DNA from: an uncultured Pelagibacteraceae bacterium | GTDB taxonomy: Bacteria > Pseudomonadota > Alphaproteobacteria > Pelagibacterales > Pelagibacteraceae | DNA length: 64,000 nt | Reading direction: 5' to 3' | Assembly: GCA_902554035.1 (NCBI GenBank) | Contig: CACDMX010000003.1 | Location: 1-64,000, forward strand | Shown here: positions 1-64,000 of the stretch, piece after piece | Position numbering within the stretch: the first letter of the stretch is position 1 | How the letters are laid out: each line of letters starts with the position of its first letter | Program-made: the position numbers and the translations under genes | Notes under the pieces: generated by a model | The model's input: the letters and a program-made list of their open reading frames with translations, nothing else | Database searches by the model: none | Told to the model about the DNA's origin: nothing

Positions 1-211
1 TAATTCTTTCCAATTTGGCAATAACTCATCTAATGCTCTAGTTTCAAAAACATTACCTGACAAAATGTGTGCACCAATTTCAGATGCTTTTTCTAATAGA
101 CACACATTTATATCTGATTTTAATTGTTTCAGTTTTATAGCAGTCGATAATCCAGATGGTCCACCACCCACAATTACAACATCATATTCCATTACTTCCC
201 GATTGGACATA
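1..211 (-). CDS. Electron transfer flavoprotein-ubiquinone oxidoreductase, N-terminal part (runs off the window start)
   Basis: Reverse-strand translation from ATG at 211: [69 protein letters not shown]. Rossmann GxGxxG plus ETF-QO-type N-terminus; next to etfA and etfB. Confidence 0.85.
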
Positions 212-234
212 ATGTTATTTTTTTACAGTATTTG

Positions 235-1188
235 TTATTTTTGTATAGTGTTTAATTTGTTCAACTCTTCAAGAAATTGTGGAAGAGCTTCAAAAAGATC
301 TGCTTCTAAACCATAATCTGCAACACTAAAAATTGGAGCTTCTCCGTCTTTATTGATTGCGACAATAACTTTGCTCTCTTTCATGCCTGCCAAGTGTTGA
401 ATCGCTCCAGATATGCCAACTGCAATATATAAATCCGGAACAACTACTTTTCCTGTTTGTCCAACCTGATGGTCATTGGTAATATATCCAGCATCAACTG
501 CTGCTCTAGAGGCTCCAATTGCTGCATTTAATTTATCTGCAATAGCAGTGATTAATTTAAAGTTATCACCACTTTGCATTCCTCTTCCACCAGAGATTAC
601 TACTCTTGCAGTACCTAGTTCTGGTCTATCAGATTTAACTTCTTCTCTCTTTAAAAATTTAGTAAGTGTTGTGGCTTCACTTGCTTCTGCTTTTACAATT
701 TCAGCTGACCCTCCAGAGGTAGCTGCTGGATCAAATGAAGTTGGTCTTATTGTAACACATTTTTTTTTATCTGTGCTTTTAACAGTTGCAAATGCATTAC
801 CAGCGTAAATTGGTCGTAAAAAAGTGTCTGGTGAAATTACTTTAATAATATCGCTTACTTGAGAAGTATCTAATAATGCTGCTACTCTTGGCATTAAGTT
901 TTTACCAAATGTATTAGCAGAACAAACAATATGAGAATAATTTTCAGCTTGTTTAATTATTACTGGTGAAAAATTTTCAGGTAAATAATTTTCATAAATT
1001 TCATGATCTATTTGTATAACTTTTTTAACATTGGGTACCTGTGCGATTGATTTAGAAACTTCATCTGCTTTATTTCCTATAACTAAAACGTGCAAATCTT
1101 GATCAATCTGAGATCCTGCTGTGATTGCATTTAAAGTAAAAGGTTTAACTTCCTTATTGTTATGTTCTGCTATTAATAATACTGACAT
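235..1188 (-). CDS. etfA: Electron transfer flavoprotein alpha subunit
   Basis: 317 aa ORF; ETF-alpha FAD-binding region (VVISGGRGMQSGDNF, GQTGKVVVPDLYIAVGISGAIQHLAGM). Confidence 0.96.
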   Translation of the reverse strand: MSVLLIAEHNNKEVKPFTLNAITAGSQIDQDLHVLVIGNKADEVSKSIAQVPNVKKVIQIDHEIYENYLPENFSPVIIKQAENYSHIVCSANTFGKNLMPRVAALLDTSQVSDIIKVISPDTFLRPIYAGNAFATVKSTDKKKCVTIRPTSFDPAATSGGSAEIVKAEASEATTLTKFLKREEVKSDRPELGTARVVISGGRGMQSGDNFKLITAIADKLNAAIGASRAAVDAGYITNDHQVGQTGKVVVPDLYIAVGISGAIQHLAGMKESKVIVAINKDGEAPIFSVADYGLEADLFEALPQFLEELNKLNTIQK

Positions 1189-1937
1189 TATATTACTTTA
1201 GCCTCATTTTTTAATTTTTGAACTAATTCTTCTACATTAGCAACTTTTATTCCAGCTTTTCTTTTTGGAGGCTCCTCAACTTTAATCTGTTCAATTCTTT
1301 GTTTAGTATCAACACCTAGGTCAGATGCATTAATTTGTTCGATAGGTTTTTTTTTTGCTTTCATTATATTAGGAAGCGAAGCATATCTAGGCTCATTTAA
1401 TCTTAAATCACAAGTTACTATTGCTGGGATATTTACTTCAATAGTTTCCAATCCTTCATCCACCTCTCTAGTAACTTCTAAACTTTTATCTTTCACTTCA
1501 ATTTTTGATGCAAAAGTTGCTTGAGGCCAGTTTAGTAATGCTGCTAGCATTTGTCCTGTTTGATTGCAATCATCATCAATAGCTTGTTTACCCATAAATA
1601 CTAAATCTGGTTTTTCTTTATCAACAATTTTTTGCAAAACTTTTGAGACTGCTAATGGTTCAATTATTCCCTCAACTTTTACATGAATACCTCTGTCAGC
1701 TCCGACAGCTAATGCTTTTCTTACTGTTTCTTGAGCTTTATCTTCGCCTACTGTAACTGCAACAATCTCTTTTGCTTTGCCTGCCTCTTTAATTTTTACA
1801 GCTTCTTCAACTGCATTATCATCTGGAGGATTTGTAGACATCTTAACATTGTCAGTAACTACGCCTGTACCGTCCTCTTTAACTCTTATCTGAACGTTGT
1901 AATCGATAACTCTTTTAACTGCGACCAATATTTTCAT
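1188..1937 (-). CDS. etfB: Electron transfer flavoprotein beta subunit
   Basis: 249 aa [17 protein letters not shown]..., [20 protein letters not shown] motif; overlaps etfA. Confidence 0.96.
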
Positions 1938-4369
1938 TATGCTCTTAACAATTTGTTTTCTGAATCGTAAGGACTTTCATCCAAAATTGTAGCGTCGTGC
2001 ATTTTACCTAAAATATCAATTTTTAATTTCTGACCAGTTGTCGCAATCTCAGGCTTAACCATTCCAAGTGCAATAGATTTATTTAATCTAAAACCGAAAT
2101 CTCCTCCTGTTGCTCTTCCAACAACTTTTCCATTTTCATAAATAGGATTATTTCCTAAGACATCAGCATCAGTTACATTGTGTACCTCCATTGTAACCAA
2201 CTTATTTTTAAAGCCCTTTTCCCTCCACTTATTTAGTGCCTCTAAACCTATGAAATTTCCTTTATTAGGGTGTATAAATCTATCTAGTCCAGACTCGTAA
2301 GGTGAATATTCAATAGACAATTCTGTGCCTACAAGTTTGTAAGATTTTTCAACTCTTAAACTGTTCATCGCCCTAATGCCAAATGGTTTTAAGCCAAGCT
2401 CTTTTCCGTGTTCCATTAACTTATCAAATATATGATTTTGATACTCGAGAGGATGATGGAGTTCCCATCCAAGTTCTCCAACAAAGTTAACTCTAATAGC
2501 GGTACATGGTGCATAGCCAATATCAACTTTTTTAGAACTTAACCATTTAAAATTGTCATTAGAAAAATCATCTTTAGAAACTTTTTGCATTAATTCTCTA
2601 GCTTTTGGGCCAGCCACAACCAATACGCCAACTGAATTTGTTATATTTTCAAATTGTACCGAACCATCTTTTGGCATCCATTTTTTTATCCAATCATGAT
2701 CTAATCTTTGAAAAGCTCCAGCAGATACTAAATAAAAACTATCTTCTGCTTCCTTCATAATAGTAAATTCGGAGTGGACACCTCCTTTTGTATTAAGCGC
2801 ATGACACAAATTAACTCTACCAATTTTTTTTGGAAGTTTGTTCGCAACTAGATAGTCTAAAAATTCTTCAGCTTTTGGTCCTTTGATTCTACATTTTGCA
2901 AATGCAGTCATGTCTAAAACACCAACGTTATCTTTAACATTTTTACATTCTTTTTTCACAGCTTCAAACCATTTAGATCTTCTAAAAGACCAATCATCTT
3001 TTTGCTCCATGCCATCTATCGCAAAAAAATTAGCTCTTTCCCAGCCAAACTTTTGTCCAAATACAGCTCCTAGTTTTTTGAGTCTATCATAACAAGGAGC
3101 CTGTCTTAATGGTCTGGCAGCCTCTCTTTCCTCATCAGGATAATGAATAATAAAAACATTTCTGTAAGCCTCTTCATTTTTTTCTTTTAAATACGATTTA
3201 GAACAATAGTCTCCATATCTTCTTGGTTCAACACCAAGCATGTCTACCGTTGGTTCTCCATCTATAATCCATTCTGCTAACTGCCATCCAGCTCCCCCGG
3301 CAGCAGTAATTCCAAAGCTATGACCTTCGTTTATCCAAAAGTTTTTTAAACCCCATGCAGGTCCAACAATAGGATTTCCATCTGGAGTATAACAAATAGC
3401 TCCATTATAAACTTTTTTTACTCCAACTTCTCCAAATGCTGGCACCCGGTGTATTGCTCCCTCTATATGAGGTGCAAGTCTCTCTAGATCTTCTTGAAAC
3501 AATTCGTACTCTGAATCTTTTGAAGGTCCATCTACATAACAACATGGTGCTCCATCTTCGTATGGTCCTAATATTAATCCTCCAGCTTCTTCTCTCATAT
3601 ACCAACGACTATCACTATCTCTAAGAACCCCCATTTCTGGCAGACCTTCTTTTTTTCTTTTTTGAATTTCAGGATGAGGTTCAGTTACAATATATTGGTG
3701 CTCAACTGGTATAACTGGAATCTCAAGACCAACCATTTTTCCTGTTTGTCTCGCAAAGTTACCTGAACAAGAAACAACATGTTCGCACTCTATTGTTCCT
3801 TTATCAGTTTCAACAACCCAGCCATTTTTTGTCTGTTTAATTCCAACTACTGTTGTATTTCTATAAATTTCCGCTCCTCTATTTCTTGCGCCTGTTGCAA
3901 GTGCTTGAGTTAAATCAGCTGGTTGAATATATCCATCTTCTGGATGTTGAATAGCTCCAATTAAATCGGAAGTATTACATAAAGGCCAGATTTCTTTTAC
4001 TTGATCTGGAGTCAAAAATTTATATTTCACACCAATAGTCTGAGCAACACCTGCATACTGATGGTACTCGTCCATTCTATCTTTTGTGCTTGCTAATCTA
4101 ATGTTAGATACAACACTAAAGCCAACATTTTTGCCAGTTTCTTCTTCTAAAGTTTTATAAAAATTTACTGCATATTGATGAAGTTGACCAACTGAATAAC
4201 TCATATTGAATAAAGGCAGTAATCCAGCTGCATGCCAAGTTGAACCTGAGGTTAATTCTTTTCTTTCAACTAGTACTACATCTGACCAACCTTTTTTAGC
4301 CAAGTGGTAAAGCATACTTACCCCAACTACACCGCCGCCGACAACAACTACTTTTGTTTTAGATTTCAT
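1937..4369 (-). CDS. FAD-dependent dimethylglycine/sarcosine dehydrogenase family protein (DAO + GcvT domains)
   Basis: 810 aa; N-terminal [34 protein letters not shown]-terminal GcvT-like folate-binding half. Confidence 0.9.
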
Positions 4370-4422
4370 GAAGAAGATTCCTACTAGATTTTATAAATAA
4401 TTAAACATTAATTTTGTCTTTA

Positions 4423-4890
4423 TTAAATAGAAGAGCCTAAAGGTATTGGCTGGGAAACCATTGTTGTTAGCCAACAATCTTTAAGGTCACCATCCAATAC
4501 ATATTTCTCCACTCTCCAATTAAATTTATAGTACTTTTTTTCAACATCTAACACCGTAACTTCATAATCTACTATTGCGTTGCTCTCTTTAATAGTAATT
4601 ATCTTATGATCCAAATGATTTAAGAGCATCTTGTAGGATTCTCCCTTTAGCATAATTTTAAACTTTTCTAATGGCCCTGTATATTTTTGATTATTAGGAT
4701 GAGCGAATTCCCACGTTTGCTTAATGCCACTATCCTTAATAGGAAAATTATTTTTCATCAAGCTGGATAACTGGATTTTGACCACATTATAGGGCTCGAT
4801 CTTGCTATTTGGTTTAATTAGTTCGGCCTTTAAATTAGTAAAAATAAAAACCGTTAAAAATAAAGTAAGCAAAAATAAGTATTTTTTCAT
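4423..4890 (-). CDS. Exported protein of unknown function, possibly DUF4864-like
   Basis: 155 aa ORF with N-terminal signal peptide; stop/start overlap with the YqgE gene. Confidence 0.6.
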   Translation of the reverse strand: MKKYLFLLTLFLTVFIFTNLKAELIKPNSKIEPYNVVKIQLSSLMKNNFPIKDSGIKQTWEFAHPNNQKYTGPLEKFKIMLKGESYKMLLNHLDHKIITIKESNAIVDYEVTVLDVEKKYYKFNWRVEKYVLDGDLKDCWLTTMVSQPIPLGSSI

Positions 4891-5531
4891 AAGCGTACAA
4901 AACTATTTTTTGTAGCCATTATATGTTTTTTTTTGTTTTTTTCATGAAACAAAGTGTCCTGTGTTATTTCAGATAAATTCCAATGACCCTTGTCAATCTC
5001 ACCCTCAAGCTGACCAACAGTCCAAGCAGAAACACCTATAATAACCAAACTTTTGGTAGGTCCCTTTTTTTTTACAATATCTAACAACGCTTTATAATCA
5101 TTTGAAATAGAGAACTTGCCATAATTTTTAGTATTTTTATTTTCATAATCTTTTGTATGGATTATTAAAATTTTATTATTATCTAAAGGACCTCCCCAAT
5201 AAATTGGAACTTTATAATTCAATAAATCTTCTTTTATATTTTTATCCTCAAGTCTTTTTATAAGTGATCCTAACTTAACAGTTGCCAATGGTTTATTTAT
5301 AACTATACCTAGGGCTCCCTTATTGTCATGATCTAGCATTACTACTACTGTTTTTTTAAATCTGGTATCTTTGATTTTCTCTGTAGCTACAATAAAAAAA
5401 TTTTTTGTTGACTCGTAATGTTTGCCTTTTAAATAGTTTTCTGGAAATTTATAATATTTTGGTAAATCTATTGAATGAGCAATGTTATTAAAACTAATAA
5501 AAAAAGTTAAAATTAATAAAATTTTTATCAT
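4887..5531 (-). CDS. YqgE/AlgH (UPF0301) family protein
   Basis: 214 aa; DTRFKKTVVVMLDHDNKGALGIVINKPL, IYWGGPLDNNKILIIHT. Confidence 0.88.
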   Translation of the reverse strand: MIKILLILTFFISFNNIAHSIDLPKYYKFPENYLKGKHYESTKNFFIVATEKIKDTRFKKTVVVMLDHDNKGALGIVINKPLATVKLGSLIKRLEDKNIKEDLLNYKVPIYWGGPLDNNKILIIHTKDYENKNTKNYGKFSISNDYKALLDIVKKKGPTKSLVIIGVSAWTVGQLEGEIDKGHWNLSEITQDTLFHEKNKKKHIMATKNSFVRL

Positions 5532-6097
5532 ATATTTTTGGCTGTTTTTTTTACAACCTCTAAAAATTTTTTCCTTTTTTCTTGGCTTACAAAAGGAACT
5601 GCAAAAAATCTTCTATAAACTACATCTGTAATTCCACAAATATTAAAAACGCCCCTTCTTAATCTTTTTGTAGGCATGTTTAAAAAGAATGTTCTAATTG
5701 CAAATTGAGGAGATCCGTAAGTACAAAAAACTATTGCTTTTTTTCCAGTTAAATTACCAATTGGATATCCATAATTTCCAAATATTTTTTTAAACCTAAA
5801 CGCCCAAGGTGGAGCAAGAACTTTATCAATCCATCCTTCTACAATTGCTGGCATTCTAAAATTCCAGATTGGAGCAATTAAAACAATTACATTGGACTCT
5901 TCTATTCTTTTTCTGTGATTTAAAACTTCTTTATCGGGTTTTTCTCCAGAAAATACAGGATTAAAGTTTTCTTTATATAAATCCAAAAAATCAATCTTAT
6001 GTCCTTTTTCTTCAGCTGTTTTGATAAAGGTATCTTTAATAGCAGCATTAAAAGATTGGTCATTATAGTGACCATAAACAATAAAAATTTTTTTCAT
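5528..6097 (-). CDS. NAD(P)H dehydrogenase (quinone)-like flavodoxin-fold protein
   Basis: 189 aa; IVYGHYNDQSFNAAI, NVIVLIAPIWNFRMPAIVEGWIDKVL. Confidence 0.85.
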   Translation of the reverse strand: MKKIFIVYGHYNDQSFNAAIKDTFIKTAEEKGHKIDFLDLYKENFNPVFSGEKPDKEVLNHRKRIEESNVIVLIAPIWNFRMPAIVEGWIDKVLAPPWAFRFKKIFGNYGYPIGNLTGKKAIVFCTYGSPQFAIRTFFLNMPTKRLRRGVFNICGITDVVYRRFFAVPFVSQEKRKKFLEVVKKTAKNI

Positions 6098-6564
6098 TAA
6101 TTTCTCAAAACAGGAAAAACTGGATTAGATTTTTCAAAAATTTTTTGGTATTCCTGTTTTATACATTTATCTGATATATATTGCATTTTGGAATTTTTAG
6201 ATATTTTTTCAGCTTCATCACTGTGAAGACCATATTGTAACCATAAAACCTTAGAACCAATCTTTGCAGCTTTTATTGCAATACCAGGTGCTTCTTTTGA
6301 TGGACGGAATACGTCTACGATATCGATTGGAACTTTAATTTCCTCTAAATCCTTTATTACAACTTCTCCATTTATGATCTCTCCTGCTGCAAATGGATTG
6401 ACTGGTATTACTTTGTAACCAAAATCTTGCATATATTTCATAACAACATTTGCAGGTTTTCTTTTTAAATTTTTTGGATCCTCTCCTTTTTTTTCAGAAC
6501 TAACTCCAACCATAGCTATAGTTTTTGAATTTTCTAAAATTTTTTTTATTTCATTATTACTCAT
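6097..6564 (-). CDS. CoA-binding domain protein (YccU family)
   Basis: 155 aa; KTIAMVGVSSEKKG...VIPVNPFAAGEIINGEVV...VDVFRPSKEAPGIA...LWLQYGL. Confidence 0.88.
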   Translation of the reverse strand: MSNNEIKKILENSKTIAMVGVSSEKKGEDPKNLKRKPANVVMKYMQDFGYKVIPVNPFAAGEIINGEVVIKDLEEIKVPIDIVDVFRPSKEAPGIAIKAAKIGSKVLWLQYGLHSDEAEKISKNSKMQYISDKCIKQEYQKIFEKSNPVFPVLRN

Positions 6565-7334
6565 TTATTTTTCCATTTCGGTTTTCTTTTTTCTAAAAAG
6601 GCTGATATGCCTTCATGAGCATCTCTTGCCATCATATTTAAAGTCATCATCTTACTTGTATATAAATAAGCTTTTCTTAATGGCATTTCTAATTGTTTGT
6701 AAAATGCTTGCTTTCCAATTTTAATGGTTAGATTTGACTTTGAGGCAATTGTTTTTGCAACTTTAAAAACTTCCTTATCTATTTTTGATTTTGAATAGCA
6801 ATCATTAATTAAACCTATTTCTTTAGCAAAATTTGCCTTGATTGGTTCTCCGGTTAAAAGCATTTTCATCATTCTTTTTCTATGAATTTTTCTACTAACG
6901 GCAACCATTGGTGTACTGCAGAATAAACCTATGTTTACCCCTGGCGTTGCAAACATGGTATCTTTTGTGCTGTATGCCAAATCACAACTAGCTACCAATT
7001 GACATCCAGCGGCATAAGCAGCACCATGCACTTTAGCTATAACTGGTTTTCTTCCTTCAACAATTTGGATCATAACCTTAGAACAAAGATTGAATAATTT
7101 TAAATATTTAGATCTTTTTTTTAAACTCTTTACTTCTTTCAAATTGTGACCAGCGCTAAAACCTTTGCCTGCACCCTCTAAAATTATTACTTTTGTAGAA
7201 TTATCTTTATCGAGTTTTTTAAAAGTGCTTAAAATTCCTGATAACATTTTAAATGACAATGAATTATAAGTCTTTGGATCATTTATAACTATTTTTTTAA
7301 CACCTAAACCTAAATTTTTTACTAACACGCTCAT
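6561..7334 (-). CDS. Enoyl-CoA hydratase/isomerase family protein
   Basis: 257 aa crotonase fold; GAGKGFSAGHNLKE, VHGAAYAAGCQLVASCDLAYST. Confidence 0.9.
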   Translation of the reverse strand: MSVLVKNLGLGVKKIVINDPKTYNSLSFKMLSGILSTFKKLDKDNSTKVIILEGAGKGFSAGHNLKEVKSLKKRSKYLKLFNLCSKVMIQIVEGRKPVIAKVHGAAYAAGCQLVASCDLAYSTKDTMFATPGVNIGLFCSTPMVAVSRKIHRKRMMKMLLTGEPIKANFAKEIGLINDCYSKSKIDKEVFKVAKTIASKSNLTIKIGKQAFYKQLEMPLRKAYLYTSKMMTLNMMARDAHEGISAFLEKRKPKWKNK

Positions 7335-7339
7335 AAATT

Positions 7340-7699
7340 TTATAATTTTTCTCCATCAAAGACAGGAATATTCTTATATTCAAAAGTATCAATGTTGTCG
7401 AGGCAGGCAACATTATACTCATAGTTTTTTGGATTAGTATATGATCTATGATGAGTATAAATGCCACAATTTTTGCAAAAAAAGTGCTCTGCAAGATATT
7501 TTTTGCCAAATTTATAAACTGTTAATTGATCTTTGCCTTTAATAATTTTTAAATTTTCCAATTTAATTTTAGCCATTATATATCCACGTCTTTTACATAA
7601 TGAACAATTACATCTAACTAATTCCTCAATGCCGTTTTCAAGCTTAAGCTGAATTTGAACCTTATTACAATGACAAGTTAATATTTCAATTTTATTCAT
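7340..7699 (-). CDS. GFA family (glutathione-dependent formaldehyde-activating enzyme-like) zinc protein
   Basis: 119 aa; CHC...RCNCSLCKRRG...FFCKNCGIYTHH cysteine pattern. Confidence 0.85.
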   Translation of the reverse strand: MNKIEILTCHCNKVQIQLKLENGIEELVRCNCSLCKRRGYIMAKIKLENLKIIKGKDQLTVYKFGKKYLAEHFFCKNCGIYTHHRSYTNPKNYEYNVACLDNIDTFEYKNIPVFDGEKL

Positions 7700-7703
7700 T
7701 AAA

Positions 7704-8642
7704 TTATCTTCTTATTTTATTTTCATATTTTTTTCTCATCTTTTGTAAATAAAGCAGATATTCATCTCTTATTTTTGAAATTTCTGCTACTGATTTTCCC
7801 TTAGATTGTTTTTTGGTTCCTTCTATTACTCTTTTTGAAAGTTTTTTTGAAAGTTTTGGAGCTTTTAATTTGGTCCATGGTAGTTTTAGCGCTGGACCAA
7901 ACTGTTCTAACATGTGTTTCATGCCAGCGTTTCCGCCTGCTAAATGAAATGTTAAAAAAGTTCCCATAAGTGACCATCTCATACCAGGTCCATCTTCTAT
8001 TGCTCTATCTAAATCTTTTGTAGATGCATAACCCTCGTTTACAATGTGTAACGCTTCTCTCCATAATGCTTCTTGAAGTCTGTCAGATAGATAGCCTGGC
8101 AACTCTTTTTTAATCATTATTGGGTTCATTGAAACAGATTTATAAAATCTATTAGCTATATTTAAAAATTTTTTTTTCGTTTTTTTTCCCGGAACAATTT
8201 CAACACCAGGAAGCATATAAACAGGGTTAAATGGGTGAGCTATTATAGTGCGTGAAGGATTTTTACATTTTGAATAAACTCTGCTTGGCAACAAACCAGA
8301 GGAGCTTGAGGAAATTATTGTATTTTTTTTAGAGTATTTTCCTATCTCTTTCATTAAAGAAATCTTGAGTTTATAATTTTCTGGTGCACATTCCTGAATA
8401 AAATCAGCATCCTTAATTGCTTCTTTCAATGATGTTACGTATCTAAAATTTGCAAGGTTGAGTTTTTTTTTATTAAAAAGTTTTTTAACGTAAGGCCAAG
8501 TTCTTTTTATTTCTAAGATAATTTTTTTTTTTAGATTTTCATCTTTATCGTAAGCAATAACTTTTTTACTGTGAGCTAAAAATCTAATTATCCAGCCTGA
8601 CCCTATAACACCAGTTCCAATAACAGCTATTTTGTTTATCAT
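7704..8642 (-). CDS. 3-hydroxyacyl-CoA dehydrogenase family, L-carnitine dehydrogenase-like
   Basis: 312 aa; GTGVIGSGW, HPFNPVYMLPGVEIVPG, SDRLQEALWREALHIVNEGYA, GMRWSLMGTFLTFHLAGGNAGMKHMLEQFGPALKLPWTKL resemble carnitine 3-dehydrogenases as I remember them. Confidence 0.78.
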   Translation of the reverse strand: MINKIAVIGTGVIGSGWIIRFLAHSKKVIAYDKDENLKKKIILEIKRTWPYVKKLFNKKKLNLANFRYVTSLKEAIKDADFIQECAPENYKLKISLMKEIGKYSKKNTIISSSSSGLLPSRVYSKCKNPSRTIIAHPFNPVYMLPGVEIVPGKKTKKKFLNIANRFYKSVSMNPIMIKKELPGYLSDRLQEALWREALHIVNEGYASTKDLDRAIEDGPGMRWSLMGTFLTFHLAGGNAGMKHMLEQFGPALKLPWTKLKAPKLSKKLSKRVIEGTKKQSKGKSVAEISKIRDEYLLYLQKMRKKYENKIRR

Positions 8643-9494
8643 TTAATCCGCTAAACCATCTGTTCTAGCTACATTTCTCTCCAAGTGAATAGGCAAAACT
8701 TTTCCATAAATTGCTTTTGAATGCTCTGGAGTATTTACTCTCCATGGATCTAAAACGTAAGCAGGGATGCACATGTATCTTGATTTTTTTCCTTGTACTT
8801 TTGTTACTCTATGAAGAGTAAATCTTCCCTTAAAAATTTGTAAATCACCTGGCTCTAACTTTAATTGTTTAACTCTTTTTCTATCACCATTTAAAACTTT
8901 TTTTACTTCATCAAAATTTTCGTTACCTGGCTCTCTTATATTTGGACAATATTCAAATATTCCACCCTTATCTGGTTTTTGTATCATTAAACTTAAAGTA
9001 AATTCGCAACTGTCAAAATGCCAAGGTAAAATTCCGTCTGGCTTCATAACATTATAAGCGTGACATGCTAAAGGATCGGCCCATCTATAAATAGGATGAA
9101 CACCTAAGCATGCTGATACAAATTTTAATAATTCGTCAGTTTCGTAAAGATATTTCATTTCAGAATTTTTTGGAAAGCAGTCGGAATTTAAATATCCATT
9201 ATATCTATTCATAAAATTTCTTTTTGGATGATCTTTTGGAAGTTTTGGATCATCTTTTGCGTATAAGTAAGGATTAATACTTTCTTTAGACATATAAACC
9301 TCATCTAATTGTTTTTCTAATTCAGAATTCATAATCTTTAATGACTCGGGTAAAATAAAATTTGGAATTGTTGAGCAACTAAATTGATCGAGTTCTTCTT
9401 TGCATCTTTTAATTAAATTTTTAATTATTGGAGAATTTAAATCGTATATTGGGTATCTTTTTAAATCTATTATCGATTTAAGTCTTTCGTTCAC
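8643..9494 (-). CDS. 2-oxoglutarate/Fe(II)-dependent oxygenase-like protein
   Basis: 283 aa; HxD (WHFDSCEFTLSLMIQ), distal H (KGRFTLHRVTKV) and the R of KKSRYMCIPAY. Confidence 0.75.
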   Translation of the reverse strand: MNERLKSIIDLKRYPIYDLNSPIIKNLIKRCKEELDQFSCSTIPNFILPESLKIMNSELEKQLDEVYMSKESINPYLYAKDDPKLPKDHPKRNFMNRYNGYLNSDCFPKNSEMKYLYETDELLKFVSACLGVHPIYRWADPLACHAYNVMKPDGILPWHFDSCEFTLSLMIQKPDKGGIFEYCPNIREPGNENFDEVKKVLNGDRKRVKQLKLEPGDLQIFKGRFTLHRVTKVQGKKSRYMCIPAYVLDPWRVNTPEHSKAIYGKVLPIHLERNVARTDGLAD

Positions 9495-9865
9495 TTTAAT
9501 TCTCCATCCTCTCGCATTTTAGCTCTGATTTTTGTCGCTGATATTTTTTGTATTTCTTCTGGCATTACTATTTCTTCAATCTTATATCCAACACCTCTTC
9601 CATAACAAATATTAGTTATGTTTGGAACTAACATAACTTTAAATCTTCCTTCAAATTCTGGGTTTAATCTTTCTTCAATTTTTTTTTTAACTGTTTCAAA
9701 ATCAAATGGATTATCATCTACTCCTTGAACATCTCTAATTTGAATACAAACCTGTCCAGTTTTTTTTATTATTTCTTTAAATAAAGCATAGTGGCCATCA
9801 TGAAATGGTTGCCATCTACCAAGCATTTGTGCAGTTGGTTTTTTATTATCCCATTTGTAGCTCAT
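9491..9865 (-). CDS. Nucleotidyltransferase (cytidylyltransferase-like)
   Basis: 124 aa; GRWQPFHDGHYALFKE (HxGH-like) and ISATKIRAKM. Confidence 0.8.
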   Translation of the reverse strand: MSYKWDNKKPTAQMLGRWQPFHDGHYALFKEIIKKTGQVCIQIRDVQGVDDNPFDFETVKKKIEERLNPEFEGRFKVMLVPNITNICYGRGVGYKIEEIVMPEEIQKISATKIRAKMREDGELK

Positions 9866-9896
9866 AAGAGTTTTAGTTTATTCCTAATAAAAAAAA

Positions 9897-12233
9897 TTAA
9901 AAGACTTTATTTAGGTTTATACTCGCTTCTTTACTGTCACCTAAATTAGTTAAATCATCATTTAAATTGAAAGTTAGATCGTATCCATTAATATTTTTCT
10001 TTATTTCAAATTTAGACATCAAATTATCAGATCCATTTAATGAAAACGCATACTCAGTATCCTCATGAGGCAGGTAACCTAAAGCTATATACAAATTGTC
10101 TGTATATCCTGTGCTGAAAGCATGGTTTCTTTCGTAAATAATAAAAACACTGTAGTGCTCTGGAAAAATTATATCTATACCAATTTCACCGTTAAGATTA
10201 TGTAAAGATCCAGTGTGCAATGTATCATTTAACTTAACGCTACCATCCCCAACATAAGAATATTTAAAGTTTGACGATCGATCTAATTCAACTAAATACT
10301 CTAATTTTCCGTGTCTCTTTAAAGTGTATTTATCACTTGATAAATTTTCAACCACTGCCATCGTTGCTCTTAAATTTTTTGTTCGAACATGTTGGTTTTC
10401 AACTTCAATAGCTCCTTTACCTGCTTCTTGATATCCTCTTAATATTGTATGTCCAAAATCAAATTGTCCAGATGGAATAAAGGTTAATTTATCTCTTTTA
10501 TATTCATCTTTAATTTTAAATGTACCATAAATTTGATTTCCAGTTCTTTCTGCTGTTAAGCTTTTGCCATCAAGAACAGTAGTTATATCTGATCTTATTT
10601 TTCCTATTCCAAAGATTTTATCTAGGTATTTTGTGTCATCTTTAATAGGAGATGTACTATAATAAGTAATATTATATGTATTAGAATCTAAATTGCTTCC
10701 AGCGCTACCAACATCAACATCATCATTACCAAATCTAAAAGCTAATCCTTCAAGACTATAATCATCTGTAAATCTATCAAGGCCAAAAGTTAAGGCATTT
10801 GTGTTAATCTCTTTTGCTGATGCAATACTAGTGTCTCCTACTCTTCCAAGTGAAATACTTCCTTCACTCCAGTAAAAATAATTTTTATTTGATATGTTAT
10901 TATTTTTAGTCGCAGATATTTTTTTAATAGATGAAATTGGCACCGCTTTTAAAGATGAAAGCATAGCGTTTGAAAAATTTAATTTAATATTTTGGTTTGA
11001 TAAATTTTGTTTATCTTTGTTTCTTCTAATCCACTTCAATCTATTTAAAGCTGAGTTAGTTGAAAAATTAATTGTTCTTTTTGCTAATTCTATTTGAGCT
11101 AATGCAATACTATGTCTATCATTATTCTCAGTAATTGAAGGACATTTGCCAGCAATAATATTAAAAGGACAAACTAAATCATATTCAATAATTTGATCAA
11201 GACCAGCATTAGGATTTAGGCTTCTGTCTTTAGTTACATACATTTTTAATCCATTTGAGCTAAATGCAATCCCTCTTGGTTGTGAGTTGTTGTAAGCTGA
11301 TAAATTATCAATATCGAAACTACCATCTATTACAAATGATGATGTATCAAAAGCATTTGTTAAGGAAATTTGGAGTATTCTTGAAGTTCCACCATGAGCA
11401 TGATTAACAATAAATAATCTTTTTCCATCAGGTCTAAATCTTAAAGAAGTTGGTCCATGTGCACCAGTTAAGACATTTTCGGTTAATTTTATTCCTGCTG
11501 AAGTGACTAGAGATAAAGATGTCTCTGATAAATCATATGGAGTTGAGAGATTATATTCTAATAATCTACCCCCAACACCATCAGATCCATTATTATCTCT
11601 GTACATTAAAAATAATTTGGTACCATCATTATTTATTTCGATACCTTCAACCAAATTATTTGATCTACCGGTGTTATTATCAGTTCTATCTCCGGCTAAA
11701 CTACCATTTTGAAAATCATTATGATCAAGATTATTAGTTGCTGATGCACGAGTACAAGATGATATATCGTAGGGTGAAGTCAAATTTAGTACATACGCCT
11801 TATCGAAATCTCTATCTTGAACATTACGTCTAGAAACTACTAAAATTTTCATTCCATCACTAGTTATTTCTAAGTCATATAATTGTTGGCCATGATCTCC
11901 TGTATCTAAATTAAATACACATCTTTCACTGTCACCTGCAAAAGTTTTTGTGGATATATCGTATGGTGTAGATAGATTAAATGTAACTATATGTCGTGGA
12001 ACTGTTTCCGTAGCATCTACTTGAGCATAACTTACAAACATTTTTGTTCCATCCTTGTTAAACTCTATACCCGCAGCTAGTCCATAGTCACTATCATCTG
12101 AACCAGTTCCCGAACCACCAGTACCTTTTGTGTTGACAGTTGTTCTTTGATTGAAAGTTACCATTGCTGCAAATGAACTAGTAAAATAAAATAATAGAAA
12201 AAAAATAATGAGAATTTTTTTTAGAATATTCAT
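9897..12233 (-). CDS. Large exported protein: N-terminal beta-propeller-like repeats plus C-terminal autotransporter-like beta-barrel
   Basis: 778 aa; signal peptide MNILKKILIIFFLLFYFTSSFA; five repeats of the type GIxFxxDGTKMFV...NLSTPYDIS; C-terminal alternating beta-strand segments. Confidence 0.75.
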   Translation of the reverse strand: MNILKKILIIFFLLFYFTSSFAAMVTFNQRTTVNTKGTGGSGTGSDDSDYGLAAGIEFNKDGTKMFVSYAQVDATETVPRHIVTFNLSTPYDISTKTFAGDSERCVFNLDTGDHGQQLYDLEITSDGMKILVVSRRNVQDRDFDKAYVLNLTSPYDISSCTRASATNNLDHNDFQNGSLAGDRTDNNTGRSNNLVEGIEINNDGTKLFLMYRDNNGSDGVGGRLLEYNLSTPYDLSETSLSLVTSAGIKLTENVLTGAHGPTSLRFRPDGKRLFIVNHAHGGTSRILQISLTNAFDTSSFVIDGSFDIDNLSAYNNSQPRGIAFSSNGLKMYVTKDRSLNPNAGLDQIIEYDLVCPFNIIAGKCPSITENNDRHSIALAQIELAKRTINFSTNSALNRLKWIRRNKDKQNLSNQNIKLNFSNAMLSSLKAVPISSIKKISATKNNNISNKNYFYWSEGSISLGRVGDTSIASAKEINTNALTFGLDRFTDDYSLEGLAFRFGNDDVDVGSAGSNLDSNTYNITYYSTSPIKDDTKYLDKIFGIGKIRSDITTVLDGKSLTAERTGNQIYGTFKIKDEYKRDKLTFIPSGQFDFGHTILRGYQEAGKGAIEVENQHVRTKNLRATMAVVENLSSDKYTLKRHGKLEYLVELDRSSNFKYSYVGDGSVKLNDTLHTGSLHNLNGEIGIDIIFPEHYSVFIIYERNHAFSTGYTDNLYIALGYLPHEDTEYAFSLNGSDNLMSKFEIKKNINGYDLTFNLNDDLTNLGDSKEASINLNKVF

Positions 12234-12252
12234 AAAAAAAATATTTAATATC

Positions 12253-12663
12253 TTATTTTTTTAGATCTTCAAATATCTTTGGTGCCCAAAGTTGTGCATC
12301 TTGAGAAGTGACATGAAAGTTATATTTTTCGGGCTTTATAAACATTTGGTTAGTATCTTCAAATCTTCCTTCTTTAATTGTATCTACCCAAACTACATAA
12401 TCTGCAGGAAATAATTTTCTTGCTTCAGGTGTTGGGCATATAAAATCTGCAACTACGTAATTACCTTCACTTTTTAATTTTAAAGCAAAGTCTGCCATTC
12501 TCCTTGCTTGTCTTGTTCTTCCTTCTGGTGAAAAATCCCAATCGTTTGCGGCTTTTCTAACTTCATCTGCATTAAGTCTTTTAGCATTAATCATTGGCGC
12601 TAAAGTCTCTGCAAGAGTTGTTTTGCCTGCACCCGGCAGGCCCATTATTAAAATAATTTTCAT
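12253..12663 (-). CDS. Small P-loop kinase, adenylylsulfate-kinase-like
   Basis: 136 aa; Walker A GLPGAGKTTLAETL, RLNADEVRKAANDWDFSPEGRTRQARRMADFA. Confidence 0.78.
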   Translation of the reverse strand: MKIILIMGLPGAGKTTLAETLAPMINAKRLNADEVRKAANDWDFSPEGRTRQARRMADFALKLKSEGNYVVADFICPTPEARKLFPADYVVWVDTIKEGRFEDTNQMFIKPEKYNFHVTSQDAQLWAPKIFEDLKK

Positions 12664-13898
12664 TATATTTTTTCTAAAGGATGATGAGACATAAGCTCTA
12701 GTCCATTTTGTCCCACAAGATACTGTTGTTCTAATTTAACTCCCTCTTTGCCTCCAACTTTACCAATATAACTTTCAACAGTAATTGTCATATTTTTTTG
12801 GAAAGAGCCTCCTCTTTCCCCACCGTCTGTGGGATATTTTATTTGGGGCCATTCATCACAAAGTCCAATTCCATGAACCATGCATGAGTAACGATTACCA
12901 TAATAATCTTCAGGTAACATCCACGACTTAGCAATAAACTCTTTGAAAGACAGACCAGGTTTGATTAGTCTTGCATTATGATCTATTTGATCCATGGCCA
13001 TTGAATATAATTTTTTTTGTTCACCATTAAATTTATGACCTACTACATAAGATCTTGAAATATCAGCACAATATCCATAAGGGCCAACCATATCTGTATC
13101 AAAAGCAACTATTTCTCCTGTTTGCATTACCTTATTACTACTTTCTTGCATCCATGGATTAGTTCTTTCGCCTGATGAAAGTATTCTACATTCAATCCAT
13201 TCTCCACCATGTTCAATGTTTGTTTTGTGAAGTATTGACCAAAGTTCATCCTCGGTCATGCCTGCTTTAAGTTCTTCTCGCATTTTTGCAACACCAATTT
13301 CCGCAACCTCTATAGCTGCCTTCATACACTTTAATTCCTCGGATGACTTAATAACTCTTGCTTGTTCTAAAATTAATTTTGCATCAACCACTTCAATTCC
13401 TGACTTGTTTAAAGCAGTGACTGCTGGTCCATTGATAACATCGATTGCTACTTTTTTACTGTTAAAATAATTATTAGATAAATCTTTTATTTCATTTACC
13501 CACTTTTTAAGCTGAGAACTTGCTTGGTCTCCGTTACTAAAATAATCCCATGTTATTGAAGGTCTAATTTCATCTATTAAACGCAAATGTTTGGATAAAA
13601 TTTCACAATTGAAATATTCATATAAAATCGTTGGTCCATCAACTGGTACAAAACAATATCTAGTTAAATTATGCATATTGTAAACACTCATGTTTACAGT
13701 ATCTAAAGCGTACCTAATATTTACGGGATCAAATAATATACAAGCTTCTAAATCATTTTTTACTAATTCTTTTTTTACTCTATCGAGTCTATATGATCTC
13801 AGTTTATCAAAATTAATTTCATCCTCTCTTAATCTTTTTTTTGTAATAAATTTTGTTTTAAATTTCGCATCTGGAGATATTTTTCTTTTAAATTTCAT
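12663..13898 (-). CDS. M24 metallopeptidase-fold protein, DddP-like (candidate DMSP lyase)
   Basis: 411 aa; GGEWIECRILSSGERTNPWMQES, FDTDMVGPYGYCADISRS, RYSCMVHGIGLCDEWP, VES, KLEQQYL. Confidence 0.75.
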   Translation of the reverse strand: MKFKRKISPDAKFKTKFITKKRLREDEINFDKLRSYRLDRVKKELVKNDLEACILFDPVNIRYALDTVNMSVYNMHNLTRYCFVPVDGPTILYEYFNCEILSKHLRLIDEIRPSITWDYFSNGDQASSQLKKWVNEIKDLSNNYFNSKKVAIDVINGPAVTALNKSGIEVVDAKLILEQARVIKSSEELKCMKAAIEVAEIGVAKMREELKAGMTEDELWSILHKTNIEHGGEWIECRILSSGERTNPWMQESSNKVMQTGEIVAFDTDMVGPYGYCADISRSYVVGHKFNGEQKKLYSMAMDQIDHNARLIKPGLSFKEFIAKSWMLPEDYYGNRYSCMVHGIGLCDEWPQIKYPTDGGERGGSFQKNMTITVESYIGKVGGKEGVKLEQQYLVGQNGLELMSHHPLEKI

Positions 13899-15074
13899 TT
13901 AAATTAAATTTTGTGCAACCCATTTATGAAAGTGATGGGTTGGATTATCCATAACTGGTGAAAAATTACCACCATTATAAACTGGAGAATTTCTACCAAT
14001 CTGCATCCCTTGTATTATATCAACGTCCTCTTTTTGAATATCTTCCCACTGTTTATGATTTTGCTCCCTCAATGATTTAAATTTATTTGAGTTAGCAGCC
14101 TCTTCTCCCACATAATATATTTCCATATGTTCTAAAGTGTACTCGTGGTTAATCGGTTCTAGCCAGTAAGCATAATAATGATCTTTATGTATGCCCAGCA
14201 TTACATTGGGAAATAAAGCTATATATTCAGCTATATTTTCTTTTTCTTTGGGCCAATTTGGAAAGCAAGGAAACTTTTCATTTCCTTCAAATCTTGGATT
14301 ATAAACAACGGTACCTTGACCTGCAAAACGATTTGGTAATCCTTGAATATGATAGTGATCTTCAATTTTTGAGTATGAGTTTAATCCAGGGTGCACCCAA
14401 GGCAAATGATAACTTTCACAATAATTTTCAATTGCAAATTTCCAATTACATTTTGCATTTAATTTAAAATATCCATAGTCATTAGAATGATTAATTAGAT
14501 CTCTATCTTTTACTGGCCAAAATTCTTCCCATCTATCACTTAAAGGTTTTATATATTCTTCAAAAGAGATTTCGTTATTATTGATGTTTATCATAATAAG
14601 ATCTAACCAAATATAAGATCTTATTTCTTTTAAATTACTTTTTGATTTTTCAAATTTTGGAGTTTCGTGAATATTCATGCCTCCAATATGAGGTGTGGCC
14701 ATTAGTTCGCCCTCTAAATTATATGACCAAGAATGATAAGGGCATCTTATTACGTTTTTAATTTTACCTGGTTTGCTCACCAGCTTTAAACCTCTATGGC
14801 TACAAATGTTATGAAAAACTTTGATTTGATTAGTTTTTGTTCTTACAATTAAAATAGGAATTCCTAACAGATCGATTGGCTTTGCGTCACCAATTTCGGG
14901 CAAAGCACTTGCAACACCAATTACTATCCATTTATCCTCAAATAATTTTTTTCTCTCAATTAATGTATATTCTTTACTTGTATAGCACTCGTTAGGTAAA
15001 CCGTGAGCTTCATGAATAGGCTTACTGACAATATCTAGCTTTTTTTTGTCTATAATATTGTAAATTTCAGACAT
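13899..15074 (-). CDS. Rieske non-heme iron oxygenase alpha subunit (choline/glycine betaine monooxygenase-like)
   Basis: 391 aa; Rieske CSHRG...CPYHSWSYNLEG; catalytic ENYCESYHLPWVHPGL. Confidence 0.85.
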   Translation of the reverse strand: MSEIYNIIDKKKLDIVSKPIHEAHGLPNECYTSKEYTLIERKKLFEDKWIVIGVASALPEIGDAKPIDLLGIPILIVRTKTNQIKVFHNICSHRGLKLVSKPGKIKNVIRCPYHSWSYNLEGELMATPHIGGMNIHETPKFEKSKSNLKEIRSYIWLDLIMININNNEISFEEYIKPLSDRWEEFWPVKDRDLINHSNDYGYFKLNAKCNWKFAIENYCESYHLPWVHPGLNSYSKIEDHYHIQGLPNRFAGQGTVVYNPRFEGNEKFPCFPNWPKEKENIAEYIALFPNVMLGIHKDHYYAYWLEPINHEYTLEHMEIYYVGEEAANSNKFKSLREQNHKQWEDIQKEDVDIIQGMQIGRNSPVYNGGNFSPVMDNPTHHFHKWVAQNLI

Positions 15075-15077
15075 GCT

Positions 15078-15707
15078 TTATTTTATCACTTCGTACAAAC
15101 CAAGCCAAGCATTTACATCTTTACTTGCAATATAGTCAGACTTGAAAAATTCTATTTCTTTCCATTTATTTTGATTTTTTAACTCTTCTATTTTCTTATC
15201 AAAGCCATATTCCTCGTGGATACCTTCATTAATAGTAAAACAAATTAAACCTTTGTTTTTTGTGATTCTTATAAATTCATCTAAAGCAGGGGGCTTCACA
15301 TGTCCAAATGTAAAAGTTCCAACGCACATAACTGCATCGTAAACATTATCTTCTGCTTCTATTGATTTGTTTAAATCTACCTTTTCTAACTTTTTATAAA
15401 GACCTCTTGGAACCAAATCCAAAAGTTTTTGAGAAAGATCTGCTCCATAAAAATTTGAAAAACCATATTTCTTTAATTCAACACCAACTAAGCCTGTGCC
15501 ACAACCTGCATCATATATTTTAGCATCTTTATTCTTTTCGTATTTAATAAAAACTTCAGATGTTTCTTTGGGACCGGTATAATTCCAATCAACCATATCT
15601 TTGTCATATTTATTACCTTCGCCCCACTCATCATAATACTTCATGACTTCATCAGTTTTTTTTAATTTATAAATTGGTACTTTGTTCCCTACATCTTTTT
15701 GCGACAT
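15078..15707 (-). CDS. Class I SAM-dependent methyltransferase
   Basis: 209 aa; motif I IYDAGCGTGLVGVEL, YGADLSQKLLD. Confidence 0.87.
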   Translation of the reverse strand: MSQKDVGNKVPIYKLKKTDEVMKYYDEWGEGNKYDKDMVDWNYTGPKETSEVFIKYEKNKDAKIYDAGCGTGLVGVELKKYGFSNFYGADLSQKLLDLVPRGLYKKLEKVDLNKSIEAEDNVYDAVMCVGTFTFGHVKPPALDEFIRITKNKGLICFTINEGIHEEYGFDKKIEELKNQNKWKEIEFFKSDYIASKDVNAWLGLYEVIK

Positions 15708-15730
15708 TTTAGTTTCTCATTTTGTTCCAC

Positions 15731-15748
15731 GTGAATTATTAAATTCAC
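15731..15748. other. Short perfect inverted repeat GTGAATT-ATTA-AATTCAC
   Basis: 7-bp arms with a 4-nt loop in the 88-bp gap between the methyltransferase start and the DMGDH stop. Confidence 0.5.
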
Positions 15749-15795
15749 AATTTTGGATTGCATTAATTTTGATTTTCTCAACCTGCAGTTCATTT

Positions 15796-18201
15796 TTAAC
15801 TTCTCATTTTTTGTCCACTTGGATCATAAAGTGGTTCTTTTATAATTGAGCAATTGAACATATCACCATTAATTTCAACTTGAATTCCTTTTCCAGAATT
15901 TAATTCTTTTGTATCTAAATAAGAGAAAGCGACACTCTTATTTACAAAATGTGCAAACCCTCCAGAAGTTATATAACCGATGCTTTTTTCACCCTTCATC
16001 ACAGCTTCATTATAAGTTACATCAATTTCATTAGTTTCCACTATTAATGGTATGATTTTGTTATTACTTTCATCTTTTTGAGCAGAGTTTTTGCCAATAA
16101 AATCTTTATCCCAATTAATAAATGCATCTAAACCTGTTTCTTTCGGAGTAAAATCAGGTCTATAATCCAGGGTCCAAGCTCCCCAATTTTTTTCTAATCT
16201 CATTGACATTAAAGCCCTTGATCCAAATGGTTTAATATTAAATTCCTTTCCTGCCTCCATTAACTCTTCATACAATTTAATTTGATAATGTGGTGCAACA
16301 TAAATTTCGTACCCAAGCTCACCTGTAAATGATAACCTGTTTATTACAGCTGGTACTCCAGCCACATACATTCTTTTTGAATCTCTAAATTTAAATTTAC
16401 TATTTGATACATCTTCCCTCACAATCTTTTGAAGTAATTCTCGAGATTTTGGACCTGAAATACTAAGTCCATGAAAATCATCAGATCGATTGTTATAACT
16501 TAAATTAAATTTACCTATATGACTTTCAAACCATCTTCTATGCATTTCTTGTGCAGCACCTGATCCAAAAATCATGAATTCATTTTCGTCAATACATGCA
16601 ACTGTTAGATCTCCATAAAGTTTTCCTTTTTTGGTTAACATTGGATTTAAAGAGATTCTTCCTGGTTTAGGAATTCTTCCAGCCATAACATAATCTAAAA
16701 ACTTTCTAGCATCAGGTCCTTTAAACTCGTGCTTTGAAAAGTTTGCAACCTCAGTAACGCCTACATTTTCTCTCACATTTATAACTTCTTTTGAAACATA
16801 GTTGTGTGATCTGGATCTTTTTATAGTTGGTTCTTCGTGTGCGTCTTCTTTATTGTTTGCAAACCATAAAACATTTTCCAAACCAAAACTATCGCCCATA
16901 ACAGCTCCTTGATTTACAAATCGATCATAAAGAGCAGTGGTTTTTTGTTTTCTACCTTTAGGTAAGGTTTCATTAGGAAATGTCATTATAAATCTTCTCT
17001 CATAGTTTTCAGATGACTTTATTGTTCCGTATTGTGGAGAAGCATAATCTCCAAATCTTGCAACATCCATTGCCCAAACATCTATTGAGGGTTCACCGTC
17101 AATAATCCATTCTGCAATACATTTGCCAACACCACCTCCTTGGCAAAATCCAGCCATAACTCCAACAGCAACCCAATAGTTTTTCATTCCGGGAACTGGT
17201 CCAATAAGAGGACTTCCGTCAGGACCAAAAGTAAATGGTCCATTAACAATATTTTTAATTCCAGCTTTTTCTAAAGCGGGCATTCTTTCGAAACCTATGG
17301 CTAATCTATCTTGAATGTTGTCAAGTTTTGGCTCAAGAAGCTCATGTCCAAAATTCATTGGAGTCCCTTCTACTTTCCATGGTGTTGATTTTTGTTCATA
17401 TGTTCCAAGCAACATTCCTTTTCCTTCTTGTCTAAAGTAAATATTTCCTTCAAAATCTGTTCCAATTGGTAATCTTTGATCTCCCATTGCTTCTATTTCT
17501 GGAATTGCCTCTGTGATTAAATAATGATGCTCCATTGGTTGAACAGGTAAATCTATTCCTGCAAGTTTTCCAACTTCTCGAGCCCAGAGACCTCCAGCGT
17601 TAATTACAATTTCAGCATTAATGTTGCCTTTCTCAGTTATCACATCCCAAGATCCGTCTTCCTTTTGTTTGGTATCCTTAACAACAGTATGTGTGTAATA
17701 TTTTCCTCCATGAACTTTTGCTGCTTTTGCAAAAGCGTAGGTTACACCTGAGGGGTCGACTTCACCATCTATTGGATCCCATAAAGCAAGTAGATATCTA
17801 GAAGGATCAATAAGTGGATTTTTCTTTTTAACTTCATCAAGCGATATAAATTCTTGGTCTAAACCCATGTACCTTGCTTTTGATCTTTCTCTTTTAAGAT
17901 ATTCTGCCCAAACGTCATTTGAGGCTAAATAAAATCCACCGCTAGGTTTAAATCCACAGGAATGTCCTGACTCTTTTTCTATTTCTTTATAAAGACCAAT
18001 TGTATAAGCCATCATTCTAGAAATATTGGGATCGGATGAAATTACATGAACATTTCCAGCAGCATGCCAAGATGATCCTGATGTAAGTTCGTTCCTCTCT
18101 AATAATATACAATCTTTTAATCCAAATTTTGAAAGATGATATAATATTGAACAACCAACAACTCCCCCACCAATAATTACTACCTTGGCATTTTTTTCCA
18201 T
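15796..18201 (-). CDS. FAD-dependent dimethylglycine/sarcosine dehydrogenase family protein (DAO + GcvT domains)
   Basis: 801 aa; VVIIGGGVVGCSILYHLSKFG, SGSSWHAAGNVH; C-terminal GcvT half. Confidence 0.9.
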   Translation of the reverse strand: MEKNAKVVIIGGGVVGCSILYHLSKFGLKDCILLERNELTSGSSWHAAGNVHVISSDPNISRMMAYTIGLYKEIEKESGHSCGFKPSGGFYLASNDVWAEYLKRERSKARYMGLDQEFISLDEVKKKNPLIDPSRYLLALWDPIDGEVDPSGVTYAFAKAAKVHGGKYYTHTVVKDTKQKEDGSWDVITEKGNINAEIVINAGGLWAREVGKLAGIDLPVQPMEHHYLITEAIPEIEAMGDQRLPIGTDFEGNIYFRQEGKGMLLGTYEQKSTPWKVEGTPMNFGHELLEPKLDNIQDRLAIGFERMPALEKAGIKNIVNGPFTFGPDGSPLIGPVPGMKNYWVAVGVMAGFCQGGGVGKCIAEWIIDGEPSIDVWAMDVARFGDYASPQYGTIKSSENYERRFIMTFPNETLPKGRKQKTTALYDRFVNQGAVMGDSFGLENVLWFANNKEDAHEEPTIKRSRSHNYVSKEVINVRENVGVTEVANFSKHEFKGPDARKFLDYVMAGRIPKPGRISLNPMLTKKGKLYGDLTVACIDENEFMIFGSGAAQEMHRRWFESHIGKFNLSYNNRSDDFHGLSISGPKSRELLQKIVREDVSNSKFKFRDSKRMYVAGVPAVINRLSFTGELGYEIYVAPHYQIKLYEELMEAGKEFNIKPFGSRALMSMRLEKNWGAWTLDYRPDFTPKETGLDAFINWDKDFIGKNSAQKDESNNKIIPLIVETNEIDVTYNEAVMKGEKSIGYITSGGFAHFVNKSVAFSYLDTKELNSGKGIQVEINGDMFNCSIIKEPLYDPSGQKMRS

Positions 18202-18210
18202 ATGCTTTTC

Positions 18211-19257
18211 CTATAAGGTTTTTGCAGCGTCAGTATTATGCTTTTTCAATGTTGGGTCTGTACCATGAGCATAATGTTTAGACATGTCAGGATAATACTT
18301 ATATGCAATGGGTTTTCTTCCCAATGCAACTGCCATTTCCCTTACATGATGTGGTTCAGCTCCACAGCAAATTCCAATAAGGTTTATTTTTTGTTGCTCA
18401 CATTGTTTTGCAAACTCACCCATTTCAAATCTGTTACAATACAAATTATCGAGTGCCACAGGAAATGCGTTACCTCCGGGTATACAGTCACATCCTTCAT
18501 CAACCTGATTTAAAAACCCAGGATTTTTTTCAGTGGTTCTATATGGTACTGGTAAAGCTGCTACATGACATGAAACTGCTTTCCTGATTTCAGGTAATAA
18601 CTTCATTGTCATTTTTGGACCTCTAAAACAATTTAAACCTACAACGTCTGCACCATGATCCTCAAGAATTTTACATGCATCTCCAGGAGAGTAACCATCT
18701 CTAGTTTTTCCATCTCTTCTGAATGCATAGTTGCATACAGCAATTAATCCCGCATCTTTAATAGCTTTAAGTGCTATCTTCATCTCCTCTACCCAAGTAA
18801 TTGTTTCGGCGACAATAAAGTCAACACCAGCCTCTTTTGCCCAAGAAACCTGTTCTTCAAACATTTTTTGACATTCAATATTGCTTTTCTTATCATTTGG
18901 ATCGTAGACATTAGTGTTAGCTATATCGCCACAAACTAATAAATCTAAATCTTTAAACTCTTTTTTAGAGTCATTGGCAATTTTAAGTGCATTTTTCTGG
19001 AGTGGTTCTAGCAAATGTTCTTTACCTATTATTCTTAACTTTTCTCTGTGACCATAATAAGTAAATGCCTGCACTATGTCAGATCCTGCTCTTATAAATT
19101 CTCTGTGAAGCTGAGATACTACTTCTGGATGATCCAACACAACCTCAGGCACAAATGCGCCAGCTTGCAAATATCCTCTTCTTTCCATAGCAAATAAATA
19201 TCCCTCCGCAAAAAGAACAGGTCCTTTGTTTAATCTAGTTATTAAATCTTTTGTCAT
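18211..19257 (-). CDS. bhmT: Homocysteine S-methyltransferase family, betaine-homocysteine methyltransferase-like
   Basis: 348 aa; VGLNCFRGP, LIGICCGAEPHHVREMA Zn-binding CC motif; next to DMGDH. Confidence 0.85.
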   Translation of the reverse strand: MTKDLITRLNKGPVLFAEGYLFAMERRGYLQAGAFVPEVVLDHPEVVSQLHREFIRAGSDIVQAFTYYGHREKLRIIGKEHLLEPLQKNALKIANDSKKEFKDLDLLVCGDIANTNVYDPNDKKSNIECQKMFEEQVSWAKEAGVDFIVAETITWVEEMKIALKAIKDAGLIAVCNYAFRRDGKTRDGYSPGDACKILEDHGADVVGLNCFRGPKMTMKLLPEIRKAVSCHVAALPVPYRTTEKNPGFLNQVDEGCDCIPGGNAFPVALDNLYCNRFEMGEFAKQCEQQKINLIGICCGAEPHHVREMAVALGRKPIAYKYYPDMSKHYAHGTDPTLKKHNTDAAKTL

Positions 19258-19559
19258 AAATTTTTCCTTTTTTTAAATTTTTAAAATTAAATATTTTTGC
19301 AAAAAATTTAAATACTCTGGTAAAAATTTGAGTGATAATGATAAAAAAATCTGTTTAAAAACAATTGGTCAAAACGTGAATATCCAATTACAAAAAATTT
19401 TTTTTTTTGCTTTCTTGCATGTTTTGACATTGATTTAAAAGCTTACTCCTTAATAAAAACCATTGCAAAATAATTAATCTACAACCTTTAGTTGAAACAA
19501 GTTTGCTTTTTTTTAATGTGTGTGGTTTGATGATTGCTTTAATTAATTAAAGGGAAAAT
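19258..19559. promoter_or_regulatory. Divergent bhmT/opuAC-type intergenic regulatory region
   Basis: 302-bp non-coding gap between divergent genes, the largest in the window; contains dyads GTCAAAACGTG/CATGTTTTGAC and AATTGG/CCAATT. Confidence 0.6.
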
Positions 19560-20579
19560 ATGAAAATCAAAAACATTATAATTTCTGCTTTAGTATTGCT
19601 AGGTTTCGCTTCTTTTAGTGGAGTAGCTAATGCTGGATGTGGAAAATTAGTTATCGCTGAGCAAAACTGGGCATCTGCCGAGTTGATGGCGAACGTAGAC
19701 AAGATAATCCTTGAAAAAGGATACGGTTGTGAGGTGGAATTAATACCAGGTGCAACAATGCCTACTTTTACATCTATGGATGAAAAAGGTGAGCCAGATA
19801 TGAATCCTGAGCAATGGGCAAATGCAGTTTACACTCCTCTTAAAAAAGCTGTTTCAGAAAAAAGATTAATCATAGCTAACAAGGCTCCTATTACTGGTCT
19901 TGGTGAAGGCTGGTGGATTACTCCTGGAACTGTTGAAAAAATTCCGCAGATCAAAGGTATGACTGCAATGGAAATTTTAGAGCACCCTGAATGGTTTCCT
20001 TCAAAAGAAGATCCTTCAAAAGGAGCTTTTGTTGGTTGTCCAGCAGGATGGGGATGTCAATTAGCTAATGCAAACCTTTTCAGAGCATTTGAAATGGAAA
20101 AAAAAGGATGGGTATTAATTGATCCAGGTTCTGCAGCAGGTTTAGATGGTACAATATCTAAAGCAGCTGACTCTGGAAGTCCTTGGTTTGGTTACTATTG
20201 GAACCCAACTTCAATGGTTGGAAAATATGGTTTAATTCCTGTAGACTTTGGTGTGAAATTCCACAGCAGAGATAATTGGGATAACTGTATAACACTAGCT
20301 GAGCAAGATTGTGCAGATCCAAAACCAACTGCTTGGACTAAATCTGAAGTTAACTCTATCGTTACAGCAAACTTTGCTAAAACTGGAGGAAAAGACGCTC
20401 TAAAATATGTTAAAAAGCGAACTTACCCAGGCGAAGTAATGAATGGAATGCTTGTTTACATGGCTGAAAACCAAGCTAAAGGTTCAGATGCAGCAATCGA
20501 GTTTTTATCTAAACATGAAGATGTTTGGGGTAAATGGGTATCTGGAGCTGCTAAGAAAAAAATTAAAGCTGGTCTTTAA
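19560..20579 (+). CDS. Glycine betaine/proline-type ABC transporter substrate-binding protein (OpuAC family)
   Basis: 339 aa with signal peptide; VIAEQNWASAELMANVDKIILEKGYGCEVELIPG, DPGSAAGLDG. Confidence 0.9.
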   Translation: MKIKNIIISALVLLGFASFSGVANAGCGKLVIAEQNWASAELMANVDKIILEKGYGCEVELIPGATMPTFTSMDEKGEPDMNPEQWANAVYTPLKKAVSEKRLIIANKAPITGLGEGWWITPGTVEKIPQIKGMTAMEILEHPEWFPSKEDPSKGAFVGCPAGWGCQLANANLFRAFEMEKKGWVLIDPGSAAGLDGTISKAADSGSPWFGYYWNPTSMVGKYGLIPVDFGVKFHSRDNWDNCITLAEQDCADPKPTAWTKSEVNSIVTANFAKTGGKDALKYVKKRTYPGEVMNGMLVYMAENQAKGSDAAIEFLSKHEDVWGKWVSGAAKKKIKAGL

Positions 20580-20592
20580 TATATAATTTTAT

Positions 20593-20620
20593 TAACGAGC
20601 CTATTAATTTAGGCTCGTTA
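20593..20620 (+). other. Strong intergenic stem-loop between substrate-binding protein and permease genes
   Basis: TAACGAGCCTA-TTAATT-TAGGCTCGTTA: perfect 11-bp arms with a 6-nt loop, 14 bp after the opuAC-type stop; no clear U-tract follows. Confidence 0.8.
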
Positions 20621-20636
20621 GTTGTTTAAGAATATA

Positions 20637-21521
20637 ATGGATTTTTTAACTAAATTTCCTGTCATGGATCGTAAATCCCTAATGGAATTAAGAAAAGGGA
20701 TTGATCAAACTTTTAGAGAATTTTCTAGAGCTTATGGTGATGGTATAGAAGCATTTTTTGATCCACTATTATTTTTCTTAATTAAGTTAGAAAAATTATT
20801 ATTAGCTACACCATGGCCATTAATATTATTAATACTTGGTGGATTAGCTTGGTTAGGTTCAAGAAGTTGGAAACTTGTAGTTGGAAGTGTCATAGCTTTT
20901 GTATTGATAGGATACTTTGGTATGTGGAAAGATTGTATGGCAACAGTAGCAATCATAACAGTTTGTACAATCATGTGTATAGCCGTTGGAATACCAATTG
21001 GAGTTCTGATGGCTAGATCTGATAGAGTTGAAAGATCAATGCTTCCTGTTTTAGATATGATGCAAACCATTCCTAGTTTTGTTTATTTAATTCCAATATT
21101 GATGCTACTTGGTATTGGCAAGATTCCTGGTTTGATTGCTGTTTGCATATACGCAATACCACCAGTGATAAGATTAACTAATTTGGGTATAAGAGAGGTC
21201 GATAAAGAGACAATAGAGGCAAGTGAAGCTTTCGGAGCGACAAAATTACAAAAATTAAGAACTGTTCAAATACCTTTAGCGCTACCAACAGTGTTTGCTG
21301 GCGTAAACCAAACTATAATGATGGCACTAGCTATGGTGGTTATAGCTTCAATGATTGGAGTTAAAGGTTTAGGAGTTCCTATTTTAAGAGCCATATCAAA
21401 CCAATATTTAGCTTTGGGATTGTTTAATGGTTTAGCCATTGTAGCGCTTGCTATAATCTTTGATAGAATTACACAGGAATATGGTCGAAGAATACAAAAG
21501 CACAGAGGAATAAAAAGATAG
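20637..21521 (+). CDS. ABC transporter permease (ProW family)
   Basis: Permease with multiple TM helices; EASEAFGATKLQKLRTVQIPLALPTVFAGVNQ EAA loop. The TTG start in the ORF track (20622) abuts the stem-loop; ATG at 20637 is preferred. Confidence 0.9.
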   Translation: MDFLTKFPVMDRKSLMELRKGIDQTFREFSRAYGDGIEAFFDPLLFFLIKLEKLLLATPWPLILLILGGLAWLGSRSWKLVVGSVIAFVLIGYFGMWKDCMATVAIITVCTIMCIAVGIPIGVLMARSDRVERSMLPVLDMMQTIPSFVYLIPILMLLGIGKIPGLIAVCIYAIPPVIRLTNLGIREVDKETIEASEAFGATKLQKLRTVQIPLALPTVFAGVNQTIMMALAMVVIASMIGVKGLGVPILRAISNQYLALGLFNGLAIVALAIIFDRITQEYGRRIQKHRGIKR

Positions 21522-21584
21522 TCTTCTTATCGCATAAACCCGATTTTTATAGACAGGTATTTTAAAATAAATAAATATCTGGAT

Positions 21585-22313
21585 ATGAAGTTTTCTTTGG
21601 AAATTGGACCTAAAACTGATCTAGAGACCCTACCAGGTTTAAAGGATGTCTATATAACAATGCTCCCAGGAGGTGATTTTAGAGATACGGCTGACCAGGC
21701 TATAAAGCTTGTTAAAAAGGGCTTTAATCCTATTCCGCATTTTCCTGCTAGATCTATTGAGGATGACGTTCAATTAAAAGAGTATGTTTCAAGATGCAAA
21801 GATGGTGGCGTGAAGCAGGTATTAGTTATTGGCGGCAGTAGAGATCCAATAGGAAAATTTGATAGTTCAATTCAGCTTTTGGAGACCGGCTATTTTGAGC
21901 AGATGACAATAGGAATCGCTGGACATCCAGAGGGGAGTCCTGATATATCCGATTCTGATTTAGAAAAAGCTATGAAAGATAAAAAGCCTTACGCTGACTA
22001 TATAGTAACCCAATGGTTATTAGATTCTCAGAAAATATTAGATTTCATTTCTAAACAAACTGTACCAGTTCATGTTGGAATTACTGGACCACTTAAAATA
22101 ACTAGTCTAATTAAATTTGCTAATATTGTAGGTGCAAAAAATTCCTTAAATTTTCTTAAATCTAATTTTAGTAAGGCACTAGATTTAATGAAACCTAGAG
22201 ACCCAAATGATTTAATAGGGAAAGTTAAATCGCACACTGATTTTTTTCACATTTATACATTCGGCGGCTTGAAGGAAACTAACAAGTGGTTGATGGAGAA
22301 CAAATATGTCTAA
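21585..22313 (+). CDS. Methylenetetrahydrofolate reductase family protein (short MetF-like)
   Basis: 242 aa; SLEIGPKTDLETLPGL, HFPARSIEDD, GIAGHPEGSPDIS, ADYIVTQ. Confidence 0.82.
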   Translation: MKFSLEIGPKTDLETLPGLKDVYITMLPGGDFRDTADQAIKLVKKGFNPIPHFPARSIEDDVQLKEYVSRCKDGGVKQVLVIGGSRDPIGKFDSSIQLLETGYFEQMTIGIAGHPEGSPDISDSDLEKAMKDKKPYADYIVTQWLLDSQKILDFISKQTVPVHVGITGPLKITSLIKFANIVGAKNSLNFLKSNFSKALDLMKPRDPNDLIGKVKSHTDFFHIYTFGGLKETNKWLMENKYV

Positions 22314-23664
22314 AGAGTTTGACTACACTAAGCTTAAACATGTAACTTCTGTAGATCAGTCTGATCGTGAGGTTCCATATAATTTAAGACAAAGCGGGCC
22401 TACAAAAGTTGAAATGTTAATTTCAACAAGAGTAAGAAAATCGCCTTATTGGCATTTATCAATGCAAGCTGGTTGTTGGAGAGCAACAGTTTATAACCGG
22501 ATTTATCACCCAAGAGGATATGTTAAGCCTGAAGATGGTGGGGCAATGGTTGAATATGATGCAATTGTTAATCATGTAACAATGTGGAATGTTGCTGTTG
22601 AAAGACAGATTAGAGTAAAAGGTCCAGATGCAGAAAAATTCACAGATTATGTGATTACAAGAGATGCAACAAAAATTTCACCAATGCGAGCAAGATATGT
22701 AATTTTATGTAATGCTTACGGTGGAGTTTTAAATGATCCAATTCTTCTTAGAATTTCAAAAGATGAGTTTTGGTTTTCATTATCAGATTCTGATATTGGT
22801 ATGTATCTTCAAGGTGTAAATGCTGATGGTAGATTTAATTGTACTATAGAAGAAATTGATGCTTGCCCAGTACAAATTCAAGGACCAAAATCAAAAGCTT
22901 TAATGAAAGATTTGCTTGGAGATCAAGTCGATTTAGATAACATGCCGTTTTATGGTTTAGCTGAAGTCAAAGTTGCGGGAAGAAGTTGTGTAATTTCACA
23001 ATCTGGTTTCTCAGGAGAAGCGGGATATGAAATATATTTAAGAAATGCAACTTTATATGCAGACGATATGTGGAACGCTGTTCTTGAAGCTGGTAAGAAA
23101 CATAACTTAATGGTTATAGCTCCAGCTCATCATAGAAGGATACAAGCTGGAATTCTTTCCTGGGGACAAGATATGGATATGCAACACAATCCTTTTCAAT
23201 GTAATCTTGGTTATCAAGTTTCTTTATCTGGTAAAGGTGAATGGAATAAAAAGACTGATTATATTGGTAAAGCAGTTCTTGAAAAAATGGGAGCTGATAT
23301 TAGATCAGGGAAGAAACCATATAAGCTTCAATTGGTTGGTCTTGAATTAGGTGGAAAACCGATAGAAGAATATGCTCCAGATTTTTGGTTAATCTCAAAC
23401 GCTGATGGAGGAGATCCAGTTGGATTTATAACGTCTCCTTGGTATCACCCAGAAAAAAAACAAAATATAGCAATGGGCTATGTTCCATTTGATGGAACAT
23501 TAAATGCAAATGGTTTTCCCAAAGGAAAAGTTGGAACCAAGTATAAAGTTCATTTACCTGAAAAATATTCAGATAAACCTGGGACACCTGTTGATGCAGT
23601 GGTTGTTGATATACCATTCAAAGAATCATTTAACGCAAATACAAGAGAAGTAGTAAAGGGATAA
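22306..23664 (+). CDS. GcvT-family THF-dependent methyltransferase, DmdA-like
   Basis: 452 aa; WNVAVERQIRVKGPDAEKFTDYVITRD, FWFSLSDSDI, SGFSGEAGYEIYL, RIQAGILSWGQDMDMQHNPFQCNLGY. Start overlaps the MetF-like gene by 8 bp. Confidence 0.82.
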   Translation: MSKEFDYTKLKHVTSVDQSDREVPYNLRQSGPTKVEMLISTRVRKSPYWHLSMQAGCWRATVYNRIYHPRGYVKPEDGGAMVEYDAIVNHVTMWNVAVERQIRVKGPDAEKFTDYVITRDATKISPMRARYVILCNAYGGVLNDPILLRISKDEFWFSLSDSDIGMYLQGVNADGRFNCTIEEIDACPVQIQGPKSKALMKDLLGDQVDLDNMPFYGLAEVKVAGRSCVISQSGFSGEAGYEIYLRNATLYADDMWNAVLEAGKKHNLMVIAPAHHRRIQAGILSWGQDMDMQHNPFQCNLGYQVSLSGKGEWNKKTDYIGKAVLEKMGADIRSGKKPYKLQLVGLELGGKPIEEYAPDFWLISNADGGDPVGFITSPWYHPEKKQNIAMGYVPFDGTLNANGFPKGKVGTKYKVHLPEKYSDKPGTPVDAVVVDIPFKESFNANTREVVKG

Positions 23665-23673
23665 AGATTTATT

Positions 23674-23713
23674 AAAAAAACGCGTCGATTTTTATATCTA
23701 CGCGTTTTTTTTT
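23674..23713. terminator. Bidirectional intrinsic terminator between convergent genes
   Basis: AAAAAAACGCGT-(14 nt)-ACGCGTTTTTTTT stem with flanking A and T tracts, between the DmdA-like gene (+) and anmK (-). Confidence 0.85.
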
Positions 23714-24839
23714 AAAAATTATTTACTAATTTGCCCCCAGTACAAGGATGTATGCAACCAGTCGTTTTTGGAAAAGATATGGGAAGATTGAGAAAAGATC
23801 TTATAGCTAAGTAAGCAAATGCTTGGGACTCAATAAAATCTCCATCAACACCATAAATATCAATATTTTCTACTATGTCTCCAATATTCATATTAGCTTT
23901 TATACAATTTATTAAAGTTAAATTTTTTCTTCCCCCACCACATATTAAAATCTTTCTAGGTTTACTATGTAACTTACTAATATAATTTAATATAGCGTCA
24001 GCTAATAATTTACCTGTAAACTCTGTTACAGTTGCTGCCCCATCTTCTAAGGAAAGTCCACGTACAAAACTTAGATCAAAATCCTTAATATCATAAGATA
24101 GAATATTATTTTTTTTTAAATTATCGTTATTATCCAAAGCTTGATTCAAAATTAATTTATCTTTTTTGCCTGATTTTGCTATGAGGCCATCCTTATCAAA
24201 TTTCTTATCAGTATTTTTTTTAATCCATTCATCAATTAAGCAATTACCAGGTCCTATATCTTGACTTCTTAAATCTGAAATTTCACCAGATTCTATTGAT
24301 GTGATATTTGCTATTCCTCCAATATTAATTAAACATAGTGGTGGTTTAACTTTAATTTCTTTTGAAATTAACCTATGAAATATAGGAGCTAAAGGAGCTC
24401 CCTCTCCACCGTTTTTTAAATCATTTTGTCTGAAGTCATAAACAACTTTTTTTTGGGTTTCTTGAGATAATAAATTTCCGTCTCCTAATTGTTTGGAAAC
24501 CTTTTCCTTGGCATTGTGAAAAATTGTTTGTCCATGGAAACCAATAATATCAATATTAGAATTTGTCTCTTTTATTGCTTCATTCGTTACTTTTGAGTGA
24601 AATAAAGTTATTTCTTTTTCAATATTATTTAGTTCTTTTTCGTATAATTCAAGATCTTTAGAATTGTTAATTTTATCCCTTATTTTTAAAATTTTTTTAG
24701 TAAAATCATCATTATACTCGAAGTATTTGTTAAAAATTCCTTTAAATTCAATATCGCCATCTGATTTTATTATCGAAACATCAACCCCATCCATAGATGT
24801 TCCGCTCATTAAGCCTAGACTATAATAGTTTTTGTTCAT
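23712..24839 (-). CDS. anmK: Anhydro-N-acetylmuramic acid kinase
   Basis: 375 aa; GLMSGTSMDGVDVSI, IGFHGQTIFHN, NIGGIANIT. Confidence 0.95.
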   Translation of the reverse strand: MNKNYYSLGLMSGTSMDGVDVSIIKSDGDIEFKGIFNKYFEYNDDFTKKILKIRDKINNSKDLELYEKELNNIEKEITLFHSKVTNEAIKETNSNIDIIGFHGQTIFHNAKEKVSKQLGDGNLLSQETQKKVVYDFRQNDLKNGGEGAPLAPIFHRLISKEIKVKPPLCLINIGGIANITSIESGEISDLRSQDIGPGNCLIDEWIKKNTDKKFDKDGLIAKSGKKDKLILNQALDNNDNLKKNNILSYDIKDFDLSFVRGLSLEDGAATVTEFTGKLLADAILNYISKLHSKPRKILICGGGRKNLTLINCIKANMNIGDIVENIDIYGVDGDFIESQAFAYLAIRSFLNLPISFPKTTGCIHPCTGGKLVNNF

Positions 24840-24897
24840 ATTTATTTTTTAATTAATTTAAATAAAGTATATTAATTCTACACTGTTTTTATAAAAT

Positions 24898-26133
24898 ATG
24901 GAAAATTCATTCTTATTAGAATTCAAACAAAGAGATTATTTTAATCAATGCACTAATTTTAACGAATTAGAGGCACTAATGAAAAAGAGAAAAATCCGTG
25001 CGTATATTGGTTTTGACTGCACTGCATCAAGTCTGCATGTTGGAAGTTTGCTGCAAATTATGTGCCTGAGAATGCTACAGAAATATGGTCATCAACCAAT
25101 TATTTTACTTGGTGGAGGAACAACTAGAATTGGAGATCCTTCTGGAAAAGATGAAACTAGAAAAATTTTATCAGAAAAAGAAATAGAAAAAAATATTAAA
25201 AATATTGAAAAAGTTTTCAAAATTTATTTGAAGACAAATAATCCAAAAATAAAACCTATATTTGTTAATAATTATAAATGGCTTGGTAAGCTTAATTATA
25301 TAAAATTTTTAAGAGAGATAGGTAAACATTTTACCATTAACAAAATGCTAAGTTTTGATAGTGTTAAACTCAGATTAGAGAGAGAACAATCTTTAAGCTA
25401 TATGGAATTTAATTATATGATTCTACAAGCATATGATTTTTTAGAATTAAACAAATCAAAAAAATGTTTGATGCAAATTGGTGGTTCGGACCAATGGGGA
25501 AATATTGTTAATGGTGTTGAGTTAATAAAAAGATATTCAGGTAAACAAGTTTTTGGATTAACTACTCCATTAATTACTTTGTCATCAGGTGCTAAGATGG
25601 GTAAAACAGAAAAAGGTGCGGTATGGTTGGATGAAAAACTATTAAAACCCTATGACTATTGGCAATTTTGGAGAAATACAGATGATAGGGATGTAGAAAA
25701 ATTTCTAAAAATGTTTACTGACATTAGTTTAGAAAAAATTGAAAAAATTAAAAATAATAATATTAATCAATTAAAGATATTATTAGCTAATGAAGCAACA
25801 ACGATGTTGCATGGAAAAAGAGCGGCTTTGCAAGCTGAAGAGACTGCAAAAAAAACTTTCAGCAAAGGATCTATTGGTGATGATTTGCCTTTAATAAAAA
25901 TAAAAAAACAAAATATCACTAGTGGAATAAACATTATTGACCTTGTCATTATTTCAAACTTATTAAATTCTAAAAGTGAAGTACGTAGAACAATAAAAAA
26001 TAAAGGTATTAAAATAAATAATGAGACCGTTGAAGATGAAAAATACTTAATTTCGTTTGAAAATTTTAATAAAGAAAATATTTTAAAATTATCACACGGA
26101 AAAAAAAATCATGTGATTATAAAAATAACTTAA
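24898..26133 (+). CDS. tyrS: Tyrosyl-tRNA synthetase
   Basis: 411 aa; YIGFDCTASSLHVGSLLQI, GGSDQWGNI, KMGKTEKGAVWL, C-terminal S4-like domain. Confidence 0.96.
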   Translation: MENSFLLEFKQRDYFNQCTNFNELEALMKKRKIRAYIGFDCTASSLHVGSLLQIMCLRMLQKYGHQPIILLGGGTTRIGDPSGKDETRKILSEKEIEKNIKNIEKVFKIYLKTNNPKIKPIFVNNYKWLGKLNYIKFLREIGKHFTINKMLSFDSVKLRLEREQSLSYMEFNYMILQAYDFLELNKSKKCLMQIGGSDQWGNIVNGVELIKRYSGKQVFGLTTPLITLSSGAKMGKTEKGAVWLDEKLLKPYDYWQFWRNTDDRDVEKFLKMFTDISLEKIEKIKNNNINQLKILLANEATTMLHGKRAALQAEETAKKTFSKGSIGDDLPLIKIKKQNITSGINIIDLVIISNLLNSKSEVRRTIKNKGIKINNETVEDEKYLISFENFNKENILKLSHGKKNHVIIKIT

Positions 26134-28361
26134 GGTGTATTTTCAATTTTAATTTCGGTTTTTTTAATTTTTTCTAAAGTTCTAGTGATAAATCTTGGTG
26201 TTAAAGTTTTAATAGGATTTACTGTTGTTTTTAAATTTTTAGGTGGTCCTTTTATTTTAAAACTCACACCAAATACTCCCTCACCTGTTTTTGTTCCAAC
26301 TAGTATTTTTCCTAAAATTGGAATACTTCCAATGAATTTATTTATTGTAGTTGCTGGAACAAGTGTTCCCCTTAGACTAACTAAATTTTTACCTTGTACA
26401 TAACCATCCATTAATATTGAAATTGCAGGACCAATTGCATAAATTTCATTAATTGTCATTAAATCTTTTTTCTTCTCAAAATCCATTTCAAATTCCTCGA
26501 AACGAATACCCTCGCCTGTTAATAGGTCAGCAATACCTTGTAGAGAAGCCAAAGTAAGAATTTTAGTTAATACAGGGACCTCCTTTAATTTGAAATTTTG
26601 TATTTTAAGTTTCGATTTTGATACAGGTGAACGAAATTTTTTAATTGAATAAAAATCTAATGATCCTTCATCAAAACCCTTAATAAATTTATACTTTTTA
26701 ACTAAAGGTTTCGCGTTTTCAGCAAAAAGAGTTGTTATCTTGTCATTTTTCTCATTTGTTCTGATTGTTAAATTAAGTTTTTTACTATCGACCATCTCAC
26801 CCAATAAATTTAAACTTACTAAATTATTTTTTTTAAATTCTATATCGCTTTTTAATAGTTTAAGGAAATCGGTATCTCCTATAAAAACTCTATCTAGATT
26901 TATTTTTATAATAGTATTAAGATTGCTAAAAAATCTTGATATTCCACCTTTATCATCACCTAGTAAAATTTCGTCTAATAATTTAGCTGCATCAAAAGTT
27001 TCGCCAGTAATAAAATAGTTTTTTTTATCTCTTTTTAAAAGAATTTTATTTTTTTTTTTATTATTGTTAACATAATCAAAATCAATAATTTCTATATTAT
27101 CAATTTTAAAATTTTTCTTTAAATTTAATTTATTTATTAAGAAACTATTTTTAGATTCACTAAAAAATACTTTTTTTAACAAAAAATTTTTTTCATTGAC
27201 TTCACCTTCAACAAATAGACTTGAGTCTTTGTTTTCTTTTTTTTTGTAGTTTAAAAATTCTATATTAATTGGAGTTTCGTTAATATTTATTTTAGTTATA
27301 AAATCAATAGATTTAGGTAATTTCTTTATATCGTAAGTAATTTTTTCTGAATTTGAGTCAATTGAGTAACTACCCTCTCCTTGAATAGAAAAAAAATTTT
27401 TTTGGAATAACACTTTAACTTTGTGATCTTTGAGATCTACTATACCTTTAAAACTTGGGAAATATTCTTTGATTTTTAACTGATCTGTTTTAAATTTAAG
27501 AGTATTCAATTTAATTTTAGTATCAACTTTATAACTTTTAATTTTATATTTTTTAATTATTAACGAAAAATTATTGTTTGAGCTTAACTTTATATTTTCA
27601 AAATTTTTTATTTCATTTTTAAAAAATAGCGATAAATGTTCAGGGTTAAGTTTTACTGATTTATGATTTATGTCACCTGTTATAGAAAAATTCTGATTTG
27701 AGTTTTTTGTTGGGATAACTTTAATCTCATTTGATAATAGATCTATTCCCTTGTAACGAGATTTTGTATTTTTAAATAAGTAAAAATCATTTTGAACCTC
27801 AAAATTTAAATCAATATTTGACAAGATATTATTGTTTAATAATCTTATTTCTGCATCTTTAATAAAACCTTTTATCTGATAATTATTTTTTATCTTTCCA
27901 TCTTTGCTAAAATTTAATTTTAAATTTACATTTATTGTTCCCCTTTTAAGCATTTTTTCAAAGATGATTAGTCGTGCACTATTTTTATAAATTCTGATAA
28001 AGTTTACTATGCTTTTTAAATTATTATTATCAGATTCAATAAATACATTTTGAATTCCAAATTCCTTTTTCCAAAATGCTAATAATGAATATTTAGTTTT
28101 AATACTTTTAAGTTTGATTTTTTTATCATCATAAAACAAATCAATATCTGATGCTTTAAGACTTATTGAAAGTTTAGATAAATTTAATAGTATTTTAACC
28201 TTATCAAATTTTACCTCAACTTTATCATTATGTTTTGAGAAAGTGTTTTGAATTAAATTATTAAATCTATTTGTTTCAATACCAAAAAGGCTAAGATAGG
28301 CTAATAGTAATCCTGTTAAGATAATTACAATTGAAAAATATTTTAATACATTTCTAAACAT
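26130..28361 (-). CDS. AsmA-like / YhdP-type (DUF3971) membrane protein
   Basis: 743 aa; N-terminal TM segment; C-terminal LQGIADLLTGEGIRFEEFEMDFEKKKDLMTINEIYAIGPAISILMDGYV. Confidence 0.8.
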   Translation of the reverse strand: MFRNVLKYFSIVIILTGLLLAYLSLFGIETNRFNNLIQNTFSKHNDKVEVKFDKVKILLNLSKLSISLKASDIDLFYDDKKIKLKSIKTKYSLLAFWKKEFGIQNVFIESDNNNLKSIVNFIRIYKNSARLIIFEKMLKRGTINVNLKLNFSKDGKIKNNYQIKGFIKDAEIRLLNNNILSNIDLNFEVQNDFYLFKNTKSRYKGIDLLSNEIKVIPTKNSNQNFSITGDINHKSVKLNPEHLSLFFKNEIKNFENIKLSSNNNFSLIIKKYKIKSYKVDTKIKLNTLKFKTDQLKIKEYFPSFKGIVDLKDHKVKVLFQKNFFSIQGEGSYSIDSNSEKITYDIKKLPKSIDFITKININETPINIEFLNYKKKENKDSSLFVEGEVNEKNFLLKKVFFSESKNSFLINKLNLKKNFKIDNIEIIDFDYVNNNKKKNKILLKRDKKNYFITGETFDAAKLLDEILLGDDKGGISRFFSNLNTIIKINLDRVFIGDTDFLKLLKSDIEFKKNNLVSLNLLGEMVDSKKLNLTIRTNEKNDKITTLFAENAKPLVKKYKFIKGFDEGSLDFYSIKKFRSPVSKSKLKIQNFKLKEVPVLTKILTLASLQGIADLLTGEGIRFEEFEMDFEKKKDLMTINEIYAIGPAISILMDGYVQGKNLVSLRGTLVPATTINKFIGSIPILGKILVGTKTGEGVFGVSFKIKGPPKNLKTTVNPIKTLTPRFITRTLEKIKKTEIKIENTP

Positions 28362-29452
28362 TAATTTTATAAAGTGAACTTTCTATAAATTCATCGATTT
28401 CTCCATTTAAAACTTTATCTGGATTTGAGCTTTCATAATTTGTTCGGTTGTCTTTTACTAGACGATATGGATGTAATACATACGATCTTATTTGATGTCC
28501 CCATCCAATATCTGATTTTGAACTTTCCAAACTTTCTGTCTCCTTTTTTCTTTTTTTTATCTCATGATCATAGAGTCTAGCTTTTAACATATTCATACAA
28601 GTTTCTTTATTTTTATGTTGAGATCTTTCATTTTGACATTGGACAACAATTTTTGATGGAATGTGTGTTATTCTAACTGCACTATCAGTTGTATTCACGT
28701 GCTGACCACCAGCTCCACTTGACCTATATGTATCGATTCTTAAATCTTTTTCCTTAATTTCTATGTTAACATCTTCTTCCACGACAGGATAAACCCAAAC
28801 ACTTGCAAAGCTAGTATGTCTTCTAGCTCCTGAATCAAATGGTGAAATTCTGACTAATCTATGAATTCCCGATTCTGATTTAAGTAAACCAAATACATAA
28901 TCTCCATCAATTTTAATCGTTGATGATTTAATTCCTGCTTCATCACCTTTATGTTCACTTATAATATGGAGTTTATAATTTTTATTATTTGACCATTTAA
29001 TATACATTCTTCTTAACATTTCAGCCCAATCCTGACTTTCTGTACCTCCAGCTCCAGCATGTATTTCTAAATAACAATTTAAACTATCTCCCTCATTTGA
29101 AAGGAAGCATTTTGTTTCATTTTTTTTAATCATTTTTTTTAAATTTTGAATTTTTTTTAAATTCTCATTTAAAATTAGTTGATTATTTTCATCTAAAGCT
29201 AATTTTTGTAGTTCAATTAAATCATTGAGTTCGTTTAATGATTTTTCGTAAGAATTAATTAAATCCTCATGGAGTTTTTTTTCCTTAAATACTCTCTGAG
29301 CTTCATTTTTATTTTTCCAAAAATTAACTTCTAATGTTTTTTGATTATTTTTTTCTAAAATTGATCTGATATTATTCTCTTCAAAGATACTCCTTGATTC
29401 TTTGTGAGATTTTTAAAATTTCGTTTTTATAACTTAAAAAGTCATTTTCCAT
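28354..29452 (-). CDS. prfB: Peptide chain release factor 2, with programmed +1 frameshift
   Basis: The 259-aa track ORF holds the GGQ domain (SSGAGGQHVNTTDSAVRITH). Upstream frame from ATG 29452: MENDFLSYKNEILKISQRIKEYL-TGA. Reading +1 after CTT joins EENNIRSILEKNNQK... through to MIKKNETK. Site AAGGAG-TAT-CTT-TGA. Confidence 0.95.
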
Positions 29453-31791
29453 TAATAGAATCTTAATATATTATTACTTTTAAATCTATTATTAATATTA
29501 ATATCTTTACTATTCAATAATTGAGCTTTGTTTTTTTTAAATACCTCAATAATAGTTTTTTTAGAATCAAAGCTTGATTTTTTTCCTGTCAAAGGATCAA
29601 CTACCATCATGGTTATATTGTCTGCCACTTTGAAAGGTCTGGCATCTTTTTTTGTGATTGCTGCTTTAATGAATTCTTTAAAAACTGGCATTGCGGTTTT
29701 TGCTCCTGTCTCATATTTGCCTAGGGGTTTTGGCTCATCCATTCCTACATAAACCCCAATGACTAATTTAGATGTAAAGCCTATAAACCACGTATCAGTA
29801 TTTTTATTAGTAGTACCTGTTTTTCCAGCTAAATCTAAATTTAAATCTCTTAACTTTTTACCAGTTCCTCTTTTTACAACCCCTTCTAACATTGATATCA
29901 TTTGATATGCACTTTCAGGTGAAAAAATCTGATTAAAATTATTTGAAATTTTTGGTACCTTCTTGCTATCAAACGAAATTTGTTCACAATTATTACAAAT
30001 TCTTTTTTCTGAATTGTATATCGTGTTTCCTTCACTATCTTGGATTCTGTCTATCATAATTGGGTTCACTAATTTTCCACCATTTACAAAAGAGCAATAA
30101 GCAGTAGTTAGCTTTAAAAGAGTCGTCTCTGCTGAACCTAATGAAATTGAAAGTAGCTCTTGTGGATTTTCATAAATTCCAATTTTTTTTGAAAAATTTA
30201 CAATTTTTTTTATACCTAAATCTTGCGCCACTCTTACTGTCATTAAATTTCTAGATTTTTCAAGTCCCGTTCTTAATGTCGATGGACCATAAAATTTTTT
30301 TCCATAATTTTCTGGTTTCCACATCTTTAAATCCGTGCCTTGCTCTAAAACCAAAGGTGCATCCAAAACTAGTGTAGAAGGTGAATAATTATTTTCTAGG
30401 GCCAAAGCATAAATAAAAGGTTTGAATGCCGAACCTGGCTGTCTTAAAGCTTGTGTTGCTCTATTAAATTCGCTTTTCTTGAAACTAAAACCTCCACTCT
30501 GAGCAAGAACTCTTCCAGTAAATGGATCCATTACTATAATTGAACCATTAACTTTAGGAAGTTGTTTCAGTTCATAAATATTTTTGTTATTTTTTTTTAC
30601 ATAAATTAAATCGCCAACTTTAAATATGTCTGCAATCTTTTTTTTTGTCCAAGATATGCCTTTAGGATATATTTTTCCGACTTTTTTTTCATTTGTTTCT
30701 ATCTCTATTGATAACTCGTTTATACTTTTCACAATTGCTATTTCCCATCCTAAAGATTTTTCTAAAAAATAATTTTTTAAATTTTTATTCCAATCTTTAG
30801 AAATTTTTTTATTTGTTATTGGGCCTCTCCAACCTCTTCGCTGATCATAGTCAATTAAACCCTTTCTTAATGAATTTGTAGCAATTTTTTGAAGACTGAG
30901 ATTTAGAGGTGTTTTTATATTAAAACCTTGCTTGTACACTTTATCAAAGCCAAATTGCTCAACTATTTTTTTTCTTATATCCTCAACATAATATCTCGTA
31001 TCTTCTAAATAAATTTTTTTTCTTTTTTTTAACTTTATTTCACTATTTTTGAATATTTCGTAATCTTTTTGAGAAATATATTTATTTTCGAGTAAATTCT
31101 TTAATACTAAGTTTCTTCTAAATTTAGCAATCTTAATATTTTTATAGGGATTATATTTGCTTGGTGCTTTTGGTAAAGCTGCGAGCAAAGCTGATTCTGA
31201 GTATACTAATTCGTTTATTGGTTTATCAAAATATTTTAAACTTGCTGATGCAATTCCATAAGTTCCTTCTCCTAAATATATTTGGTTTAAATATAGTTCT
31301 AGAATTCTTTCTTTAGTTAAAGCTCTTTCAATTCTGAAAGCGAGTATAGCTTCTTTTAATTTTCTGTTGAGACTGATTTCATTCGATAATAAAAAATTTT
31401 TAGCAACTTGTTGAGTAATTGTCGAGGCGCCCTCTAGTCTTTTTGAGTAAATTACATTAAATACATTATTTATAATTGCTCTTAATACCCCTTTTGCATC
31501 AACTCCAGGGTGTGTAAAAAAATTTTTATCTTCTGCTGATAGAAAAGAATTTATTATTTTTTCGGGAATGGCTTCATAGGGAATAAATATTCTTTTTTCT
31601 GAGGAAAAGTCACTTACTAGCTCTCCTTCTCCAGAATAAACCTTGCTTGAAACGGGAGGCTTATAATTCTTTAAAAACTTATAATCTGGTAAATTGTTTG
31701 AAAATGCCCATAAAATAGCAAGTATACATATTGAGCTTAACAATAATCCGCTAAAAACAAATATAAAAATCTTTTTAATAAAACGACTCAT
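29452..31791 (-). CDS. mrcA: Penicillin-binding protein 1A
   Basis: 779 aa; transglycosylase EDKNFFTHPGVDAKGVLRA, transpeptidase RQPGSAFKPFIYA and AGKTGTT. Confidence 0.94.
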   Translation of the reverse strand: MSRFIKKIFIFVFSGLLLSSICILAILWAFSNNLPDYKFLKNYKPPVSSKVYSGEGELVSDFSSEKRIFIPYEAIPEKIINSFLSAEDKNFFTHPGVDAKGVLRAIINNVFNVIYSKRLEGASTITQQVAKNFLLSNEISLNRKLKEAILAFRIERALTKERILELYLNQIYLGEGTYGIASASLKYFDKPINELVYSESALLAALPKAPSKYNPYKNIKIAKFRRNLVLKNLLENKYISQKDYEIFKNSEIKLKKRKKIYLEDTRYYVEDIRKKIVEQFGFDKVYKQGFNIKTPLNLSLQKIATNSLRKGLIDYDQRRGWRGPITNKKISKDWNKNLKNYFLEKSLGWEIAIVKSINELSIEIETNEKKVGKIYPKGISWTKKKIADIFKVGDLIYVKKNNKNIYELKQLPKVNGSIIVMDPFTGRVLAQSGGFSFKKSEFNRATQALRQPGSAFKPFIYALALENNYSPSTLVLDAPLVLEQGTDLKMWKPENYGKKFYGPSTLRTGLEKSRNLMTVRVAQDLGIKKIVNFSKKIGIYENPQELLSISLGSAETTLLKLTTAYCSFVNGGKLVNPIMIDRIQDSEGNTIYNSEKRICNNCEQISFDSKKVPKISNNFNQIFSPESAYQMISMLEGVVKRGTGKKLRDLNLDLAGKTGTTNKNTDTWFIGFTSKLVIGVYVGMDEPKPLGKYETGAKTAMPVFKEFIKAAITKKDARPFKVADNITMMVVDPLTGKKSSFDSKKTIIEVFKKNKAQLLNSKDININNRFKSNNILRFY

Positions 31792-31892
31792 TTTTCTATT
31801 ATTTAATATACGAATTTGTTAAACATATGGCATAAGAATTTAAACAAAATTTTAAAATTATATAAACAAATGAAACAATTAATCAAAATTTT

Positions 31893-33668
31893 ATGGAAAA
31901 AAATTTATACATTGATGCATCGCATCCTAATGAAACTAGAGTTGTACTTAAATCAAACGGACATATTGAAGATTACGAGTACGAAAGCATAAGGAACAAT
32001 TTAATAAAAAATAATATCTACCTGGGAAAGGTAAGTAGAGTTGAACCTTCACTTCAGGCTGCTTTTATAGATTTTGGAAGAGAGAGACATGGATTTCTAT
32101 CTTTTAATGATATTCAGTCTGATTATTATCAAATTCCTCAAAGTGATTTGGAAAAGATAAAACAGGAAGAGGAAAAAGATAGAGAAGAACTTCAAAAAGA
32201 AAGTCAAAAACTTGAAGAAAAAAATCTAGACGAAGGTAATCTTGAGTTAGCAGATCCAGTAGAAAAAAAACCAGATAGCTTAAATAATAATGAAGAACAA
32301 ATAAAACACGTAAAAAAATACAGACCTAAAAGATATAAGATACAAGAAGTTATAAAACCAAATCAAGTTATTCTTGTTCAGGTTTTAAAAGATGAGAGAG
32401 GTCTTAAAGGTGCAGCATTAACTACGTTTATTTCAATAGCTGGAAAATATATTGTTTTGATGCCAAATACTCCTAAAGGAGGAGGAATTTCTAGAAAAAT
32501 TTTTAACCCTAATGATAGAAAAAAAATAAGAAACATTTTAAACGAAATTATAATTCCAAGCGAAATGGGCTTAATTGTGAGGACGGCTGGATCAAATAAA
32601 ACAAAAAATGAAATTGATCATGATCTTCAAAATTTGATTAATGTTTGGAACTCAATTAAAGAAACTGCAATTAATTCTATCGCGCCAACTTTGATACACC
32701 AAGAAAGTGATATTATAAAACGAACTTTAAGAGATATCTATGATGATGACACTAAAAATATAATTATAGAAGGAAATGAGGGATATAAAAAAGCTCAGAA
32801 TTTTATGAAAATAATAATGCCAAGTCATGTAAAAAAAATAAAAAAATATAGAGACAAGGTTCCATTATTTTATAGAGAAAATATCGAGACAAAATTAAAC
32901 GAAATTTTTGATACACAAGTAAAATTAAACTCGGGTGGCTATCTTGTAATTAATCCTACTGAAGCTTTAATCTCAATCGATGTTAACTCAGGAAAATCTA
33001 TTAAACAAAAAAATGTTGAGAGCACAGCTTTAGACACAAACCTGGAAGCAGCAGAAGAAATTTCAAGACAAATTAAAATAAGAGATCTATCAGGTCTTAT
33101 CATAATTGATTTTATAGATATGATTAGTTATGGAAATAGAAGATTAGTTGAAAAAAAACTAAAGGAAAAATGTAGATCAGATAGGGCAAGAATTCAAATA
33201 GGTCGCATAAGTAATTTTGGTCTCTTGGAAATGTCTAGACAAAGACTCAGGGAAAGTTCAATTAAATGGAAAGTTTCACTTACTGATGAGTCTTTTGCAT
33301 TTAAAGTTTTAAAATTAATTGAGATAAAATCTATTGCAAATAAAGCAAAATTTGTTGAACTTAAGGTATGTGAAAAAATATCTGATTTTATGAAAGATAA
33401 TTTTATTGAAGATTTAAAGTACTTTGAAAAAAAAAATAAAATTAAAATTAAAATATTATCAGATAATTCACTAATAATACCTGACTATATAATAGACCTT
33501 CAGAACAAGGCTAAAAAAACTCTTGAAAAAATCGAATATTATTCTCAACTCAAGAAAATGAGTGAAATTAAAAAAGAAGATGGAAAAAATAAAAAGATTG
33601 AAAGAAAAAATTCATTCAAGAAAAAAAAGTTTTTCAGGAAAAAATTTCATAAAAAAAAAACTAAATAA
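31893..33668 (+). CDS. rne: Ribonuclease E/G
   Basis: 591 aa; [56 protein letters not shown]. Confidence 0.93.
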
Positions 33669-34434
33669 TTCCTTTTTTTGGAGAAGATGGCTTTCCAAAC
33701 AAAGATTTTTCAATTCTTCCGGAGAGATAACACTGTCTACCTGCGATGACTGAATTTTTAAAAGCTAATGCCATTTGAATAGGGTTTTTTGCCATTGCAA
33801 TTGCAGTATTTACCAAAACACCATCGCATCCAAGTTCCATTGCAATTGAGGCATCTGAGGCTTGTCCTAGACCAGCATCAATAATAACTGGAAGCTTTGT
33901 TTGACTTCTAATTATCTGAATATTAATTTTATTTTGAATTCCAAGACCAGAACCTATGGGCGCAGCTAAAGGCATTATTGCGCTTGCGCCTGCATCTTCT
34001 AACTTTTTTGCCATTAGTGGGTCATCTGTACAGTAAACCATTACTTTAAAACCCTCTTTTGTTAAAATTTTTGTTGATTTTAATGTTTCAATTATATCTG
34101 GATACAAAGTTTTTTTATCACCCAAAACCTCTAATTTTACTAACTTCCAACCTCCAATTTCTCTTGCAAGCCTTAAAGTTCTAAGTGCATCTTTAGAGTT
34201 AAAGCAGCCTGCTGTATTAGGTAAATATGTAATTTTTTTTGGGTCAAGATAATCCATTAATAATGGTTTTTTTTTGTCAACAATATTTACTCTTCTGACA
34301 GCCACAGTGACAATTTCAGCTCCTGAAATTTTTACTGCTTTTGCACACTCCGACATATTTTTATATTTTCCAGTACCAACTATCAATCTAGAGTTAAACT
34401 TTTTGCCATCAATATTTAATATATCTTTTTTCAA
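33661..34434 (-). CDS. thiG: Thiazole synthase
   Basis: 257 aa; [43 protein letters not shown]. Confidence 0.96.
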
Positions 34435-34436
34435 AA

Positions 34437-34655
34437 TTAACCTCCTCCAATAAAGTGGACTATCTCAATTTTATCATTTTCTTTTATTTTAATTTTACTC
34501 AAGTGTTTTTTGTTGACTATTTCTTGATTTAGTTCAATTGCAACCTTATTTAATGGCACTTTAAGTTTCTTAACATAGTCATTTAAAGTGATATTGTATT
34601 GAATTCTAGTTAATTTTCCATTTATTTTAATTTTTATTTTTTTTATATTTTTCAT
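34437..34655 (-). CDS. thiS: Sulfur carrier protein ThiS
   Basis: 72 aa; C-terminal IVHFIGGG; adjacent to thiG. Confidence 0.93.
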
Positions 34656-34657
34656 AA

Positions 34658-34691
34658 TATATAAGTGTTTTATATATATAAGTGTTTTATG
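34658..34691. repeat. 17-bp-period tandem duplication at the aroQ start
   Basis: ATATAAGTGTTTTAT at 34659-34673 and again at 34676-34690; the second copy runs into the aroQ ATG at 34689. Confidence 0.85.
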
Positions 34692-35129
34692 AGTATTAAT
34701 ATTTTAATAATTAATGGACCAAATCTTAATCTATTAGGAAAAAGAGAACAATCACAATATGGAACTATAACTTTTGAGGATTTAAAAAATAAATGCTTAA
34801 AAAAATCAAAAGAAATAGGCATTAATTTAAATTTTACACAATCAAATATTGAAGGAGAAATTGTAAACCTCATTCAAGAAGCAATAAAAAATTATGATGG
34901 AATAATAATAAATGCAGCTGGCTTTACTCATACATCTGTTGCAATACGAGATGCATTAGCTATATTTAAAAAACCAATTATTGAACTTCATATATCAAAT
35001 ATCTATAAAAGAGAAGAATTTCGAAAAAAATCGCTTATAAGTGACGTGGTAACTGGGGGAATATTTGGTATTGGAATTGATGGTTATATTTTAGCCATAA
35101 TTGCAATGCAAAAGATGATTGAAAAATGA
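34689..35129 (+). CDS. aroQ: 3-dehydroquinate dehydratase type II
   Basis: ILIINGPNLNLLGKREQ, NAAGFTHTSVAIRDAL, ELHISNIYKREEFR. Confidence 0.95.
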   Translation: MSINILIINGPNLNLLGKREQSQYGTITFEDLKNKCLKKSKEIGINLNFTQSNIEGEIVNLIQEAIKNYDGIIINAAGFTHTSVAIRDALAIFKKPIIELHISNIYKREEFRKKSLISDVVTGGIFGIGIDGYILAIIAMQKMIEK

Positions 35130-35551
35130 AAATAGATAAAAAACTAATTAAAGAACTTACAGATTATTTAAATGAATTTAAATTAACTGAGCTTGAGTAT
35201 GGAAATAATGAATTAAAAATAAAAGTTTCAAAAGCAAGCTATGGTAAAACTTTGGTCACTTCTGATGAAAAAAATATACCATCAAAAAATAATATTAATG
35301 TAGATAGCAAGTCTGATGGAAAAAAAGTAACATCGCCTATTATCGGAACTGCTTACCTAGCACCTGAACCAGGAGCAAAAAAATTTGTTGAGGTTGGAAA
35401 AAAAATTAAAAAAGGTGATACTCTTCTCATTGTTGAGGCAATGAAAACAATGAATCATGTTCCATCTCCTTTTGATGGAATTGTTAAGGAGATTTGTGTG
35501 AATGATGGTCAACCAGTTGAGTTTGGTCAGACAATATTAGTTATTGAGTAA
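35126..35551 (+). CDS. accB: Acetyl-CoA carboxylase biotin carboxyl carrier protein
   Basis: 141 aa; biotinylation motif VEAMKTMNHV. Confidence 0.95.
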   Translation: MKIDKKLIKELTDYLNEFKLTELEYGNNELKIKVSKASYGKTLVTSDEKNIPSKNNINVDSKSDGKKVTSPIIGTAYLAPEPGAKKFVEVGKKIKKGDTLLIVEAMKTMNHVPSPFDGIVKEICVNDGQPVEFGQTILVIE

Positions 35552-36888
35552 TGTTTAAAAAAATATTGATAGCAAATCGTGGAGAGATTGCTGTTAGAAT
35601 AATAAGAGCCTGTAAAGAGTGGGGAATAGAAACGGTCGCGGTTCATTCTGACGTAGATAAAGATAGCATGCACGTACGTCTAGCAGACGAAAGTGTTTGT
35701 ATTGGTTCTCATCATGCGTCTAATAGTTATTTAAATATACCTGCAATAATTTCTGCAATTGAACTTACTGGTGCAGAAGCTGTTCACCCAGGATATGGAT
35801 TTTTATCTGAAAACTCTAACTTTGCAAAAATTTTAGAAGATAACAAAATAAAATTTATTGGCCCATCATCAAAACTTATTAAAATGATGGGCGATAAAAT
35901 ACAAGCTAAAAAAATTGCAAAAGAAAATGGGCTCCCTGTAATTGAAGGCTCAGAAGGTGGTATTTCTGATGTTAATGAAGCAAAAAAAATTTCAAAAAAA
36001 ATAGGTTTCCCTGTTTTAATTAAAGCAGCAGGAGGTGGTGGTGGAAAAGGAATGAAAATAGTATTTGAAGAAAATAAATTTGATGAATTATTTTTAACTG
36101 CAAAATCAGAGGCTAAAAAATTTTTTGCTAATGACGAAGTATATATTGAAAAATTTTTTCAAAATCCAAGACATATTGAAGTCCAAGTTCTGTCTGGAAA
36201 AAATAGAACAGTACATCTTCACGAAAGAGATTGTTCCGTTCAAAGAAGACATCAAAAACTTATTGAAGAGACTCCTAGTCCAGTATTGAGTGAAGATGTA
36301 AGAAAAAACCTTCTTGAAAAAACTGTCAATATGGTAAGTAAAATTGGTTATCAGGGAGCTGGTACTGTTGAATATATTTATGAAGACAAAAAATTTTATT
36401 TTTTAGAAATGAATACAAGAGTTCAAGTAGAACATCCTGTAACTGAAATGGTAACAGGAATTGATATAATTAAAGAACAAATTTTTATTGCTTTCTCAGG
36501 AAATACAGCTCTTGAACAAAAAGATATTAATCCAAGAGGTCACGCAATTGAATGTAGAATTAATGCTGAAGATCCAAGTAAAAATTTTCAACCCTCTCCA
36601 GGAGTTATAGGGATGTGTCACCAACCATCCGGTTTTAGAACTAGAGTAGATGGAGCAATTTATCAAGGATATAAAGTAACTCCATATTATGATAGTATGA
36701 TTTGTAAATTGATTTGTCACGGAAGAAATAGAACAGAGGCGATTCAGAGAATGGTTAGATCTTTAGACGAATTTGTTATTGAAGGAATAACTACAACAAT
36801 ACCTTTGCATAGAAAATTATTAAATAACAAAAAGTTTATTAACTCTGACTTTAATGTTAGTTGGTTAGATAATGAAAAAATTATTTAA
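35551..36888 (+). CDS. accC: Acetyl-CoA carboxylase biotin carboxylase subunit
   Basis: 445 aa; KKILIANRGEIAVRIIRA, AAGGGGGKGMKIV, RDCSVQRRHQKLIEE. Confidence 0.97.
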   Translation: MFKKILIANRGEIAVRIIRACKEWGIETVAVHSDVDKDSMHVRLADESVCIGSHHASNSYLNIPAIISAIELTGAEAVHPGYGFLSENSNFAKILEDNKIKFIGPSSKLIKMMGDKIQAKKIAKENGLPVIEGSEGGISDVNEAKKISKKIGFPVLIKAAGGGGGKGMKIVFEENKFDELFLTAKSEAKKFFANDEVYIEKFFQNPRHIEVQVLSGKNRTVHLHERDCSVQRRHQKLIEETPSPVLSEDVRKNLLEKTVNMVSKIGYQGAGTVEYIYEDKKFYFLEMNTRVQVEHPVTEMVTGIDIIKEQIFIAFSGNTALEQKDINPRGHAIECRINAEDPSKNFQPSPGVIGMCHQPSGFRTRVDGAIYQGYKVTPYYDSMICKLICHGRNRTEAIQRMVRSLDEFVIEGITTTIPLHRKLLNNKKFINSDFNVSWLDNEKII

Positions 36889-37280
36889 TAACAACTAATT
36901 AACCAAATATCATAAACTGGATGATCAAAAGGATTAATTGTTGGACTTGAGGAAAATGTCCAGCCATTAAAAATAAAAACTTCATCTTTATTTTTGTTAG
37001 TTAAATCCTTAACTTGTAAATATGCAGTTATATCTGGATTATCATCAAATTTAGAATTTTTGCATCTTAGAGGTTTAATAGTAAGATTTTTGAATTTTTT
37101 TTCTTCACCAATTTTAATTTTTAACAAACTGTTTTTCGAGCTCACTTTATCTAAAATTTTAATTTCAATAAAATCCCCTTCTAAAAATTTACTATTTCCA
37201 TCTGAACTTATTGAATAATTAGTAATTAAAAAAAAGAAAGCTATAAAAAAAAATAAAAATTTATTTTTTCCAACTCTCAT
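36885..37280 (-). CDS. DUF2155 family exported protein
   Basis: Internal start MRVGKNKFLFFFIAFFFLITN; PLRCKNS, VFNGWTFSSSPTINPFDHPVYDIWLISC. The longer track ORF start (37571) would sit inside the NDUFA12-like gene. Confidence 0.82.
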   Translation of the reverse strand: MRVGKNKFLFFFIAFFFLITNYSISSDGNSKFLEGDFIEIKILDKVSSKNSLLKIKIGEEKKFKNLTIKPLRCKNSKFDDNPDITAYLQVKDLTNKNKDEVFIFNGWTFSSSPTINPFDHPVYDIWLISCY

Positions 37281-37620
37281 ACTTTTTCTTATTTTTCTCA
37301 TTATTTTTATTTGGGTGGTATGAGTTTTCCGTACCAGTTTGATTGGATTGATGAGGTTTTTGCCAATTATATTTTTCAAAATTATGAATATTTTCAATTT
37401 TATTTTGTGTGTAATGCATCCATGAAAACCATTCATTCGGTATTTTCGATGCATCGATTTCATCTTTATAAATAACCCATCTTTTACCTGCCTTGTTTTC
37501 ATAGTATTTGTTACCAAAAGAGTCTTCTCCAACAAATCTTCCAAAAAAAGTAGTTTTGAGTCTTGTTCCAATAGTAGTTTGATTCCACCAAACGAAAATT
37601 TGTTTTATGAATGTCAACAT
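37261..37620 (-). CDS. NDUFA12-like (17.2 kDa) NADH:ubiquinone oxidoreductase accessory subunit
   Basis: 119 aa; GRFVGEDSFGNKYYENKAGKRWVIYKDEIDASKIPNEWFSWMHY. Confidence 0.9.
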   Translation of the reverse strand: MLTFIKQIFVWWNQTTIGTRLKTTFFGRFVGEDSFGNKYYENKAGKRWVIYKDEIDASKIPNEWFSWMHYTQNKIENIHNFEKYNWQKPHQSNQTGTENSYHPNKNNEKNKKKYESWKK

Positions 37621-37734
37621 GTTTTTTTTATTATTATTTCAATTTAAAATTGTAAAAAATAAATTAGACTAAAATAATTATTTGTATATACAATATTGTT
37701 TTAAGACTCAAAAAAAAATAATTTAAGGGCAAAA

Positions 37735-38565
37735 ATGGCAAAATATTTAGTTGAAACCTATTATACGTGCAGTTTCAAGGTAAGTCATTATCTTGATGAT
37801 ATAAATGAATCAGAGCTATCCATGCTTGAAAAAAGAGACGACGGTAAATTTGAGATTTTAGATATAAAATTAGATAATAGAAAAACAAAAAATTTAAACA
37901 CTAAAATAAGCGAAAAAAAATCAAAAGATAACAATATAGAGGTAATAACAGAAAAATCTCATCCAAAATCTGTCTCGAACGATACCAAACAAAATTTTAT
38001 GAAAAAAATTAACGACGGCATTAATAAACGACTAAGTATGCCTGATAGACGTAAGGGTTATATTCAAAAAGCTTCCATTGGTGATCATAAAATCTACCTA
38101 CATACTGGTGAATATGAAGATGGTAAAATAGGTGAAATTTTCATAGATACAAGTAAGGAAGGAGAGCTTGTAAAAGCTTTAATGAACAACTTTGCAATTG
38201 CAATTTCATTGGGTCTTCAGTACGGAGTTCCATTAGATGAGTTCATAAACGCATATGTAGGAACAAAGTTTGAACCCTCTGGAAAAGTTCTTGGAAATGA
38301 TAGAATTTTGAGCGCAACATCAATGTTGGATTACATATTTAGAGAGTTGGCTATATCTTATCAAAATAGAGAGGATCTGGCTCATACCCCATCAATAGGT
38401 AATTCTGATAAATCAAATCAAATTGATGATGAAAACACAGACGATCAAAATCATTTTTTAAAAATTGTAAAAGATATAACTAGTAGAGGTTTTGTTAGAA
38501 GTAATTATAAGAAAAATCTTGTAGATTTGTCAGATATCAAAATTAATCTTAAAGGAAAAAAATAA
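37735..38565 (+). CDS. Stand-alone TSCPD-domain protein resembling the C-terminal part of class II (B12) ribonucleotide reductase
   Basis: 276 aa; [42 protein letters not shown]...[33 protein letters not shown]...[11 protein letters not shown]. Confidence 0.82.
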
Positions 38566-38567
38566 AT

Positions 38568-40349
38568 TTATTTTTTATTTTTTAATGACAAACTGAGTTC
38601 TTTAAGTTGCCCTTCTGAAACTTCTGAAGGAGCATTCATCATTAAATCTTGAGCATTCTGATTCATTGGAAACATAGTTACTTCTCTAATATTTTTTTCA
38701 TTAGCTAAAAGCATAACTATTCTATCAATTCCAGGAGCAATACCTCCGTGAGGTGGAGCACCATAGCTAAGAGCGTTTATCATGCCTCTAAACTTGTCAT
38801 CAACTTGTTTTTTATCATAACCAGCTATAGAGAACAATTTATACATCAAATCTGGTTTGTGGTTTCTAATTGCACCTGAGGATAATTCTACTCCATTACA
38901 AACTATATCATATTGATATGCTTTTAAATTTAAAGGGTCTTTTAGATTTATATTATCATTATCGCCCTGCGGCATTGAAAAAGGGTTGTGGCTAAACTTG
39001 ATTTTATTATTTTCATCTAATTCAAACATTGGATAATCAACAATCCAACAAAATCCAAAAGAATTATTATCAATTAGATCTAAATCATAAGCTATTTTTT
39101 GTCTTGCAATTGATGAAATTGTTTCTACATCTTTTATTTTTCCACAAGTAAAAAATAAACTATCACCTATACTCGCACCTGTAATTTTCATAATTTCTTT
39201 AAGTGCCTCAATAGAAAAAAACTTTCCTACAGGTCCTTTAGCTGAAATTTCATTTGCATTTTCAATTGTAAAATATGCTAAACCTGATGCACCTTGATCC
39301 TTAGCCCATTTGTCTATGTTATCAAAAAAACTTCTAGGTTTGTCCTTAGTATTCTTTGTAACAATTGCGCGTACTTTTGAACCAGATTTAACCAATTTTT
39401 TGAAAATTTCAAATTTTACATCCTCCCTAGTAAAAATATTTGTTAAATCGTAAATTAATAAGGGATTTCTTAAATCTGGTTTATCGGTTCCATATTTTAG
39501 CATTGAGTCTTTATAAGATATTCTTGGAAATTTATTATTTATAATTTTTTTTGAAGAGAACTTTTTAAATAAACTTACCATTAGCTTTTCAACTACTTTA
39601 AAAATATCTTCTTGCTCAACAAATGACATTTCTAAATCTAATTGATAAAATTCGCCAGGACTTCTATCTGCTCTCGCATCTTCATCTCTAAAACATGGAG
39701 CTATTTGAAAATATTTATCAAATCCAGAAACCATTATTAACTGCTTAAACTGTTGTGGGGCTTGAGGAAGTGCATAAAATTTCCCAGGATTTAATCTGCT
39801 TGGAACAAGAAAGTCTCTTGCTCCCTCAGGACTAGATGATGTAAGTATTGGAGTTTGAAATTCTAGAAAACCTAATTCGCTCATTTCTTTTCTTATGAAA
39901 GAAATTACTTTTGATCTTAAAATAATATTTTCGTGAATTTTTTTTCTTCTTAAATCTAAAAATCTATATTTAAGTCTAATTTCCTCTGAATATTCCTGAT
40001 CTGAAAATACAGGCATTGGAAGTTCTTTGCAGTGACCAAGTAATTCAAAAGAATCTATAACAACCTCAATTTCACCAGTTTTAAGTTCAAGGTTTATAGT
40101 ATCTTTACTTCTTTCTACAACTTTTCCTAAAATCTTAATAACGCTTTCTAACTGGATTTTTTCAAGCTTAACAAAGTATTCATTACTTTTATCAATTACG
40201 CATTGTGTAATACCATAATTATCTCTTAGATCTATAAATAATAAATTTCCATGATCACGTTTTTTATTTATCCATCCAGATAAAATAATATCTTTATTAT
40301 TATTTTTTTTTGTTAATTCGCCACAATTATGTGTTCTATATTTATTCAA
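38568..40349 (-). CDS. aspS: Aspartyl-tRNA synthetase
   Basis: 593 aa; GWINKKRDHGNLLFIDLRD, PGEFYQLDLEMSF, GAPPHGGIAPGIDRIVMLL. Confidence 0.97.
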   Translation of the reverse strand: MNKYRTHNCGELTKKNNNKDIILSGWINKKRDHGNLLFIDLRDNYGITQCVIDKSNEYFVKLEKIQLESVIKILGKVVERSKDTINLELKTGEIEVVIDSFELLGHCKELPMPVFSDQEYSEEIRLKYRFLDLRRKKIHENIILRSKVISFIRKEMSELGFLEFQTPILTSSSPEGARDFLVPSRLNPGKFYALPQAPQQFKQLIMVSGFDKYFQIAPCFRDEDARADRSPGEFYQLDLEMSFVEQEDIFKVVEKLMVSLFKKFSSKKIINNKFPRISYKDSMLKYGTDKPDLRNPLLIYDLTNIFTREDVKFEIFKKLVKSGSKVRAIVTKNTKDKPRSFFDNIDKWAKDQGASGLAYFTIENANEISAKGPVGKFFSIEALKEIMKITGASIGDSLFFTCGKIKDVETISSIARQKIAYDLDLIDNNSFGFCWIVDYPMFELDENNKIKFSHNPFSMPQGDNDNINLKDPLNLKAYQYDIVCNGVELSSGAIRNHKPDLMYKLFSIAGYDKKQVDDKFRGMINALSYGAPPHGGIAPGIDRIVMLLANEKNIREVTMFPMNQNAQDLMMNAPSEVSEGQLKELSLSLKNKK

Positions 40350-40350
40350 A

Positions 40351-41013
40351 CTAAGCTTCCAATACTTCTTTAATTGATTTTAAATCAATTGGTTTTTTTT
40401 TTTTTAAACTTAATTCATCAATTTTATATATGAATTCAAATATTTTACTATACGATCTATCTATTCTTTTAATAATAAAATCAATCAATTTTTTATCAAT
40501 TGTAATCTGGCGATCAGAAAAACTTTTTAAAATTAAGGCAAACATAAGTTCATCATCAGGTTTTTCAATTTTCGCAAAAAGACAACTTTTTGCTCTAGAT
40601 TTTAAATCGTTCAATTTAAAATTTATTTCATTTATAGGGATAGTTGAATTAATTAGTAAATACTTGTTATCCTGATCAATTAAATTGAACAAAGAATAAA
40701 TTAATACTTCATCAATATTTTTATCAAAATTTTCTAAAACTACATTTTCATAAACTTTAATATCTTGTAAGTTTTCATTTTGAAGTGAATGAGCATCAAT
40801 TTTCTTACCCTTGAATTTTTTTAAAAAAATGTTTGCAAGATGAGTTTTTCCAGAAAAATTAGCTCCACAAATATTTAAAAAATTCTTTTCCCATTTAGGC
40901 CAGCTATTCATTAAGTTAAAAGCAAAATAATTACTATCACTTACATAAAAATCCTCATCCTTGAAATTCTGTTTGTATTCAAAATTTAATAAGAGCTGAT
41001 TTAAATCTTTCAT
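40351..41013 (-). CDS. DnaA/Hda-like AAA protein
   Basis: 220 aa; CGANFSGKTHLANIF, VLENFDKNIDEVLIYSLFNLI, RSYSKIFEFIYKIDELSL. Confidence 0.78.
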   Translation of the reverse strand: MKDLNQLLLNFEYKQNFKDEDFYVSDSNYFAFNLMNSWPKWEKNFLNICGANFSGKTHLANIFLKKFKGKKIDAHSLQNENLQDIKVYENVVLENFDKNIDEVLIYSLFNLIDQDNKYLLINSTIPINEINFKLNDLKSRAKSCLFAKIEKPDDELMFALILKSFSDRQITIDKKLIDFIIKRIDRSYSKIFEFIYKIDELSLKKKKPIDLKSIKEVLEA

Positions 41014-42086
41014 TTAATTTTCCATTCTTGATTTTGTATATCAACATATATCTCTTTTGTTTCTAAATCATTTATAAATCGGTTTGGAGAACCATTGTAT
41101 ATTAATTTGTAATAAATTGTTTCATTATTAAATTTAGAAATTTCATAACTAAATAATAAATCTAATTCATCCAGGACTTTTTCAAAGTGCAAAATTTTTT
41201 TATATTCAGATGCGTTTATTGAAATGGTTAATGGAAGTTTTATAGAAGTGTTAATTTTATTTATATCTTTCCAATGATTTTCGTAGATATCTTTAAGTTC
41301 TTTTAGTATTGTATATAAATTCTCTTTGTTGCTTAAATTTATTTTTTTAAAAGTTTGTGTTTCAACTTTCAAATATTCATTAATTTGTATTTTAGATAAA
41401 GTTTTAATTTCATTAAAATTTTTAAATATTAAAACAATTATAAAATCTTTGATATTGTACTTTTCAATAGTTTTTTTGAAATCATATTCCTCAATCGAAT
41501 TTTTATTTTCTATGAGTAAATTGACGTCCTCTAAATCTTCAGTTGGCAAAATATAATTAAGTAAAAAAAATCTCTCTTTATTCTTATTCCATTCGTCATA
41601 AAAAATGTTATCATTAAAAAGTGAAATTTGATTTAACTGCAAATCAACAAATACTGGTATCAATAATATTTCTTTCTTTTTTGGAATAGAAGGAAAAATA
41701 TTTTTTTTTTCAAACAGTTTTAAAGTGTTTTTTCTATTAAAATTTACATCAAAGTTGACTATATATAAATTGTTTACAAATCTCTCTTCTCCCATATTAA
41801 ATGAATCAATCAAACTTTTAACCTCTTTTGTGGATATATTTTTAATTTTTTCTTGATCACTTGAGGTTGTAATCATCGAAACCAATTCCTTGAAAGCTTC
41901 GTTGAATCCTTTATTAATAACTTTTTCCTTATCAAAACTTATATTAAAAGGCTCTGAAATCTCTAAATCTTTAATTTTAAAACTGTTTGCACTTGATGTA
42001 GAAAATAAAATTACATTTATAAATAGAACCAAATAAAAAAAAAATATATAAAGCTTATTCAAATTAAATATTATTTTTAGTTGCAT
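41010..42086 (-). CDS. DUF2066 family protein
   Basis: 358 aa with signal segment; position beside the Hda-like gene and divergent from purM. Confidence 0.65.
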   Translation of the reverse strand: MQLKIIFNLNKLYIFFFYLVLFINVILFSTSSANSFKIKDLEISEPFNISFDKEKVINKGFNEAFKELVSMITTSSDQEKIKNISTKEVKSLIDSFNMGEERFVNNLYIVNFDVNFNRKNTLKLFEKKNIFPSIPKKKEILLIPVFVDLQLNQISLFNDNIFYDEWNKNKERFFLLNYILPTEDLEDVNLLIENKNSIEEYDFKKTIEKYNIKDFIIVLIFKNFNEIKTLSKIQINEYLKVETQTFKKINLSNKENLYTILKELKDIYENHWKDINKINTSIKLPLTISINASEYKKILHFEKVLDELDLLFSYEISKFNNETIYYKLIYNGSPNRFINDLETKEIYVDIQNQEWKIK

Positions 42087-42097
42087 ATTTTATACTA

Positions 42098-43126
42098 ATG
42101 AAAAAAAACAAAATTACATATCTAAAAAGTGGAGTGAACATAAAAGCAGCTGATAATTTTGTTAAATTTATAGCGAATATATCAGCAAAAAATAAAGGCA
42201 ATAAAAAGTTCAAAAATATAGGTGGTTTTGGATCAATTTCAGATATCCCTAAAGGTTATAAGAGACCAAAAATCGTGGCTAGTACTGATGGGGTGGGTAC
42301 AAAAATTGAAATAGCAAATATTCTTAATAAATACGATACAATTGGCATTGATTTAGTTGCCATGTGTGTAAATGACCTAATCGTTCAAGGGGCGAAACCA
42401 TTAATTTTTTTAGATTATATATCAATTAATAAAATTGATATTGTAAAACTTAAATCAATAATCAAAGGTATTCAAGCTGGATGTAAATTATCAGAATGTC
42501 AATTAGTTGGTGGAGAAACAGCCGAAATGCCAGGAACATACGAAAAAGGCAAATTTGATATAGCCGGATTTTCAGTTGGCATAGTTGATGAAAAAAAAAT
42601 TCTTGGTAAAAATAAAATAAAAAAAAATGACCTAGTTCTTGCTGTACCATCAAGTGGAGTTCATTCAAATGGATATTCTTTAGTAAGATACATAATAAAT
42701 AAAAAAAAAATCAATTTAAAAAAAAATAATTTTTTAAAAAAAGAATTATTAAAACCAACAAAAATTTATGTTAAAGAAATTTTAAGGTTAATTAAAAGTA
42801 ATCTTATAAATGGATGTGCAAATATTACAGGTGGTGGTATCAAGGACAATATTAAAAGGATCATGCCAGATGGCTTAGTTGCAAATATAAATTTGGAAAG
42901 AATTAAAACAAAAAATATTTTTAGATGGTTAAAAAAAAATAATATCACTGATAATGAAATGTTAAAAACATTTAATTGTGGAGTAGGTTTTTGTATAATT
43001 ATAAAACCACAAAATTTAAAAAAAATTAAAAAATTTTTTAAAAAAGATTACAAGCCATATTTAATAGGTAAAATTGTCCAGGGCAAAGGTAAAATCAAAT
43101 TACATGAAAAAATTAATTGGTCCTAA
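42098..43126 (+). CDS. purM: Phosphoribosylformylglycinamidine cyclo-ligase
   Basis: 342 aa; STDGVGTKIEIA, CVNDLIVQGAKPLIFLDY, GGETAEMPGTY. Confidence 0.96.
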   Translation: MKKNKITYLKSGVNIKAADNFVKFIANISAKNKGNKKFKNIGGFGSISDIPKGYKRPKIVASTDGVGTKIEIANILNKYDTIGIDLVAMCVNDLIVQGAKPLIFLDYISINKIDIVKLKSIIKGIQAGCKLSECQLVGGETAEMPGTYEKGKFDIAGFSVGIVDEKKILGKNKIKKNDLVLAVPSSGVHSNGYSLVRYIINKKKINLKKNNFLKKELLKPTKIYVKEILRLIKSNLINGCANITGGGIKDNIKRIMPDGLVANINLERIKTKNIFRWLKKNNITDNEMLKTFNCGVGFCIIIKPQNLKKIKKFFKKDYKPYLIGKIVQGKGKIKLHEKINWS

Positions 43127-43682
43127 AAAAGTAAAGACTGCTGTATTTATCTCTGGAAAAGGAAGTAATCTTAAAAATTTGATCAAATTCTCAAGATTTA
43201 AAAAATATCCTTTTTCCATAAATTTGATAATTAGCAATAATAAAAAAGCTAAAGGACTGAAATATTCAAAAAAATATAATATAGAAAAAAAAATTATCAA
43301 ATATGATAAAAAATTAAAAACTGACAAAATGATTTTAAATTTTTTAATAAAAAAAAAAATAGAACTAATTTGTCTTGCTGGATTTATGAAAATCTTATCA
43401 AAAAATTTTATTAAAAATTTCAAAGGTAAAATAATAAATATACATCCATCATTACTTCCAAAATATAAAGGATTAAATACACACTTAAGAGCTATAAAAA
43501 ATAACGATAAATTTTCAGGATGTACTGTACACCATGTTACATCAAAATTAGATACTGGAAAAATAATTCTTCAAATAAAAGTTAAAATAGATAAAAAAGA
43601 TACTCCAGAGACTTTGGCAAAAAAAATTCTTAAAAAAGAACATTTGATTTATCCTGCTGCAATTAAAAAGATTTTAAACTAG
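43104..43682 (+). CDS. purN: Phosphoribosylglycinamide formyltransferase
   Basis: KTAVFISGKGSNLKNLI, IINIHPSLLPKYKGLNTH, HHVTSKLDTGKII; ATG at 43104 preferred. Confidence 0.95.
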   Translation: MKKLIGPKKVKTAVFISGKGSNLKNLIKFSRFKKYPFSINLIISNNKKAKGLKYSKKYNIEKKIIKYDKKLKTDKMILNFLIKKKIELICLAGFMKILSKNFIKNFKGKIINIHPSLLPKYKGLNTHLRAIKNNDKFSGCTVHHVTSKLDTGKIILQIKVKIDKKDTPETLAKKILKKEHLIYPAAIKKILN

Positions 43683-44089
43683 TCTTTAAAAAAAAAATTA
43701 ATTTCAATTTTAGCGTTTTCTACGCTGTCTGAGCCATGAACAGAGTTTTTATCAATTGATATTCCAAATTTTTTTCTAATAGTCCCCTCTTTAGCTTCTG
43801 ATGGATTTGTTGCACCCATTATTTCTCTATTTGCTAAAACTGCACCATTTTTCTCCAGTATCATAACAACAATTGGTCCAGATGATAAATAATTGCATAA
43901 ATCACTGTAAAAAGGCTTGGTTTCGTGTACTTTATAAAATTGCTCTGCCTCTGATTTTGTTATTTGAATTTTTTTTTCTCTAACGATTTTAAAACCATTA
44001 TTTACAAATATTTCTTTTATTTGTAAATCTAAGTTTCTTTGAACAGCATCTGGTTTAATAATTGATAAGGTTTGTTCTAAATCACTCAT
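43679..44089 (-). CDS. ndk: Nucleoside diphosphate kinase
   Basis: 136 aa; LSIIKPDAVQRNL, GATNPSEAKEGTIRKKFG, NSVHGSDSVENA. Confidence 0.97.
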   Translation of the reverse strand: MSDLEQTLSIIKPDAVQRNLDLQIKEIFVNNGFKIVREKKIQITKSEAEQFYKVHETKPFYSDLCNYLSSGPIVVMILEKNGAVLANREIMGATNPSEAKEGTIRKKFGISIDKNSVHGSDSVENAKIEINFFFKD

Positions 44090-45545
44090 AATTGTCCTCT
44101 ATAAATTGATTTAATAATCTTACTCCATAACCAGTTGCTCCTGTTGGATTTATTGCGCCCCCATATTTAGAAAATGCCATCCCAGCTATATCTAGGTGAG
44201 CCCAAGATGTTTTATTTAAAATAAATCTTTGTAAAAATTGTGCTGCTGTTGTTGAGCCAGCTCCTCCGACGTAATTTATATTTTGCATGTCTGCATTTTT
44301 AGAGTCCATGAGTTTATCAAAGTTTTTGTGAAGAGGCATTCTCCATAATTTTTCCTCAACCTTTTCACCTGCTTCAATTAACTGTTTTGAAAGTTTATCA
44401 TCATTGGAAAAAAGACCAGCATATTCAGACCCCAAACTTACTATTATCGCTCCAGTTAATGTTGCTAAATCAATCATAAAATGTGGTTTGAATTTTTTTT
44501 CTGTAAAAGTTATAGCATCTGCAAGAACTAATCTTCCTTCAGCATCTGTGTTTAAAACTTCTATTGTTTTACCGCTATATGATTTAACTATATCACCAGG
44601 TCTTTGAGCGTTTCCGCTTACCATGTTTTCAACTAAGCCTACAACACCAACAGCATTAATTTTTGCTTTTCTTAATGCTAAAGTTTTCATTAAACCTGCT
44701 ACAGCAGCTGAACCTGCCATATCATAAGTCATGTCTTCCATAAATCTTGCAGGTTTTAGAGAATAACCACCAGTATCAAAGCAAACTCCTTTTCCGATAA
44801 ATGCTAAAGGTTTTGATTTTGATTTATTACCTTTCCATTCAATAGTCACAAGATAAGAGCCTCTTATACTTCCTTGTCCAACTCCTAATAAAGCATTGCA
44901 TCCTAATTTCTTTAATTGTTTTTGATTATAAACAGTTACTTTTAATCCATATTTTTTTAATTTAATTAATCTTCTTGCATACTCATCTGGATGTAAAATA
45001 TTTCCAGGCTCAGAAACTAAATCTCTTGTAAAAAATGTTCCTTCTTCTAATGCTTTAAATTTTGGTTTATTTTTAATAGATAGGTGGGTTTGTTTTCCAA
45101 TCAAATTAATTATTAAATTATTTTTAATTTTTTTTGATTTGTAAATATTAAATTCGTATGACTTTAATTTAAGGCCATGCATAAAACGACCAATAAAATC
45201 TTTACCGGGCTTACTATCGATACTTTCTGAAAAAATAGAAAGGCTTTTAATATTATCTTTTTTAACAAAATTATATAACTTAGCCCCTAAGGCTTCTACA
45301 TCAGATCCTCTCAAACCTTTTTTAATTGATATTAAAATTATTGTAGTTTTTTCGTTAATATTAAATGAAATTATATTTTCTTTAGTAGTGCTTTTATTTT
45401 TCAAAATTTTTTCAATATATGATGCCTCATTTCTTGAAAAATATGTTTTTAGATTTTTAATTTGAAATTTTTCATTTCCGAATAAAGCAATCACTCCAGG
45501 ACCGCTCAATTTGGCCTTATTTTTATAGAAAACTTGAACACTCAT
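44082..45545 (-). CDS. pepA: Leucyl aminopeptidase (M17)
   Basis: 487 aa; GKGVCFDTGGYSLKPA, NTDAEGRLVLADA. Confidence 0.96.
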   Translation of the reverse strand: MSVQVFYKNKAKLSGPGVIALFGNEKFQIKNLKTYFSRNEASYIEKILKNKSTTKENIISFNINEKTTIILISIKKGLRGSDVEALGAKLYNFVKKDNIKSLSIFSESIDSKPGKDFIGRFMHGLKLKSYEFNIYKSKKIKNNLIINLIGKQTHLSIKNKPKFKALEEGTFFTRDLVSEPGNILHPDEYARRLIKLKKYGLKVTVYNQKQLKKLGCNALLGVGQGSIRGSYLVTIEWKGNKSKSKPLAFIGKGVCFDTGGYSLKPARFMEDMTYDMAGSAAVAGLMKTLALRKAKINAVGVVGLVENMVSGNAQRPGDIVKSYSGKTIEVLNTDAEGRLVLADAITFTEKKFKPHFMIDLATLTGAIIVSLGSEYAGLFSNDDKLSKQLIEAGEKVEEKLWRMPLHKNFDKLMDSKNADMQNINYVGGAGSTTAAQFLQRFILNKTSWAHLDIAGMAFSKYGGAINPTGATGYGVRLLNQFIEDNYE

Positions 45546-45592
45546 TGATTTTTGAATATATACTTAAAGTTGAAAAGGTTTATAGATTATTA

Positions 45593-46744
45593 ATGATTAA
45601 TTTCAACGAAAAAATTGTCTTTAGAAAATTTTTATCTGATAACACTTATTTTTTCTTATTATGCGCAATTAGTCTCAGTCTTATAGTATGGATTATACAG
45701 GCAGTAAACTTTCTAGATTTTATATCTGAGGATGGTCATAGTTTTGAAATATATTTCTACTTTACGGTATTAAATTTTCCTAAAATTTTCAAAAATATTC
45801 TACCTATAATATTCTTTATATCTTTGTTTTATACTATATCAAAATATGAAGATAATAATGAGCTTAAAATTTTTTGGATTAACGGAATTAATAAAATTAA
45901 ATTTTCAAATATATTAATAAAGTATACTTTTTTATTTTTTGTATTACAAATTTTTTTAACAAGTATACTTAGTCCGGCATTACAGGATCAAGCAAGATCA
46001 TATTTAAAAGATTCTAACATGGATTTTTTTCCTTCATTAATGCAAGAAAAAAAATTTATAGATACAGTGGATAAACTTACAATTTTTATACAAAAGAAAA
46101 ATTCTTCAAAGGATTTCGAAAATATTTTTTTGAAAGATGATTTGGGAAATAATAAATCACAAATAATTTTTGCAAAAAGAGGATATTTAACTGAAACCAA
46201 AGAAACTAGAAAACTAATACTGTTCGATGGAAAATTTTTAAATACTGATGAAAAAAAAACTACAGTATTTAATTTTTCGCAAACAGAGTTTGATTTATCT
46301 AACTATCTTACAAAATCAATTACCCATCCAAAAGTTCAAGAACTAAGTACATATTTTCTTTTAAGATGTAATTATTCTTTTTATATAAATAATATTAAAA
46401 AAAAATATTATAAATACAATAATTCAAATATTCTTTGCGATAAAAATTACATAAAAGAAATAAATCAAGAACTATTTGACAGACTCATAAAGCCAATTTA
46501 TTTATTTTTAATTGCAATAATTTCTTGTTTTTTACTAACCAAATACAAAGAAACACATAAATATAAATTGCATAAATATTACATTTTTGCTTTTGGTATT
46601 ATAATTATTTTATTTTCTGAAATTTCTGTCAATTATGCTGGAAAAAATTCGTTAAATACAATCATGTTTTATTTTATGCCATTTATTTTATGTATTTTTA
46701 CATATCTGATTTTAAGAAATAAATTAATCTTTAAAAAAAACTAA
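45593..46744 (+). CDS. lptF: LPS export permease LptF
   Basis: YjgP/YjgQ-type TM protein followed by lptG and lptD; ATG at 45593 preferred over the TTG at 45545. Confidence 0.85.
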   Translation: MINFNEKIVFRKFLSDNTYFFLLCAISLSLIVWIIQAVNFLDFISEDGHSFEIYFYFTVLNFPKIFKNILPIIFFISLFYTISKYEDNNELKIFWINGINKIKFSNILIKYTFLFFVLQIFLTSILSPALQDQARSYLKDSNMDFFPSLMQEKKFIDTVDKLTIFIQKKNSSKDFENIFLKDDLGNNKSQIIFAKRGYLTETKETRKLILFDGKFLNTDEKKTTVFNFSQTEFDLSNYLTKSITHPKVQELSTYFLLRCNYSFYINNIKKKYYKYNNSNILCDKNYIKEINQELFDRLIKPIYLFLIAIISCFLLTKYKETHKYKLHKYYIFAFGIIIILFSEISVNYAGKNSLNTIMFYFMPFILCIFTYLILRNKLIFKKN

Positions 46745-46745
46745 T

Positions 46746-47828
46746 ATGTTAACAATTTATCAAAAATATATTATTAATTCTTTTTTCAAATCTCTTTTGA
46801 TAGTAACTTTGGTTTTCTTTTGTATTACTATAATTTTAAATATTTTTGAAGAATTAAGCTTTTTCAAAAACGTAGATAATATTAATGTTAGCCTACCAAT
46901 TTTTTTAACAATATTAAATTCACCCTCGATTCTATTTGATATATTTCCATTTATATTTTTAATTGCTACACTATATTTTTTTTCTGAAATTATAGATAAA
47001 AATGAACTAAATATTTTTAAAAATTTTGGGTTAACCAACATAAAAATAATAAATATTATCACTCTGTCTAGTTTTATTATTGGTATTTTTATAGTTTTAA
47101 TTTTTTATAACATATCCGCAAATCTTAAGTTTTTTTATTTGGATATAAAAAATGATTATTCTAAAGATGATAAATATCTGGCTGTGATTACTTCTAATGG
47201 CCTATGGATTAAAGATGAAAATGATGAAAATATAAATCTTATCAATGCTGAAAAAATTGAGAATAATTATTTACAAAATGTAATAATAACTCAATTTGAC
47301 AATAATTATGAGTTTGAAAGAACAATTAGTGCAAAGCAAGTTAATATTAAAAATAAATTTTGGATAATTAAAAATGCGAAGATAACAAAAATAAATGAAA
47401 CAACTAGAATTAAAGATAAGATAATATTTGAAACAAATTTTGACAGAGAAAAAATATCAACTCTTTTTTCAAATTTATCCTCTTTAAATATTTTAGATTT
47501 AAATGAGCTTAAAAAAGACTATAAAACCTTAGGATATTCAACTATTTTGGTAGATGCTCATCAACTCAAGCTTTTCTCTTACCCAATTTATTTAGCAATC
47601 ATGGTTTGTTTATCATCAATACTGATGTTCAATGTCAAGTATAATAGGTCAAAAATTTTTAATTTTATTCTTGGAATATTCATTTCGGTTGTTATTTATT
47701 ACGTAAATTTCTTTTTCAAATTACTTACTGAAAGTGAAAAAATTCCAACAACAGTGTCTGTTTGGGCCCCACAAATAATCTTGCTTTTAATTGCTTGTAT
47801 AGGATTGGTAAAAGTTAATGAAAAATAA
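46746..47828 (+). CDS. lptG: LPS export permease LptG
   Basis: 360 aa YjgP/YjgQ family; operon position. Confidence 0.87.
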   Translation: MLTIYQKYIINSFFKSLLIVTLVFFCITIILNIFEELSFFKNVDNINVSLPIFLTILNSPSILFDIFPFIFLIATLYFFSEIIDKNELNIFKNFGLTNIKIINIITLSSFIIGIFIVLIFYNISANLKFFYLDIKNDYSKDDKYLAVITSNGLWIKDENDENINLINAEKIENNYLQNVIITQFDNNYEFERTISAKQVNIKNKFWIIKNAKITKINETTRIKDKIIFETNFDREKISTLFSNLSSLNILDLNELKKDYKTLGYSTILVDAHQLKLFSYPIYLAIMVCLSSILMFNVKYNRSKIFNFILGIFISVVIYYVNFFFKLLTESEKIPTTVSVWAPQIILLLIACIGLVKVNEK

Positions 47829-50223
47829 TATTTTTATTTATATAATTTTTATATTCGCAGTCTCACTTTTTTTTGGAAGTAAAGCTCTTAGTGAAGATTT
47901 TCAGTTTTATGCTAATGAAATAAAAACACTTGAAAAAGGAAATAAAGTAATTGCTAAAGGTGGCGTAGAAATCAAAGATAAAAAAGGAGTTATTATCAAA
48001 TCAGATGAAGCTGAATATGATAAAGCTCTTTTAATTATTAAAGTCAAAAATAACGTAGAAATACAAGATGCATCTAATAATGCCATCTTGTTAACTAACG
48101 ATGCAATTTATTACTCAAATGAAAATAAAATTATTACAAAAAACAAAACAATTATCCAGCTAGAAGAGAAGTATACTATAGATACTTCTAATATTACGTA
48201 TGATAGAAATTTAAAAGAAATATTTTCTAAAAATAAAACTATAGTTAAAGATCTAGACAATAATATTTTAAGCTCAAATAACTTTAAGTTATTTAATGAA
48301 AAGAAAATTATTGAGGCTCATAACGTAAATTTAATTGATTATGAATTAAACAGTTATTACATCGAATTAGCTAAATTAAATTTAAAAACTGGTGAAATTT
48401 TAGGAAAAGATCTGTCAATAAAATTTAATAACAAATACTTTGAAAAAAACAATGAACCAAGATTAAAAGCAAGATCTATTATTGTAGAAAAAGAAAAAAC
48501 ATTATTTAGCAAAGGAACATTTACAACATGTAAAAAAAGGAAAGATAAATGTCCCCCTTGGGAAATGACAGCTGAAGAAATTAAACACGATAAAATTAAA
48601 AAAATGATTAATTATAAAAATGCCTGGTTAAAAGTTTACGATAAACCTATTTTATACTTTCCAAGATTTTTTCATCCTGATCCAACTGTAAAAAGACAAT
48701 CAGGTTTTTTATTACCAACTTTCGCATCATCAAATAATCTGGGTAATTATTTGTCTATTCCTTACTTTCACGTAATTTCAGATAATAAAGATTTAACTTT
48801 TACTCCAAGATTTTATGATAAACAAAAAACACTATATCAAACTGAATATAGGCAGGTTAACAAAAAATCAGATCATATATTTGATTTCAGTATTTTGAAT
48901 AAATCCAGATTTTTAATTGAACCAGATAAAACAGATGGAACTCATTTTTTTGCTAAATCTAATTTTACGACAGATATAGATTTTTTTGAAAATTCCAAAG
49001 TTGATATAAATATTCAACAAGTATCCCAGGATAATTATCTTAAAACTCATAAGCCAGAATCTCCTCTTATAAATAATAATACTGTGTTAAATTCAAAAAT
49101 ATCTTTCGATGGAAACAGTGAAAATTTAGACTTCAATATTTACTCGGAAATTTATGAAGATTTATCTAAAAATGACTCTGATAGATATGAATACATTTAT
49201 CCAAGTTATAGCTTAAAAAGATACTTAGAAACCAGTTTAGATGGAGAATTATCATTTACATCAAGCGGTAATAATAAACTCTATGATACCAACATTCATC
49301 AAAAATCAATGACTAACGATATAAATTTTTCATCCTTAAATAATATTACCTCAAACGGTTTTGTAACTAATTATGAATTTTTGCTGAAAAACCATAATTC
49401 AGACAGTAAAAATTCTAAAAGCTCAAAAAATGAGTTAGATCAAAATTTACAATCAATTATAAAATATCAAATTCAATACCCTCTAAGAAAAGAAGGTGTC
49501 AAATTCGATAGTATTTTAAGCCCTATTTTATCGGCTAGATTTAGCCCAAATAAATCAAAAGATATAAAAGGTGCAGACAGGGTCATTGATTATAATAATA
49601 TTTTTTCTCTTAACAGAATTGGATCAGGTGAAACAGTTGAGGCTGGACAATCATTAACGATAGGAAATGAATTTAGAACTTTAGATAAACAAGGCAATGA
49701 ACTATTTTCTTTAAATCTAGCAACAATGTTTAGAGATGAAGAAAATCCCGATCTTCCAGAAAAAAGTACTCTTAATAGAAAAACCTCTAACATTGTAGGA
49801 GAAATATTGTTCAAACCAAAAGAATTTTTTGATTTGAAATATGACTTTTCATTAGATAATGATATGCAAACACTAAATTATAATCGTATTGAGGCAGAAC
49901 TTAGTGTAAATAATTTTGTTACCTCTTTTGAGTTTTTAGAAAAAAATAACGTAATTGGTGAAGAGGCTTATATTTCAAATAAATCAACTTTAAATTTAAG
50001 TGAAAACAATTCTTTATCCTTTAATACAAGAAGAAATAAACAATTAGGTATGAATGAATATTATGATTTAATTTATGCTTATAAAAATGATTGTTTAAAG
50101 GCTGCAGTAGAGTACAAAAAATCTTATTACGAGGATGGAGATCTTAAGCCTGAGGAACAAATTTATTTCTCACTTACAGTTATACCATTTGGAACTGTCA
50201 ATAGTCCAGGTGTAAATAAATAA
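47818..50223 (+). CDS. lptD: LPS assembly outer membrane protein LptD
   Basis: 801 aa; OstA-like N-terminal domain, CKKRKDKCPPWEMTAEEIKHDK, YFPRFFHPDPTVKRQSGFLLP. Confidence 0.93.
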   Translation: MKNNIFIYIIFIFAVSLFFGSKALSEDFQFYANEIKTLEKGNKVIAKGGVEIKDKKGVIIKSDEAEYDKALLIIKVKNNVEIQDASNNAILLTNDAIYYSNENKIITKNKTIIQLEEKYTIDTSNITYDRNLKEIFSKNKTIVKDLDNNILSSNNFKLFNEKKIIEAHNVNLIDYELNSYYIELAKLNLKTGEILGKDLSIKFNNKYFEKNNEPRLKARSIIVEKEKTLFSKGTFTTCKKRKDKCPPWEMTAEEIKHDKIKKMINYKNAWLKVYDKPILYFPRFFHPDPTVKRQSGFLLPTFASSNNLGNYLSIPYFHVISDNKDLTFTPRFYDKQKTLYQTEYRQVNKKSDHIFDFSILNKSRFLIEPDKTDGTHFFAKSNFTTDIDFFENSKVDINIQQVSQDNYLKTHKPESPLINNNTVLNSKISFDGNSENLDFNIYSEIYEDLSKNDSDRYEYIYPSYSLKRYLETSLDGELSFTSSGNNKLYDTNIHQKSMTNDINFSSLNNITSNGFVTNYEFLLKNHNSDSKNSKSSKNELDQNLQSIIKYQIQYPLRKEGVKFDSILSPILSARFSPNKSKDIKGADRVIDYNNIFSLNRIGSGETVEAGQSLTIGNEFRTLDKQGNELFSLNLATMFRDEENPDLPEKSTLNRKTSNIVGEILFKPKEFFDLKYDFSLDNDMQTLNYNRIEAELSVNNFVTSFEFLEKNNVIGEEAYISNKSTLNLSENNSLSFNTRRNKQLGMNEYYDLIYAYKNDCLKAAVEYKKSYYEDGDLKPEEQIYFSLTVIPFGTVNSPGVNK

Positions 50224-51170
50224 TGGATAAACTAAAATTTAATTTAATAGCTATTAACTTATTTTTTTTAACCATTTTTAATAATAATCTATTTGCAGTA
50301 TCAAATGTTTATATTGTTACAAAGGTAGATAATGAAATAATTACAAATATAGATATTGCTCAAGAAGTTAATTACTTAATATCATTAAATAATGACTTGA
50401 TAAATATGGAAAAAAAATCCTTAGTTAAAATAGCAAAAGATTCTCTAATAAGAGAAAAAATAAAATTAAATGAACTAAATAAAAATAACAATACTTTAGA
50501 AATAAAGCAGGATGTTATGGAAAATATTTTAAAAAACTATTACGAGAAACTAAATTTAGATAGTTTAGAACAATTTAGAGAGTATTTACTAAGTTACAAT
50601 ATAAATCTACAAGATATTATGTATAAAATAAAAATAGAGATTTTGTGGAATCAATACGTTTATTATAAATATAAAAAGCTTCTTAACGTAAATGTAGAAG
50701 AATTAAAAAAAAAAATAAATGAAAATAAAAATAAAAATAATAAAATTACAAAGTATTTATTATCAGAAATTTTATTTTCTTTAAATAATGAAGAAAATTT
50801 TGAGAAAAAGAATTCTGAAATAAGACAAAAAATTGACAGAAATGGTTTTAAAACAGCAGCAAATATTTACAGTATATCTAGTACAGCAAAATTTGGTGGA
50901 AGAATTGGATTAATGAATGAAAGCCAACTTTCTAAGAAAATTTTAAAAGAAATTAAATCAATAAAACAAGGTGAAGTTACTAAAACAATTGATGTACCCA
51001 ATGGGTTTTTAATTTTAAAACTAGAGGATATCATAGTTGAAAAATTTGAAAAAAATTTAACAAAGGAACTTGATAATCTCATAAAATTTGAAACAAATAG
51101 ACAACTTAACCAATTTTCAATTATTTATTTTAATAAATTGAAAATAAACTCAAAAATTGTAGATGAATAA
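50223..51170 (+). CDS. surA: SurA-like peptidylprolyl isomerase
   Basis: 315 aa; signal peptide, SurA N-like region, parvulin-like segment; operon position. Confidence 0.82.
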   Translation: MDKLKFNLIAINLFFLTIFNNNLFAVSNVYIVTKVDNEIITNIDIAQEVNYLISLNNDLINMEKKSLVKIAKDSLIREKIKLNELNKNNNTLEIKQDVMENILKNYYEKLNLDSLEQFREYLLSYNINLQDIMYKIKIEILWNQYVYYKYKKLLNVNVEELKKKINENKNKNNKITKYLLSEILFSLNNEENFEKKNSEIRQKIDRNGFKTAANIYSISSTAKFGGRIGLMNESQLSKKILKEIKSIKQGEVTKTIDVPNGFLILKLEDIIVEKFEKNLTKELDNLIKFETNRQLNQFSIIYFNKLKINSKIVDE

Positions 51171-52137
51171 AAATATAATCATTGTTGCTGGAGAACCCTA
51201 TAGTATTTTTTTAGAAATACTATTTAAATCTATGAAATCTAAAAAAATAAATAAACCCTTTATTCTTATCTGCTCAAAGGAATTATTAATTTCTCAAATG
51301 AAAAAATTAAATTATAATTTTAAAATAAATTCAATTAAAAAAGAAAAAATTAAAAATACGAAAATTCTAAAAAATTACATTAATATTTTGGATGTACATT
51401 TTCATTTCACTAAAGCTTTTGATAAAATTTCAAGTAAATCATCAAAATATATAGAAAACTGTTTTTCTGAAGGATTAAATTTAATAAAAAATGGTTATTC
51501 AAGAACATTAATTAATGGTCCAGTGTCAAAAAAATATTTTTTAAAAAAAAAACATCTTGGAATTACCGAGTATTTAGCAAAAAAATCTGGTCAAAAAGGT
51601 AAAGAGGTTATGTTAATATATAATAAAAAACTTTCAGTAAGCCCAATTACTACACATTTACCTATACAAGATATTAAAAAAAATATTTCTTCAAAAAAAA
51701 TAATTCAAAATATTTTAACGATAAATTCTTTTTTTAAAAAAAAACTAAACAAAAAAGCAAAATTCGCAATTACTGGACTAAACCCTCACTGTGAAACAAA
51801 TAAAAAATTCTCTGAAGAAAATAAAATAATATTACCAGCTATTAAAAAAATTAAAAAATTTAATATTAATATAGATGGACCTTTTCCAGCAGATACGCTT
51901 TTTTTAAAAAAAAATATAAAAAAATATAATGTAGTTATTGGCATGTATCATGACCAGGTATTAACTCCGATTAAAACTCTATTTGAGTTTAAAGCTATAA
52001 ATATTACACTAGGTCTACCTTTTATAAGGATAACTCCAGATCACGGTCCAAATAACTCAATGTTAGGAAAAAATAAATCAAACCCTATAAGTTTAATTGA
52101 AACTTTTAAATTTTTAAAACAATTACGTGAAAATTAA
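51163..52137 (+). CDS. pdxA: 4-hydroxythreonine-4-phosphate dehydrogenase
   Basis: 324 aa; LINGPVSK, GLNPHCETNKKFSEE, GPFPADTLF, GMYHDQVLTPIKTL, ITPDHGP. Confidence 0.93.
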   Translation: MNKNIIIVAGEPYSIFLEILFKSMKSKKINKPFILICSKELLISQMKKLNYNFKINSIKKEKIKNTKILKNYINILDVHFHFTKAFDKISSKSSKYIENCFSEGLNLIKNGYSRTLINGPVSKKYFLKKKHLGITEYLAKKSGQKGKEVMLIYNKKLSVSPITTHLPIQDIKKNISSKKIIQNILTINSFFKKKLNKKAKFAITGLNPHCETNKKFSEENKIILPAIKKIKKFNINIDGPFPADTLFLKKNIKKYNVVIGMYHDQVLTPIKTLFEFKAINITLGLPFIRITPDHGPNNSMLGKNKSNPISLIETFKFLKQLREN

Positions 52138-52918
52138 AGCTAAAAAAAGTTTAGGTCAAAATTTTTTATTAGATAAAAATATTATTAAAAAAATCGTAGA
52201 AGTTGTTGATATAACAGCTGATAGTGCAGTTTTAGAAATTGGAGCAGGCACAGGGAATTTAACTGAATATATTTTAAAAAAAAACCCAAAAAAAATATTT
52301 GTTATAGAAAAAGATGAAAAACTTGTTAGTAAACTTAAGGATAGATTTAATAAAAAAGTTGATATAATTAATGATGATATTCTTAAAGTTTCAGAAAATT
52401 TAATTTATCCAGATAAGTTAATTGTATATGGAAACTTGCCATATAATATTTCTACACAAATTTTATCTAAATGGATAACTAATGATAATCAAAATATTTG
52501 GTATAAAAATTATATTTTAATGTTCCAAAAGGAGGTTGCTGAAAGAATTTTAGCTGTTACTAATTCTAAAAATTATGGAAGATTATCTATTTTATCAAAC
52601 TGGAAACTTGAAGTTAAAAAAGTAATAGATGTCAATGCTTCTTGTTTTTATCCTAAACCAAAAATTGAAAGTACAGTTCTAAAGTTTACACCAAAAAAAT
52701 GTTTTCCTATTTTAAAAAATCCTAAAAACTTAGAAATTATTACGAGAGTCTTTTTTAATCAAAGACGTAAAAAAATAAAAAAACCACTTAATCAGTTGTT
52801 CAAGACTCCAGATAAAATTATTGAAAAATTAAAATTAGATACCAACTGGAGACCTCAAAATCTTTCGCCCCAGGTCTATTATCAGCTTGCAAAAGAATAT
52901 GAAAATCTAAGTAATTAG
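52127..52918 (+). CDS. rsmA: 16S rRNA (adenine1518/1519-N6) dimethyltransferase
   Basis: 263 aa, GTG start; [36 protein letters not shown]. Confidence 0.96.
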
Positions 52919-53539
52919 TTTATTTACGTGCTCCTCAATAAAACTTGAACTATAATTGTCTTTAATTTCATTTTTTTTTGATTTAATAAGGGAACATATC
53001 TCGTTAAAACAATCTTCTAATTTATCATTTATAACAACATAATCATAGTTTTTCCAATGTAATACATCTTTATTGAATTCTTTCATTCTTTCTTCAACTA
53101 TCACTTTATCTTTCATGTCTCTATTTGATAATCTTTCAAATAAAACCTCTTTACTAGGAGGTAAAACAAAAAATGTAATTAATTTATATTTCAATTTTTT
53201 ATCTTTTATTTGTTGAGTGCCTTGCCAATCTATATCAAATATTACATCTTCACCTTTATTGAGTTTGCTTTGAACAGGTGGTAAAGCAGTTCCATAAAAA
53301 TTATTAAAAACTTTGGCATATTCTAAAAATTCACCTTTGTTTATCAAATCTTTAAATTTTTTTTCATCGGTAAAAAAATAGTCCTTTCCATCAGTTTCAT
53401 TTTGTCTGGGTTTTCTAGTGGTATGAGATATAGAGATGTGGTAATTTTTTTTTTTGGATAATAATTTTACCAGTGTAGTTTTACCAGCACCAGATGGTGA
53501 TGATAAAATTATCATAGTACCATCTTTTGTGGATGACAT
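52907..53539 (-). CDS. gmk: Guanylate kinase
   Basis: 210 aa; [37 protein letters not shown]. Confidence 0.96.
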
Positions 53540-53549
53540 TTAATTCGTA

Positions 53550-53789
53550 TTAATTACTTTTACTCTCAATAAATTTAATTGCATCACTAACAGTTAGAAT
53601 TTTTTCAGCCTCGCTATCTGAAATTTCAGAACCAAACTCTTCCTCGAATGCCATAACTAACTCGACAGTATCTAAACTATCTGCACCTAAATCATCTATA
53701 AAACTTGACTCATCAGTTACTTTTGCTTCCTCAATTCCTAAATGGTCTGCAACTATCTTCTTAACCTTACTTGAAATATCATCTGACAT
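53550..53789 (-). CDS. acpP: Acyl carrier protein
   Basis: 79 aa; [23 protein letters not shown]. Confidence 0.97.
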
Positions 53790-53839
53790 ATAAATCCTTT
53801 TTTGTTATATTTTCGTTATTAGATTAATAATTAGCTTTG

Positions 53840-54574
53840 TCAAGCCATATACATGCCCCCATTCACATGTATTGTTTCTCCTGTAATATATGAAGCGGAA
53901 TCTGATGACAAAAAGGCAACAGTATTTGATACATCTTCGCCGGTACCAAGTTTGCTCATTGGAATTCTTGAAGTCAAGACAGCTTTAATACTCTCGACTA
54001 TTTTATCAGTCATTTTAGATTGAATAAAGCCAGGCGAGACACAATTTATTGTAATATTTTTTTTTGCATACTCAATTGCTAAACTTTTAGACATAGCTAC
54101 CATTCCTGCTTTTGATGCGGAATAGTTTGCTTGTCCTAAATTTCCAGTATGTCCAACAATAGAGGTAATATTTACAATTCTTCCATATTTATTTTTTAAC
54201 ATTTTTTTTATTGCATGTTTACATAAATAAAAAGTTGAACTTAAATTTACGTCAATTACTTTTTTCCATTCTTCATCTTTCATTCTTAGTGACAAATTAT
54301 CCATTGTGATACCAGCGTTATTAACCAAAACATCTAGTCCTACTAATTGTGAGGTTACATTTTCTATAAAATCTTCTATTTTGGAATGATCAGAAATATC
54401 AAATTTTAAAACATTAATATTAGGAAATTCTTTTTTTAAAATATCTAATCTTTCTGTATTTGTTCCTGTCGCTAACACTGTTCCATCTAAAGACAAGAAT
54501 TTTTTTACAAGTGCATTACCTATTCCACCAGTAGCACCTGTTATCAAAATTTTTTTTCCTTTAAAATTAATCAT
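53840..54574 (-). CDS. fabG: 3-oxoacyl-ACP reductase
   Basis: 244 aa; ILITGATGGIGNAL, NNAGIT, YSASKAGMVAMSK. Confidence 0.96.
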   Translation of the reverse strand: MINFKGKKILITGATGGIGNALVKKFLSLDGTVLATGTNTERLDILKKEFPNINVLKFDISDHSKIEDFIENVTSQLVGLDVLVNNAGITMDNLSLRMKDEEWKKVIDVNLSSTFYLCKHAIKKMLKNKYGRIVNITSIVGHTGNLGQANYSASKAGMVAMSKSLAIEYAKKNITINCVSPGFIQSKMTDKIVESIKAVLTSRIPMSKLGTGEDVSNTVAFLSSDSASYITGETIHVNGGMYMA

Positions 54575-55499
54575 TTATTTTAACTATACTTATATCTTCT
54601 TCTTTATTTATTGCACTAACTTTTACGTTTCTATCAATTCTTTTTATAAGACCCGATAATACTTTTCCTGGTCCGATTTCTATAAAATGATTTACATCAC
54701 TATTAATCATATATAATACACTTTCTCTCCAACGTACCCTACTCTCGATTTGTTTAACCAGTAAATTTTTTAATTCAGATTTATCTTTTATTTCTGCAGC
54801 CGTAACATTTGATATCAATGTATTTTTAAAATCTTTGAAATCTAGTTTCTCAATTTCATCTTCCATTATTTTTGTAGCTTTGTTCATTAATTTACAATGA
54901 AAAGGAGCACTTACGGATAGTTTAATATTTTTAATATTTTTAGAAGTGAGATTTGTTGAAAATTTAGTTATATCCTCCATTCTACCACTTGCAACTAATT
55001 GTCCTTTCGAATTGTCATTCGCTATAAAACATTCATAGTGATCTTTATTTTCGTTTAAAATTTTTTCTATAATTTCTATATCAGAACCCAATATCGCTAA
55101 CATTCCACCCTCTCCTTTTGGAACAGCACTTTGCATTGCTATCCCTCTTGCTTTTAAAATTTTTAAGGTACTTGAAAAATCTAGTGCTTCTGCGCATGCT
55201 AAAGCCGTATACTCTCCAAGAGAATGTCCAGCAAAAAACTTGGCCTTATTTAAATCAATTTCAAACTCTTGTTTTAAAAGTTGAAAGATTGAGTATCCTA
55301 CTAAAAAAATTGCTGGTTGGGTATTTTCAGTTAAATCTATTTTTTCTTTTGGCCCCTCCAAAATTATTTTTGACAAATTAAAATTTAAAATTTCATCAGC
55401 CTCTTTATAAATTTTTTTAAAAAGTTCATATTTAGAATAAAATTCAGAAGCCATTCCAACTATTTGAGAGCCTTGACCTGGAAAAATAACAGAAAACAT
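54567..55499 (-). CDS. fabD: Malonyl-CoA-ACP transacylase
   Basis: 310 aa; FPGQGSQIVGMASEFY, GHSLGEYTALACAEAL. Confidence 0.96.
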   Translation of the reverse strand: MFSVIFPGQGSQIVGMASEFYSKYELFKKIYKEADEILNFNLSKIILEGPKEKIDLTENTQPAIFLVGYSIFQLLKQEFEIDLNKAKFFAGHSLGEYTALACAEALDFSSTLKILKARGIAMQSAVPKGEGGMLAILGSDIEIIEKILNENKDHYECFIANDNSKGQLVASGRMEDITKFSTNLTSKNIKNIKLSVSAPFHCKLMNKATKIMEDEIEKLDFKDFKNTLISNVTAAEIKDKSELKNLLVKQIESRVRWRESVLYMINSDVNHFIEIGPGKVLSGLIKRIDRNVKVSAINKEEDISIVKIND

Positions 55500-55585
55500 T
55501 TGATTATATTAAATTTTTATACACTTTTAAGTATTGTAATTAAACAATTATAATAGTATATCCTCATTTTTTATTAAAATCTGTT

Positions 55586-55933
55586 ATGAATTTATACGAA
55601 CATACAATAGTAGCAAGGCAAGATGTAAGCCCTTCTCAAATAAAGCAGCTTACTGAAAAATATTCAAAGATAGTTGAAAAAAATGATGGGGATATTGTTA
55701 AAACTGAGAATTGGGGACTGATGAATTTATCCTATGTCATAAAAAAGAACAAAAAGGGTAACTACATTCATTTTAAATTTAAAGGAAATGGGAAAATTGT
55801 AAATGAATTAGAGAAAAATGAAAGAATAGATAAAAATCTAATCAAGTATTTAACTGTAAAGGTAAAAAAATTTGATTTAGATACAAACTATTTTGAAACG
55901 AAAGAAAAAAGTATAGCTGATAAAAAGAATTAA
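55586..55933 (+). CDS. rpsF: 30S ribosomal protein S6
   Basis: 115 aa; [42 protein letters not shown]. Confidence 0.96.
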
Positions 55934-55937
55934 GTTT

Positions 55938-56213
55938 ATGTTTAAGAAAAAAAGAACTCCAGGTAAAAAAAATAAACAAAACAGTTTTGCAAAACTTAGT
56001 ATTTTTCAACAAAATAAATATAAATTTAAAAAAACGTGTCCTTTATCTATTAAAGGTGCACCGGTAATTGATTATAAAAATATTAAACTATTAAAAAGAT
56101 ATGTATCAGAAAATGGTAAAATTCTACCATCAAGAATTACTAATGTAAGTCAAAAAAAACAAAGAGAGCTTTCTTTATCAATTAAGAGAGCAAGAAATTT
56201 AGCACTAATTTAA
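55938..56213 (+). CDS. rpsR: 30S ribosomal protein S18
   Basis: 91 aa; [48 protein letters not shown]. Confidence 0.96.
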
Positions 56214-56668
56214 TGAAAGTAATTCTACTTGAAAACCTAAGAAAAATTGGATCAATTGGAGATGTTATTGACGTAAGAAGAGGATTTGCAAGAAACTATC
56301 TTATTGCAAATAAAAAAGCTCTTCATGCTTCTAAAGAAAATATTAAAGAAGTTGAAAAAATTAAAGCACAATTAGGAAAAAAAGATCAGGAAAAAATGAA
56401 AGGTGCTAAAAAAATATTTGAATCAATTAATAACAAAAAATTTGTAATAAAAAAACTTAGTACAGAAAATAATGAATTATATGGATCTGTTAAGCCAACA
56501 GAAATCTCAAAAATAATTTTTGAAAAAGAAAAATTGGAAATAGCTCCCTCGATGATACAACTAATAAAAGAAATTAAGTCACTTGGAAATTTTAAAGTAA
56601 GAATTGACCTTCATTCACAAATACAAGCTACAATAGATATAAAGGTAGAAGCTGAAGAAACTACCTAA
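56213..56668 (+). CDS. rplI: 50S ribosomal protein L9
   Basis: 151 aa; [31 protein letters not shown]. Confidence 0.97.
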   Translation: MKVILLENLRKIGSIGDVIDVRRGFARNYLIANKKALHASKENIKEVEKIKAQLGKKDQEKMKGAKKIFESINNKKFVIKKLSTENNELYGSVKPTEISKIIFEKEKLEIAPSMIQLIKEIKSLGNFKVRIDLHSQIQATIDIKVEAEETT

Positions 56669-56738
56669 TAATTATACAATCTTTTCCCCATTGATAATTT
56701 AATATTTTTTTTTTTATTATTTAATATAGAAATTTTAA

Positions 56739-58157
56739 ATGAATAAAAATCTTAGCTTGGTAAAAAATAATTTTGACCAACTTCCAAATAATATAGAAGC
56801 AGAACAATCTGTATTGGGTTCAATACTTCTAAACAATGAAGTTTTTGATGATATTAATACGTTGATTACTAGCGTTAATTTTTATGATCCAATGCATCAA
56901 AGAATTTTTGCTGCAATTGAAAACTTTATTTATAAAGGAATGTTAGCAAATCCTATTACTTTAAAAAATCATTTTGAAAAAGATAAAGATGATATAGATA
57001 TTCAAGAATACCTTGTAAAAATAACTAAGTTTGGATCTTCCTCGAGACAAACAATTGAATACTCTAAAATTATCTATGATATGTATGTGAGAAGAGAGTT
57101 GATTAAAATTTCTGAAAATACAATTGATAACGCTAAAGTAAACGATCTGAACATCTCTGGACAAAAAATTATTGAAAATTCTGAAAAGTTATTATTTGAT
57201 TTAGCTGAAAAAGGATCTTTAAATTCTTCTCTGGTAAAATTTGACGAAGCTTTAAAGCTTACCATCGAGATGGCTTCAAATGCGTATAAAAACGAAGAAG
57301 GTATCGTTGGAGTTCCTACTGGTCTTAGAGATCTAGATGATAGGCTTGGTGGCTTACATCAGTCTGATTTAATTATAATTGCTGGAAGACCTTCTATGGG
57401 AAAAACTGCTTTGGCAACAAATATAGCATTTAATGCAGCAAAAAAATTGCAAGATGAAAATAAAAAATCTTCAATAGCTTTTTTTTCTTTGGAAATGTCC
57501 TCGGAACAACTTTCTACACGAATCTTAGCTGAACAATCTAGAATTACATCAAATAATATTAGAAGAGGAAAAATATCAGATGAAGAATTTGATAAATTTA
57601 TTGAAACATCAAAAACTATTTCCGAACTTCCTCTATTTATAGATGAAACACCTGCAATTACTATTGCTGCTTTGAGTAATCGTGCAAGAAGAATTAAAAG
57701 GCTTTATGGGCTAGATATGATTGTTGTTGATTATATTCAGTTAATGAGAGCAACAACGAATATTAAAGATGGGAGAGTTCAAGAAATATCAGAAATAACA
57801 CAAGGATTAAAAGCTATTGCTAAAGAATTAGGAGTTCCTGTTTTAGCGTTGTCTCAACTTTCTAGGGCAGTTGAGCAAAGAGATAAAAAAGAACCTCAGT
57901 TGTCTGACCTAAGAGAGTCAGGATCAATTGAACAAGATGCTGATGTTGTAATGTTTGTCTATAGAGAGTCTTATTATTTGGAAAAACAAGAACCTAGAGC
58001 AGCTACTGTTGAACATGCAGAGTGGCAAGCTAAAATGAATGAGGTATCAAATCTAGCTGAAATTATTATTGGAAAACAAAGACACGGCCCTACAGGGAAA
58101 ATTATGCTGGAATTTGAGGCAATGTTTACTAAATTTAAAGATACTCAAACCAGCTAA
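56739..58157 (+). CDS. dnaB: Replicative DNA helicase
   Basis: 472 aa; PNNIEAEQSVLGSIL, IIAGRPSMGKTALATN, LSQLSRAVEQR. Confidence 0.97.
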   Translation: MNKNLSLVKNNFDQLPNNIEAEQSVLGSILLNNEVFDDINTLITSVNFYDPMHQRIFAAIENFIYKGMLANPITLKNHFEKDKDDIDIQEYLVKITKFGSSSRQTIEYSKIIYDMYVRRELIKISENTIDNAKVNDLNISGQKIIENSEKLLFDLAEKGSLNSSLVKFDEALKLTIEMASNAYKNEEGIVGVPTGLRDLDDRLGGLHQSDLIIIAGRPSMGKTALATNIAFNAAKKLQDENKKSSIAFFSLEMSSEQLSTRILAEQSRITSNNIRRGKISDEEFDKFIETSKTISELPLFIDETPAITIAALSNRARRIKRLYGLDMIVVDYIQLMRATTNIKDGRVQEISEITQGLKAIAKELGVPVLALSQLSRAVEQRDKKEPQLSDLRESGSIEQDADVVMFVYRESYYLEKQEPRAATVEHAEWQAKMNEVSNLAEIIIGKQRHGPTGKIMLEFEAMFTKFKDTQTS

Positions 58158-58179
58158 TATAAAATATATAGAATTGTAA

Positions 58180-60573
58180 ATGATTACAACACTATATCAA
58201 AAAAATATCATAGAAAAACCTAAGCTGATTATTTTTTTATTGATTTTTGCATTATTGGGTTTTGGGTATTTTTCTAAAGATTTTAGACTTGATGCCTCTT
58301 CCGATACTTTGTTAATTGATGGGGATCCAGATTTGAAATATCTGAGAGAAATTACTGATAGATATGGCTCAAAAGATTTTCTAGTTTTAACTTATACACC
58401 TAAAGATGGAATGACTTCCGAAAGTTCCATTAATAATTTACTAAGCTTAAAATATAAAATCCAAAGCCTTGATTGGGTTCACAATGTAATTACATTATTA
58501 GATATTCCACTTTTAAATAATTCAGAGGCACCTCTTGAAGAAAGACTTAAAAACTTTGTAACATTAAAAGATAAAGGGGTTGATAAAGAAAGAGGTTTTA
58601 ATGAAATTTTAAATAGTCCTGTATTTAGAAATTTTGTAATAAGTGAGGATGGAAACACCTCTGGTATAATAGTAAATATTAAAAAGGATGAAATAATAAA
58701 AAATATTAAAAATAAAGAAGAATTAGAAAAACATAAAGATCTTATTAAACAAAAAAACCACCAAAATATAATTGAGATAAGAGAAATAATTAAAAATTAC
58801 AGTGATGAAGCAAAAATTTTCTTAGGTGGAATACCTATGATTGCTGATGATATGATGACTTTTATTAAAAGTGATATAATTGTTTTTGGAGTTGGGGTTT
58901 TGCTATTTATTATTGGAACTCTATGGTTTGTATTTAGAAAAATTATTTGGATAATTGTTCCAATATGCAGTTGTTTTTTTTCAGTTACCATCATGACTGG
59001 TTTACTTGGACTTTTAAATTGGAAAGTAACTGTAATATCATCTAACTTTATTGCTCTTATGTTAATACTTACAATGGCTATGAATATTCACATGAGTACT
59101 CGTTTTTTGCAATTAAAAAAAAATAATCCAAAAACAAATAATTTACAGATAATTTTAATGACCACTTCAAAAATGTTTTGGCCAATCCTTTATACAGTAC
59201 TAACTACAATTTGTGCTTTTCTATCTTTAATTTTTAGTGAAATTAAACCTATTATAGATTTTGGCTGGATGATGACTTTAGGCTTAATAACATCTTTTAT
59301 TGTTACGTTTACTTTATTACCGACCTTGTTGAATTTTTTATCCTCTGAAAAAACTAATATTAAAGAACAAAATAAATCAATGATTACAGAGTTTTTAAGT
59401 AAAATTTCTATTAAGTATAATAAATTAATTTTTCTTGTTTCAGGAATTATAATTTTTCTAAGCGTTTTTGGAATTTCTCGTCTTGAAGTAGAGAATAGTT
59501 TTATAAATTACTTTGATAAAAAAACTGAAATTTATAAAGGTATGAAACTTATTGATGAAAAACTTGGTGGCACAACACCTTTAGAGGTTATTATAAAATT
59601 TCCTGTTCTGGAAAATGATGTTGTAAGTAGTGAAGAAGAAGAATTTGAGGATTGGGAAGATGATGATTATCAAAGTAATGAGAAGTATTGGTTCACAAAA
59701 GATAAAATTGATAAAATTGAAAAAGTGCATAATTATCTTGATGGTTTACCAGCAATTGGAAAAGTTTTGTCATTCTCATCAATTCTAAAAGTTGCCGAAC
59801 AATTAAATAACGATAAACCATTAGGAACTCTTGAGATGGGAGTTTTATACACCAAAATTCCAGAATCTATCAAAAAAGAAATAGTTGATCCATATATCTC
59901 CATTAAAGATAACGAAGCTAGAATTAATCTAAGAATTAAAGACTCTCAAGAAGATTTAAGAAGAAATGATTTAATTAATAAAATAAATTATGACTTAGAA
60001 AATAAATTAAATTTAAAAAAAGATGAATTTAAATTAGCTGGTGTTTTAATTCTGTTCAATAATCTTTTGCAAAGTTTGTTTAAATCACAAATATTAACCT
60101 TGGGCTTTGTGATGATTGGTATATTTTCAATGTTTATGATACTTTTTAAAAATTTTAAACTATCATTAATTGGCGTTGTACCAAACTTCATTGCTGCTTT
60201 TTTTATTTTAGGAATAATTGGATTACTTGAAATACCTCTAGACATGATGACAATAACCATTGCTGCAATCACAATTGGAATTGCAGTAGATAATAGTATT
60301 CATTATATTTATAGATTTAAAGAGGAATTTAAAGATAATTGTAATTATGAAAAAACATTAAATTTATGCCATTCAACAGTTGGTGTTGCGATCCTAAATA
60401 CTTCAATAACTATCGTTTTTGGATTTTCTATTTTAGTCTTTTCAAATTTTATACCTACAATTTATTTTGGAGTATTTACAGGAATAGCAATGTTATTAGC
60501 AATGGTTTCTGTTTTAACTTTATTGCCATCTCTAATACTATTATTCAAACCATTTGGGGTAATAAATAAATAA
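58180..60573 (+). CDS. RND/MMPL superfamily transporter-like protein
   Basis: 797 aa; two TM bundles, ITIAAITIGIAVDNSIHYIYRFKEEF; acidic insert EEEEFEDWEDDDYQ. Confidence 0.88.
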   Translation: MITTLYQKNIIEKPKLIIFLLIFALLGFGYFSKDFRLDASSDTLLIDGDPDLKYLREITDRYGSKDFLVLTYTPKDGMTSESSINNLLSLKYKIQSLDWVHNVITLLDIPLLNNSEAPLEERLKNFVTLKDKGVDKERGFNEILNSPVFRNFVISEDGNTSGIIVNIKKDEIIKNIKNKEELEKHKDLIKQKNHQNIIEIREIIKNYSDEAKIFLGGIPMIADDMMTFIKSDIIVFGVGVLLFIIGTLWFVFRKIIWIIVPICSCFFSVTIMTGLLGLLNWKVTVISSNFIALMLILTMAMNIHMSTRFLQLKKNNPKTNNLQIILMTTSKMFWPILYTVLTTICAFLSLIFSEIKPIIDFGWMMTLGLITSFIVTFTLLPTLLNFLSSEKTNIKEQNKSMITEFLSKISIKYNKLIFLVSGIIIFLSVFGISRLEVENSFINYFDKKTEIYKGMKLIDEKLGGTTPLEVIIKFPVLENDVVSSEEEEFEDWEDDDYQSNEKYWFTKDKIDKIEKVHNYLDGLPAIGKVLSFSSILKVAEQLNNDKPLGTLEMGVLYTKIPESIKKEIVDPYISIKDNEARINLRIKDSQEDLRRNDLINKINYDLENKLNLKKDEFKLAGVLILFNNLLQSLFKSQILTLGFVMIGIFSMFMILFKNFKLSLIGVVPNFIAAFFILGIIGLLEIPLDMMTITIAAITIGIAVDNSIHYIYRFKEEFKDNCNYEKTLNLCHSTVGVAILNTSITIVFGFSILVFSNFIPTIYFGVFTGIAMLLAMVSVLTLLPSLILLFKPFGVINK

Positions 60574-61118
60574 TGGCTGATAGTTTATTAGATTTTTATA
60601 AATCTATTTCTGGGTTCGATTTAATTTACTTAGTTATTACAGTTTGGTCTTTGATAAAATGTTCCTCTAAAGGTTTTGTTTTGAGTCTATTGTCAGCTTC
60701 AAAATGGTTGTTAGCATACGTGTTAACATTGATTCTTTTTCCTAAAATTAAACCTCACGTAAAAGATGTAATTGAAAATCAATATATATTAGACTTGGTT
60801 TTGGGTATTGGAATATTTATTATAGTTATATTTTTAATTTTAATTATAAATAAAGGTATATCAAAAACTGTAAAATATTCGGGAATCGGCAAAGTAGACA
60901 CGGTTTTTGGCTTTTTCTTTGGTTTTATACGTGCTTATATTGTTTGTGTTTGTATATTTGCAACTATTAATATCTTTTATAATTATAAAAATTGGCCATT
61001 AAATATTTCTAAATCCTATACCTTTTATTATGTCAAAAAAGGTAGTAACTATCTTATAAAAGAATTTCCAAATGAAAAAGAATACAAAAATGCTAAAGAA
61101 AAAGTTCAAGATATATGA
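60573..61118 (+). CDS. CvpA family protein
   Basis: 181 aa; four predicted TM segments, directly upstream of purF. Confidence 0.82.
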   Translation: MADSLLDFYKSISGFDLIYLVITVWSLIKCSSKGFVLSLLSASKWLLAYVLTLILFPKIKPHVKDVIENQYILDLVLGIGIFIIVIFLILIINKGISKTVKYSGIGKVDTVFGFFFGFIRAYIVCVCIFATINIFYNYKNWPLNISKSYTFYYVKKGSNYLIKEFPNEKEYKNAKEKVQDI

Positions 61119-62553
61119 TCCTAAAATAAAAGAAGAATGTGCAGTATTTGGAATAAGTAATAACCAAGATGCTTCAGCTTTAACAGCTCTAGGACTTCAT
61201 GCTTTACAACATAGAGGTCAAGAAGGTTGTGGTATTGTATCTTTTGATGGCAATCAATATCACTCTGAAAAAAGGTTTGGACTAGTTGGAGACAATTTCA
61301 GTAAAGAAAAAGTAATCAAAACTTTACCAGGAAATTATGCAATAGGTCATAATAGATACTCTACAACTGGAGGAACAACTTTAAGAAATATCCAGCCTTT
61401 TTTTGCTGATACGAATGCCGGAGGTATAGGTGTTGCACATAATGGTAACTTAACGAATGCAATTACCTTAAGAAAGAAAATGGTAGAGGAGGGATCAATT
61501 TTTTATACAACTTCAGATACAGAGACTATAGTTAAATTGATAGCAAGATCAAAAAGGGCAAAAACAATCGATAAAGTGATTGATGCCCTCTTCCAAATTC
61601 AAGGTGGCTATGCATTAGTAATAATGACACAAAGCACTTTAATAGGAGTCAGAGACCCTTATGGAATTAGACCTTTAGTTTTAGGAAAACTTAAAAATTC
61701 ATATGTTCTTGCCTCAGAAACCTGTGCTCTAGATATAATCGGCGCAAAATTTGTAAGGGAGGTTGAAAATGGAGAAATTGTTTGCATAGAAAATGATAAA
61801 TTGGAGAGTGTTAAACCGTTCCCTCAAAAAAAAATTAGACCATGCGTTTTTGAATATATTTATTTTTCACGACCAGACAGTATTTTAAATGGTAAGACTG
61901 CATATGAGTATAGAAAAAATTTTGGAGCAGAATTAGCAAAACAAGAAAATTTAAATGCTGATTTAGTTGTCCCTGTGCCAGACTCTGGTAATGCCGCAGC
62001 ATTAGGTTATGCGCAAGAGAAAAAAATTAATTTTGACTTAGGTTTAATAAGAAATCATTATGTTGGAAGAACTTTTATTGAGCCATCACAAAAAATTCGA
62101 AGTTTAGGAGTTAAACTAAAATTAAATGCTAATTTATCTGTTATCAAAAATAAAAAAATTATATTAGTAGACGATTCATTAGTTAGAGGTACCACTTCAT
62201 CAAAAATAGTAAAAATGCTATACGATGCTGGAGCAAAGGAAATTCATGTGAGAATAGCTAGTCCGGAGATTAAATTTCCAGATTTCTATGGTGTAGATAC
62301 TCCAACTAAAAAAGAGTTATTAGCTGCAAATAATTCAGTTGAAAAGATTTGTGAACTGATAGGTGCGAAATCATTAAAATTTTTAGATATTGATGGTCTT
62401 TATAAAGCCATGGGATTTGAAAAAAGAAATGAACTATATCCCCAACTTACTGATCATCACTTTACAGGAGACTATCCAGTTAAAATAATTGATGAATTAG
62501 GTGAAGATAAAGTAACACAATTGTCTTTATTAAGTACAGGATCAAATAATTAA
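61072..62553 (+). CDS. purF: Amidophosphoribosyltransferase
   Basis: 493 aa; ECAVFGISNNQDASALTALGLHALQHRGQEGCGI, GHNRYSTTGG, ILVDDSLVRGTTS. Start codon uncertain (61072 or 61090). Confidence 0.96.
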   Translation: MKKNTKMLKKKFKIYDPKIKEECAVFGISNNQDASALTALGLHALQHRGQEGCGIVSFDGNQYHSEKRFGLVGDNFSKEKVIKTLPGNYAIGHNRYSTTGGTTLRNIQPFFADTNAGGIGVAHNGNLTNAITLRKKMVEEGSIFYTTSDTETIVKLIARSKRAKTIDKVIDALFQIQGGYALVIMTQSTLIGVRDPYGIRPLVLGKLKNSYVLASETCALDIIGAKFVREVENGEIVCIENDKLESVKPFPQKKIRPCVFEYIYFSRPDSILNGKTAYEYRKNFGAELAKQENLNADLVVPVPDSGNAAALGYAQEKKINFDLGLIRNHYVGRTFIEPSQKIRSLGVKLKLNANLSVIKNKKIILVDDSLVRGTTSSKIVKMLYDAGAKEIHVRIASPEIKFPDFYGVDTPTKKELLAANNSVEKICELIGAKSLKFLDIDGLYKAMGFEKRNELYPQLTDHHFTGDYPVKIIDELGEDKVTQLSLLSTGSNN

Positions 62554-63107
62554 TGAAAAAAGTAAGTTTTACCGAAATGAAAAATGGAACTAAGGAAGAT
62601 TATCTTTTTTTAGATAAACATGAAAAAGATTTTGCAAGTCATACTGCTGATAGAATATTAAAATTTATGTCTGGCTTGACTGAAACTCTTGAAGGATACC
62701 AAGTATCAAGATTAGAACATTCTCTTCAAAGCGCAACAAGAGCTTTAAAAGCTGGAGAAGATGAAGAGATGATTGTTGCAGCATTGCTTCATGACATTGG
62801 TGACGAATTAGCGCCAATGAATCATTCAGAGTATGCGGCAGCAATACTTAAACCATATGTTTCAGAAAAAACTCATTGGATAATTGAAAAACACGGGGAA
62901 TTCCAGGCGTATTATTATGCTCACCATTTAGGAGGCAATAGAAACAAAAGAGATAAATATAAGGGTCATAAATATTATCAAGCTACAGTAGATTTTTGTG
63001 AGAATTATGATCAAGGTTCTTTTGATCCAAAATATAAATCATTGCCTTTAGAACATTTCAAACCAATGGTAAAAAGAATTTTTTCTAGAAAACCTTATTC
63101 ACAATAA
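62553..63107 (+). CDS. HD-domain protein of the PhnZ-like group
   Basis: 184 aa; RLEHSLQSATRALKAGEDEEMIVAALLHDIGDELAPMNHSEYAA, ENYDQGSFDP. Confidence 0.8.
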   Translation: MKKVSFTEMKNGTKEDYLFLDKHEKDFASHTADRILKFMSGLTETLEGYQVSRLEHSLQSATRALKAGEDEEMIVAALLHDIGDELAPMNHSEYAAAILKPYVSEKTHWIIEKHGEFQAYYYAHHLGGNRNKRDKYKGHKYYQATVDFCENYDQGSFDPKYKSLPLEHFKPMVKRIFSRKPYSQ

Positions 63108-63125
63108 TTTTTTTTAACTTTTTTT

Positions 63126-64000
63126 ATGACTAATCAACTTTCAAATGAAAAAAGTCCTTATTTAAAACAGCACGAAAAAAATCCTGTTAATTGGTTACCT
63201 TGGAATAAAGAAACTTTAAAAAAAGCAAAAGATGAAGAAAAACCAATTTTTTTAAGTATTGGATACGCAAGTTGTCATTGGTGCCATGTGATGGCGCATG
63301 AAAGTTTTGAGAACATTGATACAGCAAAAATAATGAATGATAAATTTATAAATATTAAAGTAGATAGAGAGGAAAGACCTGATCTTGATTTTATTTTTCA
63401 AAAAAGTCTAGGCATCCTAACTGGTGCTCAAGGTGGATGGCCACTTTCAATGTTTTTAGATGAAAATGGAGTTCCATTTACTGGAGGAACATATTTTCCT
63501 CCAAAAGAACTTCAGGGACGTCCAAGTTTTAACTCGGTTTTAGAAAATGTCTCAAAAGTATATTCCGAAAATAGAGAAAAAATAATTTCTCAAGTTTCTC
63601 AAATGAAATTAGTTTTTAAAGAATTGAATATCAAAAATTCAGTTTTAAAACAGGACCTAGAGCCTCTTGCTGAAAAGATTATTCAATATATGGACAAAGA
63701 TAATGGTGGTTTTCAAGGTGCTCCTAAATTTCCTCAATTTTATATTTTTGAAACTTTATTATATTTTTATCTAAAAAATAAAAATAAAAACTTTTTTGAT
63801 CCTGTTAAAAATTTATTAAAAAATATTTCAGCTAAAGGTATTTATGATCACCTGGATGGTGGAATAAGTAGATATACCGTAGATGAAAAATGGATAGTCC
63901 CCCATTTTGAAAAAATGCTTTATGATAATATTTTGTTTGTTAAAATTTTAAATATATTTGTCAACTATTCAAAAGATGATTATTTTAAGAATAAGCTTTC
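63126..64000 (+). CDS. Thioredoxin-domain protein, DUF255/YyaL family (truncated by the window end)
   Basis: [62 protein letters not shown]...GGWPLSMFL. Confidence 0.9.

Follow-up and report, generated by a model that had tools for sequence, protein, structure and literature searches.

The closest described counterpart of the locus analyzed here is a gene pair of Ca. Pelagibacter ubique HTCC1062, reported in 2011, in which SAR11_1264 is metF and SAR11_1265 is an aminomethyltransferase near DmdA whose substrate was not known; Sun et al. guessed that SAR11_1265 takes the second methyl group of DMSP (PMC3160333). The mRNAs of both genes are 5- to 10-fold lower in stationary phase, with protein levels nearly constant (PMC5069961). 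A second relevant system comes from Sphingobium lignivorans SYK-6 (structures 5X1I, 7XG9, and 7XLF), in which S6MTHFR is reported to oxidize the 5-methyl-THF made by the THF-dependent demethylase LigM (PMC12585457). Betaine is known to be oxidized by SAR11 (PMC3160333), where its demethylation has been assigned to a predicted, unvalidated BHMT (PMC12478193). MtgBCD of Ruegeria, a corrinoid glycine betaine demethylase made up of three cobalamin-dependent components, offers another route, and its component MtgC is reported absent in Pelagibacteraceae (PMC12478193).

The window analyzed here (the whole stretch of 64,000 nucleotides) is carried by a 1.07-Mb Pelagibacteraceae (SAR11) genome, an 86% complete draft, and those of its relatives that have names are Pelagibacteraceae. 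It contains the same arrangement as HTCC1062, a metF-like gene adjacent to a gene for a DmdA-related aminomethyltransferase, here called AMT452 (Table 1). No difference from SAR11_1264/SAR11_1265 is known, and from the published description and synteny we infer that the two pairs are orthologous; the pair is therefore not new, having been published in 2011 (PMC3160333). The first-pass annotation had described a 242-aa MetF-like open reading frame (ORF) overlapping a 452-aa GcvT-family ORF, and both the coordinates and the lengths match. Pfam recovers the MTHFR domain on the 242-aa ORF just above threshold (24.5 bits; cutoff, 24) and GCV_T (E = 4.4e-39) together with GCV_T_C on the 452-aa ORF. 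The stop of the first gene overlaps the start of the second by 8 bp, which suggests translational coupling. Because the pair is intact in every SAR11 ortholog locus listed, the pairing is not due to chance. We conclude that it is a real, conserved module that was described before without being explained.

Table 1. Features of the metF-like/AMT452 region and its neighbors in the window
Feature	Coordinates	Strand	Basis or remark
ETF alpha	235-1188	-	Same order in genomes G327 and G370
ETF beta	1188-1937	-	Same order in genomes G327 and G370
DMGDH-type enzyme, 810 aa, followed by ETF beta and alpha	1937-4369	-	Predicted next pathway step(s)
PhyH-like, nucleotidyltransferase-like, and small kinase genes	8643-9865, 12253-12663		Recurrent neighbors in SAR11
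778-aa protein	9897-12233		Signal-peptide-like start
Rieske oxygenase	13899-15074		Distantly like glycine betaine monooxygenase
DMGDH-like, 801 aa	15796-18201	-	Variable neighbor
BHMT-like, 348 aa	18211-19257	-	Variable neighbor
OpuAC-type binding protein	19560-20579	+	Variable neighbor, onium transporter
ProW-type permease	20622-21521	+	Variable neighbor, onium transporter
MetF-like protein, 242 aa, S6MTHFR-type methylene-THF reductase family	21585-22313	+	Profile, predicted fold
Overlap of metF-like stop with AMT452 start, 8 bp	22306-22313	+	Sequence
AMT452, 452-aa GcvT-fold protein	22306-23664	+	PF01571/PF08669, clade, fold
AMT452 N-terminal motif VDQSDREVPYNLRQSG, residues 16-31	22351-22398	+	Clade conservation table
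AMT452 N143-D144-P145	22732-22740	+	Alignment with DmdA N107-D108-P109
AMT452 Q232 to Y244	22999-23037	+	Conservation table; E242 and Y244 conserved

Sequence and structural comparisons agree on the nearest characterized relative of AMT452. Its closest solved structure by sequence is Pelagibacter DmdA (3TFH, 369 aa; E = 6e-42; about 29% identity), and its AlphaFold2 model (pLDDT 88) is nearest in fold to the same structure (TM 0.93, normalized to DmdA). The resemblance to DmdA proposed in the first-pass annotation is thereby borne out, all of the motifs it quoted occur in the 452-aa translation, and its estimate that the protein is some 80 aa longer than DmdA agrees with the lengths just given. 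Identity with DmdA did not survive the comparison. On the DmdA model (PRK12486, an NCBIfam equivalog with a cutoff of 410 bits), AMT452 scores 227 bits and its orthologs score 229 to 275 bits, and its own genome encodes a true DmdA elsewhere (369 aa, 567 bits), as do other AMT452-bearing SAR11 genomes. In a tree of 78 GcvT-domain proteins, AMT452 forms its own clade (support, 100/100) within a DmdA superclade, and the DmdA clade is likewise supported (100/100) with AMT452 outside it. The score, the separate clade, and the second gene in the same genome together rule out that AMT452 is DmdA. SAR11 contains two types of DmdA-clade protein, of 388 to 401 aa and of 369 aa, on separate branches. 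A further, uncharacterized DmdA-superclade family of ∼385 aa occurs in SAR11 and many other Alphaproteobacteria; two of its members score 376 to 394 bits on the DmdA model, and a copy on a Phaeobacter plasmid adjoins OsmC, enoyl-CoA hydratase, and acyl-CoA synthetase genes.

The same tree sets AMT452 apart from GcvT, DMGDH, SoxA, and TMAO demethylase-like proteins, so the phylogeny that the first-pass annotation had suggested places it with the DmdA superclade and away from GcvT. A classical GcvT is ruled out by this position and by the score on the GcvT model (PRK00389; 146 bits against a cutoff of 300). Model scores and the tree also rule out a LigM/DesA O-demethylase: AMT452 reaches 37 and 42 bits on the LigM and DesA models (cutoffs, 580 and 800), and its match to LigM (TM 0.6) is that of a distant demethylase.

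Conserved residues both join AMT452 to DmdA and separate the two. The NDP motif and the THF-side residues E242 and Y244 are shared with DmdA; the Asp of the motif (D144), a residue with a catalytic or THF role in the family, is also present in GcvT. The GcvT fold, the grouping with DmdA, this conserved Asp, and the THF-side residues place AMT452 among the THF-dependent methyltransferases of the DmdA superclade, and we predict that, like DmdA, it carries out a redox-neutral methyl transfer to THF. AMT452 differs from DmdA in its greater length, in its N-methylglycine gene neighbors, and in an N-terminal motif, V-D-Q-x-D-R-x-V-P-x-N-L-R-Q-x-G, that is near-invariant in AMT452 and not found in DmdA, related paralogs, or GcvT (the model has low to moderate confidence at these residues). 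It also has Gln at position 232 (24/24 members), where an Arg (Arg194 of DmdA) is invariant in DmdA, related paralogs, and GcvT. A Trp of DmdA contacts DMSP (PMC7487153), and we mapped it onto W197 by spacing. Comparison of DMSP-binding residues, likewise suggested in the first-pass annotation, came out against DMSP at this position, which is Phe (F235) in all 24 AMT452 members. The substitution is suggestive but not decisive, because half of the DmdA clade (4/8) has Tyr there.

The partner enzyme can be placed in a family more specific than MetF. A profile built from 34 relatives of the MetF-like protein matches 7XG9 with 294 bits (E = 1.2e-86) and canonical MetF with at most 48.5 bits, and the predicted fold is closest to 7XG9 and 7XLF (TMq 0.87 and 0.85). 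Canonical MetF is excluded by its model (TIGR00676), on which the protein scores 24.9 bits against a cutoff of 293.7. By profile and predicted fold, the MetF-like protein is a member of the Sphingobium S6MTHFR family, and it is the sole PF02219 match in the draft genome. SAR11 is described as being without MetE, MetH, and MtgBCDE (PMC12478193), and a survey of nine SAR11 genomes turned up no PF02574 protein of MetH size. Without MetE or MetH, 5-methyl-THF would be purposeless for methionine synthesis, which argues for the oxidative direction. Family membership and the absence of methionine synthase thus suggest that the enzyme oxidizes 5-methyl-THF to 5,10-methylene-THF. The pairing of a THF-dependent demethylase with an MTHFR of this family recalls LigM/S6MTHFR, with the differences that the genes here overlap and that the donor is probably an osmolyte and not an aryl ether. 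The idea in the first-pass annotation that demethylation to 5-methyl-THF and MetF-type oxidation form a unit thereby gains support from both family assignments.

The window also encodes candidates for later steps. The 810-aa DMGDH-type enzyme occurs in every AMT452-bearing SAR11 genome that was tested, and close relatives of it adjoin AMT452 in other Alphaproteobacteria; ETF alpha and beta are its predicted electron acceptors, and ETF domains were confirmed in the ETF alpha ortholog of genome G327. In HTCC1062 the predicted dmgdh, SAR11_1253, lies about a dozen genes from SAR11_1264/1265. In the complete SAR11 genome G370, a stretch of about 27 kb holds fhs, soxBDAG, AMT452-metF, and DMGDH-ETF-ETFQO, and no 348-aa (long) BHMT-type gene was found in that genome.

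Genes immediately upstream are less constant. In relatives the site is occupied by OpuAC-ProW with BHMT and DMGDH, by a Rieske oxygenase, or by kinase and nucleotidyltransferase genes. The pair does lie downstream of an onium transporter here, as the first-pass annotation had it, but since the upstream genes vary among SAR11 relatives, the transporter cannot count as a constant component of the unit, and we rejected it as such. OpuAC-ProW has no ATPase gene beside it, and a block comprising this transporter, BHMT, the 801-aa DMGDH, and a methyltransferase is present as a whole at the site in some SAR11 relatives and missing in others. The 801-aa DMGDH-like and 348-aa BHMT-like proteins constitute an alternative betaine route in part of SAR11. 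The Rieske oxygenase of the window scores 114 bits on the glycine betaine monooxygenase model (cutoff, 670), and a paralog (∼60%) is divergent beside metF-AMT452 in many SAR11 (e.g., L256, 5261-6490). PhyH-like, nucleotidyltransferase-like, and small kinase genes recur near the pair in SAR11, and the 778-aa protein is 61% conserved in another SAR11 genome.

AMT452 orthologs (50 to 83% identity) extend to other Alphaproteobacteria, other Proteobacteria, and haloarchaeal plasmids. We compared 8-kb neighborhoods of 29 orthologs outside Pelagibacteraceae with those of 20 DmdA and ∼385-aa paralog loci. A dimethylglycine/sarcosine demethylation gene was present at 19/29 AMT452 loci and 1/20 of the others (Fisher, 2e-5), and an S6MTHFR-type MetF at 17/29 and 0/20 (Fisher, 9e-6). 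Collapsed to families by our own grouping, the former association was 8/14 versus 1/12 (p = 0.014); six of the 14 AMT452 families, and Haloarcula GH36, had no such neighbors within 8 kb. Fhs was seen near AMT452 loci by Pfam and annotation. Haloarchaeal plasmids carry AMT452 and MTHFR, variously with GlyA, FolD, formate-THF ligase, formate dehydrogenase, DHFR, and a DMGDH-like gene; some of these megaplasmid folate one-carbon islands also hold folP and pabB, and creatininase is frequent. In at least nine genomes AMT452 is the sole DmdA-superclade protein. AMT452, MetF, and DMGDH are all absent from a pair of complete genomes belonging to another genus within the family.

Two further distributions were considered. 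BHMT occurs in only 49/121 related genomes, and its co-occurrence with AMT452 within the genus (25/57 versus 3/15, drafts) was not significant (p = 0.14). MttB-family proteins are absent from 16/18 AMT452-bearing Alphaproteobacteria sampled (one of the other two is a weak match and one a strong match) and near-universal (30/31) in genomes with only DmdA or the ∼385-aa paralog. When all other genomes serve as the comparison, the anti-association vanishes (p = 0.55), and shared ancestry confounds it; inside single families the contrast runs as expected in two cases and does not fit in a third. MttB replacement was accordingly set aside as proof and counts as weak support.

We consider it very probable that the pair is a module for THF-dependent demethylation and oxidation of the resulting methyl-THF. 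The best single hypothesis, which we hold at about even chances, is that it is a glycine betaine demethylase-oxidase module; fold, clade, the tight linkage of the two genes, neighborhood, and distribution are observed, and enzyme activity, the direction of the MetF-like enzyme, and above all the donor are matters of inference. The first-pass annotation had named no donor; glycine betaine is suggested by gene neighborhood and distribution with the same evenly balanced confidence. AMT452, free of cobalamin, would pass the first methyl group of betaine to THF, giving dimethylglycine and 5-methyl-THF, and the MetF-like protein would oxidize the latter to 5,10-methylene-THF, so that the folate becomes usable again. 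The two remaining methyl groups would leave as methylene-THF through the action of an ETF-linked dimethylglycine/sarcosine dehydrogenase and of SoxBDAG, with oxidation of the one-carbon units falling to FolD, formate-THF ligase, and formate dehydrogenase; the neighboring dehydrogenases are named by family, and their substrates are putative. To our knowledge, there is no precedent for moving a methyl group from a quaternary ammonium compound directly to THF without cobalamin. Such a transfer is chemically harder than one from the sulfonium of DMSP, and LigM, in demethylating aryl ethers, provides a precedent for poor donors. The literature searched, which covered few subscription papers or preprints, yielded no description of a betaine demethylase that depends on THF, and nothing useful was found there on a link to homarine. 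The net reaction proposed for AMT452 is that of MtgBCD (PMC12478193), carried out by one cobalamin-free enzyme instead of three unrelated cobalamin-dependent components. BHMT likewise removes the first methyl of betaine, but it belongs to an unrelated family, uses homocysteine as the acceptor, and is found in only part of SAR11.

The same chemistry could act on another quaternary or N-methyl donor, such as proline betaine, carnitine, choline, or a creatine-type compound, since the neighborhood fixes the class of pathway and not the donor. Creatininase genes in several haloarchaeal islands and the Rieske, M24, and methyltransferase genes nearby in SAR11 would fit such a donor. Creatininase was not seen in bacterial neighborhoods, however, and among three-methyl precursors of dimethylglycine betaine is the simplest; SAR11 is also known to draw energy from it (PMC3160333). 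We give this reading a real but distinctly smaller chance. That a Rieske oxygenase or BHMT takes the first betaine methyl, with AMT452 acting on a later or unrelated one, draws on the presence of BHMT in this genome and many SAR11 and on the distantly GbcA-like oxygenase that is divergently adjacent in some. Set against it are Rieske scores of 114 to 125 bits, far below the GbcA cutoff, the fact that no reductase partner was seen beside the oxygenase, and the patchiness of BHMT; we regard it as quite unlikely. No more room is left for an H-protein-dependent GcvT-type aminomethyltransferase or a YgfZ/IBA57-type folate-binding regulator. The GcvT fold and Pfam domains would allow either, but the true GcvT genes of related genomes form a separate clade, YgfZ/IBA57 gives a much poorer match in structure, and the linked MetF-like enzyme suggests a source of 5-methyl-THF; we rate this pair of options very unlikely.

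Sulfonium donors fare no better than improbable. Betaine-type transporters can also carry DMSP, and DmdA is the nearest characterized relative in both sequence and structure, which would suit a divergent DmdA acting on DMSP or another sulfonium. Against this stand the subthreshold scores on the DmdA model, the separate clade, the Trp-to-Phe and Arg-to-Gln replacements, and the true DmdA in the same SAR11 genomes, and a DMSP-only role is argued against by the nine genomes in which AMT452 is the only protein of the superclade. Conversion of MMPA to mercaptopropionate, the second-methyl role that Sun et al. proposed because the protein resembles DmdA and is equally abundant in metagenomes (PMC3160333), we consider highly improbable: the same nine genomes and the haloarchaeal plasmids do not support it, the neighbors are N-methylglycine genes, thioethers donate methyl groups poorly, and the Pelagibacter pathway is now drawn through DmdB and DmdC (PMC5069961).

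Glycine betaine thus remains the donor we favor. With a confidence slightly short of even, we propose that AMT452 is the first glycine betaine:THF methyltransferase to act directly and without cobalamin, present in SAR11, other Proteobacteria, and haloarchaea, and that together with a dedicated methyl-THF oxidase it may provide a homocysteine-independent entry into the oxidation of betaine. Among ocean osmolytes glycine betaine is a major one, and SAR11 bacteria are very abundant in the ocean; BHMT needs homocysteine, so that betaine use by this enzyme is tied to methionine demand. If true, direct transfer to THF would account for how SAR11 that have no BHMT could oxidize betaine and for why SAR11 have kept an MTHFR without methionine synthase, and it would replace the poorly supported proposal of a role in removing the second methyl group of DMSP.
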